A stretch of DNA of 50,218 nucleotides from Pirellulales bacterium (lineage in GTDB: Bacteria > Planctomycetota > Planctomycetia > Pirellulales > DATAWG01). Positions 1 through 50,218 of the stretch are shown here, piece after piece; position 1 is the stretch's first letter; the number at the start of each line of letters is the position of its first letter. Made by a program: the position numbers and the translations under genes. The stretch spans positions 1 through 50,218 of the forward strand of contig DASZFO010000378.1 of NCBI GenBank assembly GCA_035939775.1, in the 5' to 3' direction. A model generated the notes under the pieces. It saw only the letters and a list, made by a program, of their open reading frames with translations, was not told the DNA's origin and did no database searches.

Positions 1-2
1 CG

Positions 3-2429
3 TCTAGCGCCTCGTCGGCGACTTCCACTTCAAGCGCGACCGATTCCGAAAGCAAGCCCGGCGATCTGAAGCCCGCCGATTCAGCCCTTGCATCGAATGA
101 CGCCTCGGTGAATCCGTCGGCCTCCGCGAGGCCAAGTGGCGATCAACCGGCCTCCAAAACCATCGATCCGCTCGATTGGCCGAACTGGCGCGGCCCTGAG
201 CAGAATCGAATCTCGCGAGAGACGGGGTTGATCGACCATTGGGATCCCGATCCGAAAGTCAAGGACAACAATGTCCTATGGGTCAGCGAAGAAGCGGCGG
301 GGCGTTGCACGCCAATCGTGATGAATGGCAAGCTTTATACGATCTGCCGCCACCTGCCGGGCGACAAGCACGAACAGGAGCAGGTGCTCTGTCTCGACGC
401 CGCGACGGGCAAAGTCCTCTGGCAGAGTCTGCGCAATATGTACCTGTCGGACGTACCTGCCGAGCGGGTCGGCTGGGCCAGCGTCGTCGGTGACCCGACC
501 ACCGGGCGAATCTACGCCTACCGCAGCAACTGCCTGATGGAATGCCTCGACGGCGAAACGGGAAAGTCGATCTGGTCGCGCCCGCTGCACGAGGAGTTCG
601 GCTTCCTCAGCGTCTTCGGCGGGCGCACGAATTTCCCGATCGTGTTCGAGGACGTGGTGATCGTCAGCGCGGTGGAAACCGGCTGGGGCGACAAATCGCT
701 GCCGGCCCATCGGTTCATGGCGCTCGACAAGAACACCGGCGAAATCCGCTGGTTCAACGCCGGAACCACCGAACGCCCGGAAGATACGACCTTCAGCACG
801 CCGACCGTGGCGGTGGTCGACGGCGAGTTGCAGCTCATCGAGGGTTCCAGCGACGGCGCGGTTTGGGGATTCGAGCCGCGCACCGGTAAGCCCCTGTGGA
901 AATATCAGATGTCGCGTCGCGGGCTGAGCTGCTCGCCCGTGGTCGATGGCGACACGATCTACATGTGCCAGAACGAAGAAAACCTCGACAACCGGACCAC
1001 CGGGATGGTGTCGGCGTTCAGCGCCAAGCGGGAAGGCGTGGCGGGCGAGAGCCCCAAGGACCTCACCAAGACGAATAGCATTTGGAAAGCGCCCGGCAAG
1101 ATGATCAATAAGAGCACGCAGAGTTCGCCGCTGCTCGTCGATGGCCGGCTCTACGCGCCTGACAATGCGAGCAATTTCTATGTGTTCGATGCCGCGAGCG
1201 GAAAGCAGATCAAGAAGGTCAAGTTGATGGGGGACGAAACCGTCGGCAGCCCGCTCTATGCCGACGGTAAAATCTACCTCTGCACGACCACCGGCTGGCA
1301 CGTGTTCCGCCCGACGGCGAAGGGCTTGGACGTGGTGCAGCAATTCCGCTTCGATTCGAGCCTCGCCGGCGAGGTGCTCGGATCGCCGATCGTTTCGCAC
1401 GGGCGAATTTACGTTCCGACGACTGACAAGCTGTTCTGCATCGGGGCGGCCGAACAGAAGCCCGCCGCCACGCCGATTCCGCCGCTGGCAGCGAGCGAAA
1501 AACCCGTTGCTACCGCCGACCAGCCGGCCCAGGTTCAAATCGTGCCGGGCGAAGTGCTGCTGACGACGGGCCAAAAGCAGCAATTCCGCGTTCGCTTGTT
1601 CAATGATCGCGGACAGTTCCTTAAGGAGGCGGACGCCGAGTTCGCCCTCGCCGGTGCCGGCCAGATTGACAAAGCCGGGTTGTATCAAGCCCCCGCCGAC
1701 GGCGCCCACACGGCTACGATCGTCACGGCCAAGGTCGGCGATGCAACCGGCCAGGCGCGGATTCGCGTCGTGCCGCCGCTGCCCTGGAAATTCGATTTCC
1801 AGAACGTCCCGCTGGTCGCGAATCCCAAGACGAAAGTGCTGGAGGGCCAGCCGCCGGTCACGTGGGTCGGCATGCGGTATCGCCACGTGATCCGCGACCT
1901 CGACGGCCGCAAGGTGATGGTCAAGGTCAACAGTATTCCCAAGGGAACGCGCAGCCAAGGCTGGATGGGTCCCTACGATCTGCACGACTACACGATCCAA
2001 GCCGACGTGCGGGCGACGAGCAACCACCCGGAAAATCCGGAGAGCGGTTTGCCGGACATGGGGCTGATCGCCCAGCGTTACACGTTGGTCATCATGGGCG
2101 AGCATCAAGAACTGCAAATCCGCTATTGGCCGCCCCAGGTCGCCACGCAGTTTTCCAAGACGGTTCCCTTGGCTTGCAAGCCGGATGTCTGGTATACGAT
2201 GAAATTCCGCGCGAGCACTGAGGGAGATAAGGCCGTATTGAAGGGGAAGGTTTGGCCGCGCGACGAAAAGGAGCCGGAGGCCTGGAGCATCGAGGTCGAG
2301 GACGATCGGCCGAACCTGATGGGCAGCCCCGGCCTGGCGGGCGATACGACCAACAAGGGAGCCTATTATTTGGACAACATCCAGGTTTATCCGAATGCCG
2401 ATTCGACCAAGACCGCCGACGCGAAATAA
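3..2429 (+). CDS. PQQ-like beta-propeller protein with C-terminal lectin-like domain, 5' end cut
   Basis: The frame is open from the window edge, so the start lies outside. An in-frame GTG at 108 is only the first start codon visible and is not convincing. The low-complexity Ser/Thr/Ala N-terminus leads into WPNWRGP, the usual entry of planctomycete PQQ-type propellers. Repeated blades of the kind LYAPD..SNFYVFDAASGK cover roughly residues 25-450 (counted from 108). A Pro/Ala linker follows, then an Ig-like segment (about 470-545). The last 210 residues have the look of a concanavalin/laminin-G fold ending in YYLDNIQVYPN. No catalytic residues for alcohol oxidation are evident. It is probably exported and carbohydrate-related, with substrate unknown. 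It sits 26 nt before a second propeller gene on the same strand. Confidence 0.8.
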   Translation, partial: SSASSATSTSSATDSESKPGDLKPADSALASNDASVNPSASARPSGDQPASKTIDPLDWPNWRGPEQNRISRETGLIDHWDPDPKVKDNNVLWVSEEAAGRCTPIVMNGKLYTICRHLPGDKHEQEQVLCLDAATGKVLWQSLRNMYLSDVPAERVGWASVVGDPTTGRIYAYRSNCLMECLDGETGKSIWSRPLHEEFGFLSVFGGRTNFPIVFEDVVIVSAVETGWGDKSLPAHRFMALDKNTGEIRWFNAGTTERPEDTTFSTPTVAVVDGELQLIEGSSDGAVWGFEPRTGKPLWKYQMSRRGLSCSPVVDGDTIYMCQNEENLDNRTTGMVSAFSAKREGVAGESPKDLTKTNSIWKAPGKMINKSTQSSPLLVDGRLYAPDNASNFYVFDAASGKQIKKVKLMGDETVGSPLYADGKIYLCTTTGWHVFRPTAKGLDVVQQFRFDSSLAGEVLGSPIVSHGRIYVPTTDKLFCIGAAEQKPAATPIPPLAASEKPVATADQPAQVQIVPGEVLLTTGQKQQFRVRLFNDRGQFLKEADAEFALAGAGQIDKAGLYQAPADGAHTATIVTAKVGDATGQARIRVVPPLPWKFDFQNVPLVANPKTKVLEGQPPVTWVGMRYRHVIRDLDGRKVMVKVNSIPKGTRSQGWMGPYDLHDYTIQADVRATSNHPENPESGLPDMGLIAQRYTLVIMGEHQELQIRYWPPQVATQFSKTVPLACKPDVWYTMKFRASTEGDKAVLKGKVWPRDEKEPEAWSIEVEDDRPNLMGSPGLAGDTTNKGAYYLDNIQVYPNADSTKTADAK

Positions 2430-2441
2430 GTATCAATAACC

Positions 2442-2450
2442 AGGGGAGAG
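2442..2450 (+). promoter_or_regulatory. ribosome binding site for second propeller gene
   Basis: AGGGGAGAG lies 5 nt before the ATG at 2456. It decides that start over the in-frame extension back to 2252, which overlaps the preceding gene. Confidence 0.7.
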
Positions 2451-2455
2451 AAAAG

Positions 2456-4201
2456 ATGACCCGCCATCATTGGAAATATGCATTGACTTCGAGTATGGCC
2501 ATTTTGCTGGCGACGTTCGGCGTCGCGCGAATGTCGCGCAGCTCCGCCGCGCTGGCTGCCGACGCCTCCGCAGCGGGCAACGCCTCCGATGAAAAGCTCC
2601 CGATCGATCCGGCGTCGTCGCAAATACGGCCCGGCGATTGGAATCAATGGGCCGGCTCTCCCATCCGCAACAACACGCCCGAGGGAAAGAACATTCCCAC
2701 CGACTGGTCGGTCGGCGACTTCGATGCGAACACGGGCGTCTGGAAAAAGGAGACGTCGAAGAATATCAAATGGGCCGCGCCGCTCGGCTCGCAGAGCTAC
2801 GGCAATCCGGTCGTCGCCAACGGCAAGGTGTTCATCGGCACCAACAACGGCAACGGCTACCTGAAGCGCTATCCGTCGGCAGTCGATTTGGGCGTGCTGC
2901 TGTGTTTCAACGAAGCCGACGGCAAATTCCTGTGGCAAGATTCGAGCGAAAAGCTGCCGACTGGCCGCGTGAACGATTGGCCGCTACAAGGCATCTGCTC
3001 GACGCCGCTGGTGGAGGGGCATCGGCTGTGGTACGTGACCAGCCGTGGCGAAGTGAAGTGCCTCGACACGGATGCCCGCAAGGACGGAACGACCGACGAG
3101 CCGAAAGTGATCTGGACGCTCGACATGATGAAGCAGCTTGGCGTCTCGCAGCACAACATGTGCGCCTGCTCGGTCACCGACTCCGGCGATCTGCTCTTCG
3201 TCAACACCGGAAACGGCGTCGATGAAGGGCACATCAACCTTCCCGCGCCCCACGCCCCGAGCTTCGTCTGCCTCGACAAAAACGACGGCAAGATTTATTG
3301 GACCGACAACACGCCGGGGGCGAACGTGTTGCACGGCCAGTGGTCGTCCCCTTCGTATGCCATTTTGGGCGGAGTGCCGCAGGTGATCTTCGGCGCCGGC
3401 GACGGCTATGTGTACAGCTTCCTCGGCACGAAGGAAAACGAGAAGGGCCATCCCAAACTGCTCTGGACGTTCGACTGCAATCCCAAGGAATCGAAGTATG
3501 TGCTCGGCAGCAAGTCCGACCGCAACCATATCATCGGCACGCCGACGATTTATAAGGGGCTGGTCTACGTCGGCGTCGGCGAAGACCCCGAGCACGGCGA
3601 AGGAGTCGGGCATTTTTGGTGCATCGACCCGACCAAACGCGGCGACGTCAGCCCCGAACTGGCCTTCAACATCAAGGACCCCGAGCACCCGATCCCGCAC
3701 CATCGCAATCAGGCCGTAGTGAAGGAAAACGGCGAAGTGGCTCGGCCGAACCCGAACTCCGCCGCCGTCTGGCACTACGCCCAGTACGACTTGAATGGCA
3801 ACGGCAAGCTCGACTTCGAGGAGATCATGCACCGCACCTGCGGCACGGCCACGATAAAGAACGACCTTTTGTTCATCCCCGATTTTAGCGGCGTCCTGCA
3901 CTGCCTCGACGCCAAGACGGGCAAGCCCCACTGGGGCTACGACCTGTTGGCCGCGTGCTGGAGTTCGGCCTTGATCGTGGAAGACAAAGTCTACATCGGC
4001 AACGAAGACGGCGATGTCTTCATCTTCAAGCTCTCGCCGAAGATGGAGCTGATCTCGAAGAAAGACGACGGCACGCCCGGCGGCATCAGCATGGGCAGCG
4101 CAGTGTACAGCACGCCGATCGTGGCCCACAACGTGTTGTACATCTCGAACAAGATGTATCTTTTCGCGATCGCAGCGTCGCCGCAGATCGCGGCGAAGTG
4201 A
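2456..4201 (+). CDS. exported PQQ-like beta-propeller protein with an EF-hand loop
   Basis: 581 residues. The N-terminus is a signal peptide (basic MTRHHWK, hydrophobic stretch, Ala-rich cleavage region near residues 35-45). Blades with the W..PLGSQSYGNPVVANGKVFIGTNNG pattern fill most of the protein. Near residues 445-456 the sequence DLNGNGKLDFEE matches the 12-position EF-hand calcium loop (D at 1, N at 3, N at 5, D at 9, E at 12), inserted between blades. PQQ-type propellers are often cofactor-free scaffolds in planctomycetes, so enzymatic activity is not assumed. It probably forms an operon with the upstream propeller gene. It converges on the sugar kinase gene, only 7 nt away. Confidence 0.85.
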   Translation: MTRHHWKYALTSSMAILLATFGVARMSRSSAALAADASAAGNASDEKLPIDPASSQIRPGDWNQWAGSPIRNNTPEGKNIPTDWSVGDFDANTGVWKKETSKNIKWAAPLGSQSYGNPVVANGKVFIGTNNGNGYLKRYPSAVDLGVLLCFNEADGKFLWQDSSEKLPTGRVNDWPLQGICSTPLVEGHRLWYVTSRGEVKCLDTDARKDGTTDEPKVIWTLDMMKQLGVSQHNMCACSVTDSGDLLFVNTGNGVDEGHINLPAPHAPSFVCLDKNDGKIYWTDNTPGANVLHGQWSSPSYAILGGVPQVIFGAGDGYVYSFLGTKENEKGHPKLLWTFDCNPKESKYVLGSKSDRNHIIGTPTIYKGLVYVGVGEDPEHGEGVGHFWCIDPTKRGDVSPELAFNIKDPEHPIPHHRNQAVVKENGEVARPNPNSAAVWHYAQYDLNGNGKLDFEEIMHRTCGTATIKNDLLFIPDFSGVLHCLDAKTGKPHWGYDLLAACWSSALIVEDKVYIGNEDGDVFIFKLSPKMELISKKDDGTPGGISMGSAVYSTPIVAHNVLYISNKMYLFAIAASPQIAAK

Positions 4202-4208
4202 ATGACTG

Positions 4209-5111
4209 TCAGAACGCCATCATTCGCTTGTATTCGGCCAGGCGGCGGTCGAGGTCGCGGCGGTCGATCTGTTGCAGGCGATCGAGGCTGAAATCCTCGA
4301 CGGCGAAGCTGGCCACGACGATGCCGTAGGCCATCGCCTCCTTGAGCGTGCGAGGCTCGAAGTTGTCCTGTTCGGCCAGGTAGCCCATCATCCCGCCGGC
4401 GAAGCTGTCTCCCGCCCCGGTCGGATCGACCACATCGGCGGTTGGAAACGCGGGCATGACGTAGGTCTCATGTTCGCCGAAGAACATGGCCCCGTGTTCT
4501 CCCTTTTTGATGATCACGAATTTCGGTCCCATGCGGCGGACCTTGTGGCCAGCACGGACGAGGTTTTCATCGTCGGTCAGGAGCTTCGCTTCGCTGTCGT
4601 TGAGCACCAGCCCGTCGATCCGGCGCAGGAGTTGATTGAGCTGGTCGCGCTGGATGTTGATCCAGAGGTCCATCGTGTCGGCGACCGTGAGAACGGCACC
4701 GGCGACCTGGTCGAGCACTTTCATTTGGAGCGTCGGGGCGCCGTTGGCCAAGAAGAGGAACTTGCTCTCGCGGAATTCCTCCGGCAGCACCGGATCGAAC
4801 GTGCCCAGCACATTGAGATGGACCTCGAGCGTCTCGCGGTCATTCATGTTCGGCTCGTATTTGCCGCGCCAGCGAAACGTCTTTCCGCCGGGGATGATCT
4901 GCAGCCCGGAGACATCGATCCCGCGGCCGGCAAGCATCCGCGTATGCTCGCTCGGCCAATCCTCGCCGACCGCTCCAACGAGCCGCACTCCGCAGAAGAA
5001 GCTGGCCGCGTACGAGAAGAAAACGGCTGAGCCTCCCAGCACGTCGTCGCGCCGCTGGCTCGGCGTTTCCACGCTATCCAAGGCAACCGATCCGACAACC
5101 AAGAGCGGCAT
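4209..5111 (-). CDS. PfkB-family carbohydrate kinase
   Basis: 300 residues, normal for the ribokinase/PfkB fold. The N-terminus MPLLVVGSVALDSVETP and GGSAVFFSYAAS give the substrate-side Gly-Gly motif. DPTGAGDSFAGG (about residues 228-239) is PfkB signature 2, carrying the catalytic Asp and the anion hole. VLNDSEAKLL is the usual N-x-x-E region for Mg-ATP. The family phosphorylates sugars or nucleosides with ATP; the substrate cannot be read from sequence. The ATG at 5111 is in the normal place for the fold. The gene is divergent from the large hydrolase, with a palindrome in the gap. Confidence 0.9.
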   Translation of the reverse strand: MPLLVVGSVALDSVETPSQRRDDVLGGSAVFFSYAASFFCGVRLVGAVGEDWPSEHTRMLAGRGIDVSGLQIIPGGKTFRWRGKYEPNMNDRETLEVHLNVLGTFDPVLPEEFRESKFLFLANGAPTLQMKVLDQVAGAVLTVADTMDLWINIQRDQLNQLLRRIDGLVLNDSEAKLLTDDENLVRAGHKVRRMGPKFVIIKKGEHGAMFFGEHETYVMPAFPTADVVDPTGAGDSFAGGMMGYLAEQDNFEPRTLKEAMAYGIVVASFAVEDFSLDRLQQIDRRDLDRRLAEYKRMMAF

Positions 5112-5158
5112 GGGAAGGTGGTTCTCTTAATCTGGAATCCGACGCGAATGGACACATG

Positions 5159-5179
5159 GCCGACGCTGCCAGCGTCGGC
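5159..5179. repeat. palindromic element, copy 1 (GCCGACGCTG arms)
   Basis: Perfect 10-bp arms GCCGACGCTG and CAGCGTCGGC around one central base. It lies in the divergent gap between the sugar kinase and the hydrolase. The same element occurs inverted at 9566-9586, also in a divergent gap upstream of a minus-strand gene. Confidence 0.85.
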
Positions 5180-5342
5180 ACAATCCGGCCCAGCGGCGAA
5201 CTGCGAGGCATTATCCGGCATCTATACCGAAACGCAAGCCGGCGACCCCAAGCGACTCGCTTCGCCCCGAATCTTGTTGTAGTATGGCTCGATGCCAGAC
5301 CCTATCGCCCCGTTGAATCGACACCTTGGGAAGAGACCTCCA

Positions 5343-7379
5343 ATGAACCGCCCATTCGCCACGTACTGGTCGTTGACAACGCTTCTGATGAGCCTGTCGA
5401 TTCTCATCGCCGCCGAACAGCGGTGCCGCGCCGATGGCCCCGCGGACAATGTGCCGAGCAAGGTGCGGCCGGTCCCGCCGCCGGGGATCGAAGTTCCCAA
5501 GGCCGATCGCGACGAATTGGAACAAGGCTTGAACGCGCTGGGCGATTCGGTCGAGCAATTGACTGATCGCAAAGACGCACGCATTCAGCGGCTGCTCCCC
5601 GACGTGCAAGTCTTTCAGAAAGCAGTACACGACGCGCTCACGTATCAAGAATTCTTCAGCAAGGACGACATCGGCCGCGCGAAGAAGCTGCTCAAGGAAG
5701 GGCGCGAGCGGGCAGAGCAGTTGTCGGTGGGCAACGCCCCCTGGGACACGGCGACGGGGTCCATCGTGCGCGGCTATGTCTCGCGGATCGACGGCTCCGT
5801 GCAACCCTATGGCGTGATCGTGCCGGAGTCGTACGCGGCCCATGCGATGCCGCGCCATCCGCTCGACATTTGGTTCCACGGGCGGAACGAGGATTGGGGC
5901 GAGGTGAGGTTCGTCGAAGATCATCTCCATTCGCGCGGCGAGTTCACGCCGCCCGACACGATCGTGCTTCATCCTTACGGCCGGTACTGCAATGCCTTCA
6001 AATTCGCGGGCGAGGTGGACGTGCTCGAAGCGCTTGAGTCGGTCAAGCAGCACTATCGCGTCGACGAGGACCGGATCGCCGTGCGCGGCTTTTCGATGGG
6101 GGGCGCCGCTTGCTGGCATTTCGCCGTGCATTATCCGGGGCGGTGGGTCGCGGCCAATCCGGGGGCGGGCTTCGCAGAGACCCCCGCGTTTCTTAAGGTT
6201 TTCCAGAGCGAAGATTTCCATCCGAGCGAGAGCGACCTGAAGCTTTTGCACCTCTACGACTGCACCGATTGGGCCGTCAATCTTTACAACTGTCCGACCG
6301 TGGCCTACAGCGGCGAGATCGACAAGCAGAAACAGGCGGCCGACATCATGGCCGCCGCGCTCGACAAGGAGGGGATTACTCTCCGGCACGTGATCGGCCC
6401 CGGCACCGCCCATAAATATCATCCCGAGGCCAAAAAGACAGTCGAGCGGCTCATGGCCTCGATCGTCGAGCGCGGGCGCGATCGCTCGCCGCCCACCATC
6501 CATTTCGAGACCTACACGTTGCGCTACAACCAACTCGCCTGGGTCACGATCGACGCGCTCGATGAGCACTGGGGGCGGGCGCGAATTGATATCGACGGCG
6601 CGACGATCACAACGCGAAACATTGCCGGGCTAACGTTCGACGTTCCCGCCGGCGGCTGCGAAGAGTTGGGCTTCGACGTCGCCGAGCCGGTCACGCTCAC
6701 CATCGACAATCAGGAAATTGAAGGCCCGCGCCCGCTTTCCGATCGCTCGTGGTTTTGCCAGTTGCACAAGGACGACGGCGGGAATTGGGCGCTCGGCCCC
6801 GTCCCCGGCGACAAGCCGCGCAAGCGGCACGGCTTGCAGGGGCCGATCGACGATGCTTTCATGGATTCGTTTATCTTCGTGCGGCCCACCGGGCAGGAAT
6901 CGCAGCCAGCCGTCGCGAAATGGGTCAAGAGCGAAATGGACCATGCGATTTACGAGTGGCGGCGGCAGTTCCGCGGCGAGGCCCGGGTGAAGGACGATTC
7001 GGCCATCGACGATGCTGACATCGCCGGCGCGAACCTTGTGCTCTGGGGAACGCCCGAGAGCAATGCCGTGCTCAAGCGAATCGCGGATAAGCTGCCGATC
7101 CGCTGGGAAGACGGTCAGATCGTCGTTGGCGAGCAGAAGTTCCCGGCCGATCAGCACGCGCTGATCCTGATTTGCCCGAACCCATTGAATCCGAGCCGCT
7201 ACGTCGTGCTCAACAGCGGATTCACGTATCGCGAATACGATTACTTGAACAATGCCCGGCAGATTCCCAAGCTGCCGGATTGGGCCGTGATCGATCTGCG
7301 CACTCCGCCGGATGCACGAGCGCCTGGCAAAGTCGCCGCCGCGGACTTTTTCGACGAGCGTTGGCAATTGAAAAAGTGA
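5343..7379 (+). CDS. secreted alpha/beta hydrolase (prolyl-oligopeptidase-like)
   Basis: About 678 residues from the ATG at 5343. That start puts a signal peptide first (MNRPFATYWSL, then hydrophobic, ending near ADGPAD). An ATG at 5292 would add 17 residues ahead of the signal, so I prefer 5343. The nucleophile elbow RGFSMGGAACW (Ser near residue 250) and a late GPGTAHKYHPEA segment supply Ser and His of a hydrolase triad. An Asp is plausible in TVAYSGEIDKQK. A C-terminal domain of about 250 residues follows, with GANLVLWGTPESNAVLKRI. The family is common in planctomycetes as exported peptidase or esterase; the substrate is unknown. Confidence 0.8.
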   Translation: MNRPFATYWSLTTLLMSLSILIAAEQRCRADGPADNVPSKVRPVPPPGIEVPKADRDELEQGLNALGDSVEQLTDRKDARIQRLLPDVQVFQKAVHDALTYQEFFSKDDIGRAKKLLKEGRERAEQLSVGNAPWDTATGSIVRGYVSRIDGSVQPYGVIVPESYAAHAMPRHPLDIWFHGRNEDWGEVRFVEDHLHSRGEFTPPDTIVLHPYGRYCNAFKFAGEVDVLEALESVKQHYRVDEDRIAVRGFSMGGAACWHFAVHYPGRWVAANPGAGFAETPAFLKVFQSEDFHPSESDLKLLHLYDCTDWAVNLYNCPTVAYSGEIDKQKQAADIMAAALDKEGITLRHVIGPGTAHKYHPEAKKTVERLMASIVERGRDRSPPTIHFETYTLRYNQLAWVTIDALDEHWGRARIDIDGATITTRNIAGLTFDVPAGGCEELGFDVAEPVTLTIDNQEIEGPRPLSDRSWFCQLHKDDGGNWALGPVPGDKPRKRHGLQGPIDDAFMDSFIFVRPTGQESQPAVAKWVKSEMDHAIYEWRRQFRGEARVKDDSAIDDADIAGANLVLWGTPESNAVLKRIADKLPIRWEDGQIVVGEQKFPADQHALILICPNPLNPSRYVVLNSGFTYREYDYLNNARQIPKLPDWAVIDLRTPPDARAPGKVAAADFFDERWQLKK

Positions 7380-7553
7380 CGGCGAGGCGGCGAGCGTCAA
7401 AAACGCCGTAGCCGGCAAGCTTTGCCAACGGTTGGTAGACCCTGGGGAGCTAATTGGCCGGCGGCCGTTTTGATTCAGCCGCTTCTGCCTGATCGCCGAG
7501 TTGAATTATGCGCGATCGATTCGTACTTGTTTCCCTATAGTTCACACTTGCAC

Positions 7554-8324
7554 ATGGCGTTGCTATCAATTTCGGTTGACCTTGAACCTGGTTTTTGTGC
7601 CGCGCCCTCCGGTGAAACACTTGCTTGGGCTGCGCGACAGCTTGTCGATCTATTAAGCGGCGAAGGGCACGCAGTGACTTGGGTGGCTAGCGACCCGGTC
7701 AACTTACAAGCGGTCGGCTGGGCCATTGAGGCCAATTGCGGCCACGAAGTGGCTTTGTTGGCCGGCGCGGATTGGTCGGGGCAGGCCAATGGCCGGAGCC
7801 GATTTGCCACCGAATTCCTACGGCGAAAGCAACGGGCCGAACGAGCTGGGATTTCGCTCACCACCTTGGCTGTCGGCGGGGAAAATCCGCGCGAGCATTT
7901 CGAGTTGCTCGTTCGCCAGGGGATCACGGCCATCCGCGCCGATCGCTCTGCGGAGCCAAACGGCCGGCGCCACCGCGCTCCGTCGCCCGGCATCGGGACA
8001 TTGCGTTACGGCCTTTGGCAACTGTCGGCCGACGTGCGGCTATCTGGCGGCGGTTGGCTATCCGAATGCATCGCCGCACGACGCATTTGCCGCACCATCG
8101 ATCGCCGGATCGCGGCAGGAATCGCCGGTCACTTGGCGATCGACGCGCCGGCGCTGGCCGCACGATCCAATGGCAAGCTCAGCGCCCTCAAGACGGTGCT
8201 TCGCCACATCGAACGCCGCCAGCGCGAAGGGACCTTGCAGGTCGGCACGATTGCCGCAACCGTCGCTCGGCTCGCTCCAGCCCGAACGAGCCGCTCGGCT
8301 CAGTCGATTCTTCGCGCGGCGTAA
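7554..8324 (+). CDS. NodB-like polysaccharide deacetylase homolog, metal site degenerate
   Basis: 256 residues from ATG 7554; the reading frame extends back to a TTG at 7422 with no family-like sequence. MALLSISVDLEPG sits where NodB proteins carry TFDDG. GHEVALLAGADW sits where they carry the HxxxH metal motif, and GGENPREHFELLVRQGITAIRAD resembles the following barrel strands. The C-terminus (HLAIDAPALA to TIAATVA) also fits the deacetylase fold. The two motif-2 histidines are absent, as is the second Asp of motif 1, so classical zinc-dependent deacetylation is unlikely. It may be a pseudoenzyme or a divergent family. No signal peptide is visible and no clear Shine-Dalgarno precedes 7554. 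Confidence 0.55.
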   Translation: MALLSISVDLEPGFCAAPSGETLAWAARQLVDLLSGEGHAVTWVASDPVNLQAVGWAIEANCGHEVALLAGADWSGQANGRSRFATEFLRRKQRAERAGISLTTLAVGGENPREHFELLVRQGITAIRADRSAEPNGRRHRAPSPGIGTLRYGLWQLSADVRLSGGGWLSECIAARRICRTIDRRIAAGIAGHLAIDAPALAARSNGKLSALKTVLRHIERRQREGTLQVGTIAATVARLAPARTSRSAQSILRAA

Positions 8325-8330
8325 GTGTAC

Positions 8331-8351
8331 TCGTCACGCTCTGCGTGACGA
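8331..8351. repeat. short palindrome with CACGC-N3-GCGTG core, copy 1
   Basis: TCGTCACGC and GCGTGACGA, 9-bp perfect arms with a 3-nt loop, 7 bases after the stop of the NodB-like gene and in a convergent gap. There is no T-run, so it is not a classical terminator. The core CACGC-N3-GCGTG recurs at 42725-42741. Confidence 0.7.
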
Positions 8352-8388
8352 AAGCCCTCGCGCGGCGCTTGAGGAGCACGCTACGTCG

Positions 8389-8571
8389 CTACGTCTGCTC
8401 TTTGAATGTAGACCAGCTAAGATATCCGAGGATCGCGGCGCACACGATCGCACCGATGTCCATCATCATGTTGGCCTTCGTGAACGGGATGCCGATCGCC
8501 AGATCCAGTCCGAACAGGCAAAAGATCAATACCGCGATCACCATTCCCAAAATGGTCAAGCCCTTGGCCAT
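8389..8571 (-). CDS. small two-helix membrane protein
   Basis: 60 residues. Two hydrophobic segments (about 5-25, LTILGMVIAVLIFCLFGLDLA, and about 35-52, MMMDIGAIVCAAILGYL) are joined by a short loop, with a charged tail FKEQT. A good ribosome site, GGGGAAG, lies 7 nt before the ATG. Length, composition and this site support a real gene. Function is unknown. It is convergent with the NodB-like gene. Confidence 0.7.
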   Translation of the reverse strand: MAKGLTILGMVIAVLIFCLFGLDLAIGIPFTKANMMMDIGAIVCAAILGYLSWSTFKEQT

Positions 8572-8851
8572 CAGATGCTTCCCCGGAGTCGGCAGTCGCG
8601 GCTATGATTCAAGCTACTTAGTATAGTTGCGCTACGAGTGATGTCATCTACCCGAATCGCCCAGTTTCCCCGGATTAAGCCGTGCTTGAAATAGCCCGAT
8701 CCGACGGCGCCAGCGCACTGCCTGGCCGTTCCATTTCCGTGATTCGTTAGTCAACAGCTTACCCAGCAGATGCTTACGGCAAAGGGGGTCAGGCCTGCCG
8801 AAAAGCAGAATTGTTGAAAAACTACCGGTCAGAACCCGGTACGCCGAAGAA
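8572..8851. other. gene-free gap between aldolase and small membrane protein
   Basis: 280 bp with no coding frame I believe. On the plus strand, AAAGGGGGTCAGGCCTG followed by CAGAATTGTTGAAAAACTA near 8781-8825 looks like a remnant of a repeat or transposon edge. No terminator with a T-run is evident. Confidence 0.4.
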
Positions 8852-9505
8852 TCAGGTGATTCCGCGTCGCCCGTCAGCGATTTCCCGCGCTTCACGGCAG
8901 CGATCCCGGATGTCGTTCCAGTCGCCGGCGGCAAGCGAGTCCTTCTTGGCGATCCAAGTGCCACCGACCGCGGCGACCATCGGGCAGGCCAGGTAGGCGG
9001 CGAGGCTGCCGGCGGTGACGCCGCCGGAGGGCATGAATTGGACGTCCGTGTGGCCATACGGTCCGGCGAGCACGTTCACGAGCGCCGGGCCGCCCAAGAG
9101 GGCCGCGGGAAATAGCTTGAGCCAGCGGCATCCGAGCGCCAAGCCACGCTCGATTTCGCTCGGCGTCGCCACGCCGGGGATGAACGGCAAGCCGATCCTC
9201 GCCGCTTCGGCGACCAATTCCGGGTTCAATCCCGGCGCCACTCCGAATCGAGCCCCGCATTTTTTTGCCGCGCGCAAATTGTCGATCGTCAGCACGGTCC
9301 CGGCGCCGACGAGCAGTTCCGGCCGCTCCTTGCTCAACCTGGCAATGACCTCGGCGGCGGCGGAGGTGCGAAACGTGATCTCGGCGACCGGCAACCCGCC
9401 CTCGATGAGCGCGTCGGCCAGCGGCAACGCCATATCGAGTCGTTCGACGGTCACCACCGGCACTACTCCGAATTGGGCAAGTGCGCGAAAAACATCGTCG
9501 GCCAT
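8852..9505 (-). CDS. eda: 2-dehydro-3-deoxyphosphogluconate / 4-hydroxy-2-oxoglutarate aldolase
   Basis: 217 residues, standard for KDPG/KHG aldolases. The start ATG at 9505 has AAGGAG 11 nt upstream; the frame runs on to 9703 but that extension is not family-like. Key elements are VPVVTV at the N-terminus, AEITFRT with the catalytic Glu, the phosphate-site GVATPSE, and CRWLKLFPA with the Schiff-base Lys, followed by PSGGV. It cleaves 2-keto-3-deoxy-6-phosphogluconate to pyruvate and glyceraldehyde-3-phosphate (Entner-Doudoroff or uronate catabolism). It acts in the cytoplasm. No edd or sugar kinase gene is adjacent. Confidence 0.93.
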   Translation of the reverse strand: MADDVFRALAQFGVVPVVTVERLDMALPLADALIEGGLPVAEITFRTSAAAEVIARLSKERPELLVGAGTVLTIDNLRAAKKCGARFGVAPGLNPELVAEAARIGLPFIPGVATPSEIERGLALGCRWLKLFPAALLGGPALVNVLAGPYGHTDVQFMPSGGVTAGSLAAYLACPMVAAVGGTWIAKKDSLAAGDWNDIRDRCREAREIADGRRGIT

Positions 9506-9565
9506 AGAGTGAATCGCTCCTTGGGGCGCGTAAACGGTCGTGCTGACACTTGATCGGCGTGCGGC

Positions 9566-9586
9566 GCCGACGCTGGCAGCGTCGGC
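9566..9586. repeat. palindromic element, copy 2 (GCCGACGCTG arms)
   Basis: Same 10-bp arms as 5159-5179 with the complementary central base, so it is the identical element in the other orientation. It lies about 60 nt upstream of the aldolase start. Confidence 0.85.
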
Positions 9587-9830
9587 CGCGAACAGACGGC
9601 GTGGGCATGTGAGTGCGGCGCCGACTGCGCGAATCCATTCTTGCGCAGCCCGCGCCCCTTGTCCATCGGCAGTGCTAGCGTCGACGAATGCGGCGAACCG
9701 CAACTCGACGAGTGCGGTTTATCAGGTAAACTCGTGCTGCTTCTCTTCGCCGCAGATCAGCCGCTCGCGCCGTGTCAAGATGCAAAATGTCAAACGCTCG
9801 CCGGCGCGGCGTTCACCAAAAAATCGCCCT

Positions 9831-9859
9831 TTGTCGGTTCCGCGGTTTTGGAATAAAAT
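9831..9859 (+). promoter_or_regulatory. sigma70-like promoter for DUF2617-like gene
   Basis: TTGTCG, a 17-nt spacer, then TAAAAT (9854-9859), about 65 nt before the GTG start at 9925. Confidence 0.45.
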
Positions 9860-9924
9860 CACCGTAGCATCATTCAGTTCCGAGATGTCATCGAACGTTC
9901 CGTTTTTATAAAGGGTCCCGCGCC

Positions 9925-10527
9925 GTGTTGTCCGTCCGACCCAAAGTTGCCGAGCTGGCGTTTCAAGTTTATGGTCGTCCGTTGCATCCGGAATTATTCG
10001 AGGTCCATAAATCGCGGACAGTCGAGCGCGGCGGTTACACGGCGTCGATCGCGATCACCAGCGCGGGCCACGTTGTCAGTTGGCGCTATCGCGGCTTGAC
10101 GCTCACCGAAGTGGCCGCCAGCGCTCATCATCCATTGCCGCAGAAGCGGCGGCTGCTCTCCTGTCGGCTCAAGGGGGAGCGGAGCGACGGCATCGATTGC
10201 CGCGGGGGCGCTCGTTATCAGATGAGCTTTCAACTCGAGACCGTCGATCCGCAAGTCTTCTGGACTTTTCAGGAGGAGTTGACGATCGACGCGCTGCAGC
10301 ACGGCATCCTGCACCGTTTTGATTCCAGCGGCCGGATGGCGATGGGAGCGCTCAGCTATATCAACATCGAGAGCCGCAGCCGCAGCCTGCTGGTCCAAGC
10401 CTTCCACACCTTCCCGGACGACTACGCGATCGTGAAGAGCCAATCGCGCTTCGAGGTTCCAAAGCTGCGGGCCGATGCGGAAGATCTAGCCGCCGAGCAT
10501 TGGGAAGGCCAAGCCAAGGACGAATGA
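9925..10527 (+). CDS. DUF2617-like conserved protein
   Basis: 200 residues from a GTG start. I recognise the general pattern of the DUF2617 family (SVRPKVAELAFQVYGRPLHPELFE, LTEVAASAHHPLPQKRRLLS, YQMSFQLE, LVQAFHTFPDDYAIVKSQS). There are no signal peptide, membrane segments or catalytic motifs. The function is not known to me. It is a single-gene unit with its own promoter, convergent with an alpha/beta hydrolase. Confidence 0.65.
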   Translation: MLSVRPKVAELAFQVYGRPLHPELFEVHKSRTVERGGYTASIAITSAGHVVSWRYRGLTLTEVAASAHHPLPQKRRLLSCRLKGERSDGIDCRGGARYQMSFQLETVDPQVFWTFQEELTIDALQHGILHRFDSSGRMAMGALSYINIESRSRSLLVQAFHTFPDDYAIVKSQSRFEVPKLRADAEDLAAEHWEGQAKDE

Positions 10528-10541
10528 CGAAGGCGTAGCCG

Positions 10542-10638
10542 TAGGGTGCGTCAAGGCTTTGCGCAGACGCGCCGGACGACATGTAGATTCGGCACTGCGG
10601 CGGGTTCTGGTGCGTCAGCGCGGACTTGACGCACCCTA
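10542..10638. repeat. inverted-repeat element with TAGGGTGCGTCAAG arms
   Basis: Arms TAGGGTGCGTCAAG (10542-10555) and CTTGACGCACCCTA (10625-10638) are perfect over 14 bp and enclose 69 nt. The element fills most of the convergent gap between the DUF2617-like and hydrolase genes. It lacks a T-run and resembles a small mobile or REP-like element. Confidence 0.75.
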
Positions 10639-10647
10639 TGCCAATCG

Positions 10648-11478
10648 TCATTCGTGCTGCGACACTCTCTCCAGGAACCGGCCCAGCGCATCATTAAACG
10701 CGCGCGGCTCCTCCAGCGGGCTCATGTGGCCGGCGTTGCGGATCACCGCCAATTCCGCGCCGGGGATTCGCTCGGCAATGCCGCGCATTTCCGCTACGGG
10801 CGAGATCGAATCGTGCTCGCCGACGACCACCAGCGTCGGCACGTCGATGCCGGCGAGCATTTCGGTCGCGTCGGGCCGCGTGGCCATTCCATGGAGCGCG
10901 GCGGCGATTCCGGCGGGCGGATTGCCGAGGATCGCGGCCCGCGTTTGCTCGATCGCCTGCGGATGATCGCGCTGGCTTTCCGGGCCGAACAGCTTTGGCA
11001 ACATGGCATCGGCCGCGGCCTTGGCGCCTTCCGCCAGCACGCGTGCAGCCAACTCGGCGCGGCCCGCCTTGGCTTGCGGAGTATCGCCGACCGCTCGCGT
11101 ATCGCAAACGACGAGCCCGTCCAACCGATCCGCACATTTCTGCCAAAACTGCCAGGCGACATAGCCTCCCATCGATAGCCCGCAATAAACGATACTGTCT
11201 CGAATTCCGAGTCGATCGAGCAGCACGGCCAAGTCGTCGGCGTAGCGCCGCATGGTGATTTCGCCGCTGCATTCACCACTGCCTAGACCCCTGCCTGGTC
11301 CGCTTGCGCCGAAGCCGCGCAAATCAGGAGCCAGCACGCGATAGCGCTGCGAGAATTCGTCGATCTGCGCCCGCCACATCGAGTGGTCGAGCGGAAATCC
11401 GTGGACCAACAAGAGCACCGGCCCCACGCCGCGATCTTCAACTGCCAAGTCGACATCGCCGAGAGAGATGGTTTGCAT
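10648..11478 (-). CDS. alpha/beta hydrolase
   Basis: 276 residues. LLLVHGFPLDHSMW is the oxyanion-hole HG motif, VLAPDLRGFGAS the next strand, and YCGLSMGGYVAW the nucleophile elbow (Ser near residue 101). VVVGEHDSISPV carries the acid and RNAGHMSPLEEP the His, so the triad is complete. It resembles enol-lactonase/esterase-type hydrolases; the substrate is not decidable. It is cytoplasmic, with no signal peptide. It starts 4 nt after the upstream TPR gene and belongs to a pyrE-TPR-hydrolase operon. Confidence 0.85.
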   Translation of the reverse strand: MQTISLGDVDLAVEDRGVGPVLLLVHGFPLDHSMWRAQIDEFSQRYRVLAPDLRGFGASGPGRGLGSGECSGEITMRRYADDLAVLLDRLGIRDSIVYCGLSMGGYVAWQFWQKCADRLDGLVVCDTRAVGDTPQAKAGRAELAARVLAEGAKAAADAMLPKLFGPESQRDHPQAIEQTRAAILGNPPAGIAAALHGMATRPDATEMLAGIDVPTLVVVGEHDSISPVAEMRGIAERIPGAELAVIRNAGHMSPLEEPRAFNDALGRFLERVSQHE

Positions 11479-11482
11479 TGGC

Positions 11483-13294
11483 CTACTTTCGCTGCTTCGA
11501 GGCGGCGAGCGATTTGCGATAGTCGTCCAGGGCGCGGCGAATTTGCAGAGAATAGGGATCGAGTTCCGCCGCGCGCGTCTGATACGTCACCGCATTCTCG
11601 AAATCCTTCTTCGCGGCGTAGCAATGGGCCAGCGTGTCGAGCAGCCCCCCCTCGTCGGGCCTCAATTCGACGGCCTTGTGCGCGTATTCGAGCGCCTGAT
11701 CCAGGTCTCCTTCCGTATTGGCCACGAGCCACGCATACTCGTTGTAGACCGAGTATTGGTCGGGATCGTCGTTCAGTTCGACTCGAAACTGCGCGGCGGC
11801 GGCGCGAATCAGGTCGAGATTCTGCTTGCGGGCTTGCTCGTCTTGGCCCGGCAAATGGTAGATCGCAATGAGCACGTCGGCATCGTTCGGATCGGAAGCA
11901 ATCGCCAATCTGAGTTGCTCGATTTGATGGGCGCGATCCTTCTTCGACTCGAATTGGCAGGCGTAGAAGTAATACATCCGCGAACGGATTGACTTCGGCG
12001 GGTGGCGCAGTTGCGAGGCCAGCTTCGTGTCCAAATCGCTGCTCTTGGCCACTGCGTCGACCAATCCTTGCAACACCTCGGCGGCCTCTTGCTCGCGCTC
12101 CTGGTCGTGCAAGATTTCGGAGAGCACCAATCGCGACTCGATCACTTCATCCGAATCCTGTTTGCCGCGGCTAATGACGTGGCGGAACTCGCGCTCGCAC
12201 CACGGCCTCATCCCATTGGCCTCCAACCACCCCGCGACCGCCAAGCGCGGCTTGAGATCGTCGGCGTTCGCGCTGAGGTTGGCGCTGAGTTGAAACGCCC
12301 GCAGGGCGAACTGCTCGGCGAGTTCGTCGTTTCCCTCGGCCTTGCGGGCCTGAGCGAGCGTGTAAAGCAGCTTCGGATTGCCGGCGAATGTGCGGTCGAA
12401 CCGCCTGGCCACGTCATCCACTACGCTCCAGGCCTTATTCTTGATCAACCACTCGACGAACTCGATGAGCGCCTCGGCGTCGTCATTCTGGCGATCGATC
12501 ATTTTCCGCATGACGTCCAGCGCTCGATCGAAGTGCTTCTGCTTAAGCAGCATCTCGGCCTGCTGCCGCAGCAAGAAAGTCTGGATTCTAGTCTCATCAT
12601 CCGGCGCATTGGGTTCGACAACGGCCAGCTCATGATTTACGAGCTGTTCCCATTGAGCGAGCGCGGCTTCCGGCTCGGCCCGGAATTGCGCGTAGGCCAG
12701 CAGCCATTTAGACGCCGGCCTGTCGCTCCCCTTGAGACTGCTCGTAATGATGCTCGCCCGTCGCGGCCAGTGCGCAGCCTCGGGCTCGGGCTGGCGGAGG
12801 ACCAGGATCGCTCCTTGCTTGGAGAGCAAGGGCGAACGCTCGAACCGGATCAGGCGGCACAGCGGCTCGAGCCCCACGTCGCGCGGCGATTCCGCAAGTT
12901 GCTGCATCCGTTGCCAGCGGGCGTCGTCCGGCTGGTCGTCGTAGTCCTTCAACAGCTCTTTGACTTGCGGCGAGTCGCTGTCGTGGACCCAATCGATGCG
13001 GATCAAGCGGACCAGATAAGCGGCCCGCGACGCGATTTCGACATCGTCGTTTTGCTCAGCGGCAACCAGTTGATCGAACGCTTCGGCCCCGAGCCGGGCC
13101 AATTCCTCCTGGGCCTGCTGGCGGACTGAGTATTGTTCATCCCCGAGCTGCCGAATCAAGATCGAAATTCGACCGCCGGCCGGGTCCGCGACCGTCTTGG
13201 CATGCCCGGCGGCCAGAGCGACGCCGGCCAGCGCAAGACAGATTGATGCAGCTACCGACGGCAGTTCGCAGCGAAACAAGGACCGCGCGATCAT
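11483..13294 (-). CDS. exported TPR-repeat protein
   Basis: 603 residues. An N-terminal signal peptide (MIARSLFRCELPSVAASICLALAGVA) is followed by a HEAT-like segment (ILIRQLGDEQYSVRQQAQEELARLG). The long remainder is rich in helical pairs of TPR type, clearest near the C-terminus: YAWLVANTEGDLDQALEYAHKAVELRP then LLDTLAHCYAAKKDFENAVTYQTRAAELDP. Such proteins are protein-interaction scaffolds, here probably periplasmic or envelope-associated. It lies between pyrE and the hydrolase, all on the minus strand with short gaps. The partner is unknown. Confidence 0.8.
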   Translation of the reverse strand: MIARSLFRCELPSVAASICLALAGVALAAGHAKTVADPAGGRISILIRQLGDEQYSVRQQAQEELARLGAEAFDQLVAAEQNDDVEIASRAAYLVRLIRIDWVHDSDSPQVKELLKDYDDQPDDARWQRMQQLAESPRDVGLEPLCRLIRFERSPLLSKQGAILVLRQPEPEAAHWPRRASIITSSLKGSDRPASKWLLAYAQFRAEPEAALAQWEQLVNHELAVVEPNAPDDETRIQTFLLRQQAEMLLKQKHFDRALDVMRKMIDRQNDDAEALIEFVEWLIKNKAWSVVDDVARRFDRTFAGNPKLLYTLAQARKAEGNDELAEQFALRAFQLSANLSANADDLKPRLAVAGWLEANGMRPWCEREFRHVISRGKQDSDEVIESRLVLSEILHDQEREQEAAEVLQGLVDAVAKSSDLDTKLASQLRHPPKSIRSRMYYFYACQFESKKDRAHQIEQLRLAIASDPNDADVLIAIYHLPGQDEQARKQNLDLIRAAAAQFRVELNDDPDQYSVYNEYAWLVANTEGDLDQALEYAHKAVELRPDEGGLLDTLAHCYAAKKDFENAVTYQTRAAELDPYSLQIRRALDDYRKSLAASKQRK

Positions 13295-13377
13295 ATTTCC
13301 AGCCTCATTTCATGATGGCGGGACGGCATCTCCAAGCATACTACGGGCGAGGCGCGGCGGGCAAGTTCGAGCTGCGC

Positions 13378-13938
13378 TCACCCCTGCGGAGGCTCAATAC
13401 CGAAATCGCGGACCGTCAGCAAGCTCGATAGTTTGTACCCTCGAGCGGCAAACGCCTCGCGGCCCCCTTCGAGCCGATCGATCACGACCACCACACCGGC
13501 CACAACGAGGCCGAATTCTTCGACCCGCGCGATCGCCTCGAGCGACGAGCCGCCCGTCGTCACGACGTCCTCGACGACCACGACGCGCTGCCCCGGCAGC
13601 ACAGGGCCTTCAACGAACCGGTTCGTCCCGTGCCCTTTGGCTTCCTTCCGCACCAGGAATCCAGTCATTTGCTGACCGCGGACGCCGGCCATCGTGATCA
13701 CCGCGGCCGTGATCGGATCGGCTCCGATCGACATGCCGCCGACGGCGTCCGGCAGCGGCAGATTGTCTGCCAACAGGTCGAGAATCCCATCGGCCACGAG
13801 CTTCGCTCCGAACGAATCGAGCGTCACCTGCTTCCCATCGAGATAGTAATTGGCCTTCTTTCCGGAGGCGAGAGTGAAATCGCCGAATTTCAGCGCCCGC
13901 TCGCGGACCAGCTCGATCAAAGTGCGTTTGTCGTACAC
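13378..13938 (-). CDS. pyrE: orotate phosphoribosyltransferase
   Basis: 186 residues from the GTG at 13938, where the family N-terminus begins (VYDKRTLIELVRERALKFGDFTLASGKK). The frame opens at a TTG at 13974, which would add 12 unlikely residues. VVVVEDVVTTGGSS is the 13-residue PRPP-binding motif with the two acidic residues. LDGKQVTLD and RKEAKGHGTNR are the orotate/PRPP loop regions. It transfers phosphoribose from PRPP to orotate to give OMP in pyrimidine synthesis. It heads the minus-strand unit with the TPR and hydrolase genes. Confidence 0.93.
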   Translation of the reverse strand: MYDKRTLIELVRERALKFGDFTLASGKKANYYLDGKQVTLDSFGAKLVADGILDLLADNLPLPDAVGGMSIGADPITAAVITMAGVRGQQMTGFLVRKEAKGHGTNRFVEGPVLPGQRVVVVEDVVTTGGSSLEAIARVEEFGLVVAGVVVVIDRLEGGREAFAARGYKLSSLLTVRDFGIEPPQG

Positions 13939-14028
13939 GGCAGCAACGATAGGGAACCAGTCAAGAAAGAGCAATTGGGCAGTGCAAGAAGTATAGCGGC
14001 AATTTGCCGCCGGCCGCTAGCCGCAACG

Positions 14029-14234
14029 GTTTCAACCGCCAAGACGCCAAGCACGCCAAGAGGACGAGGCGATTGATCCGCAGATTACGCAGATTTCGCA
14101 ATCAGGCAAGTCACGTCGTTGCTTGACATTTTTTGCGAGTCGCGGTTCTCCGCAATCCGAAAGAATCCGTGCGAATCTGTGTAATCTGTGGATCACCTCT
14201 TCTTGGCGTCCTTGGCGTCTCGCCGGTTTGAAAA
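14029..14234. repeat. large imperfect palindrome built of CGCCAAGA and ATTACGCAG units
   Basis: The left arm (14029-14099) reads TTTCAACCGCCAAGACGCC, then CAAGCACGCCAAGAGG, then GATCCGCAGATTACGCAGAT. The right arm (14171-14234) is its approximate reverse complement, with GCGAATCTGTGTAATCTG and then TTGGCGTCCTTGGCGTC. Arms of about 65-70 bp enclose about 70 bp. It lies between the divergent pyrE and transporter genes. A lone half-copy occurs at 34135-34160. Short frames through it encode nothing recognisable. Confidence 0.85.
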
Positions 14235-14409
14235 GATCGGCCACGGATTGCCGCGATGGCTAACTTTCCGCAGTTTGGCTTTTCTGCCGGCTCGAACGAG
14301 GGTGACGGCCAGGAATAGACGATAGAGAAGGAGGGTGCCTCGAGCGCCATCTTAGCGTGCAGCCTTCGAATAGGTTTTCCTCCGCCGTCGTCACTCCGAA
14401 CGTCGCCGT

Positions 14410-16908
14410 ATGAAAAACACTTTTTTCTCGCGCAATGCCCTCAAGCTGCTGATGCTGGTGACGTTTCTGTTGCCCGTTATCTTGTTGGGGGCGAAAATCA
14501 CGCTTCGCGGCAATCGCAACGACGTCAAGGAATGGCTCCCCGCCTCCTATCGCGAGACCGACGAATACAAGTGGTTTCAGAAGAATTTCACGAATGAAAC
14601 ATTCGTGCTCATAAGCTGGGACGGCTGCACTCTGGACGACGAACGGCTGAAGATTCTCACGGCCAAGCTCATGCCCGATCCGGCCTTGGGAATCGTCGAG
14701 AAGGGGCCCAAGCTGTTCTCGAAGCTCACCAGCGGCCCGAGCGCCATCGAGCAGATGACGTCGCCGCCGCTGAACCTCGGCGAGGCGGAAGCCACCTCGC
14801 GGCTCCGCGGCTCGATCATCGGCTCAGATCCGAAGCTGAACAACACCTGCGCGATCCTCACGCTCTCGCCCGCCGGCAAGGAACTGCCGCGCAAGGCCGT
14901 CGAAAGAATCTACAACGCGGCCCTCGAGTCGGGAGTGCCGAAGCAAGCGATCCACATGGGCGGCCCGCCCGTCGACAACGTCGCCTTGGACAAAGAAGGA
15001 GAGCGGATGCTGCTGCTCCTCGCCGGGCTGTCGGGGGCGATCGGCCTCGGGCTGTCGTGGTGGTTCATGCAAAACAAACGGCTCACGGCGATCGTCATCG
15101 CCACCAGCGTCTATAGCGCGGCGATCAGCCTGGCAATCGTCACCTTCACTGGCAACACCATGGACTCGATCCTCCTGAACATGCCCTCGATCGTCTATAC
15201 GATGGGGATGTCCGGGGCGATTCACATCATCAACTATTGGCGGCACAACGCCGCCAAATACGGCATGGAAGGGGCCGCCAGCCGGGGCCTCAAGATGGCG
15301 TGGCTCCCCTGCATGCTCTCCGCCGGCACGGCGGCGCTGGGGCTCGTCTCGCTGTGCACCAGCGAACTCACTCCGATCGATAAGTTCGGGCTCTACGCGG
15401 CGCTCGGCGTGATGAGCACGCTCGCGCTGCTTTATGTCTATGTCCCCTCGGCATTGACGCTGTGGGGACCGAAGATCGAGCGGATCGATCCCGATCGCGA
15501 AATCGTGCTCACTGAAAGCCAGCAGAACCACCGTCGCCGCATGCGCTGGATCGCCGACAAGATCTCGGGGCATCAAGCGGCCATTTGGGCGTTCTTCCTG
15601 CTTTCAATGGTCGTGGTCGGCTTCGGGCTGACGCGCGTCACCACGTCGGTCAACTTGATGGCCCTCTTCTCCAAGGATTCGGAGATCGTCAAGTCGTATG
15701 CCTGGCTCGAGCACCATCTCGGTCCGCTCGTTCCCATGGAAATCGTCCTGCGGTTGGATGAGAAAGACTGCAAGCTCAGTTTCCTCGAGCGGATGGAATT
15801 GGTCCAGCGGATCCAAAAGAGGGTCGAGACGCTCAAGGATGTCGGCAGCTCGCTTTCTGCCGTGACCTTCGCGATCGACATCGGTCCGCCCAAGGGCGGC
15901 AACAAAATGGCCGGCGCCGGCTCGCGGCTCTTCGGCGGCGCGCGTACGTACCGCTCCGTGCTCAATAAACGGCTCAGCGAGCATCGCGATGAGTTCCTCA
16001 AGGGGGATTATCTCGCCGAGGACGACGGGCAAGAGTTGTGGCGGATCAATGTGCGCGTGGCGGCGCTTAAGAACGTCGATTACGGCGCGTTTGTCGAAGA
16101 TATCAAGCACGTTGTCGAGCCGATCATCGCCGCCGAGCACGAGAAGGGCGTGGAAGGCATCGCGGGCGTCACGTACACCGGGTTGACGCCGCTCGTCTAT
16201 AAGGCACAACACTCGCTCCTTTCCGGATTGGTCGAGAGCTTCTGCTGGGCGTTCGTGATGATCGCCGTGGTGATGGCGCTCAACTTCCGCAGCGTGAGCG
16301 CCGGATTGCTCACCATGATCCCCACGGTCTGGCCGGTGGCGATCGTTTTTGGATCGCTCGGCTGGCTGGGGATTCCCATCGACATCGGCACGATGATGAC
16401 GGCCGGAGTGGCGATGGGTGTTTGCGTGGACGACACGGTGCATTATGGCACCTGGTTCCGCCGCGCGCTGCGAATGGGCATGAACCGGATCGAAGCCACC
16501 CGCTTCGCCTACGAGCATGCGGCCGCCGCCATGTACCAGAGCAATTTCGTCGTGGGCTTCGGGCTGGCGGCCTTCGGGATCAGCGCGTTCATGCCCACCC
16601 GGCGATTCGGTCTGTTGATGCTGACGCTGCTGATGTTCGGCCTGATGGCCGACTTGGTCCTCACGCCCGCGATTCTCGCCGGTCCGCTCGGCCGGTTCTT
16701 CTCGAAATGGTGGCTCAAGCCAAAGGCACTGGAGGAGCCGGTGGCCATGCCCGCCGATTCCCGGCAAGACGCGGCCCCAGCGTCGATCCCAGCCCCGCAC
16801 CTTCCGATGGTCCCCGAGCCAAAGATTCTTCCACTCGCCACGGCCCCGCGCCGCCGCGACCACGGCGCCGCCAGCGGCGGATCGGCCGGGCTCGGCGGCA
16901 GGAAGTAA
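14410..16908 (+). CDS. MMPL/RND-family transporter
   Basis: 832 residues. TM1 is at about residues 8-28 (LKLLMLVTFLLPVILLGAKI), followed by a large periplasmic domain to about 195 and five further helices to about 350. The second half repeats this: a helix near 395-415, a periplasmic loop, then helices from about 610 to 765. The SSD-like helices contain GMSGAIHIINYWRH in repeat 1 and GVAMGVCVDDTVHYGTWF in repeat 2, the latter with the paired acidic residues expected in proton relay. The architecture is that of MMPL/RND exporters (HpnN-like lipid or hydrophobic cargo). Its C-terminal tail is Pro/Ala-rich and cytoplasmic. It is transcribed alone, and the cargo is unknown. Confidence 0.88.
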   Translation: MKNTFFSRNALKLLMLVTFLLPVILLGAKITLRGNRNDVKEWLPASYRETDEYKWFQKNFTNETFVLISWDGCTLDDERLKILTAKLMPDPALGIVEKGPKLFSKLTSGPSAIEQMTSPPLNLGEAEATSRLRGSIIGSDPKLNNTCAILTLSPAGKELPRKAVERIYNAALESGVPKQAIHMGGPPVDNVALDKEGERMLLLLAGLSGAIGLGLSWWFMQNKRLTAIVIATSVYSAAISLAIVTFTGNTMDSILLNMPSIVYTMGMSGAIHIINYWRHNAAKYGMEGAASRGLKMAWLPCMLSAGTAALGLVSLCTSELTPIDKFGLYAALGVMSTLALLYVYVPSALTLWGPKIERIDPDREIVLTESQQNHRRRMRWIADKISGHQAAIWAFFLLSMVVVGFGLTRVTTSVNLMALFSKDSEIVKSYAWLEHHLGPLVPMEIVLRLDEKDCKLSFLERMELVQRIQKRVETLKDVGSSLSAVTFAIDIGPPKGGNKMAGAGSRLFGGARTYRSVLNKRLSEHRDEFLKGDYLAEDDGQELWRINVRVAALKNVDYGAFVEDIKHVVEPIIAAEHEKGVEGIAGVTYTGLTPLVYKAQHSLLSGLVESFCWAFVMIAVVMALNFRSVSAGLLTMIPTVWPVAIVFGSLGWLGIPIDIGTMMTAGVAMGVCVDDTVHYGTWFRRALRMGMNRIEATRFAYEHAAAAMYQSNFVVGFGLAAFGISAFMPTRRFGLLMLTLLMFGLMADLVLTPAILAGPLGRFFSKWWLKPKALEEPVAMPADSRQDAAPASIPAPHLPMVPEPKILPLATAPRRRDHGAASGGSAGLGGRK

Positions 16909-16965
16909 ACAGTCACAAACATCTTCTAAATGACGAGTCGAACTTCAAAACTGTATTGACACGTT

Positions 16966-17045
16966 GGGTGTCATGCCCACGGCTCGGCGTGGTCATGAGC
17001 CGCAATGAGGCACGGCCACTCAGGGCAGTGGCCATCATGGCACCC
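16966..17045. repeat. double-hairpin repeat element
   Basis: Outer ends GGGTGTCATG and CATGGCACCC are near-complementary. Inside are two hairpins: CATGCCCAC with GTGGTCATG (16973-16998), and GGCCACT with AGTGGCC (17014-17033). It lies between the ends of the transporter and the minus-strand hydrolase. There is no T-run, so I class it as a dispersed palindromic element. Confidence 0.7.
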
Positions 17046-17082
17046 ATCAATTCAGCGCTGAAGCTTCACGCATCGTGTTCCA

Positions 17083-17835
17083 TCACAACACCCGCCGGTC
17101 CTCGCGATCCAGGCGTTCGGCAATAAAGCTGATCGCGCCAGGCGCCATTTTGTTGTAGTAGTCAAAGCCGTGGCCGCCGCCGGTGGTGTCGAGATCGCGG
17201 TCGTGCGGGATTCCGAGCGCGGCGAGCTTCATCCGCAAGCGATCGGCGCTTTCGTGCCAGCGGTGGTCGGCCGGGTCGCAGCAGAACCAAATGTTCCGCG
17301 GCCAGTTCAAAGGATGAACGTGCAGCGTGGCCGTGTCTTGGCGGACGCTTTCGCGATCTTCGTACATCGTCGGCAGTGTCTCATCCCCTTCGTCCCAGCG
17401 AAGCTGATAGTCAATGGCCGGGGAGATGGCCGCAACGACCGGGAATTTCGTCGCATGCTTGAACGCCAGCCGCAGCGCTCCTTGCCCTCCCATGCTCGTG
17501 CCTAAGAGCGCCACGCGCGGCGGAGCGGCATTCCACCGCGATTGGACGTATGGCAGCACGTTCGCCACGACATGCCGTTCGGCCGTGAGCCGCGGATCAA
17601 AGTCCGGGCAAATCCGGTCGGACCACCAACTGCGGCCCGTCACCGGCGCGATCACCGGCAGGCCGTGCCGGGCGAATTCGTCCGTGAAGGCCCGATTGTC
17701 GACGAGCCGCGTCAGCCGCACCCCGTGCAAATAAATCACCGCGAACCCGCGATCGTTTCGCCGCGGCGGCTCGTAAACGTCGCACGGATGCCCGGCGATC
17801 TCGACGGCGCTCCAAGTTCCCTCGACAATGCTCAT
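17083..17835 (-). CDS. alpha/beta hydrolase (esterase-like)
   Basis: 250 residues from the ATG at 17835, preceded by TTGGAG at a workable distance. The frame continues to 18057 but that extension overlaps the divergent hpt gene and is not family-like. AVIYLHGVRLTRL gives the oxyanion region, ALLGTSMGGQGALRLA the nucleophile elbow, and TTGGGHGFDYYNKM the catalytic His. VAAISPAIDYQLRW resembles esterase-D type enzymes. No signal peptide is present. The substrate is unknown. It is divergent from hpt and probably monocistronic. Confidence 0.82.
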   Translation of the reverse strand: MSIVEGTWSAVEIAGHPCDVYEPPRRNDRGFAVIYLHGVRLTRLVDNRAFTDEFARHGLPVIAPVTGRSWWSDRICPDFDPRLTAERHVVANVLPYVQSRWNAAPPRVALLGTSMGGQGALRLAFKHATKFPVVAAISPAIDYQLRWDEGDETLPTMYEDRESVRQDTATLHVHPLNWPRNIWFCCDPADHRWHESADRLRMKLAALGIPHDRDLDTTGGGHGFDYYNKMAPGAISFIAERLDREDRRVL

Positions 17836-17973
17836 TCGCACGACTCCAACGAATCGAAAGGACGGCAGTTCATTGTGCGGGCGGGACCGCTGGGCGGCAA
17901 CCCTCGCTCGGTTTAGAATGGCCGGTGCTAGGCGAATCGATTTCGTCTTTCTCATGAATGGACAGCCGCCGCG

Positions 17974-18492
17974 ATGAAGCGACTCTTGACGACCGAACAA
18001 ATCGAAGCTGGGGTCAATCGTCTGGCCGCCGAAATCCGCGAGTTTTATGCCGGCCAAGCGCTAACGATCATTGGGGTGCTCAACGGCAGCATCGTGCTTT
18101 TGGCCGACCTGATTCGCCGGCTCGATTTGCCGCTGCGGATCGGATTGGTTCAGACGAGCAGTTATCGCGGTTCCGCGACTGAGCCGGCCTCACTGCGGGT
18201 CGATTTGGGCATGATGCCCGAGATCCACGGGCGGCACGTGCTGCTGGTGGACGACATTTTCGACACGGGCAACACGCTCGCTCAGCTTGTCGCCCAATTG
18301 CGCGGAGCAGGCCCGGCCAGCATTCGCAGTGTCGTCTTGCTGCGCAAGCATGGCCGCAAGGCAGTCTCCATGGAGCCCGACCACGTGGCATTCGAGATCC
18401 CGAACGAGTTCGTAGTCGGCTACGGGCTGGACTATCGCGACGCGTATCGAAACTTGCCGTATGTGGCGGTAATGGAAGAAACGGATCTCTGA
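17974..18492 (+). CDS. hpt: hypoxanthine phosphoribosyltransferase
   Basis: 172 residues, typical length. LTIIGVLNGSIVLLADLIRRL is the LxG(S) pyrophosphate loop. LVQTSSYRG is the flexible loop. HVLLVDDIFDTGNTL is the PRPP motif with the DD pair. PNEFVVGYGLDYRDAYRNLPYV is the purine-binding end. It salvages hypoxanthine (and usually guanine) with PRPP to IMP/GMP. The upstream TTTAGAATGG near 17912-17921 may be a -10 element. No partner gene is adjacent; the 700 bp downstream are non-coding. Confidence 0.93.
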   Translation: MKRLLTTEQIEAGVNRLAAEIREFYAGQALTIIGVLNGSIVLLADLIRRLDLPLRIGLVQTSSYRGSATEPASLRVDLGMMPEIHGRHVLLVDDIFDTGNTLAQLVAQLRGAGPASIRSVVLLRKHGRKAVSMEPDHVAFEIPNEFVVGYGLDYRDAYRNLPYVAVMEETDL

Positions 18493-18619
18493 ATTCGGCA
18501 GCGGAATCTACAAGGATTCCAAATCGCCGCCCGACTTTCCGAATTGTCGCGGATCTGGACGGCAATTCCGCGAATCCGCGAGCCATTCCATTCGATCGCA
18601 AGAACTTTTCTGCGATCGC

Positions 18620-18648
18620 TTGCCCGGCGAACTGGACATGAGTATTAT
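18620..18648 (+). promoter_or_regulatory. sigma70-like promoter for candidate small RNA
   Basis: TTGCCC (18620-18625), a 17-nt spacer, TATTAT (18643-18648). The predicted start falls at about 18655, exactly where the following hairpin begins. Confidence 0.45.
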
Positions 18649-18654
18649 CCTAGT

Positions 18655-18725
18655 GGACGTGGCTCATGCGACTCGTAAACCTCTTCGGAGGGAAGAAGAG
18701 TCGCAAGAGGCTGCGTCCATTTTTT
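18655..18725 (+). ncRNA. candidate small RNA or stand-alone terminator hairpin
   Basis: GGACGTGGCTCATGCGACTC pairs with the later GAGTCGCAAGAGG-CTGCGTCC (7 + 5 bp with small internal loops) around CTCTTCGGAGG. It is followed at once by ATTTTTTATGCGC. With the promoter just upstream this could be a ~70-nt RNA. Without that promoter it would simply be the hpt terminator. No match to tmRNA, 6S, SRP or RNase P motifs was seen. Confidence 0.4.
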
Positions 18726-18840
18726 ATGCGCCTTGCCAGAACAGGCAATCGCGGTTCGGCTCGTTAGTTTTCGTGGCCGCGGCCAGTCACTCGTTCCTCT
18801 TGGCGGTGGGCGATTTAAATTCAACGTCGAGTGTGCGCAT

Positions 18841-18878
18841 AAAAAACCGCGGCCGCTTGATATCTCAAGCGGCCGCGG
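18841..18878 (-). terminator. intrinsic terminator, minus strand
   Basis: Perfect 14-bp arms CCGCGGCCGCTTGA and TCAAGCGGCCGCGG around TATC, followed on the minus strand by TTTTTT then ATGCGC. The orientation serves transcripts coming from the DUF1080 gene side, 314 nt after its stop. Confidence 0.7.
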
Positions 18879-19191
18879 CCATTAGTCAAACCCCTCTTCG
18901 ATTGCGACGGTGGAGTCGCTGCGAGAAAAGCGCGGATCGGGCCGTGCTAGGCACTGGCCGGTGTTGATCCGGGCTTACGCTATTGGGTTGGCACCTCCGA
19001 CGGAATACTAGAAGAGAGGCTTGTGTCAGAATACAAAGTCAATCCACCTAAACCGATCTCAACGGACAATTACATCGGCATCCGACTTCCTCAATGTTAA
19101 TCCAAAAACGGCCGCGGGGCAGCCCTGGATTCTAAGTTTCGCTCAGATTGTGCGGCACTGCGGATAGAGCAAACGCCGTGCGCAAACCGCA

Positions 19192-20202
19192 TTATTTCTT
19201 CTCGACGACCCAGATGTTGCGAAACACCACCGGATCGCCGCCGTGGTCCTGCAAATAGATCGGTCCCTTGGTCATATTAGCGCCCTGGGCCGGCTTCTCG
19301 TCGCCAAATGCACCGCCCGGCGTCACATGAGGCAACTCAAGATCGTCTTGCACAACGACGCCGTTGTGCTTGACGGTCGTGCGGGCGTTGCCGGTCTTCT
19401 TGCCTTCAGCGTCGAATCGGGCGGCGGTGAAGTCGATATCGTACGTCTGCCACGCAAGCGGCGGGAAACTCATGTTCACCTTTTCCTGGGCGATCTTGTA
19501 AATCCCGCCGCAATCGTCGTCCTTCCCCTCCAGGCCGAACGAATCGAGCACCTGCACCTCGTATCGGTCTTGCAGATAAACGCCGCTATTGCCGCGGGCC
19601 TGGCCGCGAGCGTCCGGCATGTAGGGGCAGCGGAATTCGACGTGCAGCGTGAAATCGCCGAACGCCTGCTTCGACGTCGCGCCATTCCAGAGCAGGTTCC
19701 CCTCGACAATCTTTCCCTTTTTCCAAGCATCGGCGCTGGTGCCATCGAACAGCACGATGGCGCCCTCGGGCGACTTGGCGCCAAGGGTTGGGCTTTGGCG
19801 CTCGACCTTCTTCAGGTCGGCGATCTTGTTGCCGTTTTCGTCGCTGATAGTCAATGTGCCATCCTTTATCGTGCCCGTGCCGTGCTCGCCATTGAATTCC
19901 GTGACGTCGCTATTGGTTTTGCCCTTGCCCTTTTGGCTCTTGTCGCCGCGCGACCAGCCGTCGCCGGGCAGACCTCCGTGGAATCCTGTGGCCTCGAATT
20001 CGTGATTGCCAAGAGCAATCACTTGCGCGCCCATCTTCATGGTTTCTTCCCCGATCTTACATTCGCCCGCATATTCTCCTTGCACGGCGAAATCGGGACC
20101 CGCCTTGGCGGGATCGGTGAACGCTTCGTGCGCCGCGCAGGCGACGCCAACTAATCCTGGCAACAGCAGCAACGACATCAAACTCATCAATCGGAACGAC
20201 AT
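19192..20202 (-). CDS. exported DUF1080 (3-keto-disaccharide hydrolase-like) protein
   Basis: 336 residues from ATG 20202, preceded by AAGAGGTG with 7-nt spacing. The frame extends to 20550 but that part overlaps the upstream gene. The signal peptide is MSFRLMSLMSLLLLPGLVGVACAA. A first module of about 120 residues (AHEAFTDPAKAGPDFAVQGEYAGECK) precedes the DUF1080 fold. That fold starts at GAIVLFDGTSADAWKKG and contains FGDFTLHVEFRCPYMPD, GNSGVYLQDRYEVQVLDSFG and QTYDIDFTAARF. The family is a concanavalin-like jelly roll, many members exported and linked to sugar breakdown in planctomycetes. It follows the SMP-30 gene by about 100 nt on the same strand. Confidence 0.85.
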   Translation of the reverse strand: MSFRLMSLMSLLLLPGLVGVACAAHEAFTDPAKAGPDFAVQGEYAGECKIGEETMKMGAQVIALGNHEFEATGFHGGLPGDGWSRGDKSQKGKGKTNSDVTEFNGEHGTGTIKDGTLTISDENGNKIADLKKVERQSPTLGAKSPEGAIVLFDGTSADAWKKGKIVEGNLLWNGATSKQAFGDFTLHVEFRCPYMPDARGQARGNSGVYLQDRYEVQVLDSFGLEGKDDDCGGIYKIAQEKVNMSFPPLAWQTYDIDFTAARFDAEGKKTGNARTTVKHNGVVVQDDLELPHVTPGGAFGDEKPAQGANMTKGPIYLQDHGGDPVVFRNIWVVEKK

Positions 20203-20306
20203 GAGGGCACCTCTTGGAGTGAAATGAGCGTTAGGCAGGATGGTCGGGCAGGCCACAAGCCGCCATTGTGGCTGAGGGCCGCGCGAGTAGCAAGCGGCAG
20301 AAGGCA

Positions 20307-21359
20307 CTACCAACCATTGCCTTTTGTCGAGGTCTTGATCCGGCAGAGGTACATGTTGGCGGCGATGTAGAGCGTCGAGCCATCGTCCCCCCAATTGCAA
20401 TTGGCGGTGCGCTCGCCGGTGTCGATCCGGCCGAGATGCGTGCCGTCGGGGGAGAACACATGCAAGCCGCCCGGCCCCGTGGCGAAGAGGTTGCCATTGC
20501 GGTCGCACTTCATGCCGTCGGGCAGCCCCGGCTGATTCTGCTTGACCCATTCGCTGCTGTCGAAGAAGACGCGGCCGGGGCCAAGCGTACCGTCAGCTTT
20601 CACTTCATACGCTTTCCAGATTGGCTGCTGCGGGTCGCTCGTGCCGACGTAGAGAATCTTCTCATCGGGCGAGAAGCAAATGCCGTTCGGCCGAGCCAAC
20701 TCCTTCGTCATCAGATCGATCTTGCCATCAGGCTTGACGCGGAAGACGCCGCAGAAATCGAGTTCTCGCGCCGGGTCTGCCCAATTCCTTTCTAGTCCGT
20801 ATGGCGGATCGGTAAAATAAAGATCGCCATTCGATTTGTAGCAGAGATCGTTCGGGCTGCTGAGCCGCTTGCCTTGATACTTGTCGGCGATGACGGTGAA
20901 GCTGCCATCCTTTTCGAGCCGCACGACGCGCCGATCGCCATGCTGGCAAAGCACGAGCCGGCCCTGGTGATCATAGGTCAGCGCGTTCGAGCCGACCTCG
21001 CCGCCGCGCGGTGTCTTGCCGGTATAGCCCGACGGCTCGAGAAACACGCGCAGCGAATCGTCCTTCCACTGCATCGCGCGATTTCGCGGGATGTCGGAAA
21101 AGAGCAAATAGCCTTCCTTGCGATTCCAGACCGGCCCTTCGCTCCAGGCGAACCCCTGTGCCAATTTTTCGAGCTTCGCATCCTTCGGGATCAAATCATC
21201 GAACCGCGGATCGAGCCGCTCGATGCGGCCAAAGGTTGGATGATCCGGCAGTGCCTTGGGCTCGTCGGCAGCGAACGATCGGGAGCCGGCTGCGAGTGCG
21301 ATCGATACAGAACTGGTCAATGCAAGCGATACGATGCGAGATTTGATGATTCGTGACAT
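20307..21359 (-). CDS. exported SMP-30/gluconolactonase-family protein
   Basis: 350 residues from ATG 21359; the frame begins five codons earlier at a TTG. The signal peptide is MSRIIKSRIVSLALTSSVSIALA, ending near SFAADEP. LAQGFAWSEGPVWNRKEGYLLFSDIP is the first-blade metal Glu region of SMP-30 proteins. SSPNDLCYKSNGDLYFTDPPYGL gives the Asn and Asp ligands, and RPNGICFSPDEKILYVGTS and LPDGMKCDRNGNLFATGPGG the others. These enzymes hydrolyse sugar lactones with Ca or Zn. The gene likely forms an operon with the DUF1080 gene, a pairing that suggests extracellular sugar catabolism. Confidence 0.9.
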   Translation of the reverse strand: MSRIIKSRIVSLALTSSVSIALAAGSRSFAADEPKALPDHPTFGRIERLDPRFDDLIPKDAKLEKLAQGFAWSEGPVWNRKEGYLLFSDIPRNRAMQWKDDSLRVFLEPSGYTGKTPRGGEVGSNALTYDHQGRLVLCQHGDRRVVRLEKDGSFTVIADKYQGKRLSSPNDLCYKSNGDLYFTDPPYGLERNWADPARELDFCGVFRVKPDGKIDLMTKELARPNGICFSPDEKILYVGTSDPQQPIWKAYEVKADGTLGPGRVFFDSSEWVKQNQPGLPDGMKCDRNGNLFATGPGGLHVFSPDGTHLGRIDTGERTANCNWGDDGSTLYIAANMYLCRIKTSTKGNGW

Positions 21360-21521
21360 GGGATGGAGTTCCAATTTTGGAGAAGTGGGATGGAATGCGA
21401 AGAAATCAGCGGCGTCCAGGGCCGCCGCGCCGTCCGGGGGATCGCCATTCTAATTGAATAGATGCGTCGAGTCACGCGAAAGATTTTTGACCCCGGCGTC
21501 CAAATCCGCTAATCTTAGAGC

Positions 21522-21791
21522 ATGAGTATAGCTAGCGAATCTCATCAGGCATTTCATCGGGGCACGGTGCCGATTTTCGCCATCTTGACGCCGGAGCAAA
21601 CCCGCCAGTTCGCGGAAATACAGGGCGATGCCGGCTTGGCCGATCGACTTGCGGACCTAGCCGATAAAGCCAACGAAGGCGAGCTATTGGCCGCCGAGCG
21701 CGCCGAGTACGAAGCTTATATCGAAGCGGACAATCTTCTCGCAGTCTTACGCGCGGAAGCAAGATTCTATCTTGCTCATTGTGAGCCGTGA
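21522..21791 (+). CDS. small acidic protein adjacent to an HNH gene
   Basis: 89 residues, rich in Ala, Glu and helical heptads (IFAILTPEQTRQFAEIQGDAGLADRLADLADKANEGELLAAERAEYEAYIEADNL is the core region; residues 17-72). There is no signal peptide or known motif. I associate this type of small protein with HNH-endonuclease neighbours in planctomycetes and cyanobacteria, but the role (chaperone, antitoxin or other) is not established. It ends 3 nt before the start of the broken HNH gene, so the two were co-transcribed. Confidence 0.6.
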   Translation: MSIASESHQAFHRGTVPIFAILTPEQTRQFAEIQGDAGLADRLADLADKANEGELLAAERAEYEAYIEADNLLAVLRAEARFYLAHCEP

Positions 21792-21794
21792 TCG

Positions 21795-22138
21795 ATGGAT
21801 CCCGAGCTTCGAGCCGCAGTCCGCGAAAGGGCAGCCAATTCATGTGAGTACTGCCAGCGGCGTCAGATCGATGCGCCGTTGATCCCGCTTCAGATCGAAC
21901 ACATCGTCGCCCGCAAGCATGGCGGCGGCGATCAGGCAGCAACCTCACTGGCATCGATTCGGAAACCAATCAAATCACGCCGCTATTCGACCCTCGCCGC
22001 CAACATTGGGACGAGCATTTTACTTGGGATGGCTTGCGGATTATTGGCGCGAGTGCGGTCGGCCGAACGACCGTGCGAGTTCTGGACTTAAATTCGCCTA
22101 CCAGATTGCGCGTTCGTTTGCCGACTCGCAACGAGTGA
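21795..22138 (+). pseudogene. HNH endonuclease gene with internal deletion and frameshift
   Basis: Frame 1 (21795 to about 21937) reads MDPELRAAVRERAANSCEYC, then QIEHIVARKHGGGD: the Cys pair and the first His of an HNH nuclease. It then loses homology. The family-like sequence resumes in another frame from about 21938 to the stop at 22136-22138: SNLTGIDSETNQITPLFDPR, HWDEHFTWDG, RTTVRVLDLN. The middle section that should carry the Asn and second zinc-type motif (the LAxxCxxCNxxKG region) is missing. A deletion of about 60 nt, not a multiple of three, explains both defects. Confidence 0.75.
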
Positions 22139-22184
22139 CCCGGTCAAGAGAATCGGCGCGCCGTGCAATCGAGAGTAACGCTGA

Positions 22185-23690
22185 TTAACTGATGCTCGAT
22201 TCTCGCTCGCGCAACCGCCGTTCCGTGAGTTCGATCGCCTTGAGCGGACCGCGGGCTTTGTTCAAGGTCTCTTGATATTCGGCGGCCGGCTGGCTGTCGG
22301 CGACGATCCCGGCCCCGACTTGCACGTAAGCCTTGCGCCCTTGCACGACGATCGTTCGCAGGGCGATGCAGGTGTCCATGTTGCCGCTGTAGTCGATGTA
22401 GCCGACCGCCCCGGCATAGGGCCCGCGGCGATGCGGCTCCAGTTCGTCGATGATCTGCATGGCGCGAACTTTCGGAGCGCCCGAGACAGTGCCCGCCGGG
22501 AGGCAGGCTCGCAAGGCGTCGAAAGCGTCCTTTCCCTCGACCAATTGGCCGGTGACGTTCGAGGTGATGTGCATGACGTGGCTATAGCGCTCGATCGTCA
22601 TCGTGTCGGTCACTTCGACCGAGCGATAGCGGGCGACGCGGCCCACGTCGTTGCGCCCCAGATCGACGAGCATCACGTGCTCGGCTCGCTCCTTTTCATC
22701 GGCCAGCAACTCCTCGGCGAGCCGCTTGTCTTCCTCCTCGGTGCGGCCGCGGCGCCGCGTGCCCGCCAGCGGGCGAACTGTCACCCGGCCGTCCACGACC
22801 CGTACCAGCACCTCAGGCGAGCTGCCCACCAGCGTGACGCTCGGCGTGCGCAGGTAGAACATGAACGGGCTGGGATTCACGACCCGCAGCGTGCGGTAAA
22901 TCTCAAACGGATCGGCCATGATGTCCAGCTCCAGCCGCTGGCTGAGCACGACCTGGAAAATATCGCCAGCCCGAATGTATTCAACACATTTTTCGACCGC
23001 CCGCTCGAAATCGGGCTGACTGAAATTGGCCGTGCTCGGGATTTGTGGATCGCCGGAAGTGTCGATGTCGGCCACGGGCAAATCGGAGCCGGGCGCCGCC
23101 AACTCCGCGACCATCTCGTCCACGCGGCGGCAGGCGGCGGCATAAGCAGTGGCCGGATCGGTCCCGTCGAGACGGGCCATTGCCACCACGACGACCGTCT
23201 TATTGATATTGTCGAATACCACCATCCGATCGTAGAAGGCGAACGCCAAATCGGGCAGGTGGCGATCATCGGCAGGCGCGTTCGGCAGATGCTCGACGTA
23301 GCGCACCACGTCGTAGCCCGCGTATCCCACCGCGCCGCTAATGAACGGCGGCAACTCAGGGAGCCGCTCCGCTCGCAGCTCATCGACGCGCCGCTTCAAT
23401 TCAGCCAGCGGGTCGGCCGATTCGAAGACATCGGTCCCCTGCGGCGTGACGATCGTGATCCGCTGCCCGCGGGCCTCGATCTGCATGAACGGATCGGCGG
23501 TAAGGAAGCTGTATCGCCCGACCTTCTCGCCGCCCACCACGCTTTCGAACAAGCAAGCGCAAGGTCCCTTATCCAGCTTGTGAAAGGCGGAGACCGGCGT
23601 CAGGCAATCGGCCATGATCCGCCGGTAGACAGGCACCAGCCGGGCATTGCCGGCCAGCTTTGCAAACTTGTCGAAGTCGGGATAATGCAC
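22185..23690 (-). CDS. trpE: anthranilate synthase component I
   Basis: 501 residues from a GTG at 23690 that begins the family N-terminus (HYPDFDKFAKLAGNARLVPVYRRI). A TTG at 23726 is the alternative. CACLFES corresponds to the LLES tryptophan-feedback motif with a Phe. The catalytic half carries AGDIFQVVLSQRLEL, NPSPFMFYL, GSSPEVLVRV, PLAGTRRRG, LVDLGRNDVGRVA, LRACLPAGTVSGAPKVRAM and VGAGIVADSQP. It converts chorismate to anthranilate with the TrpG glutaminase, whose gene is not in the window. trpC lies 15 kb away, so the tryptophan genes are dispersed. Confidence 0.95.
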   Translation of the reverse strand: MHYPDFDKFAKLAGNARLVPVYRRIMADCLTPVSAFHKLDKGPCACLFESVVGGEKVGRYSFLTADPFMQIEARGQRITIVTPQGTDVFESADPLAELKRRVDELRAERLPELPPFISGAVGYAGYDVVRYVEHLPNAPADDRHLPDLAFAFYDRMVVFDNINKTVVVVAMARLDGTDPATAYAAACRRVDEMVAELAAPGSDLPVADIDTSGDPQIPSTANFSQPDFERAVEKCVEYIRAGDIFQVVLSQRLELDIMADPFEIYRTLRVVNPSPFMFYLRTPSVTLVGSSPEVLVRVVDGRVTVRPLAGTRRRGRTEEEDKRLAEELLADEKERAEHVMLVDLGRNDVGRVARYRSVEVTDTMTIERYSHVMHITSNVTGQLVEGKDAFDALRACLPAGTVSGAPKVRAMQIIDELEPHRRGPYAGAVGYIDYSGNMDTCIALRTIVVQGRKAYVQVGAGIVADSQPAAEYQETLNKARGPLKAIELTERRLRERESSIS

Positions 23691-23805
23691 GATCAACAAG
23701 ATAGCAACGATTCGACTCAACGACAATTAGCCTGCATTTGTGGACAGCGTCTCATAGGTCGCCACGGGTGAGGCACCAGCAACGGATCCAATGGAGTCGT
23801 AAATC

Positions 23806-24339
23806 GTGCTCAGCGCGAAGCAGCTTTTAGTCAAGCAGACGGCAGAGGCGTTTCGCGGCAGGCCGGATATGCCGCTCATGGCCTCTCTCGATGGTATCAC
23901 GCAGGAAGAAGCGTCTTGGCTTCCTGATGAATCGACGCCGAGCATTGAGCAGCTCGTGCGGCATATTGCCTGGGCGAAGTCGCGGTATTGTTGCCGGGGA
24001 TTCGGCCGGACGATGGTGATCGTCGACGAGTATGTAGACGACAATGGCGATTCAGCCGATTTGCCGGCGGAGTTTCCTTGCGGCGCGGCGTGGGGATCCG
24101 GCATCGCAGCCGGCATTAGTGAGGCGGTCAAGTTGCTGGAGCAATCGCAGCGCATATTGACCGAGTGTCTGGAGTCGTGCTCCGACGAGGCGTTGGAACA
24201 GCCGATTCCGACTAATCACGGGAAGTCGGCGGCGCACTTCTTCTGGATCATGCTCATGCACGATCTTTATCATGCCGGACAGATTCGCACTCGCCGCACG
24301 ATGTATCGAGCGACCGCGCGGCCGCCAGGCAGCATCTGA
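23806..24339 (+). CDS. DinB-like four-helix protein
   Basis: 177 residues, GTG start. SIEQLVRHIAWAKSRY and HFFWIMLMHDLYHAGQIRTRR place histidines where DinB/YfiT-type bundles bind a metal. The central region includes a long helix (SEAVKLLEQSQRILTECL). Members are thiol-dependent S-transferases or damage-inducible proteins, so the specific reaction is unknown. It starts 79 nt from the trpE end of the divergent gap. It is probably monocistronic. Confidence 0.7.
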   Translation: MLSAKQLLVKQTAEAFRGRPDMPLMASLDGITQEEASWLPDESTPSIEQLVRHIAWAKSRYCCRGFGRTMVIVDEYVDDNGDSADLPAEFPCGAAWGSGIAAGISEAVKLLEQSQRILTECLESCSDEALEQPIPTNHGKSAAHFFWIMLMHDLYHAGQIRTRRTMYRATARPPGSI

Positions 24340-24544
24340 CCGCACAAACCGCCTGCCCACATCCGCCACCGAGCCTGCGGACGAGTTCGGAATTCTGGCG
24401 AATTCGGCTACTTTTCGGCGACGCAAGCGACGACCTCTGGCCGTCGGTCGATGACCCTTGCGGCAATCGACGGCTGGCCGCGCCGCGCATTCGATCTATT
24501 TAAGGCCGTTCAGGTTAGGTCTGCGCGGCTAAGCGGTGTTGTCC

Positions 24545-24572
24545 TTGACACGCGCGGTCATGCTGTTAGAAT
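24545..24572 (+). promoter_or_regulatory. strong sigma70-like promoter of mcsA-mcsB
   Basis: Perfect TTGACA (24545-24550), 16-nt spacer, TAGAAT (24567-24572). It is the best -35 box seen in the window. No CtsR or CIRCE-like operator is visible around it. Confidence 0.65.
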
Positions 24573-24603
24573 CCCACTGGCATTCTGGCCCTAGGCCGCA
24601 GGG

Positions 24604-24620
24604 AAGGGGACAGTCCCCTT
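24604..24620 (+). repeat. AAGGGGAC-A-GTCCCCTT palindrome in mcsA leader
   Basis: Perfect 8-bp arms around one base. A partial second copy, GGGGGCAGTCCCC, lies at 24694-24706 just before the mcsA start region. It could be a dispersed element or a leader hairpin. Confidence 0.6.
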
Positions 24621-24720
24621 CTTGCTGTGTCGTGACGTTCTTCGAGCATTCTTCCGTCTAGGGCGAGAGAGAAAGAGGGAGTGCGGAGCAAAAGGGGGCA
24701 GTCCCCGGAGAAGGGGTTCC

Positions 24721-25230
24721 ATGAAGTGTCAGAAGTGCGAAAAGCAAGCCACTTTTCACATCACAGAGTTGGAGGGGGGCAAGCATCAGGAACTCCACCT
24801 GTGCGAGGAGCACGCCCGTCAATATCTGACCCAGGGTGAAAGCGAGTCGGGCGCGGCGCCGAGTCTCGCGGGCGCGCTCGCTCAGCAATTGGCGGTCGGG
24901 CAGACTGCGGAGGAGTTGGAGAAGCTCGACAAGAAGGCCTGTCCCGTCTGCGGTATCACCTTTTACGAGTTCCGCAACCAGGGCCGGCTCGGTTGCCCGC
25001 ACGATTACATCTTCTTCGAGAAAGAACTCGAGCCGCTGATCGCCAACATTCACGGCGAGACGGTCCACACGGGAAAGCGTCCCAAACGGTTTGCCGGCGG
25101 CACGCACCACAAAACCGAGCTGATCCGCCTGCGCCGTGAGATGAAAGAGTCGATCGGTCAGGAAGACTACGAGCGGGCCGGCCAGCTTCGCGATCAAATC
25201 CGCCGCGTCGAGGAATCCACCGACGAATGA
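24721..25230 (+). CDS. mcsA: McsA-type zinc-finger activator of the protein arginine kinase
   Basis: 169 residues from ATG 24721, where the family N-terminus MKCQKCEKQATFHIT starts; an in-frame extension to 24622 is leader. CxxC pairs occur at 3-6, in HLCEEHA and in ACPVCGITF, and a last Cys in RLGCPHDY. Together they form the two treble-clef zinc sites. The C-terminus ELIRLRREMKESIGQEDYERAGQLRDQIRR is a UVR domain. In Firmicutes McsA activates McsB and links to ClpC. The gene is 53 nt upstream of mcsB, in the same operon. Confidence 0.88.
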   Translation: MKCQKCEKQATFHITELEGGKHQELHLCEEHARQYLTQGESESGAAPSLAGALAQQLAVGQTAEELEKLDKKACPVCGITFYEFRNQGRLGCPHDYIFFEKELEPLIANIHGETVHTGKRPKRFAGGTHHKTELIRLRREMKESIGQEDYERAGQLRDQIRRVEESTDE

Positions 25231-25283
25231 TGCTGCGTTTATCCGCGGTTCCTGCCTTCTTGGCGATCTAAGCTCGACATGCC

Positions 25284-26360
25284 GTGAATCTCAGCGATCT
25301 AACCAATACGATGGGCGAATGGCTGCGGGCCAGCGGGCCCGAGTCCGATATCGTCATGAGCAGCCGCATCCGCTTGGCACGGAACCTGGCCGAATTTCCC
25401 TTCATCAGCCGGGCGGGCGAGCAAGACCGCGCCGAAATCGAGCGGATGCTCCGCGAACGGATTCTGCAAATCCAAGCTTCCGGCGAGCTGCAATACATCA
25501 ACGTCAACGAGTTGGACGGCATCGACCGGCAGTTTCTCGTCGAGCGGCAGCTCATCAGCCGCGAGCACGCGGAAAGCCACGGGGCCCGCGGCGTCGCGAT
25601 CGACCCGCTCGAGCAGATTAGCTTGATGATCAACGAGGAAGATCATCTGCGAATCCAGTGCATGCACAGCGGCTTGGATTTGCAGGGCGCTTGGGAGCAA
25701 ATCAATCGAGTCGACGATCTGATCGAGCAGCGCGTCACTTACGCCTTCCATCCGCGGCTCGGCTACTTGACGGCCTGCCCGACGAACGTCGGCACGGGGG
25801 TGCGCGTGAGCGTCATGCTCCATCTGCCGGCGCTGGTGATCACCAAACAGATCGAGAAAGTGTTCCGCAGCTTACAAAAGATCAGCCTCGCCGTGCGGGG
25901 CCTCTATGGAGAAGGCTCGCAGGCGATGGGGGATTTTTATCAGATTTCCAATCAGATCACGCTCGGGCGGACCGAGGCGGAACTCGTGCAACAAGTCGGC
26001 GACGTCGTTCCCGTGCTCATCGACTACGAACGGCGGGCGCGAGAGTTTCTCGTCAAGGAAAGCCAGGAAACGCTGCATGACCAGGTGAGCCGGGCTTACG
26101 GCATCCTCCGCACCGCGCAGACGATCAGCTCCGAAGAGACGATGCACCTGCTCTCCCGAGTGCGGATGGGGGTTAATCTGGGGTTAATACCCGATCTGCG
26201 AATCCCCGACTTGAACGGGCTATTCATCCACACGCAGCCGGCCCATCTGCAAAAGCTCCGCGGCGTGGAACTCGACACGGCCGACCGCAACATCGAACGG
26301 GCCCGCTATCTCCGCGCCCATCTCAACAAAGAAGACGGCCGCGGGGCGGAGAAGAATTAA
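25284..26360 (+). CDS. mcsB: protein arginine kinase McsB
   Basis: 358 residues, GTG start, family length. It has the phosphagen-kinase fold. VMSSRIRLARN (residues 25-34) is the nucleotide-site Arg region. INEEDHLRIQ (117-126) is the substrate-guanidinium loop, and TACPTNVGTGVRVSVMLHL (164 onward) carries the reactive Cys. RGLYGEGS and ALRRxx-like loops follow. Near the C-terminus the phosphoarginine-pocket motif RDxxRA appears as RNIERA (335-340). McsB phosphorylates protein arginines, marking them for ClpCP in Bacillus. No clpC or ctsR gene is in the window. Confidence 0.93.
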   Translation: MNLSDLTNTMGEWLRASGPESDIVMSSRIRLARNLAEFPFISRAGEQDRAEIERMLRERILQIQASGELQYINVNELDGIDRQFLVERQLISREHAESHGARGVAIDPLEQISLMINEEDHLRIQCMHSGLDLQGAWEQINRVDDLIEQRVTYAFHPRLGYLTACPTNVGTGVRVSVMLHLPALVITKQIEKVFRSLQKISLAVRGLYGEGSQAMGDFYQISNQITLGRTEAELVQQVGDVVPVLIDYERRAREFLVKESQETLHDQVSRAYGILRTAQTISSEETMHLLSRVRMGVNLGLIPDLRIPDLNGLFIHTQPAHLQKLRGVELDTADRNIERARYLRAHLNKEDGRGAEKN

Positions 26361-26379
26361 ACCGCTGGTGACACGGCAC

Positions 26380-26431
26380 GTAGACGCGGGGTCTCGCCGC
26401 GCGAAGTCAAGCGGTGAGACGCCGCTTCTAC
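26380..26431. repeat. inverted repeat in mcsB-coaD convergent gap
   Basis: GTAGACGCGGGGTCTCGCC (26380 onward) pairs with GGTGAGACGCCGCTTCTAC (ending 26431), 18 of 21 positions over the full arms, around a 10-nt loop. There is no T-run on either side. It may act as a bidirectional block but looks like another dispersed palindrome. Confidence 0.7.
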
Positions 26432-26437
26432 TTGTCG

Positions 26438-26941
26438 CTAGTCCGGCGGAAACTTCTTTCTCAATTCGCGGATCACGATCTGCGGGACGAAGCGGGTCAG
26501 TTCCTCATCGCTCGCCAGCGGAGTGATCTGCTTCAAGAGCGAGCTGGAGACGTGGGTGAATTGCTCGTCGGCCATGAGGAAGACCGTCTCGATCCCGGCG
26601 TCGAGCTTCCGATTGGCAAGCGTCATCGTGAATTCGCTTTCGATGTCGGTGAGCGACCGCACGCCGCGGAGCAACACCCGCGCCCCGCATTGGCGGACGA
26701 AATGCACCGCCAGCCCGCTGAACTGCCGCACCTCGATGTTCTTGAGATGGCCGGTCGCCTGGCAAATCAACTCGACGCGCTGGTCGGGAGTGAACAGGGC
26801 TTGCTTCTCGATATTCACCCCGACCCCGACGATCAATCGATCCACCAACCGACTCGCCCGCTCGATCACATTCAAATGCCCAAGCGTGACGGGATCAAAC
26901 GAGCCGGTATACACGGCAACTCGCGAATCGGAGGCGGTCAT
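26438..26941 (-). CDS. coaD: phosphopantetheine adenylyltransferase
   Basis: 167 residues from ATG 26941; a longer frame to 27583 is antisense to the methyltransferase gene. VAVYTGSFDPVTLGHLNVIERA contains the T/HxGH nucleotidyltransferase motif. VLLRGVRSLTDIESEFTMTLANRKL is the substrate region, and FTHVSSSLLKQI corresponds to the second signature. It catalyses ATP plus 4'-phosphopantetheine to dephospho-CoA, the penultimate CoA step. It is cytoplasmic and essential in most bacteria. Confidence 0.94.
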   Translation of the reverse strand: MTASDSRVAVYTGSFDPVTLGHLNVIERASRLVDRLIVGVGVNIEKQALFTPDQRVELICQATGHLKNIEVRQFSGLAVHFVRQCGARVLLRGVRSLTDIESEFTMTLANRKLDAGIETVFLMADEQFTHVSSSLLKQITPLASDEELTRFVPQIVIRELRKKFPPD

Positions 26942-27027
26942 GGGAGGGCAATCGACAGTTTGAGGCAGGCTGGGTTGCCTTGGAAACACAAAGCGCCAGT
27001 TGGTTATTCTAGCTGACGATTCGGTGG

Positions 27028-27057
27028 GTTCACGATAAGTGAACAAATGGTTAGAAT
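27028..27057 (+). promoter_or_regulatory. dyad overlapping the methyltransferase promoter
   Basis: GTTCAC-GATAA-GTGAAC (27028-27044) is a perfect 6+5+6 dyad. TTCACG at 27029, a 17-nt spacer and TAGAAT at 27052-27057 form a weak promoter overlapping it. The start codon follows 37 nt later. The arrangement suggests operator control. Confidence 0.45.
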
Positions 27058-27093
27058 GGGCGGTGAATTGCTTGAATCGTTTTGGAGCCATCG

Positions 27094-28389
27094 ATGTCAG
27101 CGCCCAAACAAGCACTCCTGTTTGCGAATCCCTCGGCCGACGCATCGGTGTCAGATGCTGCGTCTTCGACGTTTGTCGATAACATGTCGCTCCCGGTGCA
27201 TTGCTGGTTCCGATACAGCGCCGGCTTTTCGGCGACATGGGTCGAAACGGTGATTCGACAGGCGGCAGCGCGAGGCAGCGTGCGAGTTTTCGACCCATTT
27301 GCCGGATCAGCGACGACCCTGCTCGCGGCAGAGGCTTGCGGCATGGAAGGATTGGGCGTCGAGGCCCATCCGTTTGTTTGCCGAATCGCCCGAGCCAAGT
27401 TGGCGTGGCGATCCGATCCCGAAGCGTATCAGCAAAAGATCGCTCAGTTGCGCAAGACCGCCGACGGCCTGACGCCATGTCGAGATGGTTATCCCCCCTT
27501 GATTTATAAATGCTACAGTGACGAAACCCTGGCCGAACTCGACGTATTGCGGCAGGCCTATTCGATTGTGAAGGACGATTCACCCGCCTCGGAACTCGCT
27601 TGGCTCACACTCGTGGCAATCCTGCGCAAGACCTCTCAAGCGGGGACGGCGCAATGGCAATACATCTTGCCGCGGAAACAGAAGCGATCGGTCCACGACG
27701 CTCGTTCGGCCTTCAATGCCTGCGCGCGAATGATCTATCGAGATATGCTCGAAGGTCACTCTACGATCGGCCCGAGGGCGAAATTCGTTCAGGGTGATGC
27801 CCGAACCTGCGACACGGTGCCTGACGGATTCGCGAACCTCGTCGTCACATCTCCTCCCTATCCGAACAATTACGATTACGCGGATGCAACGCGATTGGAA
27901 ATGTCGTTCTTCCGCGAGATCAACGGTTGGAGCGATCTGCAGGGCGCGGTCCGAGAGCGTTTGGTTCGGTCATGCACTCAGCATGTTCCGGAACGGTCGG
28001 TGAAGCTCTCCGAAGTCTTGGCGACTCCGGAACTGGAACCGATTCGGCAAGAACTATCGAGCATCTGCGAGCAGTTGGCCGAGATCCGCAAGACGAAAGG
28101 AGGCAAGAAAACCTACCACCTCATGGTGGCCTGCTATTTTCGGGACCTCGCGCTAGCATGGAAGGCGCTCCGTCGCGTTTGCGCATCGGGTGCAAAAGTC
28201 TGCTTCGTTATTGGAGATTCTGCGCCGTATGGGGTCTACGTGCCGGTCGTGCCGTGGCTCGGCGAACTGGCCAAAGCGGGCGGGTTCGATGCATGGCGAT
28301 TCGAGAAGACGCGGTCGCGGAACATCAAATGGAAGAACCGTAAACACCGCGTGCCGCTCCAAGAGGGCCGACTATGGGTTGAGGGCTGA
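27094..28389 (+). CDS. DNA methyltransferase (SPPY type)
   Basis: 431 residues from ATG 27094, preceded by TGGAG at 8 nt; a TTG at 27082 is less likely. VRVFDPFAGSATTLLAAEACGMEGLGVEAHP is the SAM-binding motif I region (about residues 70-100). VTSPPYPNNYDYADATRLE is the catalytic motif IV of amino-methyltransferases. HLMVACYFRDLALAWKALRR and GAKVCFVIGDS form the later strands. It methylates N4 of cytosine or N6 of adenine; the target sequence is unknown. No complete restriction enzyme follows, only a 26-codon reading frame 2 nt downstream. Confidence 0.82.
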   Translation: MSAPKQALLFANPSADASVSDAASSTFVDNMSLPVHCWFRYSAGFSATWVETVIRQAAARGSVRVFDPFAGSATTLLAAEACGMEGLGVEAHPFVCRIARAKLAWRSDPEAYQQKIAQLRKTADGLTPCRDGYPPLIYKCYSDETLAELDVLRQAYSIVKDDSPASELAWLTLVAILRKTSQAGTAQWQYILPRKQKRSVHDARSAFNACARMIYRDMLEGHSTIGPRAKFVQGDARTCDTVPDGFANLVVTSPPYPNNYDYADATRLEMSFFREINGWSDLQGAVRERLVRSCTQHVPERSVKLSEVLATPELEPIRQELSSICEQLAEIRKTKGGKKTYHLMVACYFRDLALAWKALRRVCASGAKVCFVIGDSAPYGVYVPVVPWLGELAKAGGFDAWRFEKTRSRNIKWKNRKHRVPLQEGRLWVEG

Positions 28390-28391
28390 GA

Positions 28392-28472
28392 ATGGCACAG
28401 TCGCTCGCGCATCGTTTCGGGCAGATCGTCGGTGAGGTGAGTTATCAACCTGTCAACCAGCCCGTGATTTGA
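28392..28472 (+). pseudogene. 26-codon remnant after the methyltransferase, possible restriction-enzyme N-terminus
   Basis: ATG 2 nt after the methyltransferase stop reads MAQSLAHRFGQIVGEV, then diverges (SYQPVNQPVI) and stops at 28470. The first 16 residues resemble the helical start of restriction endonucleases that accompany such methyltransferases; that resemblance is from memory and unverified. Tight spacing favours a former two-gene unit whose second gene was lost by deletion up to the next gene. Confidence 0.4.
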
Positions 28473-28496
28473 TTCACGACGCTGCGACGAAGTTGA

Positions 28497-29672
28497 CTAA
28501 CTGGTCGGCTGTACTGACGGGCACGCTTTCAGTTCCTCAACGAGCCGCTCGATATCGGCCTCGTTGCAATAAGCATGTGGGCTGATGCGGAGTTTGCCGG
28601 CGCGGGCGCTGAGGAGAATCTTGCGGTCGAATAACTGGCGGCGGATGAATTGCGGGTCGCGGCCGGGCCAATCGAAGAGCACGATGCCGGACAAATGCTC
28701 GGGTTGTTCGCGATGGCTGGCAATCGTCGCCCCGGCCTCGATCAGTCGGCGGCAGGCCAGATCGGTGACGGCGAGAATCCGTTCGCCGATCGTGGCGATG
28801 TCGAGGCTCATCAGCAATTCCAGGCTGGCGTTCAGCCCGGCGAAGCCGACCATGTTCGACGAGCCCCCTTCGAAGCGCGCGGCTGAGTTTTTGAATTTCA
28901 GCTCGATGTGCGTGAAGTCGGACGAATGAGCGACGCTGTTCCAGCCGACGCCGATCGGTTGGAGCCGGTCGAGGTGCTCGCGGCGAATGTAGAACAGCCC
29001 GGCCCCCTCGGGCCCCAGCAGCCATTTGTGACCGTCAGCAGCGAAGAAATCGACTGCGCTGCGGCGGACGTCGAGCGGAAGGGCGCCGAGCCCCTGAATC
29101 GCGTCGAGAAAGAAGAGTGCGCCCCGCCGATGCGCAATTTCGGCCACCGCGCCGATGTCGTTTCGCCAGCCGCTCGCGTATCCAATCCAACTAATGGAAA
29201 CGACTCGCGTTCGCTCGTCGCAAGCGTCGGCGAGCCGATCGAGATCGACGCGGCCGTCGTCGGTCGGCACGCGGCGGGTTTCCACTCCGCGGCGGGCCTG
29301 ATTCATCCACGGATAAAGATTCGAGGGGAATTCGTCGGCGAGCGTGACAACGTTGTCGCCCGCCCGCCAAGGAAAACCCTCGGCCACCAGGTTGATCCCT
29401 TCGGTCGTGCTGCGGACCAGGGCGATTTCTTCCACGTCGGCGCCGACCAGCCGCGCGGCACGAGCCCGCAATGCCTCGCGCACGGCCTTCCACTCGAGCC
29501 AGCCGGCGCCCCCGAGCGCCGCCGCCTCGCGCGCCCAGGCGATCATCGCCGCGGCAGCGGGAGCCGGAAGCGGGGCGACTGCGGCATGATCGAAGTAAGC
29601 CCACTCGGCCGCGGCCGGCATCTGGCGGCGGAAGGCGTCCCAGCGAGCTTCGGGCATCAAAGCGGGATTCAT
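28497..29672 (-). CDS. class-V aminotransferase-fold PLP enzyme
   Basis: 391 residues. VRSTTEGINLVAEGF binds the cofactor phosphate. VSISWIGYASGWRNDIGAVAEIAHRRGALFFLDAIQGLGALPLDV carries the Asp that contacts the pyridine nitrogen. ADGHKWLLGPEGAGLFY has the Schiff-base Lys. GGSSNMVGFAGL follows. The catalytic Cys loop of cysteine desulfurases is absent (SARAGKLRISPHAY in its place). A lyase or epimerase-like role (isopenicillin-N-epimerase-type family) is therefore likelier than sulfur transfer. Its ATG overlaps the stop of the PVC heme protein gene (ATGA), so the two are translationally coupled. Confidence 0.85.
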   Translation of the reverse strand: MNPALMPEARWDAFRRQMPAAAEWAYFDHAAVAPLPAPAAAAMIAWAREAAALGGAGWLEWKAVREALRARAARLVGADVEEIALVRSTTEGINLVAEGFPWRAGDNVVTLADEFPSNLYPWMNQARRGVETRRVPTDDGRVDLDRLADACDERTRVVSISWIGYASGWRNDIGAVAEIAHRRGALFFLDAIQGLGALPLDVRRSAVDFFAADGHKWLLGPEGAGLFYIRREHLDRLQPIGVGWNSVAHSSDFTHIELKFKNSAARFEGGSSNMVGFAGLNASLELLMSLDIATIGERILAVTDLACRRLIEAGATIASHREQPEHLSGIVLFDWPGRDPQFIRRQLFDRKILLSARAGKLRISPHAYCNEADIERLVEELKACPSVQPTS

Positions 29673-32600
29673 TTTGCCGGCCTGCAGGTCGTTAGGTACT
29701 CGACCACGTCGACCAGATCGTCCACGGTCAGCAGCTTTTGCAGGTCGGCCGGCATGAGAGAAACCTTGACCTCCGTGTTATCGGCGATGTCGGTCTTCTT
29801 GTAGGTCTGGACGATCGCCTCGATCGTCTTGATCGAGATCGAATCGGCCGTTTCGCTCACGATGATCCCTTGCACCACATTGCCATTTTGCAATTCAAGG
29901 CGATGGGTCTCGAAGTTGTGGGCGATCGCGGCGCTCGGAAAGAGGATCGATTCGTAGAGAGCGTCTTTGGGAAACTTGCCGCCGATCTCGGAGAGGTTTG
30001 GCCCGACGTCTTTGCCGATGCCGTTGATCGCGTGGCACTTGGCGCAAGTGCCGGTGGTGTTGAACACGGCCTTTCCGTGCTCGACGTTCCCGCGGCGCTT
30101 GAGCAGCGCCGATAGCGGCGGGAGCGGTTTTCCGCCGGCCGGCTCGGGGAGCTTGAGATATTTGGCGGCCTCGGCGCGGATGCCGCTATCGCTCGCAGCT
30201 TGCAGCACTTTCGCAGCAGCATATTGCAGCTCGACCGTGATCTTGCCCTTGGCGGCGAGATTCAAGATCGCTTGCTCCCCCAGGCGGCTATGACCCAGCG
30301 CACGGACGCCGGCGCTCCGCAGCGTTTGGCTCCGCTTAGGGTCCAGAACGAGCGGCAAAATCAGATCGATAGCCGACGGCTCCTGCGTCAGCCCGAGCAG
30401 GGTCAGTAGCTTTTCAGCCGTGGCGTCGTCGCCTGCCAACGATTTCCGAAAGTGGTCGTTCTCACCGCTGCGCAAGAGATACTGCGCTGCCTTCACGCCG
30501 CGCGTGCCGCTTGAATCGGCGAGCGCCATCGCCATGAGTTCATCGGCCCGATCGCGGATATCGTATGTCATCACCAGATCGAGGAATTGGTCCGTCCCGC
30601 GGGCAGCGTCGAGCGTCCTCGCGAGCGCCATCGTGAACTGCGGCGAATCCGGCCGCGCGCCGTGCAACTGCCTGAGAGCCAAGGCGCCGATCGCCGCTTG
30701 ATCGGGATGATTGGCGCCGAGCAGACCGACGAGCACGTCTTGCTTCGACGGGTCGGTGTGGAAATCGAACGCCCGGAAGTAACGAACTCGTTCCTCGAGC
30801 GTCGTCGAACGATCGAGAATCAGCTTCGCCAGGAGCGGCAGCGCCCCCTTCGCCCGGCTACGCCAAACAATGTCGCGCCCGGCGAGGCTCGTCCAGTCAT
30901 CGCCAGCCTTCTTGAGCCACGCGGCGAAATAGGTGTCCCATTGCTTATCCGCGCCGATCCCGAGCGCTTCGAGATACCAACGGTCCTTGCCGTCGTGCTG
31001 CATTGCCAACTCAGCCCACAGGTTGGCTGCCGCCGGAGATTTGCTGTGCCGCAAGGCAATTGCCGCGTCGCGACGAACTTGCGGCGATGAATCGTCGACG
31101 ACCTTCGCGACCAACGGGATCACGTCGAGATTCAGCTCGCGCGCCGCCCGCAGCGCCGTGATCCGGATATCGGGATTGGCATCCCCGAGCGCCGCCTCAA
31201 TATGCGTGGGCCCGCGACCTTCGAGCTTGCTCAAGAGCCAAAGCGCTCGCGCCCGATAGCGCGGATTGTCGGATTGAAACAGTTTCACGAGGGCCGGTTC
31301 GGCCTGCGCGCCGGCGTCGTGCAGTTTGGTCCAGGCCAGGTAGCGCACGGCGAGGCAGGGGTTCTTGAGTGCCTCGATCGCGCCGTCGATCGTTTCGAAA
31401 TCGAATTCCGGCACGATGTATTTGCTTCCCTTCGGGGCGATGCGGAAGATGCGGCCGCGGTCGGTGTCGGCCTGGGCGTGCCCTCCGACCCCCGGATCGT
31501 ACCAATCGGCGACAAACAGCGAGCCATCCGGAGCAACGCAAACATCGCACGGCCGGAACCATTGGTTGCGCGTGCTCCCGAGAATATCGACGATCCGGGC
31601 CTTAAAGCCCGCCGCGTCGGTCGTCACCGGATACGCACGGACGATGTTCCGCCCAGGGTCGGTGTGAATCACCTGATTCTGAAACACCTTTGGAAGCAGG
31701 TCTCCTTCGTAGACGAGGATGCCCGCTGGCGCCCCGGCGCCGGTTTGCAGCAGGTTCGGGACGACGCCCGGATCGGTGAGATGCCAGTGCCGGAGCGGAA
31801 TCTCGTTGGGCTGGCCGAGATACGGGATGCCCCAACTGGCGCCGGTCATTTCGTCGGTGTAGCCGAAGTTGCCGTGCTCCATTACATAGTTGATGCAACA
31901 GCCGCGGTTGCCATCGTCGTCGTTGTCGGATTGCCAGAGTGTGCCAAAGCTGTCGACCGCTACTTCGTAGTTGTTGCGAAAGTTGTGGGCCAGCACCTCG
32001 AATTGGCTGCCGTCCGGATTACAGCGGAAGACCATTCCCTGGCGATACGGCCGGCCACGGTCGTCCACCTCATTCCCTTCGAGATCAATGATCGGTTTGT
32101 CATTCTTGTCGTGGACGCGCTGGCCGACGTTGCCCATGTTCCAATACAGTTTGCCATCCGGGCCGAACACGAAGGCATGCGCCCCATGATCGTGCTGCGG
32201 CTGACCGGGGTTCTTGAAGAGCACTTCCTTCTTGGCGGCTTTGTCGTGGCCGTCGCCCGTGAACTCGAAAACATTCGGCGTGCAGGAAACGATCACTTTG
32301 TCGCCGAGGACGCACACGCCCAAGGCCGCGTCGACGTCGCGACCTTGATAGAAGGTGGTCGCCTTGTCGGCCTTCCCTTCCCCCTTGGTGTCTTCGAGGA
32401 TCAGGATGCGGTCGCCCGCCTTGCGCAGCCCATTATGGCCCCGATAGTTTTGCACGTCGCAAATCCAGACCCGCCCCTGGGCGTCGATATCCATGTCGGT
32501 CGGGTTGGTCATCATCGGCTCCGAGGCGAAGAGCGTCACCTCGAGCCCTTCGGCGGCATCCAGATAGCTCGTCGCCTTGGCCGGATCATGATCGATCGCA

Positions 32601-32698
32601 CCGGAGCGAGTCGTCGCGTCGGCGGCATCAACGGTTGAATGATTTGCCAGCGCGGCGAGTAGTACCGCAGATATTGAGACGCGACTCGCGATTGTCAT
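29669..32698 (-). CDS. PVC-type heme-binding CxxCH protein with propeller and HEAT repeats
   Basis: 1009 residues. The signal peptide is MTIASRVSISAVLLAALANHS, ending near VDAAD. A propeller domain (about 40-430) begins GLEVTLFASEPMMTNPTDMDIDAQGRVWICDVQNYRG. Helical HEAT-type repeats span about 440-840 (PCLAVRYLAWTKLHDAGAQAEPALVKLF and many more). The C-terminal domain contains CAKCHAINGIGKDVGPNLSEIG near residue 885, a c-type heme site, then LMPADLQKLLTVDDLVDVVEYL with a candidate Met ligand. This planctomycete/verrucomicrobial family is periplasmic, with proposed roles in polysaccharide breakdown or electron transfer. It is the first gene of the pair with the PLP enzyme. Confidence 0.93.
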   Translation of the reverse strand: MTIASRVSISAVLLAALANHSTVDAADATTRSGAIDHDPAKATSYLDAAEGLEVTLFASEPMMTNPTDMDIDAQGRVWICDVQNYRGHNGLRKAGDRILILEDTKGEGKADKATTFYQGRDVDAALGVCVLGDKVIVSCTPNVFEFTGDGHDKAAKKEVLFKNPGQPQHDHGAHAFVFGPDGKLYWNMGNVGQRVHDKNDKPIIDLEGNEVDDRGRPYRQGMVFRCNPDGSQFEVLAHNFRNNYEVAVDSFGTLWQSDNDDDGNRGCCINYVMEHGNFGYTDEMTGASWGIPYLGQPNEIPLRHWHLTDPGVVPNLLQTGAGAPAGILVYEGDLLPKVFQNQVIHTDPGRNIVRAYPVTTDAAGFKARIVDILGSTRNQWFRPCDVCVAPDGSLFVADWYDPGVGGHAQADTDRGRIFRIAPKGSKYIVPEFDFETIDGAIEALKNPCLAVRYLAWTKLHDAGAQAEPALVKLFQSDNPRYRARALWLLSKLEGRGPTHIEAALGDANPDIRITALRAARELNLDVIPLVAKVVDDSSPQVRRDAAIALRHSKSPAAANLWAELAMQHDGKDRWYLEALGIGADKQWDTYFAAWLKKAGDDWTSLAGRDIVWRSRAKGALPLLAKLILDRSTTLEERVRYFRAFDFHTDPSKQDVLVGLLGANHPDQAAIGALALRQLHGARPDSPQFTMALARTLDAARGTDQFLDLVMTYDIRDRADELMAMALADSSGTRGVKAAQYLLRSGENDHFRKSLAGDDATAEKLLTLLGLTQEPSAIDLILPLVLDPKRSQTLRSAGVRALGHSRLGEQAILNLAAKGKITVELQYAAAKVLQAASDSGIRAEAAKYLKLPEPAGGKPLPPLSALLKRRGNVEHGKAVFNTTGTCAKCHAINGIGKDVGPNLSEIGGKFPKDALYESILFPSAAIAHNFETHRLELQNGNVVQGIIVSETADSISIKTIEAIVQTYKKTDIADNTEVKVSLMPADLQKLLTVDDLVDVVEYLTTCRPAK

Positions 32699-32876
32699 GA
32701 AGAAGCTCTACGGACTGATGTGTCTCGGTGGGATGGGACAAGCATGAATATATTCAACCGCGACTCGCGTGACAAACTTGAAGGAAACCGCCTCTCGGCG
32801 GCTGCGCAGTCTTCCTAAACCGGACAGCTTATGAGGCTTATAGCGACTTTTCAGGCAAAATGCGCGCGGCGGTTGC

Positions 32877-32905
32877 TTGCCGCTCCCGGCAGGGAGTGAC
32901 ATAAT
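32877..32905 (+). promoter_or_regulatory. sigma70-like promoter of the YYAP-repeat gene
   Basis: TTGCCG (32877-32882), 17-nt spacer, CATAAT (32900-32905). The gene starts about 54 nt downstream after AGAGGAGA at 32945-32952. It lies in the 260-bp divergent gap, which holds nothing else I can name. Confidence 0.5.
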
Positions 32906-32958
32906 TGAGTTGGCAAGAGGCTCAGGCGAATCCGTCAATCCCGCAGAGGAGATATTTT

Positions 32959-33414
32959 ATGAGTCGGCTACTTGGTATGTTTGCGGCGGGCGTGTGCGCG
33001 TTTGCGACCTTGGCAATCAGTAGGCCGACCGCGGCGCAGGAAGTGATCTATTCAAGCTATTACGCGCCGACGGTCTCCGCGCCGGTGGTCGCGAACTACC
33101 CCGTGACGACGGCCTATTATGCTCCGGCGCCGGTCACGACCTATTACGCACCGACAACGGCCTATTACGCCCCGCCCATGACGAGCTACTATGCTCCCAC
33201 GACGACTTACTACGCTCCGGCGACAACCGCGTACTACGCTCCGGCGACGACTGCCTATTACGCTCCAGCCCCGGTGACGAGTTATTACGCACCGGCGCCG
33301 GTCAGTGCGTATTATGCTCCGACGCCCTACGTCGCCGGTTATGCGCCGGTTTACGTGCGGCCGAGAGTTTACGTGCCGGGTGAGCCGGTCCGCAACTTCT
33401 TCCGGGCGCTGTAA
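32959..33414 (+). CDS. exported YYAP-repeat tyrosine-rich protein
   Basis: 151 residues from ATG 32959, with a good ribosome site (AGAGGAGAT). An in-frame GTG/ATG region upstream at 32905 is leader. The signal peptide MSRLLGMFAAGVCAFATLA ends near TAAQE. The mature protein is almost entirely YYAP spaced by TT, TA, TS, APVT and similar: ten YYAP units plus GYAP. The tail is VYVRPRVYVPGEPVRNFFRAL. Codons for the unit vary (TATTATGCTCCG, TATTACGCACCG, TACTACGCTCCG), so the repeat is maintained as protein. Function is unknown; a surface or cell-wall associated role is plausible. Confidence 0.85.
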   Translation: MSRLLGMFAAGVCAFATLAISRPTAAQEVIYSSYYAPTVSAPVVANYPVTTAYYAPAPVTTYYAPTTAYYAPPMTSYYAPTTTYYAPATTAYYAPATTAYYAPAPVTSYYAPAPVSAYYAPTPYVAGYAPVYVRPRVYVPGEPVRNFFRAL

Positions 33415-33448
33415 AGCGTTCCGCAATGGATGAACAGTCAGCAAGCAA

Positions 33449-33477
33449 GCCCAGGCACAAAGTGCCTGGGCCTTTTT
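33449..33477 (+). terminator. intrinsic terminator of the YYAP gene
   Basis: GCCCAGGCAC-AAA-GTGCCTGGGC, 10-bp perfect stem, followed by CTTTTTATGCGC. It lies 35 nt after the stop codon. The tail matches those of the terminators at 18718-18731 and 18841-18878. Confidence 0.9.
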
Positions 33478-33496
33478 ATGCGCGATGCGCACAGCA

Positions 33497-33559
33497 CACT
33501 AGCCCGACGCGCGAGCCAGGGACCCGTTCGCATTCCCTCGCTCGCGCGTCGGGCTAGTG
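33497..33559. repeat. 25-bp-arm palindrome CACTAGCCCGACGCGCGAGC
   Basis: Left arm 33497-33521 and right arm 33535-33559 pair over about 25 bp with one mismatch around a 13-nt loop. The core is CACTAGCCCGACGCGCGAGC. It lies between the YYAP terminator and the purE stop, and adds no T-run. It is probably a member of a dispersed REP-like family. Confidence 0.85.
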
Positions 33560-33570
33560 GTGCAAGTTGC

Positions 33571-34065
33571 TCAATCCAGCTTCTCGGCTTCGATCTTGGC
33601 GGCTTGCGCGGCGCGATGCTCGCGGAGCTTCTCGCGCAGCTCGGGCCGTGAGTTGCTGAGGATCGCGATCGCCAAGAGCGCGGCGTTGATGGCCCCCGGC
33701 TTGCCGATCGCCAACGTGCCGACTGGGATTCCAGCCGGCATCTGCACGATCGACAACAGCGAGTCCAATCCCTTGAGCGATTGACTTTCCATCGGCACGC
33801 CGAGGACCGGTATCAGAGTGAGCGCGGCGACGACGCCCGGCAGATGCGCTGCCCCGCCCGCCGCGGCAATCAGCACCTCGATCCCGCGGCCGGCGGCAGA
33901 AGTGACGAAATCGGAGACGCGCTGCGGAGTGCGATGCGCGGAAGCAACGAGCGACTCGTGCGGCACGCCAAATTGCTTGAGCGTTTCGGCCGCGTGCCGC
34001 ATCGTTTCCCAATCCGATTTGCTCCCGATGACGATGCCCACCAACGGGCCGGCAGCCTTTTCCAT
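33571..34065 (-). CDS. purE: N5-carboxyaminoimidazole ribonucleotide mutase
   Basis: 164 residues from ATG 34065, preceded by GAGGT at 9 nt; the longer frame to 34476 is antisense to the Sua5 gene. [14 protein letters not shown] is the PurE phosphate-binding N-terminus. [13 protein letters not shown] has the substrate-binding His-Arg. [27 protein letters not shown] and [23 protein letters not shown] complete the fold. It interconverts N5-CAIR and CAIR in purine synthesis. The usual partner purK is not adjacent. It is divergent from the Sua5 gene. Confidence 0.95.
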
Positions 34066-34134
34066 CGTTCGATTACCTCGGAGGGCTTGTTTCGCGGGTC
34101 CAAACGTGTATTGAATGTACCATGACGAAATGAG

Positions 34135-34160
34135 AACCGCCAAGACGCCCAGGCCGCCAA
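34135..34160. repeat. half-copy of the CGCCAAGACG repeat
   Basis: AACCGCCAAGACGCCC followed by AGGCCGCCAAG matches the left edge of the large palindrome at 14029-14234. It lies in the purE-Sua5 divergent gap. Confidence 0.6.
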
Positions 34161-34202
34161 GTAGCGGGTTTCTTTCCAATGTGAAGTGTGCCGAGTCGCG
34201 CG

Positions 34203-35249
34203 ATGACCGACGTTTACAAAGTCCGTTCGATAGGGCAGGCGCCGAGCGCGATGCGTCGCGCGGCCGATGCCCTGCGCCGCGGCGGACTTGTCGCTTTTCC
34301 GACGGAAACCGTTTACGGTCTCGGCGCGAATGCGCTCGATCCGGCGGCCGTCGCGCGAATCTTCGCCGCGAAGGGGAGGCCGGCGAATAATCCGCTGATC
34401 GTGCACGTGGCGAGCGTCGAACAAGCCCGCGAACTGGCAGCCGGTTGGCCCAAGACCGCCGAGCGATTGGCAGCACGATTCTGGCCGGGGCCGCTGACGC
34501 TCGTGCTCCCCAAGCAGCCGATCGTGCCGGAACTCGTCACGGCCGGCGCGGCGACGGTTGGACTGCGGATTCCGGCGCATCCGATCGCTCGTGCGTTGAT
34601 CGAAGCGGCGGGAGTGCCGATTGCCGCCCCGAGCGCCAATCGCTCGAACGCGATTTCGCCGACCACGGCGGAGCACGTGCTGAAGAGCCTCGGCGCGGAA
34701 GTCGATATCGTGCTTGACGGCGGGCGAACGAGCGGCGGCCTGGAATCCACTGTGCTGGATTTGGACTCCGATCCTCCGCGGTTGCTGAGGCCAGGATTGG
34801 TTGGGCCGGCTGAGATCGAGCTGTGGATCGGTCCGATCGCTCGAACGGCGCCGACGCCGCACGATCCACCGCAGCCGTTGGCATCGCCTGGCCAACTTCC
34901 GCGGCATTATTCGCCGCGAGCGCCGATGGAATGTTGCATGGGTGACGGGCGAGCGCGCGTCGAAACATTGGCGCGGGCTGGGATTCACGTCGGCTGGTTA
35001 ACCTTGGCCGTAGGCGATCGTGATACGCTCTCCGCTGGCGGGAGTGCGCATAATGAGGGGGAAGAACCGCCGCGCGACGTTACTATCGTTCCCATGCCGG
35101 CTGCTCCAGCGGACTATGCCGCTAAGCTGTACGCCGCCTTGCACGCGCTGGACGATGCGGGCATCGAGCGGATCGTCGTCGATATGCCTCCGGATACCGA
35201 GCCGTGGTTGGCAATCCGTGACCGCCTGCGCCGCGGCTCGATCGGATAG
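34203..35249 (+). CDS. L-threonylcarbamoyladenylate synthase (Sua5 type)
   Basis: 348 residues from ATG 34203; a GTG at 34188 is an alternative. The YrdC/TsaC domain (about 1-205) carries [52 protein letters not shown] and [30 protein letters not shown] and RLLRPG follow. The extra C-terminal domain ([19 protein letters not shown] to [17 protein letters not shown]) identifies the longer Sua5 form. It makes threonylcarbamoyl-AMP from threonine, bicarbonate and ATP for t6A37 tRNA modification. The 100-residue gene follows 5 nt later. Confidence 0.93.
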
Positions 35250-35254
35250 AATAA

Positions 35255-35557
35255 ATGGCTATGCTCATTCACGCCGTGGGTCGATCCGATTTGCCGCCGC
35301 TTAAGATGCCGGAGCGGTTTCGCACCGACGTGGCCTATTTCATGACGCCCGCGGGCAGGCACGGCGTGCCCAAATTGCCGTCGGGCGAGTATTGGATTCG
35401 GCTCGACGACGCTACGACATGGCTGGACGAAGGAGTCGTGGCCGTCGTCTCACCGTTGGACAGTGCGAATACGATCGAATTCGAAGTGACCGACGAGCAA
35501 GAGACCTGGCTCCGCTGGATGGTGAGCAATCAAGTCGAGCATGTGCGACTTGCGTAA
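35255..35557 (+). CDS. conserved-looking hypothetical protein
   Basis: 100 residues, 5 nt after the Sua5 gene, so probably co-transcribed. There are no signal peptide or membrane segments. A central SGEYWIRLDDATTWLDEGVVAVVSPLDSANTIEFEVTDEQETWLRWM segment (residues 43-89) suggests a small alpha/beta fold. I do not recognise a family. Coding is supported by composition, a good start (ATGGCTATG) and tight spacing. Confidence 0.65.
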   Translation: MAMLIHAVGRSDLPPLKMPERFRTDVAYFMTPAGRHGVPKLPSGEYWIRLDDATTWLDEGVVAVVSPLDSANTIEFEVTDEQETWLRWMVSNQVEHVRLA

Positions 35558-35693
35558 TGCGGCAGCGGGCGCGGCCAAATATGGCTGCCCAGTTCGTGGC
35601 CATTTCGCAGCCTGTGCTGAGCGGCTTTCGGGCGATAGAATTATCGTCTCTCTGTTCCGATCCATTTGATTTATCGAACGCATATTTCATCCG

Positions 35694-37268
35694 ATGCAGA
35701 CACACGTTCCGATCCAACGCGCGTTAATCAGCGTCAGCAATAAACTGGGGCTGGCCAATTTTGCTCAAGGCCTCGCGGCGGCTGGCGTGAAAATCTATAG
35801 CACGGGCGGCACGCGCCAGTTTCTCGAGAAGGAGGGCGTCGCCGTCGAGGACGTGAGCGCGTATACCGGCTTTCCCGAAATGATGGAAGGCCGGATCAAG
35901 ACGCTGCACCCGAAGATTCACGGGGGCATCCTGGCCCGCCACGATCGGGACGACGACCGCCAATCGGCCGCCGAGCACGGAATCGTCACGTTCGAATTGG
36001 TCGTCGTGAACCTCTATCCATTCGAGGAGACGGTCGCCCGGCCCGAAGTGGCCGATGCCGAGGCGATCGAGCAAATCGACATCGGCGGACCGAGCCTGAT
36101 TCGGGCGGCGGCGAAAAACCATCGCTTCGTCGCCGTGGCCACTGCGCCCGAGCAATACGCGGAACTGCTCGAGCAAATATCAGCCACGGGCGGCACGACG
36201 CTCCCCTTGCGGCGGAAGCTGGCCACGACCGCGTTCTTGCGCACCGCGCATTACGACAAGGCGATCGCCGAATACTTTCTTACAACCGCCACAACCGACG
36301 CCGAATTCCCGCCCCGGTTACAGCTCGATTTGGATCGCAAGAAGGTGCTCCGCTATGGAGAAAATCCACACCAACGCGGCGCGCTCTATTCGCTTGCGGG
36401 CTGCGGCGATGTGAATCTAGTTGCCGCGCACCAGCTTCACGGCAAGGAGTTGTCCTACAACAATTTGCTCGATCTGGATAGCGCGCTGGCGATTGTCCGC
36501 ACGATGCCCGGCGCCGGGGCCGTTGTGATTAAGCACAACAACCCGTGCGGGGCAGCGACGGCGGCGAGCCTCGCGGTGGCGATGCGGCGGGCGCTCGACG
36601 GCGATCCGGTAAGCGCCTTCGGCTCGGTGATCGGAGTGAACCAACCGCTCGACGCGGCGACGGCCGAGGTGTTTTGCGAGCCGGATCGATTCGTCGAGGC
36701 GATCGTCGCACCGAGTTTCGAGCCGGATGCCGTGGAGATTCTCACCACGCGGCCGAAGTGGAAGGCGAATGTGCGGCTGATGGAGGTTGGTCCGCTTGAG
36801 GTCGAACGGGCGGCATGGCAGGTTCGCCAGATCGCGGGCGGAATGCTCGTTCAAGCGCCCGATTCTGCGGACGATCCCGAAAGCGAGTGGAAGGTGGTGA
36901 CCGAGGCCCAGCCGAACGCCGAGCAAATGGCCGATCTGCGTCTGGCCTGGCTCCTCGTGCGGCATGTGAAATCGAACGCGATCACGATCGTGAAGGATGG
37001 AATGCTGATCGGCGCCGGAGCCGGGCAAATGAGCCGCGTCGATTCGGTCGAGATTGCCGTCCGCAAGGCCGGGCCGCGAGCGGTCGGCGCCGTGCTCGGG
37101 TCCGACGCCTTCTTCCCATTCGCCGATTCGATCCCGATGGCCGCGGGGGCGGGAATTACGGCGATCCTTCAGCCCGGCGGCTCGCGCCGCGACGAAGACG
37201 TGATCGCCGCCTGCAACGCCCACGGCCTGTCGATGGTTTTCACCGGAAGAAGGCACTTCAAGCACTAG
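35694..37268 (+). CDS. purH: bifunctional AICAR formyltransferase / IMP cyclohydrolase
   Basis: 524 residues, full length. The N-terminal cyclohydrolase domain (1-200) has RALISVSNKLGLANFAQGL, YSTGGTRQFLE and GRIKTLHPKIHGGILARHD. The formyltransferase half has RYGENPHQRGALYS, NNLLDLDSALAIV, KHNNPCGAATA, AFGSVIGVN and SDAFFPFADSIPMAAGAGITAI. The active-site Lys-His pair is in KHNNPC. It performs the last two steps to IMP. Upstream are 136 nt with a TAGAAT at about 35636 but no good -35. purE is nearby but on the other strand. Confidence 0.96.
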   Translation: MQTHVPIQRALISVSNKLGLANFAQGLAAAGVKIYSTGGTRQFLEKEGVAVEDVSAYTGFPEMMEGRIKTLHPKIHGGILARHDRDDDRQSAAEHGIVTFELVVVNLYPFEETVARPEVADAEAIEQIDIGGPSLIRAAAKNHRFVAVATAPEQYAELLEQISATGGTTLPLRRKLATTAFLRTAHYDKAIAEYFLTTATTDAEFPPRLQLDLDRKKVLRYGENPHQRGALYSLAGCGDVNLVAAHQLHGKELSYNNLLDLDSALAIVRTMPGAGAVVIKHNNPCGAATAASLAVAMRRALDGDPVSAFGSVIGVNQPLDAATAEVFCEPDRFVEAIVAPSFEPDAVEILTTRPKWKANVRLMEVGPLEVERAAWQVRQIAGGMLVQAPDSADDPESEWKVVTEAQPNAEQMADLRLAWLLVRHVKSNAITIVKDGMLIGAGAGQMSRVDSVEIAVRKAGPRAVGAVLGSDAFFPFADSIPMAAGAGITAILQPGGSRRDEDVIAACNAHGLSMVFTGRRHFKH

Positions 37269-37417
37269 GGGCGCGGGGTTCGGGATTCGGGACCCGGAAT
37301 GCACGTAAAGACGGCGGGGAATCGGGTATAATGGTAGTTGCCAATCCGGGACTCGCCTCTTGGCTGGGGCCCACGTGTTCCCGAGTCCCGAGCCCCTAGT
37401 CCCGAACTCCGAACATC
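37269..37417. repeat. TTCGGGA-heptamer inverted element between purH and trpC
   Basis: The left edge GGTTCGGGATTCGGGACC (about 37278-37296) and right edge GAGTCCCGAGCCCCTAGTCC with CCGAACTCCG (about 37383-37413) are degenerate inverse arrays of the same 7-mer. Between them is a TATAAT at about 37328-37333 without a clear -35. It is probably a small dispersed element; it may supply a -10 for trpC. Confidence 0.6.
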
Positions 37418-38203
37418 TTGTCCTCCGTTCTCGACAAAATCGTCGCCAGCAAGTGGCGCGAGATTGAGCAGTTGAAGGTCGAGCGGCCGCTGACCGTGCT
37501 GCGCGATGCGACGGCCGCTGCCCCGCCGCCGCGCGATTTCTTCGCCGGCCTCGCCAAGCCGGGACCGATCCGCCTGATTGCCGAAGTGAAGAAGGCCAGC
37601 CCGTCGGCCGGGGTGATCCGCGACCATTTCGATCCAATCGACGTGGCCATGACCTACGAGCGGCACGGGGCGACGTGCTTGAGCGTGCTCACCGATGGCC
37701 CCTATTTTCAAGGGAGTCTGGCGGACCTCCGCGGTGTGCGCGAGGCGGTCGACTTGCCCGTGCTGAGGAAGGACTTCATCCTCGACGAATATCAGCTTTA
37801 TGAAGCCCGCGCGGCCGGCGCCGACGCGGTGCTGCTGATCGCCGAATGCCTCGACGACTGCAACTTGCGAAAGCTCCACGATCGATCCGTGGCGATGGGG
37901 ATGTCGCCGCTGATCGAGCTGTACGACGCCGAGAATATCGAGCGAGTGCTCGCAGCCGGGGCGACGCTCGTGGGAGTCAACAACCGCGATCTTCGGACTT
38001 TCAAGACCGATATCGAACATACGCTACGGCTCCGGGAGCGCGTCCCCGAGGAATGCGTGCTGGTCGCGGAAAGTGGAATCCGGACTCGTGCCGACGTGCT
38101 CCGCTTGGAGGCAGCCGGGATCGACGCAGTCCTAGTGGGAGAAACACTGATGTCGAGCCGCGACATCGGCGCCGCCGTCGATTCGTTACTGGGAAGAGTT
38201 TAG
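37418..38203 (+). CDS. trpC: indole-3-glycerol phosphate synthase
   Basis: 261 residues from a TTG that begins the family N-terminus (MSSVLDKIVASKWREIEQLK). Active-site features of the TIM barrel are LIAEVKKASPSAGVI (Glu and Lys), CLSVLTDGPYFQGS, LPVLRKDFILDEYQLYEARAAGADAVLLI (Lys), LVGVNNRDLRTF (Asn), LVAESGIRT and AVLVGETLM. It closes CdRP to indole-glycerol phosphate. The TTG lacks a strong ribosome site. The next gene begins 4 nt after its stop, implying an operon. Confidence 0.94.
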   Translation: MSSVLDKIVASKWREIEQLKVERPLTVLRDATAAAPPPRDFFAGLAKPGPIRLIAEVKKASPSAGVIRDHFDPIDVAMTYERHGATCLSVLTDGPYFQGSLADLRGVREAVDLPVLRKDFILDEYQLYEARAAGADAVLLIAECLDDCNLRKLHDRSVAMGMSPLIELYDAENIERVLAAGATLVGVNNRDLRTFKTDIEHTLRLRERVPEECVLVAESGIRTRADVLRLEAAGIDAVLVGETLMSSRDIGAAVDSLLGRV

Positions 38204-38206
38204 CCG

Positions 38207-39343
38207 ATGTCAACTCGATTCGTGCTGACCGCCGTGCTGGTTCTTGCAACCATTGTTTCGAAAACGCGAGCATGTCCATTCTGCAACGCGGTCAAGCCGA
38301 CCCTCGCCCAGCAGCGCGACGCGGCGGTCGCGGCGTTCGTCGGCGAGCCGATCGATAAACCGAGCGGCTATCGGCCCGCCACGCAATCGTTCGAGATCCA
38401 TCGCGCGCTGAAGAGCAAGGACCTGCTCGGCGCCGGGCCGCTCAGGCTTGCGCCGGACTTGCCCGTCAAGGAGGGTTCGCTGGTGCTGCTGCTCGGCAGC
38501 GGCGCCGCGGATGCCCGACTCAGGGATTTGCAATGGACGGCGATCCAGCTAGACGAAACGGCTTATGCCTACGTCGTGCAATCGCCTGACTTGCGGCAAC
38601 CGAGCGCGAAGCGCTTGGCCTTCTTTAGCCGATACCTCGAGCATGCCAATCGGTTGCTGGCCGAAGACGCCTATTTGGAATTCGGCCATGCGACTTACGA
38701 TCAAACGGCCGAGGCGGCGGACCATTTGGCGATGAGCGACCTGCGCCGCTGGCTGGCCGATCCGCAAGTTCCCCCTGAGCGAAAGGGCTTTTATTCGCTG
38801 GCGCTGGGCTTCGCAAAGACCGACACGGATCGCGAGCAGAATCGCAAGCTGCTTCGCGAGCGGATCGTAGCGCCGGCCAACGATTTTCGCGCCGGGTTCG
38901 ACGGCATTCTGGCCGGATATCTGCTGCTGGACGGCGCCCGCGCGTTGAAGCTGATCGAGTCGCGTTATCTAGCCGATCCGAAGGCGGCCGACGGGGACGT
39001 GCGCGGCGCGCTCAAGGCGCTGCGGTTTTATCACGATTTCGGTCACGGCGTTGGGCCGAGGCAAATCGCCGCCGCCGTCGCGCGCGTGCTCGACCGTCCC
39101 GAGTTTGCCGCCGAGGCAATCACCGATCTGGCGCGGTGGGATGATTGGGAGTTCGCGGCGCAAGTGGCTTCGCTCTACGAGCGGAAGGATTATGCCGATC
39201 CTTTCGTGCGCCGCTCGATCGTCGGTTATCTCAAGGTCTGCCCCTTGCCGCAAGCCGCCGCGGCGCTCGATCGACTTCGCCAGCTCGACCCGAAGGGCAT
39301 TGGGGAAGCGGAGAAAGTGTTGTCGGTTTTCACCGGCAAATAG
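38207..39343 (+). CDS. exported protein with N-terminal CPFC motif
   Basis: 378 residues. The signal peptide is MSTRFVLTAVLVLATIVSKTRA, followed immediately by CPFCNAVKPTLAQQRDAAVAAFVGE. The mature N-terminus therefore carries a CxxC pair fit for metal, heme or redox chemistry, but lacks the thioredoxin fold around it. The rest is mostly helical (ALKLIESRYLADPKAADGDVRGALKALRFYHDFG). A Cys appears again in LKVCPLPQA. It is 4 nt from trpC and 3 nt from the convergent coiled-coil gene. The family is not named by me; I have seen similar exported planctomycete proteins. Function is unknown. Confidence 0.75.
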   Translation: MSTRFVLTAVLVLATIVSKTRACPFCNAVKPTLAQQRDAAVAAFVGEPIDKPSGYRPATQSFEIHRALKSKDLLGAGPLRLAPDLPVKEGSLVLLLGSGAADARLRDLQWTAIQLDETAYAYVVQSPDLRQPSAKRLAFFSRYLEHANRLLAEDAYLEFGHATYDQTAEAADHLAMSDLRRWLADPQVPPERKGFYSLALGFAKTDTDREQNRKLLRERIVAPANDFRAGFDGILAGYLLLDGARALKLIESRYLADPKAADGDVRGALKALRFYHDFGHGVGPRQIAAAVARVLDRPEFAAEAITDLARWDDWEFAAQVASLYERKDYADPFVRRSIVGYLKVCPLPQAAAALDRLRQLDPKGIGEAEKVLSVFTGK

Positions 39344-39346
39344 CCG

Positions 39347-41464
39347 TCAATCCCCGTCTTTCAATCCCAGGCGGGCCAGCCATCGCCCGCGCGTCGGCTT
39401 CTTCCCCGCGTCGTTCCCGGAGCCGGCGGTCGAGTCTCCTTCGTTGACCTGCTTGGCTCGCTCCGCTTCGTAGGAGGCCAGCTTTTCCTCGACCTGGGCG
39501 CGGTCGCGAGTGATCTTGGCGCGCTCGACCGAGATATCGATCTCGGCTTGCCGGAGCTTCGATGTCCATTCCTCTTGGAGTTCTGCCAGCTTCCGGCGTT
39601 CTTGCTGAATTAGCTCGTCTTGATCGAGCACGCCGGCAATCGCGGATGCCCCGACGGCGACCGAGCCGATACTGCCGCTCTGTTGCGAAAGGAGCAGCTT
39701 CAGTTCGGCGAGTTCGTGGTCTTTCTGCGCGATCACCTCGTTGGTCATCAGGATCGTGTTCTCGATCGTCGCGCGCTCGGCGGCCTTCTCCGGGCTCGAG
39801 TCGGCGTCGGCCTCGAGCGACTCGATCATCTGTCGCTTCATCATTTCCCAGTTTGGGCTGTCGCCGGCGACGGCGACGGCGGGGCGCGCGCCCGCTGATT
39901 TCAGCCCAACTAGCGCTTCCTCAAGTTCTGCGTTTTTCCGCTTGAGGCTCCGCACGTCTTCAACGGCCATCTCGAAGCGCCGCTGCAATTCGTCCTGTTG
40001 TTGGAGGTCGCCTTCAGCCGGTTTCGATTCCGCATCGGCCAGCCGCGCGATCAGCGCCTCGCGCTCGGCACGGAGTCCTTCCAGTTCGCTTTGGTCGGCG
40101 GCGCCGGCGTTGGAACGCTCAGACAACTCGCGCTCGGCGCATTGATGGGCCGCGGACAGTCGTTCGTGGGCATGCAGCAATTCGTCGTAGGCCTGTTGAA
40201 GCTGGCTGTCTTGTTCGCGCAGCTCATCGAGGGAGCGTTGCAACGCGGCTTGGGCTTGTTCGAGGGCGGCCTGGCGTTGGCGCAGCTCATCGATGGTCTG
40301 TTGACGCTCTAGGTTGGCGCGGCAGAGCGCTTCGTATTCCTTTTGCAGCGTCTCGCGCGATTGCCGCAATCCGGCAATCTCGCCGGCGGTGCTTGCCGCC
40401 GCAGCCTGGGCCAACGCCAACTCTTTCGTGAGCGCATCCAACTCACCGCGCAGACGATCGGCTTCTTCCGATCGCTGTCGGGCGAGCTGTTGCTCGCGGG
40501 CTTCCAACTGCCGCTTGGCCGTGTCGAGCGCGGTCTCCCTTTCCGCTCGGTCGCTCTGGTGCTGGCGGACATCTTCGCGATGTTGAGCGAGCTTCGCGTC
40601 CAGCTCGTCTGAAAGGCGCCGGAGGTCCTCGCGGTCGTGACCGAGCTTCTGCTCGAACTCGGCCTTTTGCTTTCCAAGCTCCTCGCGATCATGGACGAAC
40701 TTTGCTTCCAATTCCGCTTTTCGGCGGCGGACTTCCTCGCGCTCGTGATTGAGCCTTTCTTCAAGATCGGCGCGTTCGCGTTGGAGTTGCTTCGAAGCTT
40801 GATCGAGGCTCTGCCGCTGACCGGCTTGAAGCAGCTCGACGTCGTGACGGAGCCGGTCGAGTTCGCGCTGCTGCGAAGCGCGCTCCGCTTTGAGTTCCTG
40901 GGCTATTCTGCGGCGCTGGGTCTTCGTTTGCTCGCGAAGCAACTCGAGCTGATCGTGCTCGTAGGCCAGTCGTTTCTCCAGTTCCGCGCAATGAGCCTGA
41001 CGTTTGGCGATCTGCTCGGCTTCGACGCCGTGTTCCTCTCGAGCCAGCTTCAGGTCGCGTTCGGCCTGACGGAGCTTGTCCTCCGCGGCGTCGATCTCGG
41101 CTTGCCGCGCGTGCATCTGCTCCTGTTTTCGGCAGAGTTGCGCGGCGGACTCGCGCTCGGAGGCCAAGCGGCGCTCATGCTCGGCCAGCTCCAGCTTCGC
41201 GCGATTCAGTTCTTCGGTTTGACGGTTGAGAAGTTGTGCTTGCTCGTGCAACTCCTCGCTGGGGAACTCGGCTGCGGGGTCCGTTGCGACACCCGCCTGC
41301 GCGAGTGCCTCGAGCTGGGTGGCCAGGTGAGTCTCGACGTTTTCGAGCCGCGCCCTCTGGGCGGCTAGCAACTCCTCGACCCGCCGTCGCTGGCGATCGA
41401 TCGATCGACCGGCGCTGCTCCCCCGATTCTTCGCCGGGCTGGCCTGAGATACTTGCTCTTCCAT
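39347..41464 (-). CDS. long coiled-coil protein
   Basis: 705 residues from ATG 41464 (MEEQVSQASPAKNRG); the frame runs to 41593 without a convincing start. Residues 20-540 are nearly continuous heptads rich in Arg, Glu, Gln and Leu (LERELDRLRHDVELLQAGQRQSLDQ-like blocks), with QQQ clusters. A conserved-looking non-coil island, NWEMMKRQMIESLEADADSSPEKA, is followed by IENTILMTNEVIAQKDHELAEL. The tail is basic and Gly-rich (KKPTRGRWLARLGLKDGD). There is no signal peptide or membrane segment. A cytoplasmic scaffold or filament is plausible. It is not SMC-like, because no Walker motifs are present. Confidence 0.78.
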   Translation of the reverse strand: MEEQVSQASPAKNRGSSAGRSIDRQRRRVEELLAAQRARLENVETHLATQLEALAQAGVATDPAAEFPSEELHEQAQLLNRQTEELNRAKLELAEHERRLASERESAAQLCRKQEQMHARQAEIDAAEDKLRQAERDLKLAREEHGVEAEQIAKRQAHCAELEKRLAYEHDQLELLREQTKTQRRRIAQELKAERASQQRELDRLRHDVELLQAGQRQSLDQASKQLQRERADLEERLNHEREEVRRRKAELEAKFVHDREELGKQKAEFEQKLGHDREDLRRLSDELDAKLAQHREDVRQHQSDRAERETALDTAKRQLEAREQQLARQRSEEADRLRGELDALTKELALAQAAAASTAGEIAGLRQSRETLQKEYEALCRANLERQQTIDELRQRQAALEQAQAALQRSLDELREQDSQLQQAYDELLHAHERLSAAHQCAERELSERSNAGAADQSELEGLRAEREALIARLADAESKPAEGDLQQQDELQRRFEMAVEDVRSLKRKNAELEEALVGLKSAGARPAVAVAGDSPNWEMMKRQMIESLEADADSSPEKAAERATIENTILMTNEVIAQKDHELAELKLLLSQQSGSIGSVAVGASAIAGVLDQDELIQQERRKLAELQEEWTSKLRQAEIDISVERAKITRDRAQVEEKLASYEAERAKQVNEGDSTAGSGNDAGKKPTRGRWLARLGLKDGD

Positions 41465-41717
41465 GGTTGCCAATGCAGAAGAAAAACGGAATTGCCGGTC
41501 GATCGCGCGAAGCGTCTCCGCGCGACGACAGTCGAATGGCCTACCGCCGAAAAAAGATGGGAAGACAATGTGCCTTATTTTCCTATACGTCACGGGGGCG
41601 GCCGGGTCAAAGACCGCGAGACGCGGATTGACGACGGGAGCGGTTTTGACGGTTTTACCGAGCGCGCGTCGCTCGGAGAATGACAGGTTGACCCGGTGGC
41701 AACATGACCGGGCCCTA

Positions 41718-42674
41718 TCATCCCTTCTGGTTCACCACGTTCTCCGGCATGTCGCCGGCGAGCGCGGCCGCCACCTGCCGGGCGGCGCGAGTGCGGAGGT
41801 TTTCGAGCGACTCGATCGAGACGAACGCGGCGTGCGGCGTGACGATCACTCGCGGATCGTCGTAGGGGGGTTGGCTCAAGTCGGGCGGTTCGGGGTCCTG
41901 CACATCGAGCGCCGCGCCGGCCAGCCGACCCGCGGCGAGCGCCGCGGCCAGCGCGTCGGCGTCGATCAATCCGCCGCGAGCCGTATTGATGAGATACGCG
42001 GTTGGCTTCATTCGCGCGAGTTGATCGGCCCCGATCAAGTGCCGCGTCTGCGGCGTGAGCGGCAGATGCAGCGAAACGTAGTCGCTCCGTTGGAGCAGCT
42101 CGTCGAGCGGGCACCACTCGACCTCGTCGAGCAAGACGGGGCGAGTGCGCCCGGTCGCGAGAATTCGCAGCTTGATCGCAAGCGCCTTTTCGGCTAGTTT
42201 TCGTCCGATTTGGCCGAACCCTACGATCCCCAGCGTTTGACCTTCGATTCGGCGAAGCAACGGGCCGGCCTGCAATCGATACTGCCCGCGCTTCGTCTCG
42301 CCATGATAGTACGCGATTTTGCGGGCGAGACCGAGCAGCAATGCGAGCGCATGCTCGGCCACTTCTGTCAAGCAATAGTCCGGCACGTTCGTGACAATCA
42401 TCCCGCGGCGGGTGGCGAACGCGACGTCGATATTGTCCAGCCCGATTCCCAATCGCGCGACGATCCGGCATTTCGGCGCGGCGGACAGAACCGTCTCATT
42501 CACGCGCGCCCAATTCGTCATGATCGCGTCGGCATCGGTCGCCTGCTTTGCCAACGAGGCGGCATCGCTCTGTTTCGCGATGACCAGTTCAGCATCCACT
42601 TCGGCCAGAACTCGCCGTTCGATCTCCAGATCGGGCCACGCATAATCCGTAAGCAGAACTTTATATTTCGGCAT
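41718..42674 (-). CDS. D-isomer 2-hydroxyacid dehydrogenase (CtBP-like)
   Basis: 318 residues from ATG 42674; an upstream frame to 42755 is unlikely. CRIVARLGIGLDNIDVAFATRRGMIVTNVPDYCLTEVAEHALALLLGLAR (residues 70-120) is the substrate domain start. LGIVGFGQIGRKLAEKA is the NAD GxGxxG. NTARGGLIDADAL has the catalytic Arg, DVQDPEPPD the Glu, and TPHAAFVS the His. The NVPDYCLTEVAEH spacing resembles C-terminal-binding-protein-like members. It acts on a 2-hydroxyacid with NAD(H); the substrate is unknown. It is on the minus strand, 139 nt downstream of the addA stop. Confidence 0.9.
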   Translation of the reverse strand: MPKYKVLLTDYAWPDLEIERRVLAEVDAELVIAKQSDAASLAKQATDADAIMTNWARVNETVLSAAPKCRIVARLGIGLDNIDVAFATRRGMIVTNVPDYCLTEVAEHALALLLGLARKIAYYHGETKRGQYRLQAGPLLRRIEGQTLGIVGFGQIGRKLAEKALAIKLRILATGRTRPVLLDEVEWCPLDELLQRSDYVSLHLPLTPQTRHLIGADQLARMKPTAYLINTARGGLIDADALAAALAAGRLAGAALDVQDPEPPDLSQPPYDDPRVIVTPHAAFVSIESLENLRTRAARQVAAALAGDMPENVVNQKG

Positions 42675-42724
42675 CGATGTAAGGCACGCTGCGCATGCCG
42701 TCCTGGAGAGCCAATGTTTTCTTC

Positions 42725-42741
42725 GGCACGCACCGCGTGCC
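42725..42741. repeat. short palindrome with CACGC-N3-GCGTG core, copy 2
   Basis: GGCACGC-ACC-GCGTGCC, 7-bp arms with a 3-nt loop, between the addA stop and the dehydrogenase start. It shares the core of 8331-8351. Confidence 0.65.
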
Positions 42742-42813
42742 ATAACTAACTGCAACGGGGCCGTCGCCGATCGCTCCAGGTTAAACGATCCAATTGAAAC
42801 CTCAAGCCGCGTT

Positions 42814-45800
42814 TCACGCGATGATTTCGATCGCGCCTGGTTCGACGAACAGCAGCCGCGCCGAGATTCGCTCGAGCGAAAGTGCGGTCAGCGCCGACAT
42901 CGCGCCACGGTAGGCTTGAATCTGCGGGCGGTAGAAACCGACTCGCTCAATAATCGCAGCTTCATCGCTCACCGCATCGGTCTTAAAATCGAGGATATCG
43001 ACCGCGACCAGCCGGTCGCCGCGATAGAACCTCGTCACGCGGTCCACCATGCCAAACACCAGCGAATTCTCTTGGCGAACGACAAACGACCACTCACGAT
43101 AGAGCTTCTTCGTCACGCTGTCGCCCGTTAGCTCGGCGCACACGTCCGCGGCGAAACCCAGTGTCGCTGGATCGAATCCCTTCTCGGATAGCGCGGCTGC
43201 CACGACTGGCCGCTCGAGCATGGCTCGAAAGCGCTTGATCTCCGCGGCCAGATCGATCTCGGGCGTCGCCAGCCTGGCCGCCAGCCGCAACAGATCGGCA
43301 TCGCCGGGAACGCCGTCTTCGAGCCAGCCAATTCGCTCAAACCAGGCATGGACGATCGATCCTCGCGTCATTCCGGCGACGGATTCCAAACGCAGATGGC
43401 GTCGGAGATCGACCTTCCCGGCTCCCTCCATTGCGGACGGGGTTCGGTAGTCGAGCCCTCGGCGACGCCGGCTGCCGGGGCGAAGTTCGAGGTGCAGATT
43501 CTCGACGAGTGGCGCAGCAGTGCGTTGATCCATCTCCTTTCCCTTTGGGAGAGGGTTAGGGTGAGGGGATGTGGCGATCGACCGTGATTCGCCCTCACCC
43601 CTGTTCGACAAGCTCACGGCAGGCTGGCCCTCTCCCGGAGGGAGAGGGAGGTTTTCAGAATCAGCCGCCCACCTTGCATCGCCGTGCCGGTAGAGCGTCG
43701 TCTCCGGCTCGGCCGCTTTTCCTCCGGCCAGCGCGCCGCGGAGCAGGCCCGCGTAGGTCTTGGGCCAGGTCTTCTCGTTCTGCCGCGACGGGGCGATGAT
43801 CATATCGAGCGCGTGAACGGCGCGGGTCATCGCTACATACAGCACGCAGAGAGATTCGTTGACGATTTGATTGGGCCACTCGGCAAACATGCGACGGAAC
43901 TCGGCGGGCAACAGCCTTTGGACGGTCTCGCCTGTGTAGCGGCAGACGCGGCGAATCGGTTCCAGCGCCGTCGGGCGATCGACCACCACACGCGGCGTTT
44001 GACGCCCCTTCAAATTCACGTCCAGCTCGGGCAGCACGACGAAGTCGAACTGCAAGCCTTTCGCCTGGTGGACCGTCATCACGCGGACCTTCGCGGCCGT
44101 CGGATCCTCGATCCGCCGCGAATTGACCTCGGCGATGAATTCGTCGGTGCGGCGGATTCGCCCATCATCGAGAGCGTACGCCAATTCGACCAATTGCAAG
44201 AGGCGACTCAAATCGCGAGGTCCGCAGAACGGGGCCAGTGACTTGACCCAATCGTAAATCGTTCGTCCGTAGCCGTCTGACGCCAACCGTTCGCGCATTT
44301 CAAGCGCCAATTTCCCGGCCAAGGCCTCATCGTCGAATCGCTCGAATCCCACGGCCGGGCCTAGCGGCGACGCAGCCACGTGGAATCGGGCCGCCGTGTC
44401 CCCAGGGTGATCGGTCAGCTTGAGGAGCGAAAGCACGAGTTGCACGGCGACGGAATCCGTCAGCGGATTGCCTCCTTCTTCGCTCGCGAACACCTTATGC
44501 TTGCTGCGCAGCTCGAAAATCATTTTCGCCACGACCTCGTTCCGCCGCACAAGAACCCCCATCGTGCGCTCGGGATTCTGACGAGCGATCTCGGCGACGT
44601 GCCGGGCCGCGAATTCCAGCGTGACAATCCCTTGCTTCTCACCTTCTCTGGCCGCGGGCGCGACAAGCAATCGGCATCGCCCCGCCAATTCAGTTCGTGC
44701 GGTCGTATGGTGCGCAAAGCGATTCGCCCACGCTTTGGTTACCTCGGGAAACCCATCGACCGCCGGGTTGGCGGCTAGATCGGAAAAGACGCGATTGACC
44801 GTGTCGATCACGACTTGCGCCGAGCGATAGCTTTCGACTAACGAACCCTGGGCCACGCCGGAAAGTTGCGTGACGGCGGAATCGAAGATTTCCGCGACTC
44901 CGCCGCGCCAGCCGTAAATTGCCTGCTTCACGTCGCCGACGCAAAAGAACGATTGACCGCCACCAGGCGCCGTCACGCGCCGGGCGAACGGAAGCAGCAC
45001 TTTCCATTGCGCAAGCGAAGTGTCTTGGAATTCATCCAACAGTAAATGCGACACGGGTCCGTCGAGCCGATAAGCCAAGCCGTCCAAGTGCCGCTCGGTA
45101 AACGCGTCGGCCAGAATCCGCGTCACGTCGTCGAACCGCAGCACTCGCCGCGCCGTCTTGAGCCGCTCGTACGCCGCGTGAAAATGCGAAAGCATCCGCC
45201 AGGTCCCTTCCGTCTGGTCCGCCAAACGCGCGACGAGGACTCCGCGGGCGTGCTCGATCAGCGGCCGATAGGCCTCGGCCACGTGCGGCTCGATGATTTT
45301 TCTCGAATAGGTCTCAGCGCCGGCCGAAATCGCGCAGGCAAGTCCTTTGCTCAGCAGCACGTCCCAATCCTGCCGGTCGGCGTTGGCGAGATCGCTGATT
45401 CGGGCTTTCTCGAAGTTCTTGTCCGCAAAGGCAGGCAGGGTGGCCAATTGGGTGAGCGCGTCGGCTAGCGCGGTGGCATCCAAGCGCGGCGGTCGGCCGA
45501 GAGTCGCCCAGGCCTCCGGCGGAGCGTCCAGAAAGACGTCGTGCATCGCATCGACGGCGTCCATGATCTGCCGCGTCACCGAGCGCGTGGCCTCGCCCTT
45601 GCTCAACAGATGCACGAGCCGCACGCAGTCGTTCGAGTCCGTCTTTTCGAGCAGCTCTTGAATCGCCTCCTCGCGCAATCTCCGGTCCTCGAGCGTTTCG
45701 ACGATCCGCCAACCGAGCGGCAGACCGAGTTCCAGGTTGAAGCTTCCGGCCATTTGCACGAAGAAGCTGTCGAGCGTGCCGATTTGCAGCCGGTGCAACT

Positions 45801-46098
45801 GCTCGACCAGACCGCGCAACATGCGCGTGCATTCCGCCGGATTCATGTTCGAGCGGCCCAACTGAGGAGCGAGTTCGGCCAGTCGCGCGGCGTCGTCAAA
45901 GGCTTCCGCCAACCGAGTCAACACCCGCTCGAGAATCTCTCCGGCGGCCTTGCGCGCAAACGTGGCCGCGAGAATCTGATCGGGGGAATGCCCAGCCGCC
46001 GTCAATCCCAGATAGCGGTTCGACAGTTGAAATGTCTTCCCCGTTCCCGCCGATGCGCGGATGACGATGTGCGGAAAGGCGTTCTTGGCGGCGGTCAT
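42814..46098 (-). CDS. addA: AddA/RecB-type helicase-nuclease
   Basis: 1094 residues from ATG 46098, overlapping the addB stop as ATGA. UvrD/Rep helicase motifs: ASAGTGKT (15-22, Walker A), QILAATFARKAAGEI, LLLDEFQDTS (about 352-361), FFCVGDVKQAIYGWRGG, VMTVHQAKGLQFDFVVLPEL, LYVAMTRAVHAL. The C-terminal RecB nuclease has GSIVHAWFERI and VDILDFKTD (about 1030-1038), the D-x-x-D-x-K active site. It processes double-strand ends for RecA loading. About residues 816-854 are encoded by a palindromic repeat element and are likely a disordered loop (see findings). It pairs with addB. Confidence 0.9.
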   Translation of the reverse strand: MTAAKNAFPHIVIRASAGTGKTFQLSNRYLGLTAAGHSPDQILAATFARKAAGEILERVLTRLAEAFDDAARLAELAPQLGRSNMNPAECTRMLRGLVEQLHRLQIGTLDSFFVQMAGSFNLELGLPLGWRIVETLEDRRLREEAIQELLEKTDSNDCVRLVHLLSKGEATRSVTRQIMDAVDAMHDVFLDAPPEAWATLGRPPRLDATALADALTQLATLPAFADKNFEKARISDLANADRQDWDVLLSKGLACAISAGAETYSRKIIEPHVAEAYRPLIEHARGVLVARLADQTEGTWRMLSHFHAAYERLKTARRVLRFDDVTRILADAFTERHLDGLAYRLDGPVSHLLLDEFQDTSLAQWKVLLPFARRVTAPGGGQSFFCVGDVKQAIYGWRGGVAEIFDSAVTQLSGVAQGSLVESYRSAQVVIDTVNRVFSDLAANPAVDGFPEVTKAWANRFAHHTTARTELAGRCRLLVAPAAREGEKQGIVTLEFAARHVAEIARQNPERTMGVLVRRNEVVAKMIFELRSKHKVFASEEGGNPLTDSVAVQLVLSLLKLTDHPGDTAARFHVAASPLGPAVGFERFDDEALAGKLALEMRERLASDGYGRTIYDWVKSLAPFCGPRDLSRLLQLVELAYALDDGRIRRTDEFIAEVNSRRIEDPTAAKVRVMTVHQAKGLQFDFVVLPELDVNLKGRQTPRVVVDRPTALEPIRRVCRYTGETVQRLLPAEFRRMFAEWPNQIVNESLCVLYVAMTRAVHALDMIIAPSRQNEKTWPKTYAGLLRGALAGGKAAEPETTLYRHGDARWAADSENLPLPPGEGQPAVSLSNRGEGESRSIATSPHPNPLPKGKEMDQRTAAPLVENLHLELRPGSRRRRGLDYRTPSAMEGAGKVDLRRHLRLESVAGMTRGSIVHAWFERIGWLEDGVPGDADLLRLAARLATPEIDLAAEIKRFRAMLERPVVAAALSEKGFDPATLGFAADVCAELTGDSVTKKLYREWSFVVRQENSLVFGMVDRVTRFYRGDRLVAVDILDFKTDAVSDEAAIIERVGFYRPQIQAYRGAMSALTALSLERISARLLFVEPGAIEIIA
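43536..43651. repeat. palindromic element inside addA, reads PHPNPLPKGK in frame
   Basis: On the plus strand CCCTTTGGGAGAGGG then TTAGGGTGAGGGG, a 22-nt spacer, CCCTCACCCC, a variable block with GACAAGCTCACGGCAGG, and GCCCTCTCCC-GGAGGGAGAGGG. The arms are inverted copies. It keeps the addA frame open across about 39 codons, encoding LPLPPGEG, then SPHPNPLPKG. Confidence 0.85.
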
Positions 46099-48977
46099 TC
46101 GGCCTCCGGATCCGGATCGCCGGCCGTGCGGCCGGCAACGCCGAATTGATCGTCCTGGCAAATGGCGGCGAACTCCTCAAAGAAATCCGGCGGCGAAGCG
46201 GCCATCGGGAATTGGCCGAGACGGATCCCGCGCACGACCTCTTCCGCCATGCGATCGGCGGCGGCCAACTCCTCGGCAGTCCACGCGGCCAGTTCAAACC
46301 CGGTCTTTTCAAGAGCTTTAGGAATCAGCACGTAACCCAACTGCACGTCGCCGTTGATTTCGAGCGCTTTGACGAGATGCCGATAAAGCGGCAATTGCAG
46401 ATCGACCCATTCTCCGTGCCGCCGATGCACGGCGTCCGGCGTTTTCGCCGTTTCGGAAGACTTGTAGTCGAGCACCGCGTGCCGGCCGTCACGCTCGTTG
46501 AAATCGAGGCGATCGATGCGGCCACGGAGATAGACCGGCACGCCGTCGACCGGAAACGGCGCCTCAACGTCCAACACGTCGCGCTCGACGACTTTGATCT
46601 TCCATCCATCGCGGCGCCACGCCGCTTGTCGGACGGCGAACTCCGCGAGTCGCAGCTTCAGCAATTCAATCTGAACTCGCACCGCGGGCATCGGCGATTC
46701 GCCGAACTGCCGCGCTTGCAATGTGCCGAGAGTCAGGAATAGCTGCTGGCGGATTTCCTCGGGCGTCTCGGAGTCGCGCACGGGGTCCTCGCCGAACATG
46801 CGCAAAACGTCGTGCAGCAGCGTGCCAAACTGGCCGCCGTCCAGCTCGGGCGCCGAGTCGTCCAGCGCCCGCAATCGCAACCGGTGTCGCAAGTAGTAGC
46901 GATAGGGGCAGGCAAGATAATCTCGAAATTCGGTGACTTTCAAGGATTCGATGTCGCCCGGCGACGAGTCGATGGCCGGAATCGGCAGCGCCGAATCCTC
47001 GCGCCCGGGCCGCAACCCAGCGGCCAGCACCCTGCGTCGCCGAACTTCGCTCGGTCGCCGGAACAGCGCGACGGTTCGCCGGGCTAATTGGCTGTCGTCG
47101 CAAGCAAAGAGCAACCTGCTGGGAATCAGCGGACCGCCGTCGGCCGACCGCCGACCGGCAATGATCCGCAGCTCGGCTCGCGATGCCCCAAGCAGGGCCA
47201 GGGCATAGGCGTCGCGGGCATACCTCCGCTGGTCGTCTTCCAGACCCAGCCGCCGGCGCAGCGAGTTGGGCAGGAATCGGTCGCCACTTCGCGAAGCTGG
47301 AACGATTCCTTCGTTGAACCCCGTGACGATCATTGCCGGGGCGTCGTTCCAAGGCAATTCCAGCCAGCCGAGCAACTCAATTGCAGCCGAATCCGAGCGC
47401 GGCGGGATCGTTCCTCCTTCCAAACCGCGGAGCACGATCCGCAGTGCCTGAGCGCCGGTCACGAGCGGCGAAAGCTTTTCCGGAATCGCAACGTGCGCCT
47501 TGAGCACATCGAGGATCTGCCGGCAGGCAACGAGCACGGTCCGATCCGCCTCCGTCTTTTCGTCCATTGGCCGGCCGCCAAAGACCTGACTCACGATTTC
47601 GAGCGCCGGCTGCGCCCACTGATCGAGTGGCTGCGGCTTTCCGCGCAGCGGCGCCAGCAATCCGGCAAGCGCCCCTTGAACTCGTCGCACGACGTGCAGT
47701 GAATCCTCGTCGAGCGGCCAATTCTCTGGCACCCGCGCGGGCAAATGAGCTGAGAAATAGGCATCGAACGAAGCGAGCCAGTCGCGTTCCACCCTTTGGT
47801 CGCGGAGCCAGACCGCAACGGCCGGATGCCGCACGAGCGACGCGAGATCGCGAAACCGGCCGTGCTCCAAATAATCGGCGGCTTCGGCCAACAGTTGGTG
47901 CGGTCCGCTCCGTTCCAACGGCGCACCAACACTATAGCGCACGGGCAAGCCCGACTCCTCAAGCCGCTGATCGACATAGGGCGCAAGCCGCGTGTCTGGC
48001 ACGCCGATCACGATCTCTTCGGCTGAGTAACGTCCGTTGAGCGCGGCGAGAGCGCGGATCACGGCATCGGCCTGGTCCGCTGGCCCGTCGGCGATCTCGA
48101 TTTGCTTGTCGGATAGCGGCAATTCCATGTCCTGCCACTGCTCCGGACGTAAACCGCCGTGCTCGTCGAATCGTCCCGCAAGTTCGGACGGTGCGAATAC
48201 CAGCGCCGTCGCGCGCTCGGCGACTTGATCGAGCATCCGCCGCTGAGCCCGATTGAGATCGACCAGCCCGATGAGCACGATCCGTTTGTTGGTGCGGCAT
48301 TCGCGGTGATCGATCGCGTAGAGCCGCGCGGTTTGCTTGTCCCAGAGCTGCAACTCATCGAGCAGCCGCAAATAGCGCCGCTCCAAATCGGCGAGCAGCT
48401 TCCACCGCTCCGCCTCGTTGAAGCCGTCACACTCCGCGGCTTTCTCGAGGACCGCCGCGCAATCGACCCCGTCGGCCGACAACTCGCAGTGGAGATCGGC
48501 GAGCATCTTCCCCAGCGCTAGCCACGCCGGCAAATCATCCGTGCCGGGCAGATTGCGGACCAGCGGGGCGAGTTGCTCGCTTTTCATCCCTTGCAGTACC
48601 TTGACCCACGCCAGTTGCTGCACAAGATCGGAGGCGAACGGATGCTTTGCCTCATAGAGCAACTCGGGCAGGCTGCCCGGAGTGACGATCTGCGGAGGTG
48701 CGAGAACCAGCCCCCGCTCGGCAGCTTCTTCGACCAGCAATTCGAGCAACCGCCGCCGCGCCTGACCGCCCGGCAAGCAGACGATCACGTCGCTCAGATC
48801 AAGGTCGCCCTTTCGAGTTCCCTCTCCCTTTGGGAGAGGGTTAGGGTGAGGGTGCCGCGTCTCTACCTCTCGACTCCTCTCTCCGCCATGCCAAGTCGCA
48901 AATCTCTCTACAAACCATCGCGCAGCCTCAGGCAAGGCGGGTTTCGACCAATCGATCAACTCCATTTCGATCGGCAT
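46095..48977 (-). CDS. addB: AddB-like PD-(D/E)XK nuclease subunit
   Basis: 960 residues. The N-terminal half is the inactivated helicase-like scaffold (LPGGQARRRLLELLVEEAAERG, with no Walker A). AMIVTGFNEGIVPASRSGDRFLPNSLRRRLGL is typical for AddB. VTEFRDYLACPYRYYLRHRLRL leads into the nuclease domain, with GRIDRLDFNERDG and AVLDYKSSE (about residues 822-840). The C-terminal Cys trio of the iron-sulfur-bearing AddB proteins is missing; only ICQDD remains. Residues 41-53 (RHPHPNPLPKGEG) come from a repeat element. The stop overlaps the addA start by 4 nt, so the pair is coupled. The ATG at 48977 (or MELI at 48965) is uncertain. Confidence 0.85.
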   Translation of the reverse strand: MPIEMELIDWSKPALPEAARWFVERFATWHGGERSREVETRHPHPNPLPKGEGTRKGDLDLSDVIVCLPGGQARRRLLELLVEEAAERGLVLAPPQIVTPGSLPELLYEAKHPFASDLVQQLAWVKVLQGMKSEQLAPLVRNLPGTDDLPAWLALGKMLADLHCELSADGVDCAAVLEKAAECDGFNEAERWKLLADLERRYLRLLDELQLWDKQTARLYAIDHRECRTNKRIVLIGLVDLNRAQRRMLDQVAERATALVFAPSELAGRFDEHGGLRPEQWQDMELPLSDKQIEIADGPADQADAVIRALAALNGRYSAEEIVIGVPDTRLAPYVDQRLEESGLPVRYSVGAPLERSGPHQLLAEAADYLEHGRFRDLASLVRHPAVAVWLRDQRVERDWLASFDAYFSAHLPARVPENWPLDEDSLHVVRRVQGALAGLLAPLRGKPQPLDQWAQPALEIVSQVFGGRPMDEKTEADRTVLVACRQILDVLKAHVAIPEKLSPLVTGAQALRIVLRGLEGGTIPPRSDSAAIELLGWLELPWNDAPAMIVTGFNEGIVPASRSGDRFLPNSLRRRLGLEDDQRRYARDAYALALLGASRAELRIIAGRRSADGGPLIPSRLLFACDDSQLARRTVALFRRPSEVRRRRVLAAGLRPGREDSALPIPAIDSSPGDIESLKVTEFRDYLACPYRYYLRHRLRLRALDDSAPELDGGQFGTLLHDVLRMFGEDPVRDSETPEEIRQQLFLTLGTLQARQFGESPMPAVRVQIELLKLRLAEFAVRQAAWRRDGWKIKVVERDVLDVEAPFPVDGVPVYLRGRIDRLDFNERDGRHAVLDYKSSETAKTPDAVHRRHGEWVDLQLPLYRHLVKALEINGDVQLGYVLIPKALEKTGFELAAWTAEELAAADRMAEEVVRGIRLGQFPMAASPPDFFEEFAAICQDDQFGVAGRTAGDPDPEAE
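48820..48853. repeat. palindromic element inside addB, reads PHPNPLPKGE in frame
   Basis: CCCTCTCCC-TTT-GGGAGAGGG hairpin followed by TTAGGGTGAGGG on the plus strand. It is nearly the same as the first arm of the addA element, in the same orientation and the same coding phase. Confidence 0.85.
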
Positions 48978-49053
48978 CGCCGGAGCCGCGTTCGAGAATG
49001 CGATCAGCCACCTGGCATGTACATACCTACAGGCTATCGCGGCTTCCCGCGTT

Positions 49054-49497
49054 TCACAAGAGCGAGGCCAAGGCTTGCCTCACTTCGTCGCGCGCCGTTC
49101 TTTCAAAGTGCTTTGGCCTTCGGCTTTTCACGCTGCGCAGGCTTGACAAATCGCCCGCGTCTTTCCGAGGGACGCTTCGATTTGCGTACGCGACGGCCAT
49201 AGTGGGTTGAATTCTGATCGCCGCATCGAGATCTTGGCGTGCGCCCTTCGCATCTCCCAAATCCATTTTCGCGCTACTACGATAGAAATAGGCCGCTACG
49301 CTCTGGGGACAGAGCCGAATTGCCTCATCGAACTTCGGGATGGCGTCCTTTGGCCGATGTGAGTTGAGCAGCGCGCTTCCGCGCTGAATCGCGGCAAGAG
49401 CTTCATCTGACTCGGCGTTGTTCTTGACCGAGCAACCGACCAGCCCGCCGACTGCGAGAATTACTGCGACGGCACGATGCAAAGCGCTGCATATCAT
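49054..49497 (-). CDS. TPR lipoprotein
   Basis: 147 residues. MICSALHRAVAVILAVGGLVGC is a lipoprotein signal with LVGC lipobox (Cys22). A TPR unit is clear in SALLNSHRPKDAIPKFDEAIRLCPQSVAAYFYRSSAKMDLGDAKGARQDLDAAIRIQP (residues 41-98). The next repeat begins (AVAYANRS), then the tail becomes basic and less TPR-like, so a late frameshift or degenerate end is possible. It starts 1 nt after the XRE gene stop, so both form one operon. It is probably a membrane-anchored scaffold. Confidence 0.75.
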   Translation of the reverse strand: MICSALHRAVAVILAVGGLVGCSVKNNAESDEALAAIQRGSALLNSHRPKDAIPKFDEAIRLCPQSVAAYFYRSSAKMDLGDAKGARQDLDAAIRIQPTMAVAYANRSVPRKDAGDLSSLRSVKSRRPKHFERTARDEVRQALASLL

Positions 49498-49498
49498 T

Positions 49499-49852
49499 TC
49501 ACTCTCCTTGCTGCGTTTCCGCGGCTTCCAATGCGCGGACGATCTTTTTTACCGTTATGACATTGGGCGCGTGCTTCGCATGTTCGAGGCGATTCAGGGT
49601 CTCGACGCGCACGCCAGCTCGATTGGCCAATTCAACTTGAGAAAGCCCCGCGGCTCGGCGGCGACGGAGTATCTTGCGCGCTAGAACCACGCGCGCCGCT
49701 TCGACGGCTGGATAGTTTCCGTGCGCATCCGCGGCAGGTAGCGGCGGCTCAGTCGAGTCGCTCACTTTCGTCCGCATTCGTTCATAGACAGCTTCGGGAA
49801 GAATCACGTATCGCTGACCCGCCAACGTCACGGTCGTAATCTGATCGTTCAT
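49499..49852 (-). CDS. XRE-family transcriptional regulator
   Basis: 117 residues. The N-terminal segment LAGQRYVILPEAVYERM resembles the antitoxin-like domain seen with planctomycete XRE regulators. The helix-turn-helix is ARKILRRRRAAGLSQVELANRAGVRVETLNRLEHAKHAPNVITVKKIVRALE (about 58-109). It is preceded by GAGGA before the ATG at 49852. A perfect dyad with a -35 box lies about 45 nt upstream, so autoregulation is likely. It is the first gene of the pair with the TPR lipoprotein. No toxin gene is adjacent. Confidence 0.85.
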   Translation of the reverse strand: MNDQITTVTLAGQRYVILPEAVYERMRTKVSDSTEPPLPAADAHGNYPAVEAARVVLARKILRRRRAAGLSQVELANRAGVRVETLNRLEHAKHAPNVITVKKIVRALEAAETQQGE

Positions 49853-49875
49853 CCGCTAATCCTCGTAAAAGCTGA

Positions 49876-49919
49876 ACTATCCGTTGCGCTGGCGTCCGTG
49901 TCAAGATTCTTGACACGGA
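49876..49919 (-). promoter_or_regulatory. XRE promoter with overlapping dyad operator
   Basis: The dyad TCCGTGTCAAGA-T-TCTTGACACGGA (49895-49919) has 12-bp perfect arms. On the minus strand TTGACA (49904-49899), a 17-nt spacer and GATAGT (49881-49876) form the promoter. The outer TTGACA on the plus strand mirrors it. A repressor bound here would cover the -35 box. Confidence 0.6.
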
Positions 49920-50069
49920 CTCCGCAGCCGCTCTTTCACGATTACTTTTCGGCTCAGAGTCCGTATCAGGAGGCCCGTGTATGGCAATTATCTATGGCGC
50001 GATAGCTGCGTAGATTGTACAACTTAGGCAACAGCGGTTTCGACTTTGTTTCTGCAAGGAGGAATCATC

Positions 50070-50218
50070 ATGGACCCATTGCCCAAGTTGGATCGGGAAG
50101 CGTATCGCGAGCGGATGCGTGCGGAGGTGGATCGGGTACTGAAAGAAGTGGCGGATGCCATCGACGAAGCGCCGCGGGGCCGAGTGATTCGCGACAGTGA
50201 GGAGCGGGCTCGGGACGC
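50070..50218 (+). CDS. N-terminal part of a possible transposase, cut by window end
   Basis: The frame from ATG 50070, with AAGGAGG (50056-50062) 7 nt upstream, reads MDPLPKLDREAYRERMRAEV, then DRVLKEVADAIDEAPRGRVI, then RDSEERARD to the edge. The charged helical start and VIRDSEE motif remind me of N-termini of a transposase family common in planctomycetes. The catalytic domain is outside the window, so the call is tentative. No terminal inverted repeat is recognisable upstream. Confidence 0.45.
   Translation, partial: MDPLPKLDREAYRERMRAEVDRVLKEVADAIDEAPRGRVIRDSEERARD

Follow-up and report, generated by a model that had tools for sequence, protein, structure and literature searches.

BoxC/PIT/TM-type repeat units in frame within the addA- and addB-like genes and other genes of a Pirellulales bacterium

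Locus and structure of the element

The window, i.e. the whole stretch of DNA analysed, comprises 50,218 nt of contig DASZFO010000378.1 from a draft genome (384 contigs) of a Pirellulales bacterium (GCA_035939775.1). Two adjoining genes in it, encoding proteins similar to the AddA and AddB components of the AddAB enzyme of DNA-break repair, contain repeat units in frame. The features are as follows.

42814..46161, minus strand: addA-like gene (UvrD-family helicase, RecB/AddA-like helicase-nuclease), an ORF of 1115 residues that hosts the inverted pair
about 43535..43648, coding strand minus: BoxC/TM inverted pair in addA (type-B unit, spacer, type-A unit), encoding (N)LPLPPGEGQPAVSLSNRGEGESRSIATSPHPNPLPKGK(E)
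43535..43567, plus strand: type-A unit of the addA pair, TCCTTTCCC TTT GGGAGAGGG TTA GGGTGAGGG
43592..43648, minus strand: type-B unit of the addA pair, CCCTCTCCC TCC GGGAGAGGG ... GGGTGAGGG, with a 24-nt insert preceding the third strand
43600..43623, minus strand: nested 24-nt repeat CCTGCCGTGAGCTTGTCGAACAGG, eight codons in frame between the stem and the third strand of the type-B unit
46095..48977, minus strand: addB-like gene (PD-(D/E)XK nuclease), adjoining addA and hosting a second copy
48819..48855, minus strand: single type-A BoxC/TM unit in addB, in frame and encoding HPHPNPLPKGEGT

The presence of a GC-rich inverted element inside addA, as proposed in the first-pass annotation, is borne out by its arms (43536–43555 and 43628–43647), which are 85% complementary, and by the hairpin CCCTCTCCC-N3-GGGAGAGGG, which occurs three times in the window with up to three mismatches against an expectation of 0.06. 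The location given there (43536–43651) is correct apart from the exact ends, now placed at about 43535–43648; these boundaries were inferred from the repeat consensus because the set lacks a close relative whose site is empty, the nearest having 55–57% protein identity. The element is inverted as described, but instead of a simple palindrome it consists of two opposed units plus the internal 24-nt insert. The hairpin of the type-B unit is perfect, and the type-A unit has 9/9 third-strand triads and 7/9 hairpin pairs. The addB copy, which had been overlooked, reads HPHPNPLPKGEG and has a perfect hairpin (9/9) and all nine triads. The nested 24-mer occurs eight times in this genome (G000) when up to three mismatches are allowed; besides the addA site, contigs C64, C124, C142, C206, C227, C353 and C354 carry it, and it is in frame in several ORFs (GEGQPAVSLSN-GGEG).

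The addA reading frame stays open through the element, as had been claimed, and the coding frame is the sole stop-free one among the six frames that pass through it. The extra residues are located at approximately 835–879 of the 1115-residue product; the range 816–854 proposed earlier corresponds to counting from a later start. A protein search of 58 genomes of the order identified clear orthologues of addA. In the nearest one, from the same family, the match stops at residue 835 and restarts at 880, and none of the aligned orthologues has such a loop at this site, which is occupied instead by a short variable linker. The helicase motifs (ASAGTGKT and DEFQDTS) and the nuclease motif (DFKTD) of AddA are intact, and the corresponding columns are mostly invariant. 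In addB, an insert of ∼27 residues is missing from 7/7 orthologues that can be aligned on both sides of it. This gap in the orthologues, together with the many genomic copies described below, confirms the proposed in-frame insertion into addA; neither orthologues with the same loop encoded by unrelated DNA nor a lack of other copies was encountered.

Copy number and identity of the repeat

A DNA search of the genome returned 82 similar places, and a search with the unit pattern returned 92 matches compared with one for a reversed-pattern control; the matches were merged into 85 elements for analysis. The many genomic copies that had been predicted are thus present, as 92 unit matches in about 85 elements. 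Many elements combine a TTA unit (type A) with an opposed CCG unit (type B), separated by a spacer of ∼20 nt, so that paired hairpin units are dispersed in many copies, as in REPINs. No target-site duplications were evident by eye in the element flanks, and no Rfam family matched the element above its gathering score.

Judged by its sequence, the repeat is not new: it is the BoxC/PIT/TM element, known from E. coli as an intrastrand-triplex motif. The units in addA and addB have the defining hairpin CCCTCTCCC-loop-GGGAGAGGG followed by the third strand GGGTGAGGG, and the copies in this genome reproduce the type A (TTA) and type B (CCG) variants in inverted pairs when compared with Table 1 of PMC4666352, which lists CCCTCTCCCTGTGGGAGAGGGCCGGGGTGAGGGC (type B) and CCCTCTCCCTTGAGGGAGAGGGTTAGGGTGAGGGT (type A) for E. 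coli. Unit sequence, A/B variants and inverted pairing are therefore all shared. In the same study, isolated BoxC/PIT/TM strands were reported to adopt a stable triplex in vitro, whereas footprinting did not show one in vivo; for the units described here, triplex formation is a potential of the sequence, and folding in the cell can only be surmised from it. The E. coli MG1655 copies were reported to be always intergenic, with no mobility genes nearby (PMC4666352). This is the main difference, since many copies here lie in frame within genes; intergenic location, however, was reported of the MG1655 copies and is not a property of the sequence family.

The suggestion that the element represents a planctomycete repeat family has to be abandoned. 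With the enterobacterial pair as the query, matches were obtained in 5358 of 5426 E. coli genomes (median of 17 places), and the matches listed from an exact scan of bacterial genomes include Proteobacteria, Cyanobacteria, Verrucomicrobia, Planctomycetes, Chloroflexi, Omnitrophota, Nitrospirota and others. Among these listed matches, 93 of 138 also contain the hairpin arm left out of the query. The distribution within the order is patchy, with the unit present in 26 of 58 genomes (0–79 exact copies each), and 48 of 294 genomes in a sample of the phylum contain it. One genome of 3.9 Mb in the phylum sample (G141) has 345 exact BoxC-type units, some of which are arrayed ∼173 bp apart; two further genomes of this sample with high copy numbers have 141 and 111 matches.

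In-frame copies in other genes

Scans of the elements spanned by long ORFs with Pfam and NCBIfam gave sixteen host genes with recognized domains around or adjoining an in-frame element, and the copies sit inside or between these domains. The hosts are AddA, AddB, two RND pumps, two UvrA proteins, an error-prone DNA polymerase III alpha subunit, CinA, glycerate kinase, GT87, FtsX, MtnA, YchF, OAH sulfhydrylase, MacB and DsbH; NuoH, BNR, TPR and PMT proteins are weaker cases. The ORF for the YchF-like GTPase (L006, on contig C354 of this genome, G000) holds two separate in-frame units.

Three relatives from the same order (G055, G030 and G020) contain 29–72 exact copies, and their sampled elements are nearly all located outside long ORFs; their GC contents are 0.56–0.63 compared with 0.62 here. 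Since these relatives keep the repeat nearly always intergenic, its coding use is a marked feature of this lineage and does not characterize the repeat in general. Within the open-licence literature searched, in-frame coding use of BoxC in this lineage appears to be undescribed; queries by sequence string or peptide returned nothing useful. In other phyla the unit is carried by ORFs for Mfd, PriA, ValRS, an ABC exporter and VgrG, in several frames, and the GEG frame described below is therefore a feature of the A/B pairs of this genome. The Mfd and PriA ORFs with an in-frame unit are those at loci L099 and L183.

Reading frame and length of gene-borne pairs

All 11 gene-borne pairs (11/11) are read in the Gly/Glu/Pro-rich frame GEG...PHPxPLP or a close variant (GEGRGEG...PHPNPLPKGEG), and ten of them have 2–4 open frames, usually about three, giving a product of 1/open of 2e-5. 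The alternative frames of the element read SLSLWERAGVRG or LTLTLSQRER. The length of every gene-borne pair is divisible by three, compared with 10 of 34 other pairs (from this genome, G055 and G030); Fisher's test gives p = 1.7e-5 with 12 genic pairs, including the unvalidated L009, and about 3.5e-5 (by hand arithmetic) with 11. The frame and length statistics depend on each other and on the choice of genes, which were picked because an ORF crosses the element; domain matches confirm most of the hosts, with weak domain support for one of the 11 pairs (L004, BNR repeats). The hairpin and triad matches are similar in genic and other copies.

Origin of the insertions

We consider it very probable that a BoxC pair was inserted in addA and a single unit in addB, and that the repeat spread by a route for which no mobiliser was identified, with those genic copies surviving that kept the frame and formed a harmless linker. 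A type B plus type A pair would have entered addA where a linker joins the helicase part to the nuclease part, while addB would have received a lone type-A unit; in each, the tail GGGTGAGGG following the CCCTCTCCC-GGGAGAGGG hairpin could fold back as a third strand. Copies in genes would have survived if the length of the element preserved the frame, with selection after insertion removing those that brought in a stop, shifted the frame or were read in a hydrophobic frame. The surviving frame would be a stop-free, hydrophilic and probably disordered Gly/Glu/Pro-rich linker. We infer that selection, rather than targeted insertion, sets the frame and that the proteins are made and active. The host proteins most likely remain functional, and the loop probably has no function of its own.

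That natural variants simply converged on Pro/Gly-rich linkers, making the DNA repeat a coincidence, would agree with the addA site being a variable linker among orthologues. Near-identical DNA is nevertheless found at dozens of unrelated places, many of them intergenic, while the reversed control is near zero; these DNA-level copies refute convergence, which we regard as having practically no chance of being correct. An assembly artefact that pasted the repeat into genes is just as implausible: the genome is indeed a draft of 384 contigs, but spacer and flanks differ from copy to copy, every gene-borne length preserves the frame and a single 50-kb contig contains two copies. A functional role, in which triplex DNA or the loop tunes repair enzymes and insertion favours repair genes, deserves more consideration, although we think it quite unlikely. 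Repair proteins (AddA, AddB, two UvrA and the error-prone polymerase) account for five of the 16–20 hosts, with a binomial probability of about 0.001–0.003 when a background of 5% is assumed; the unit is present in Mfd and PriA of other bacteria, other REPs have been reported inside uvrA, dnaE2 and recB (PMC3733652), and triplex potential is retained in the gene-borne copies. The background, however, is an assumption and the test is post hoc; the excess is suggestive, and its agreement with the REPs of PMC3733652 is striking but likewise post hoc. Proteins that are long, multidomain and rich in loops make easy targets for insertion, relatives rich in copies keep them outside genes, and the equality of triplex potential between genic copies and the rest may simply mean recent spread. 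A more specific proposal is that genes for the repair of stalled or broken DNA preferentially receive and keep a triplex repeat that has been reported to block DNA polymerase in vitro, linking the repeat to repair capacity. This is a speculation to which we give a lower probability still; if true, it would imply that genome instability and the repair proteins AddAB, UvrA and error-prone polymerase feed back on one another.

Insertion in frame into genes resembles what has been described for Rickettsia palindromic elements (RPEs), which are in frame in many unrelated genes that are kept open (PMC3733652). The comparison with Rickettsia made in the first-pass annotation is right as an analogy between coding palindromes but not as kinship: here too a palindromic repeat lies in frame in genes of unrelated function, and it works like an RPE without being classified as a member. 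The GTAG/CGTC REPs are likewise short palindromes or dimers in frame with many hosts for repair and replication, and in-gene copies were reported in uvrA, dnaE2 and recB (PMC3733652); the BoxC unit differs in having no GTAG/CGTC tag as far as seen and in not lying beside RAYT genes. BoxC, as a different repeat family, supports the earlier report of such insertions in repair genes. More generally, a widespread bacterial repeat that has been described as intergenic and tied to genome instability can yield new protein sequence with a clear frame rule, and about 16–20 genes in one genome provide a sizeable set for testing the tolerance of in-gene palindromes.

Movement of the repeat as a REP/REPIN by a RAYT (Y1) transposase, with the in-frame copies as by-catch, is unlikely, but it accounts for several observations. 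The unit size and the inverted-pair layout are REPIN-like, with two opposed hairpin units, a short spacer and a dispersed distribution, and the unit is present in 0/15 genomes of the order without Y1_Tnp compared with 26/43 that have the gene (Fisher p = 3e-5; within-family permutation p = 0.03). Within families, however, this association is weak, and genome size confounds it; it may reflect genome size and lineage, and we do not take it as causal. REPINs are paired REPs with a RAYT, whereas the unit is absent from the flanks of 24/24 Y1_Tnp loci inspected in element-bearing genomes, and a RAYT origin is disfavoured on this ground. The Y1_Tnp loci examined for repeats carry other inverted repeats, the GTAG tag is absent from the unit as far as seen, and 115 element loci of other bacteria contain no relative of the four Y1 proteins of this genome. 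No mobiliser of the BoxC unit was found, although RAYT/Y1 genes occur in the genome. The Y1_Tnp/RAYT genes at L263–L266 (contigs C309, C88, C100 and C165 of G000) have flanking repeats of their own, such as AAAAGGGGACATTCTACTTTT around the gene on C88.
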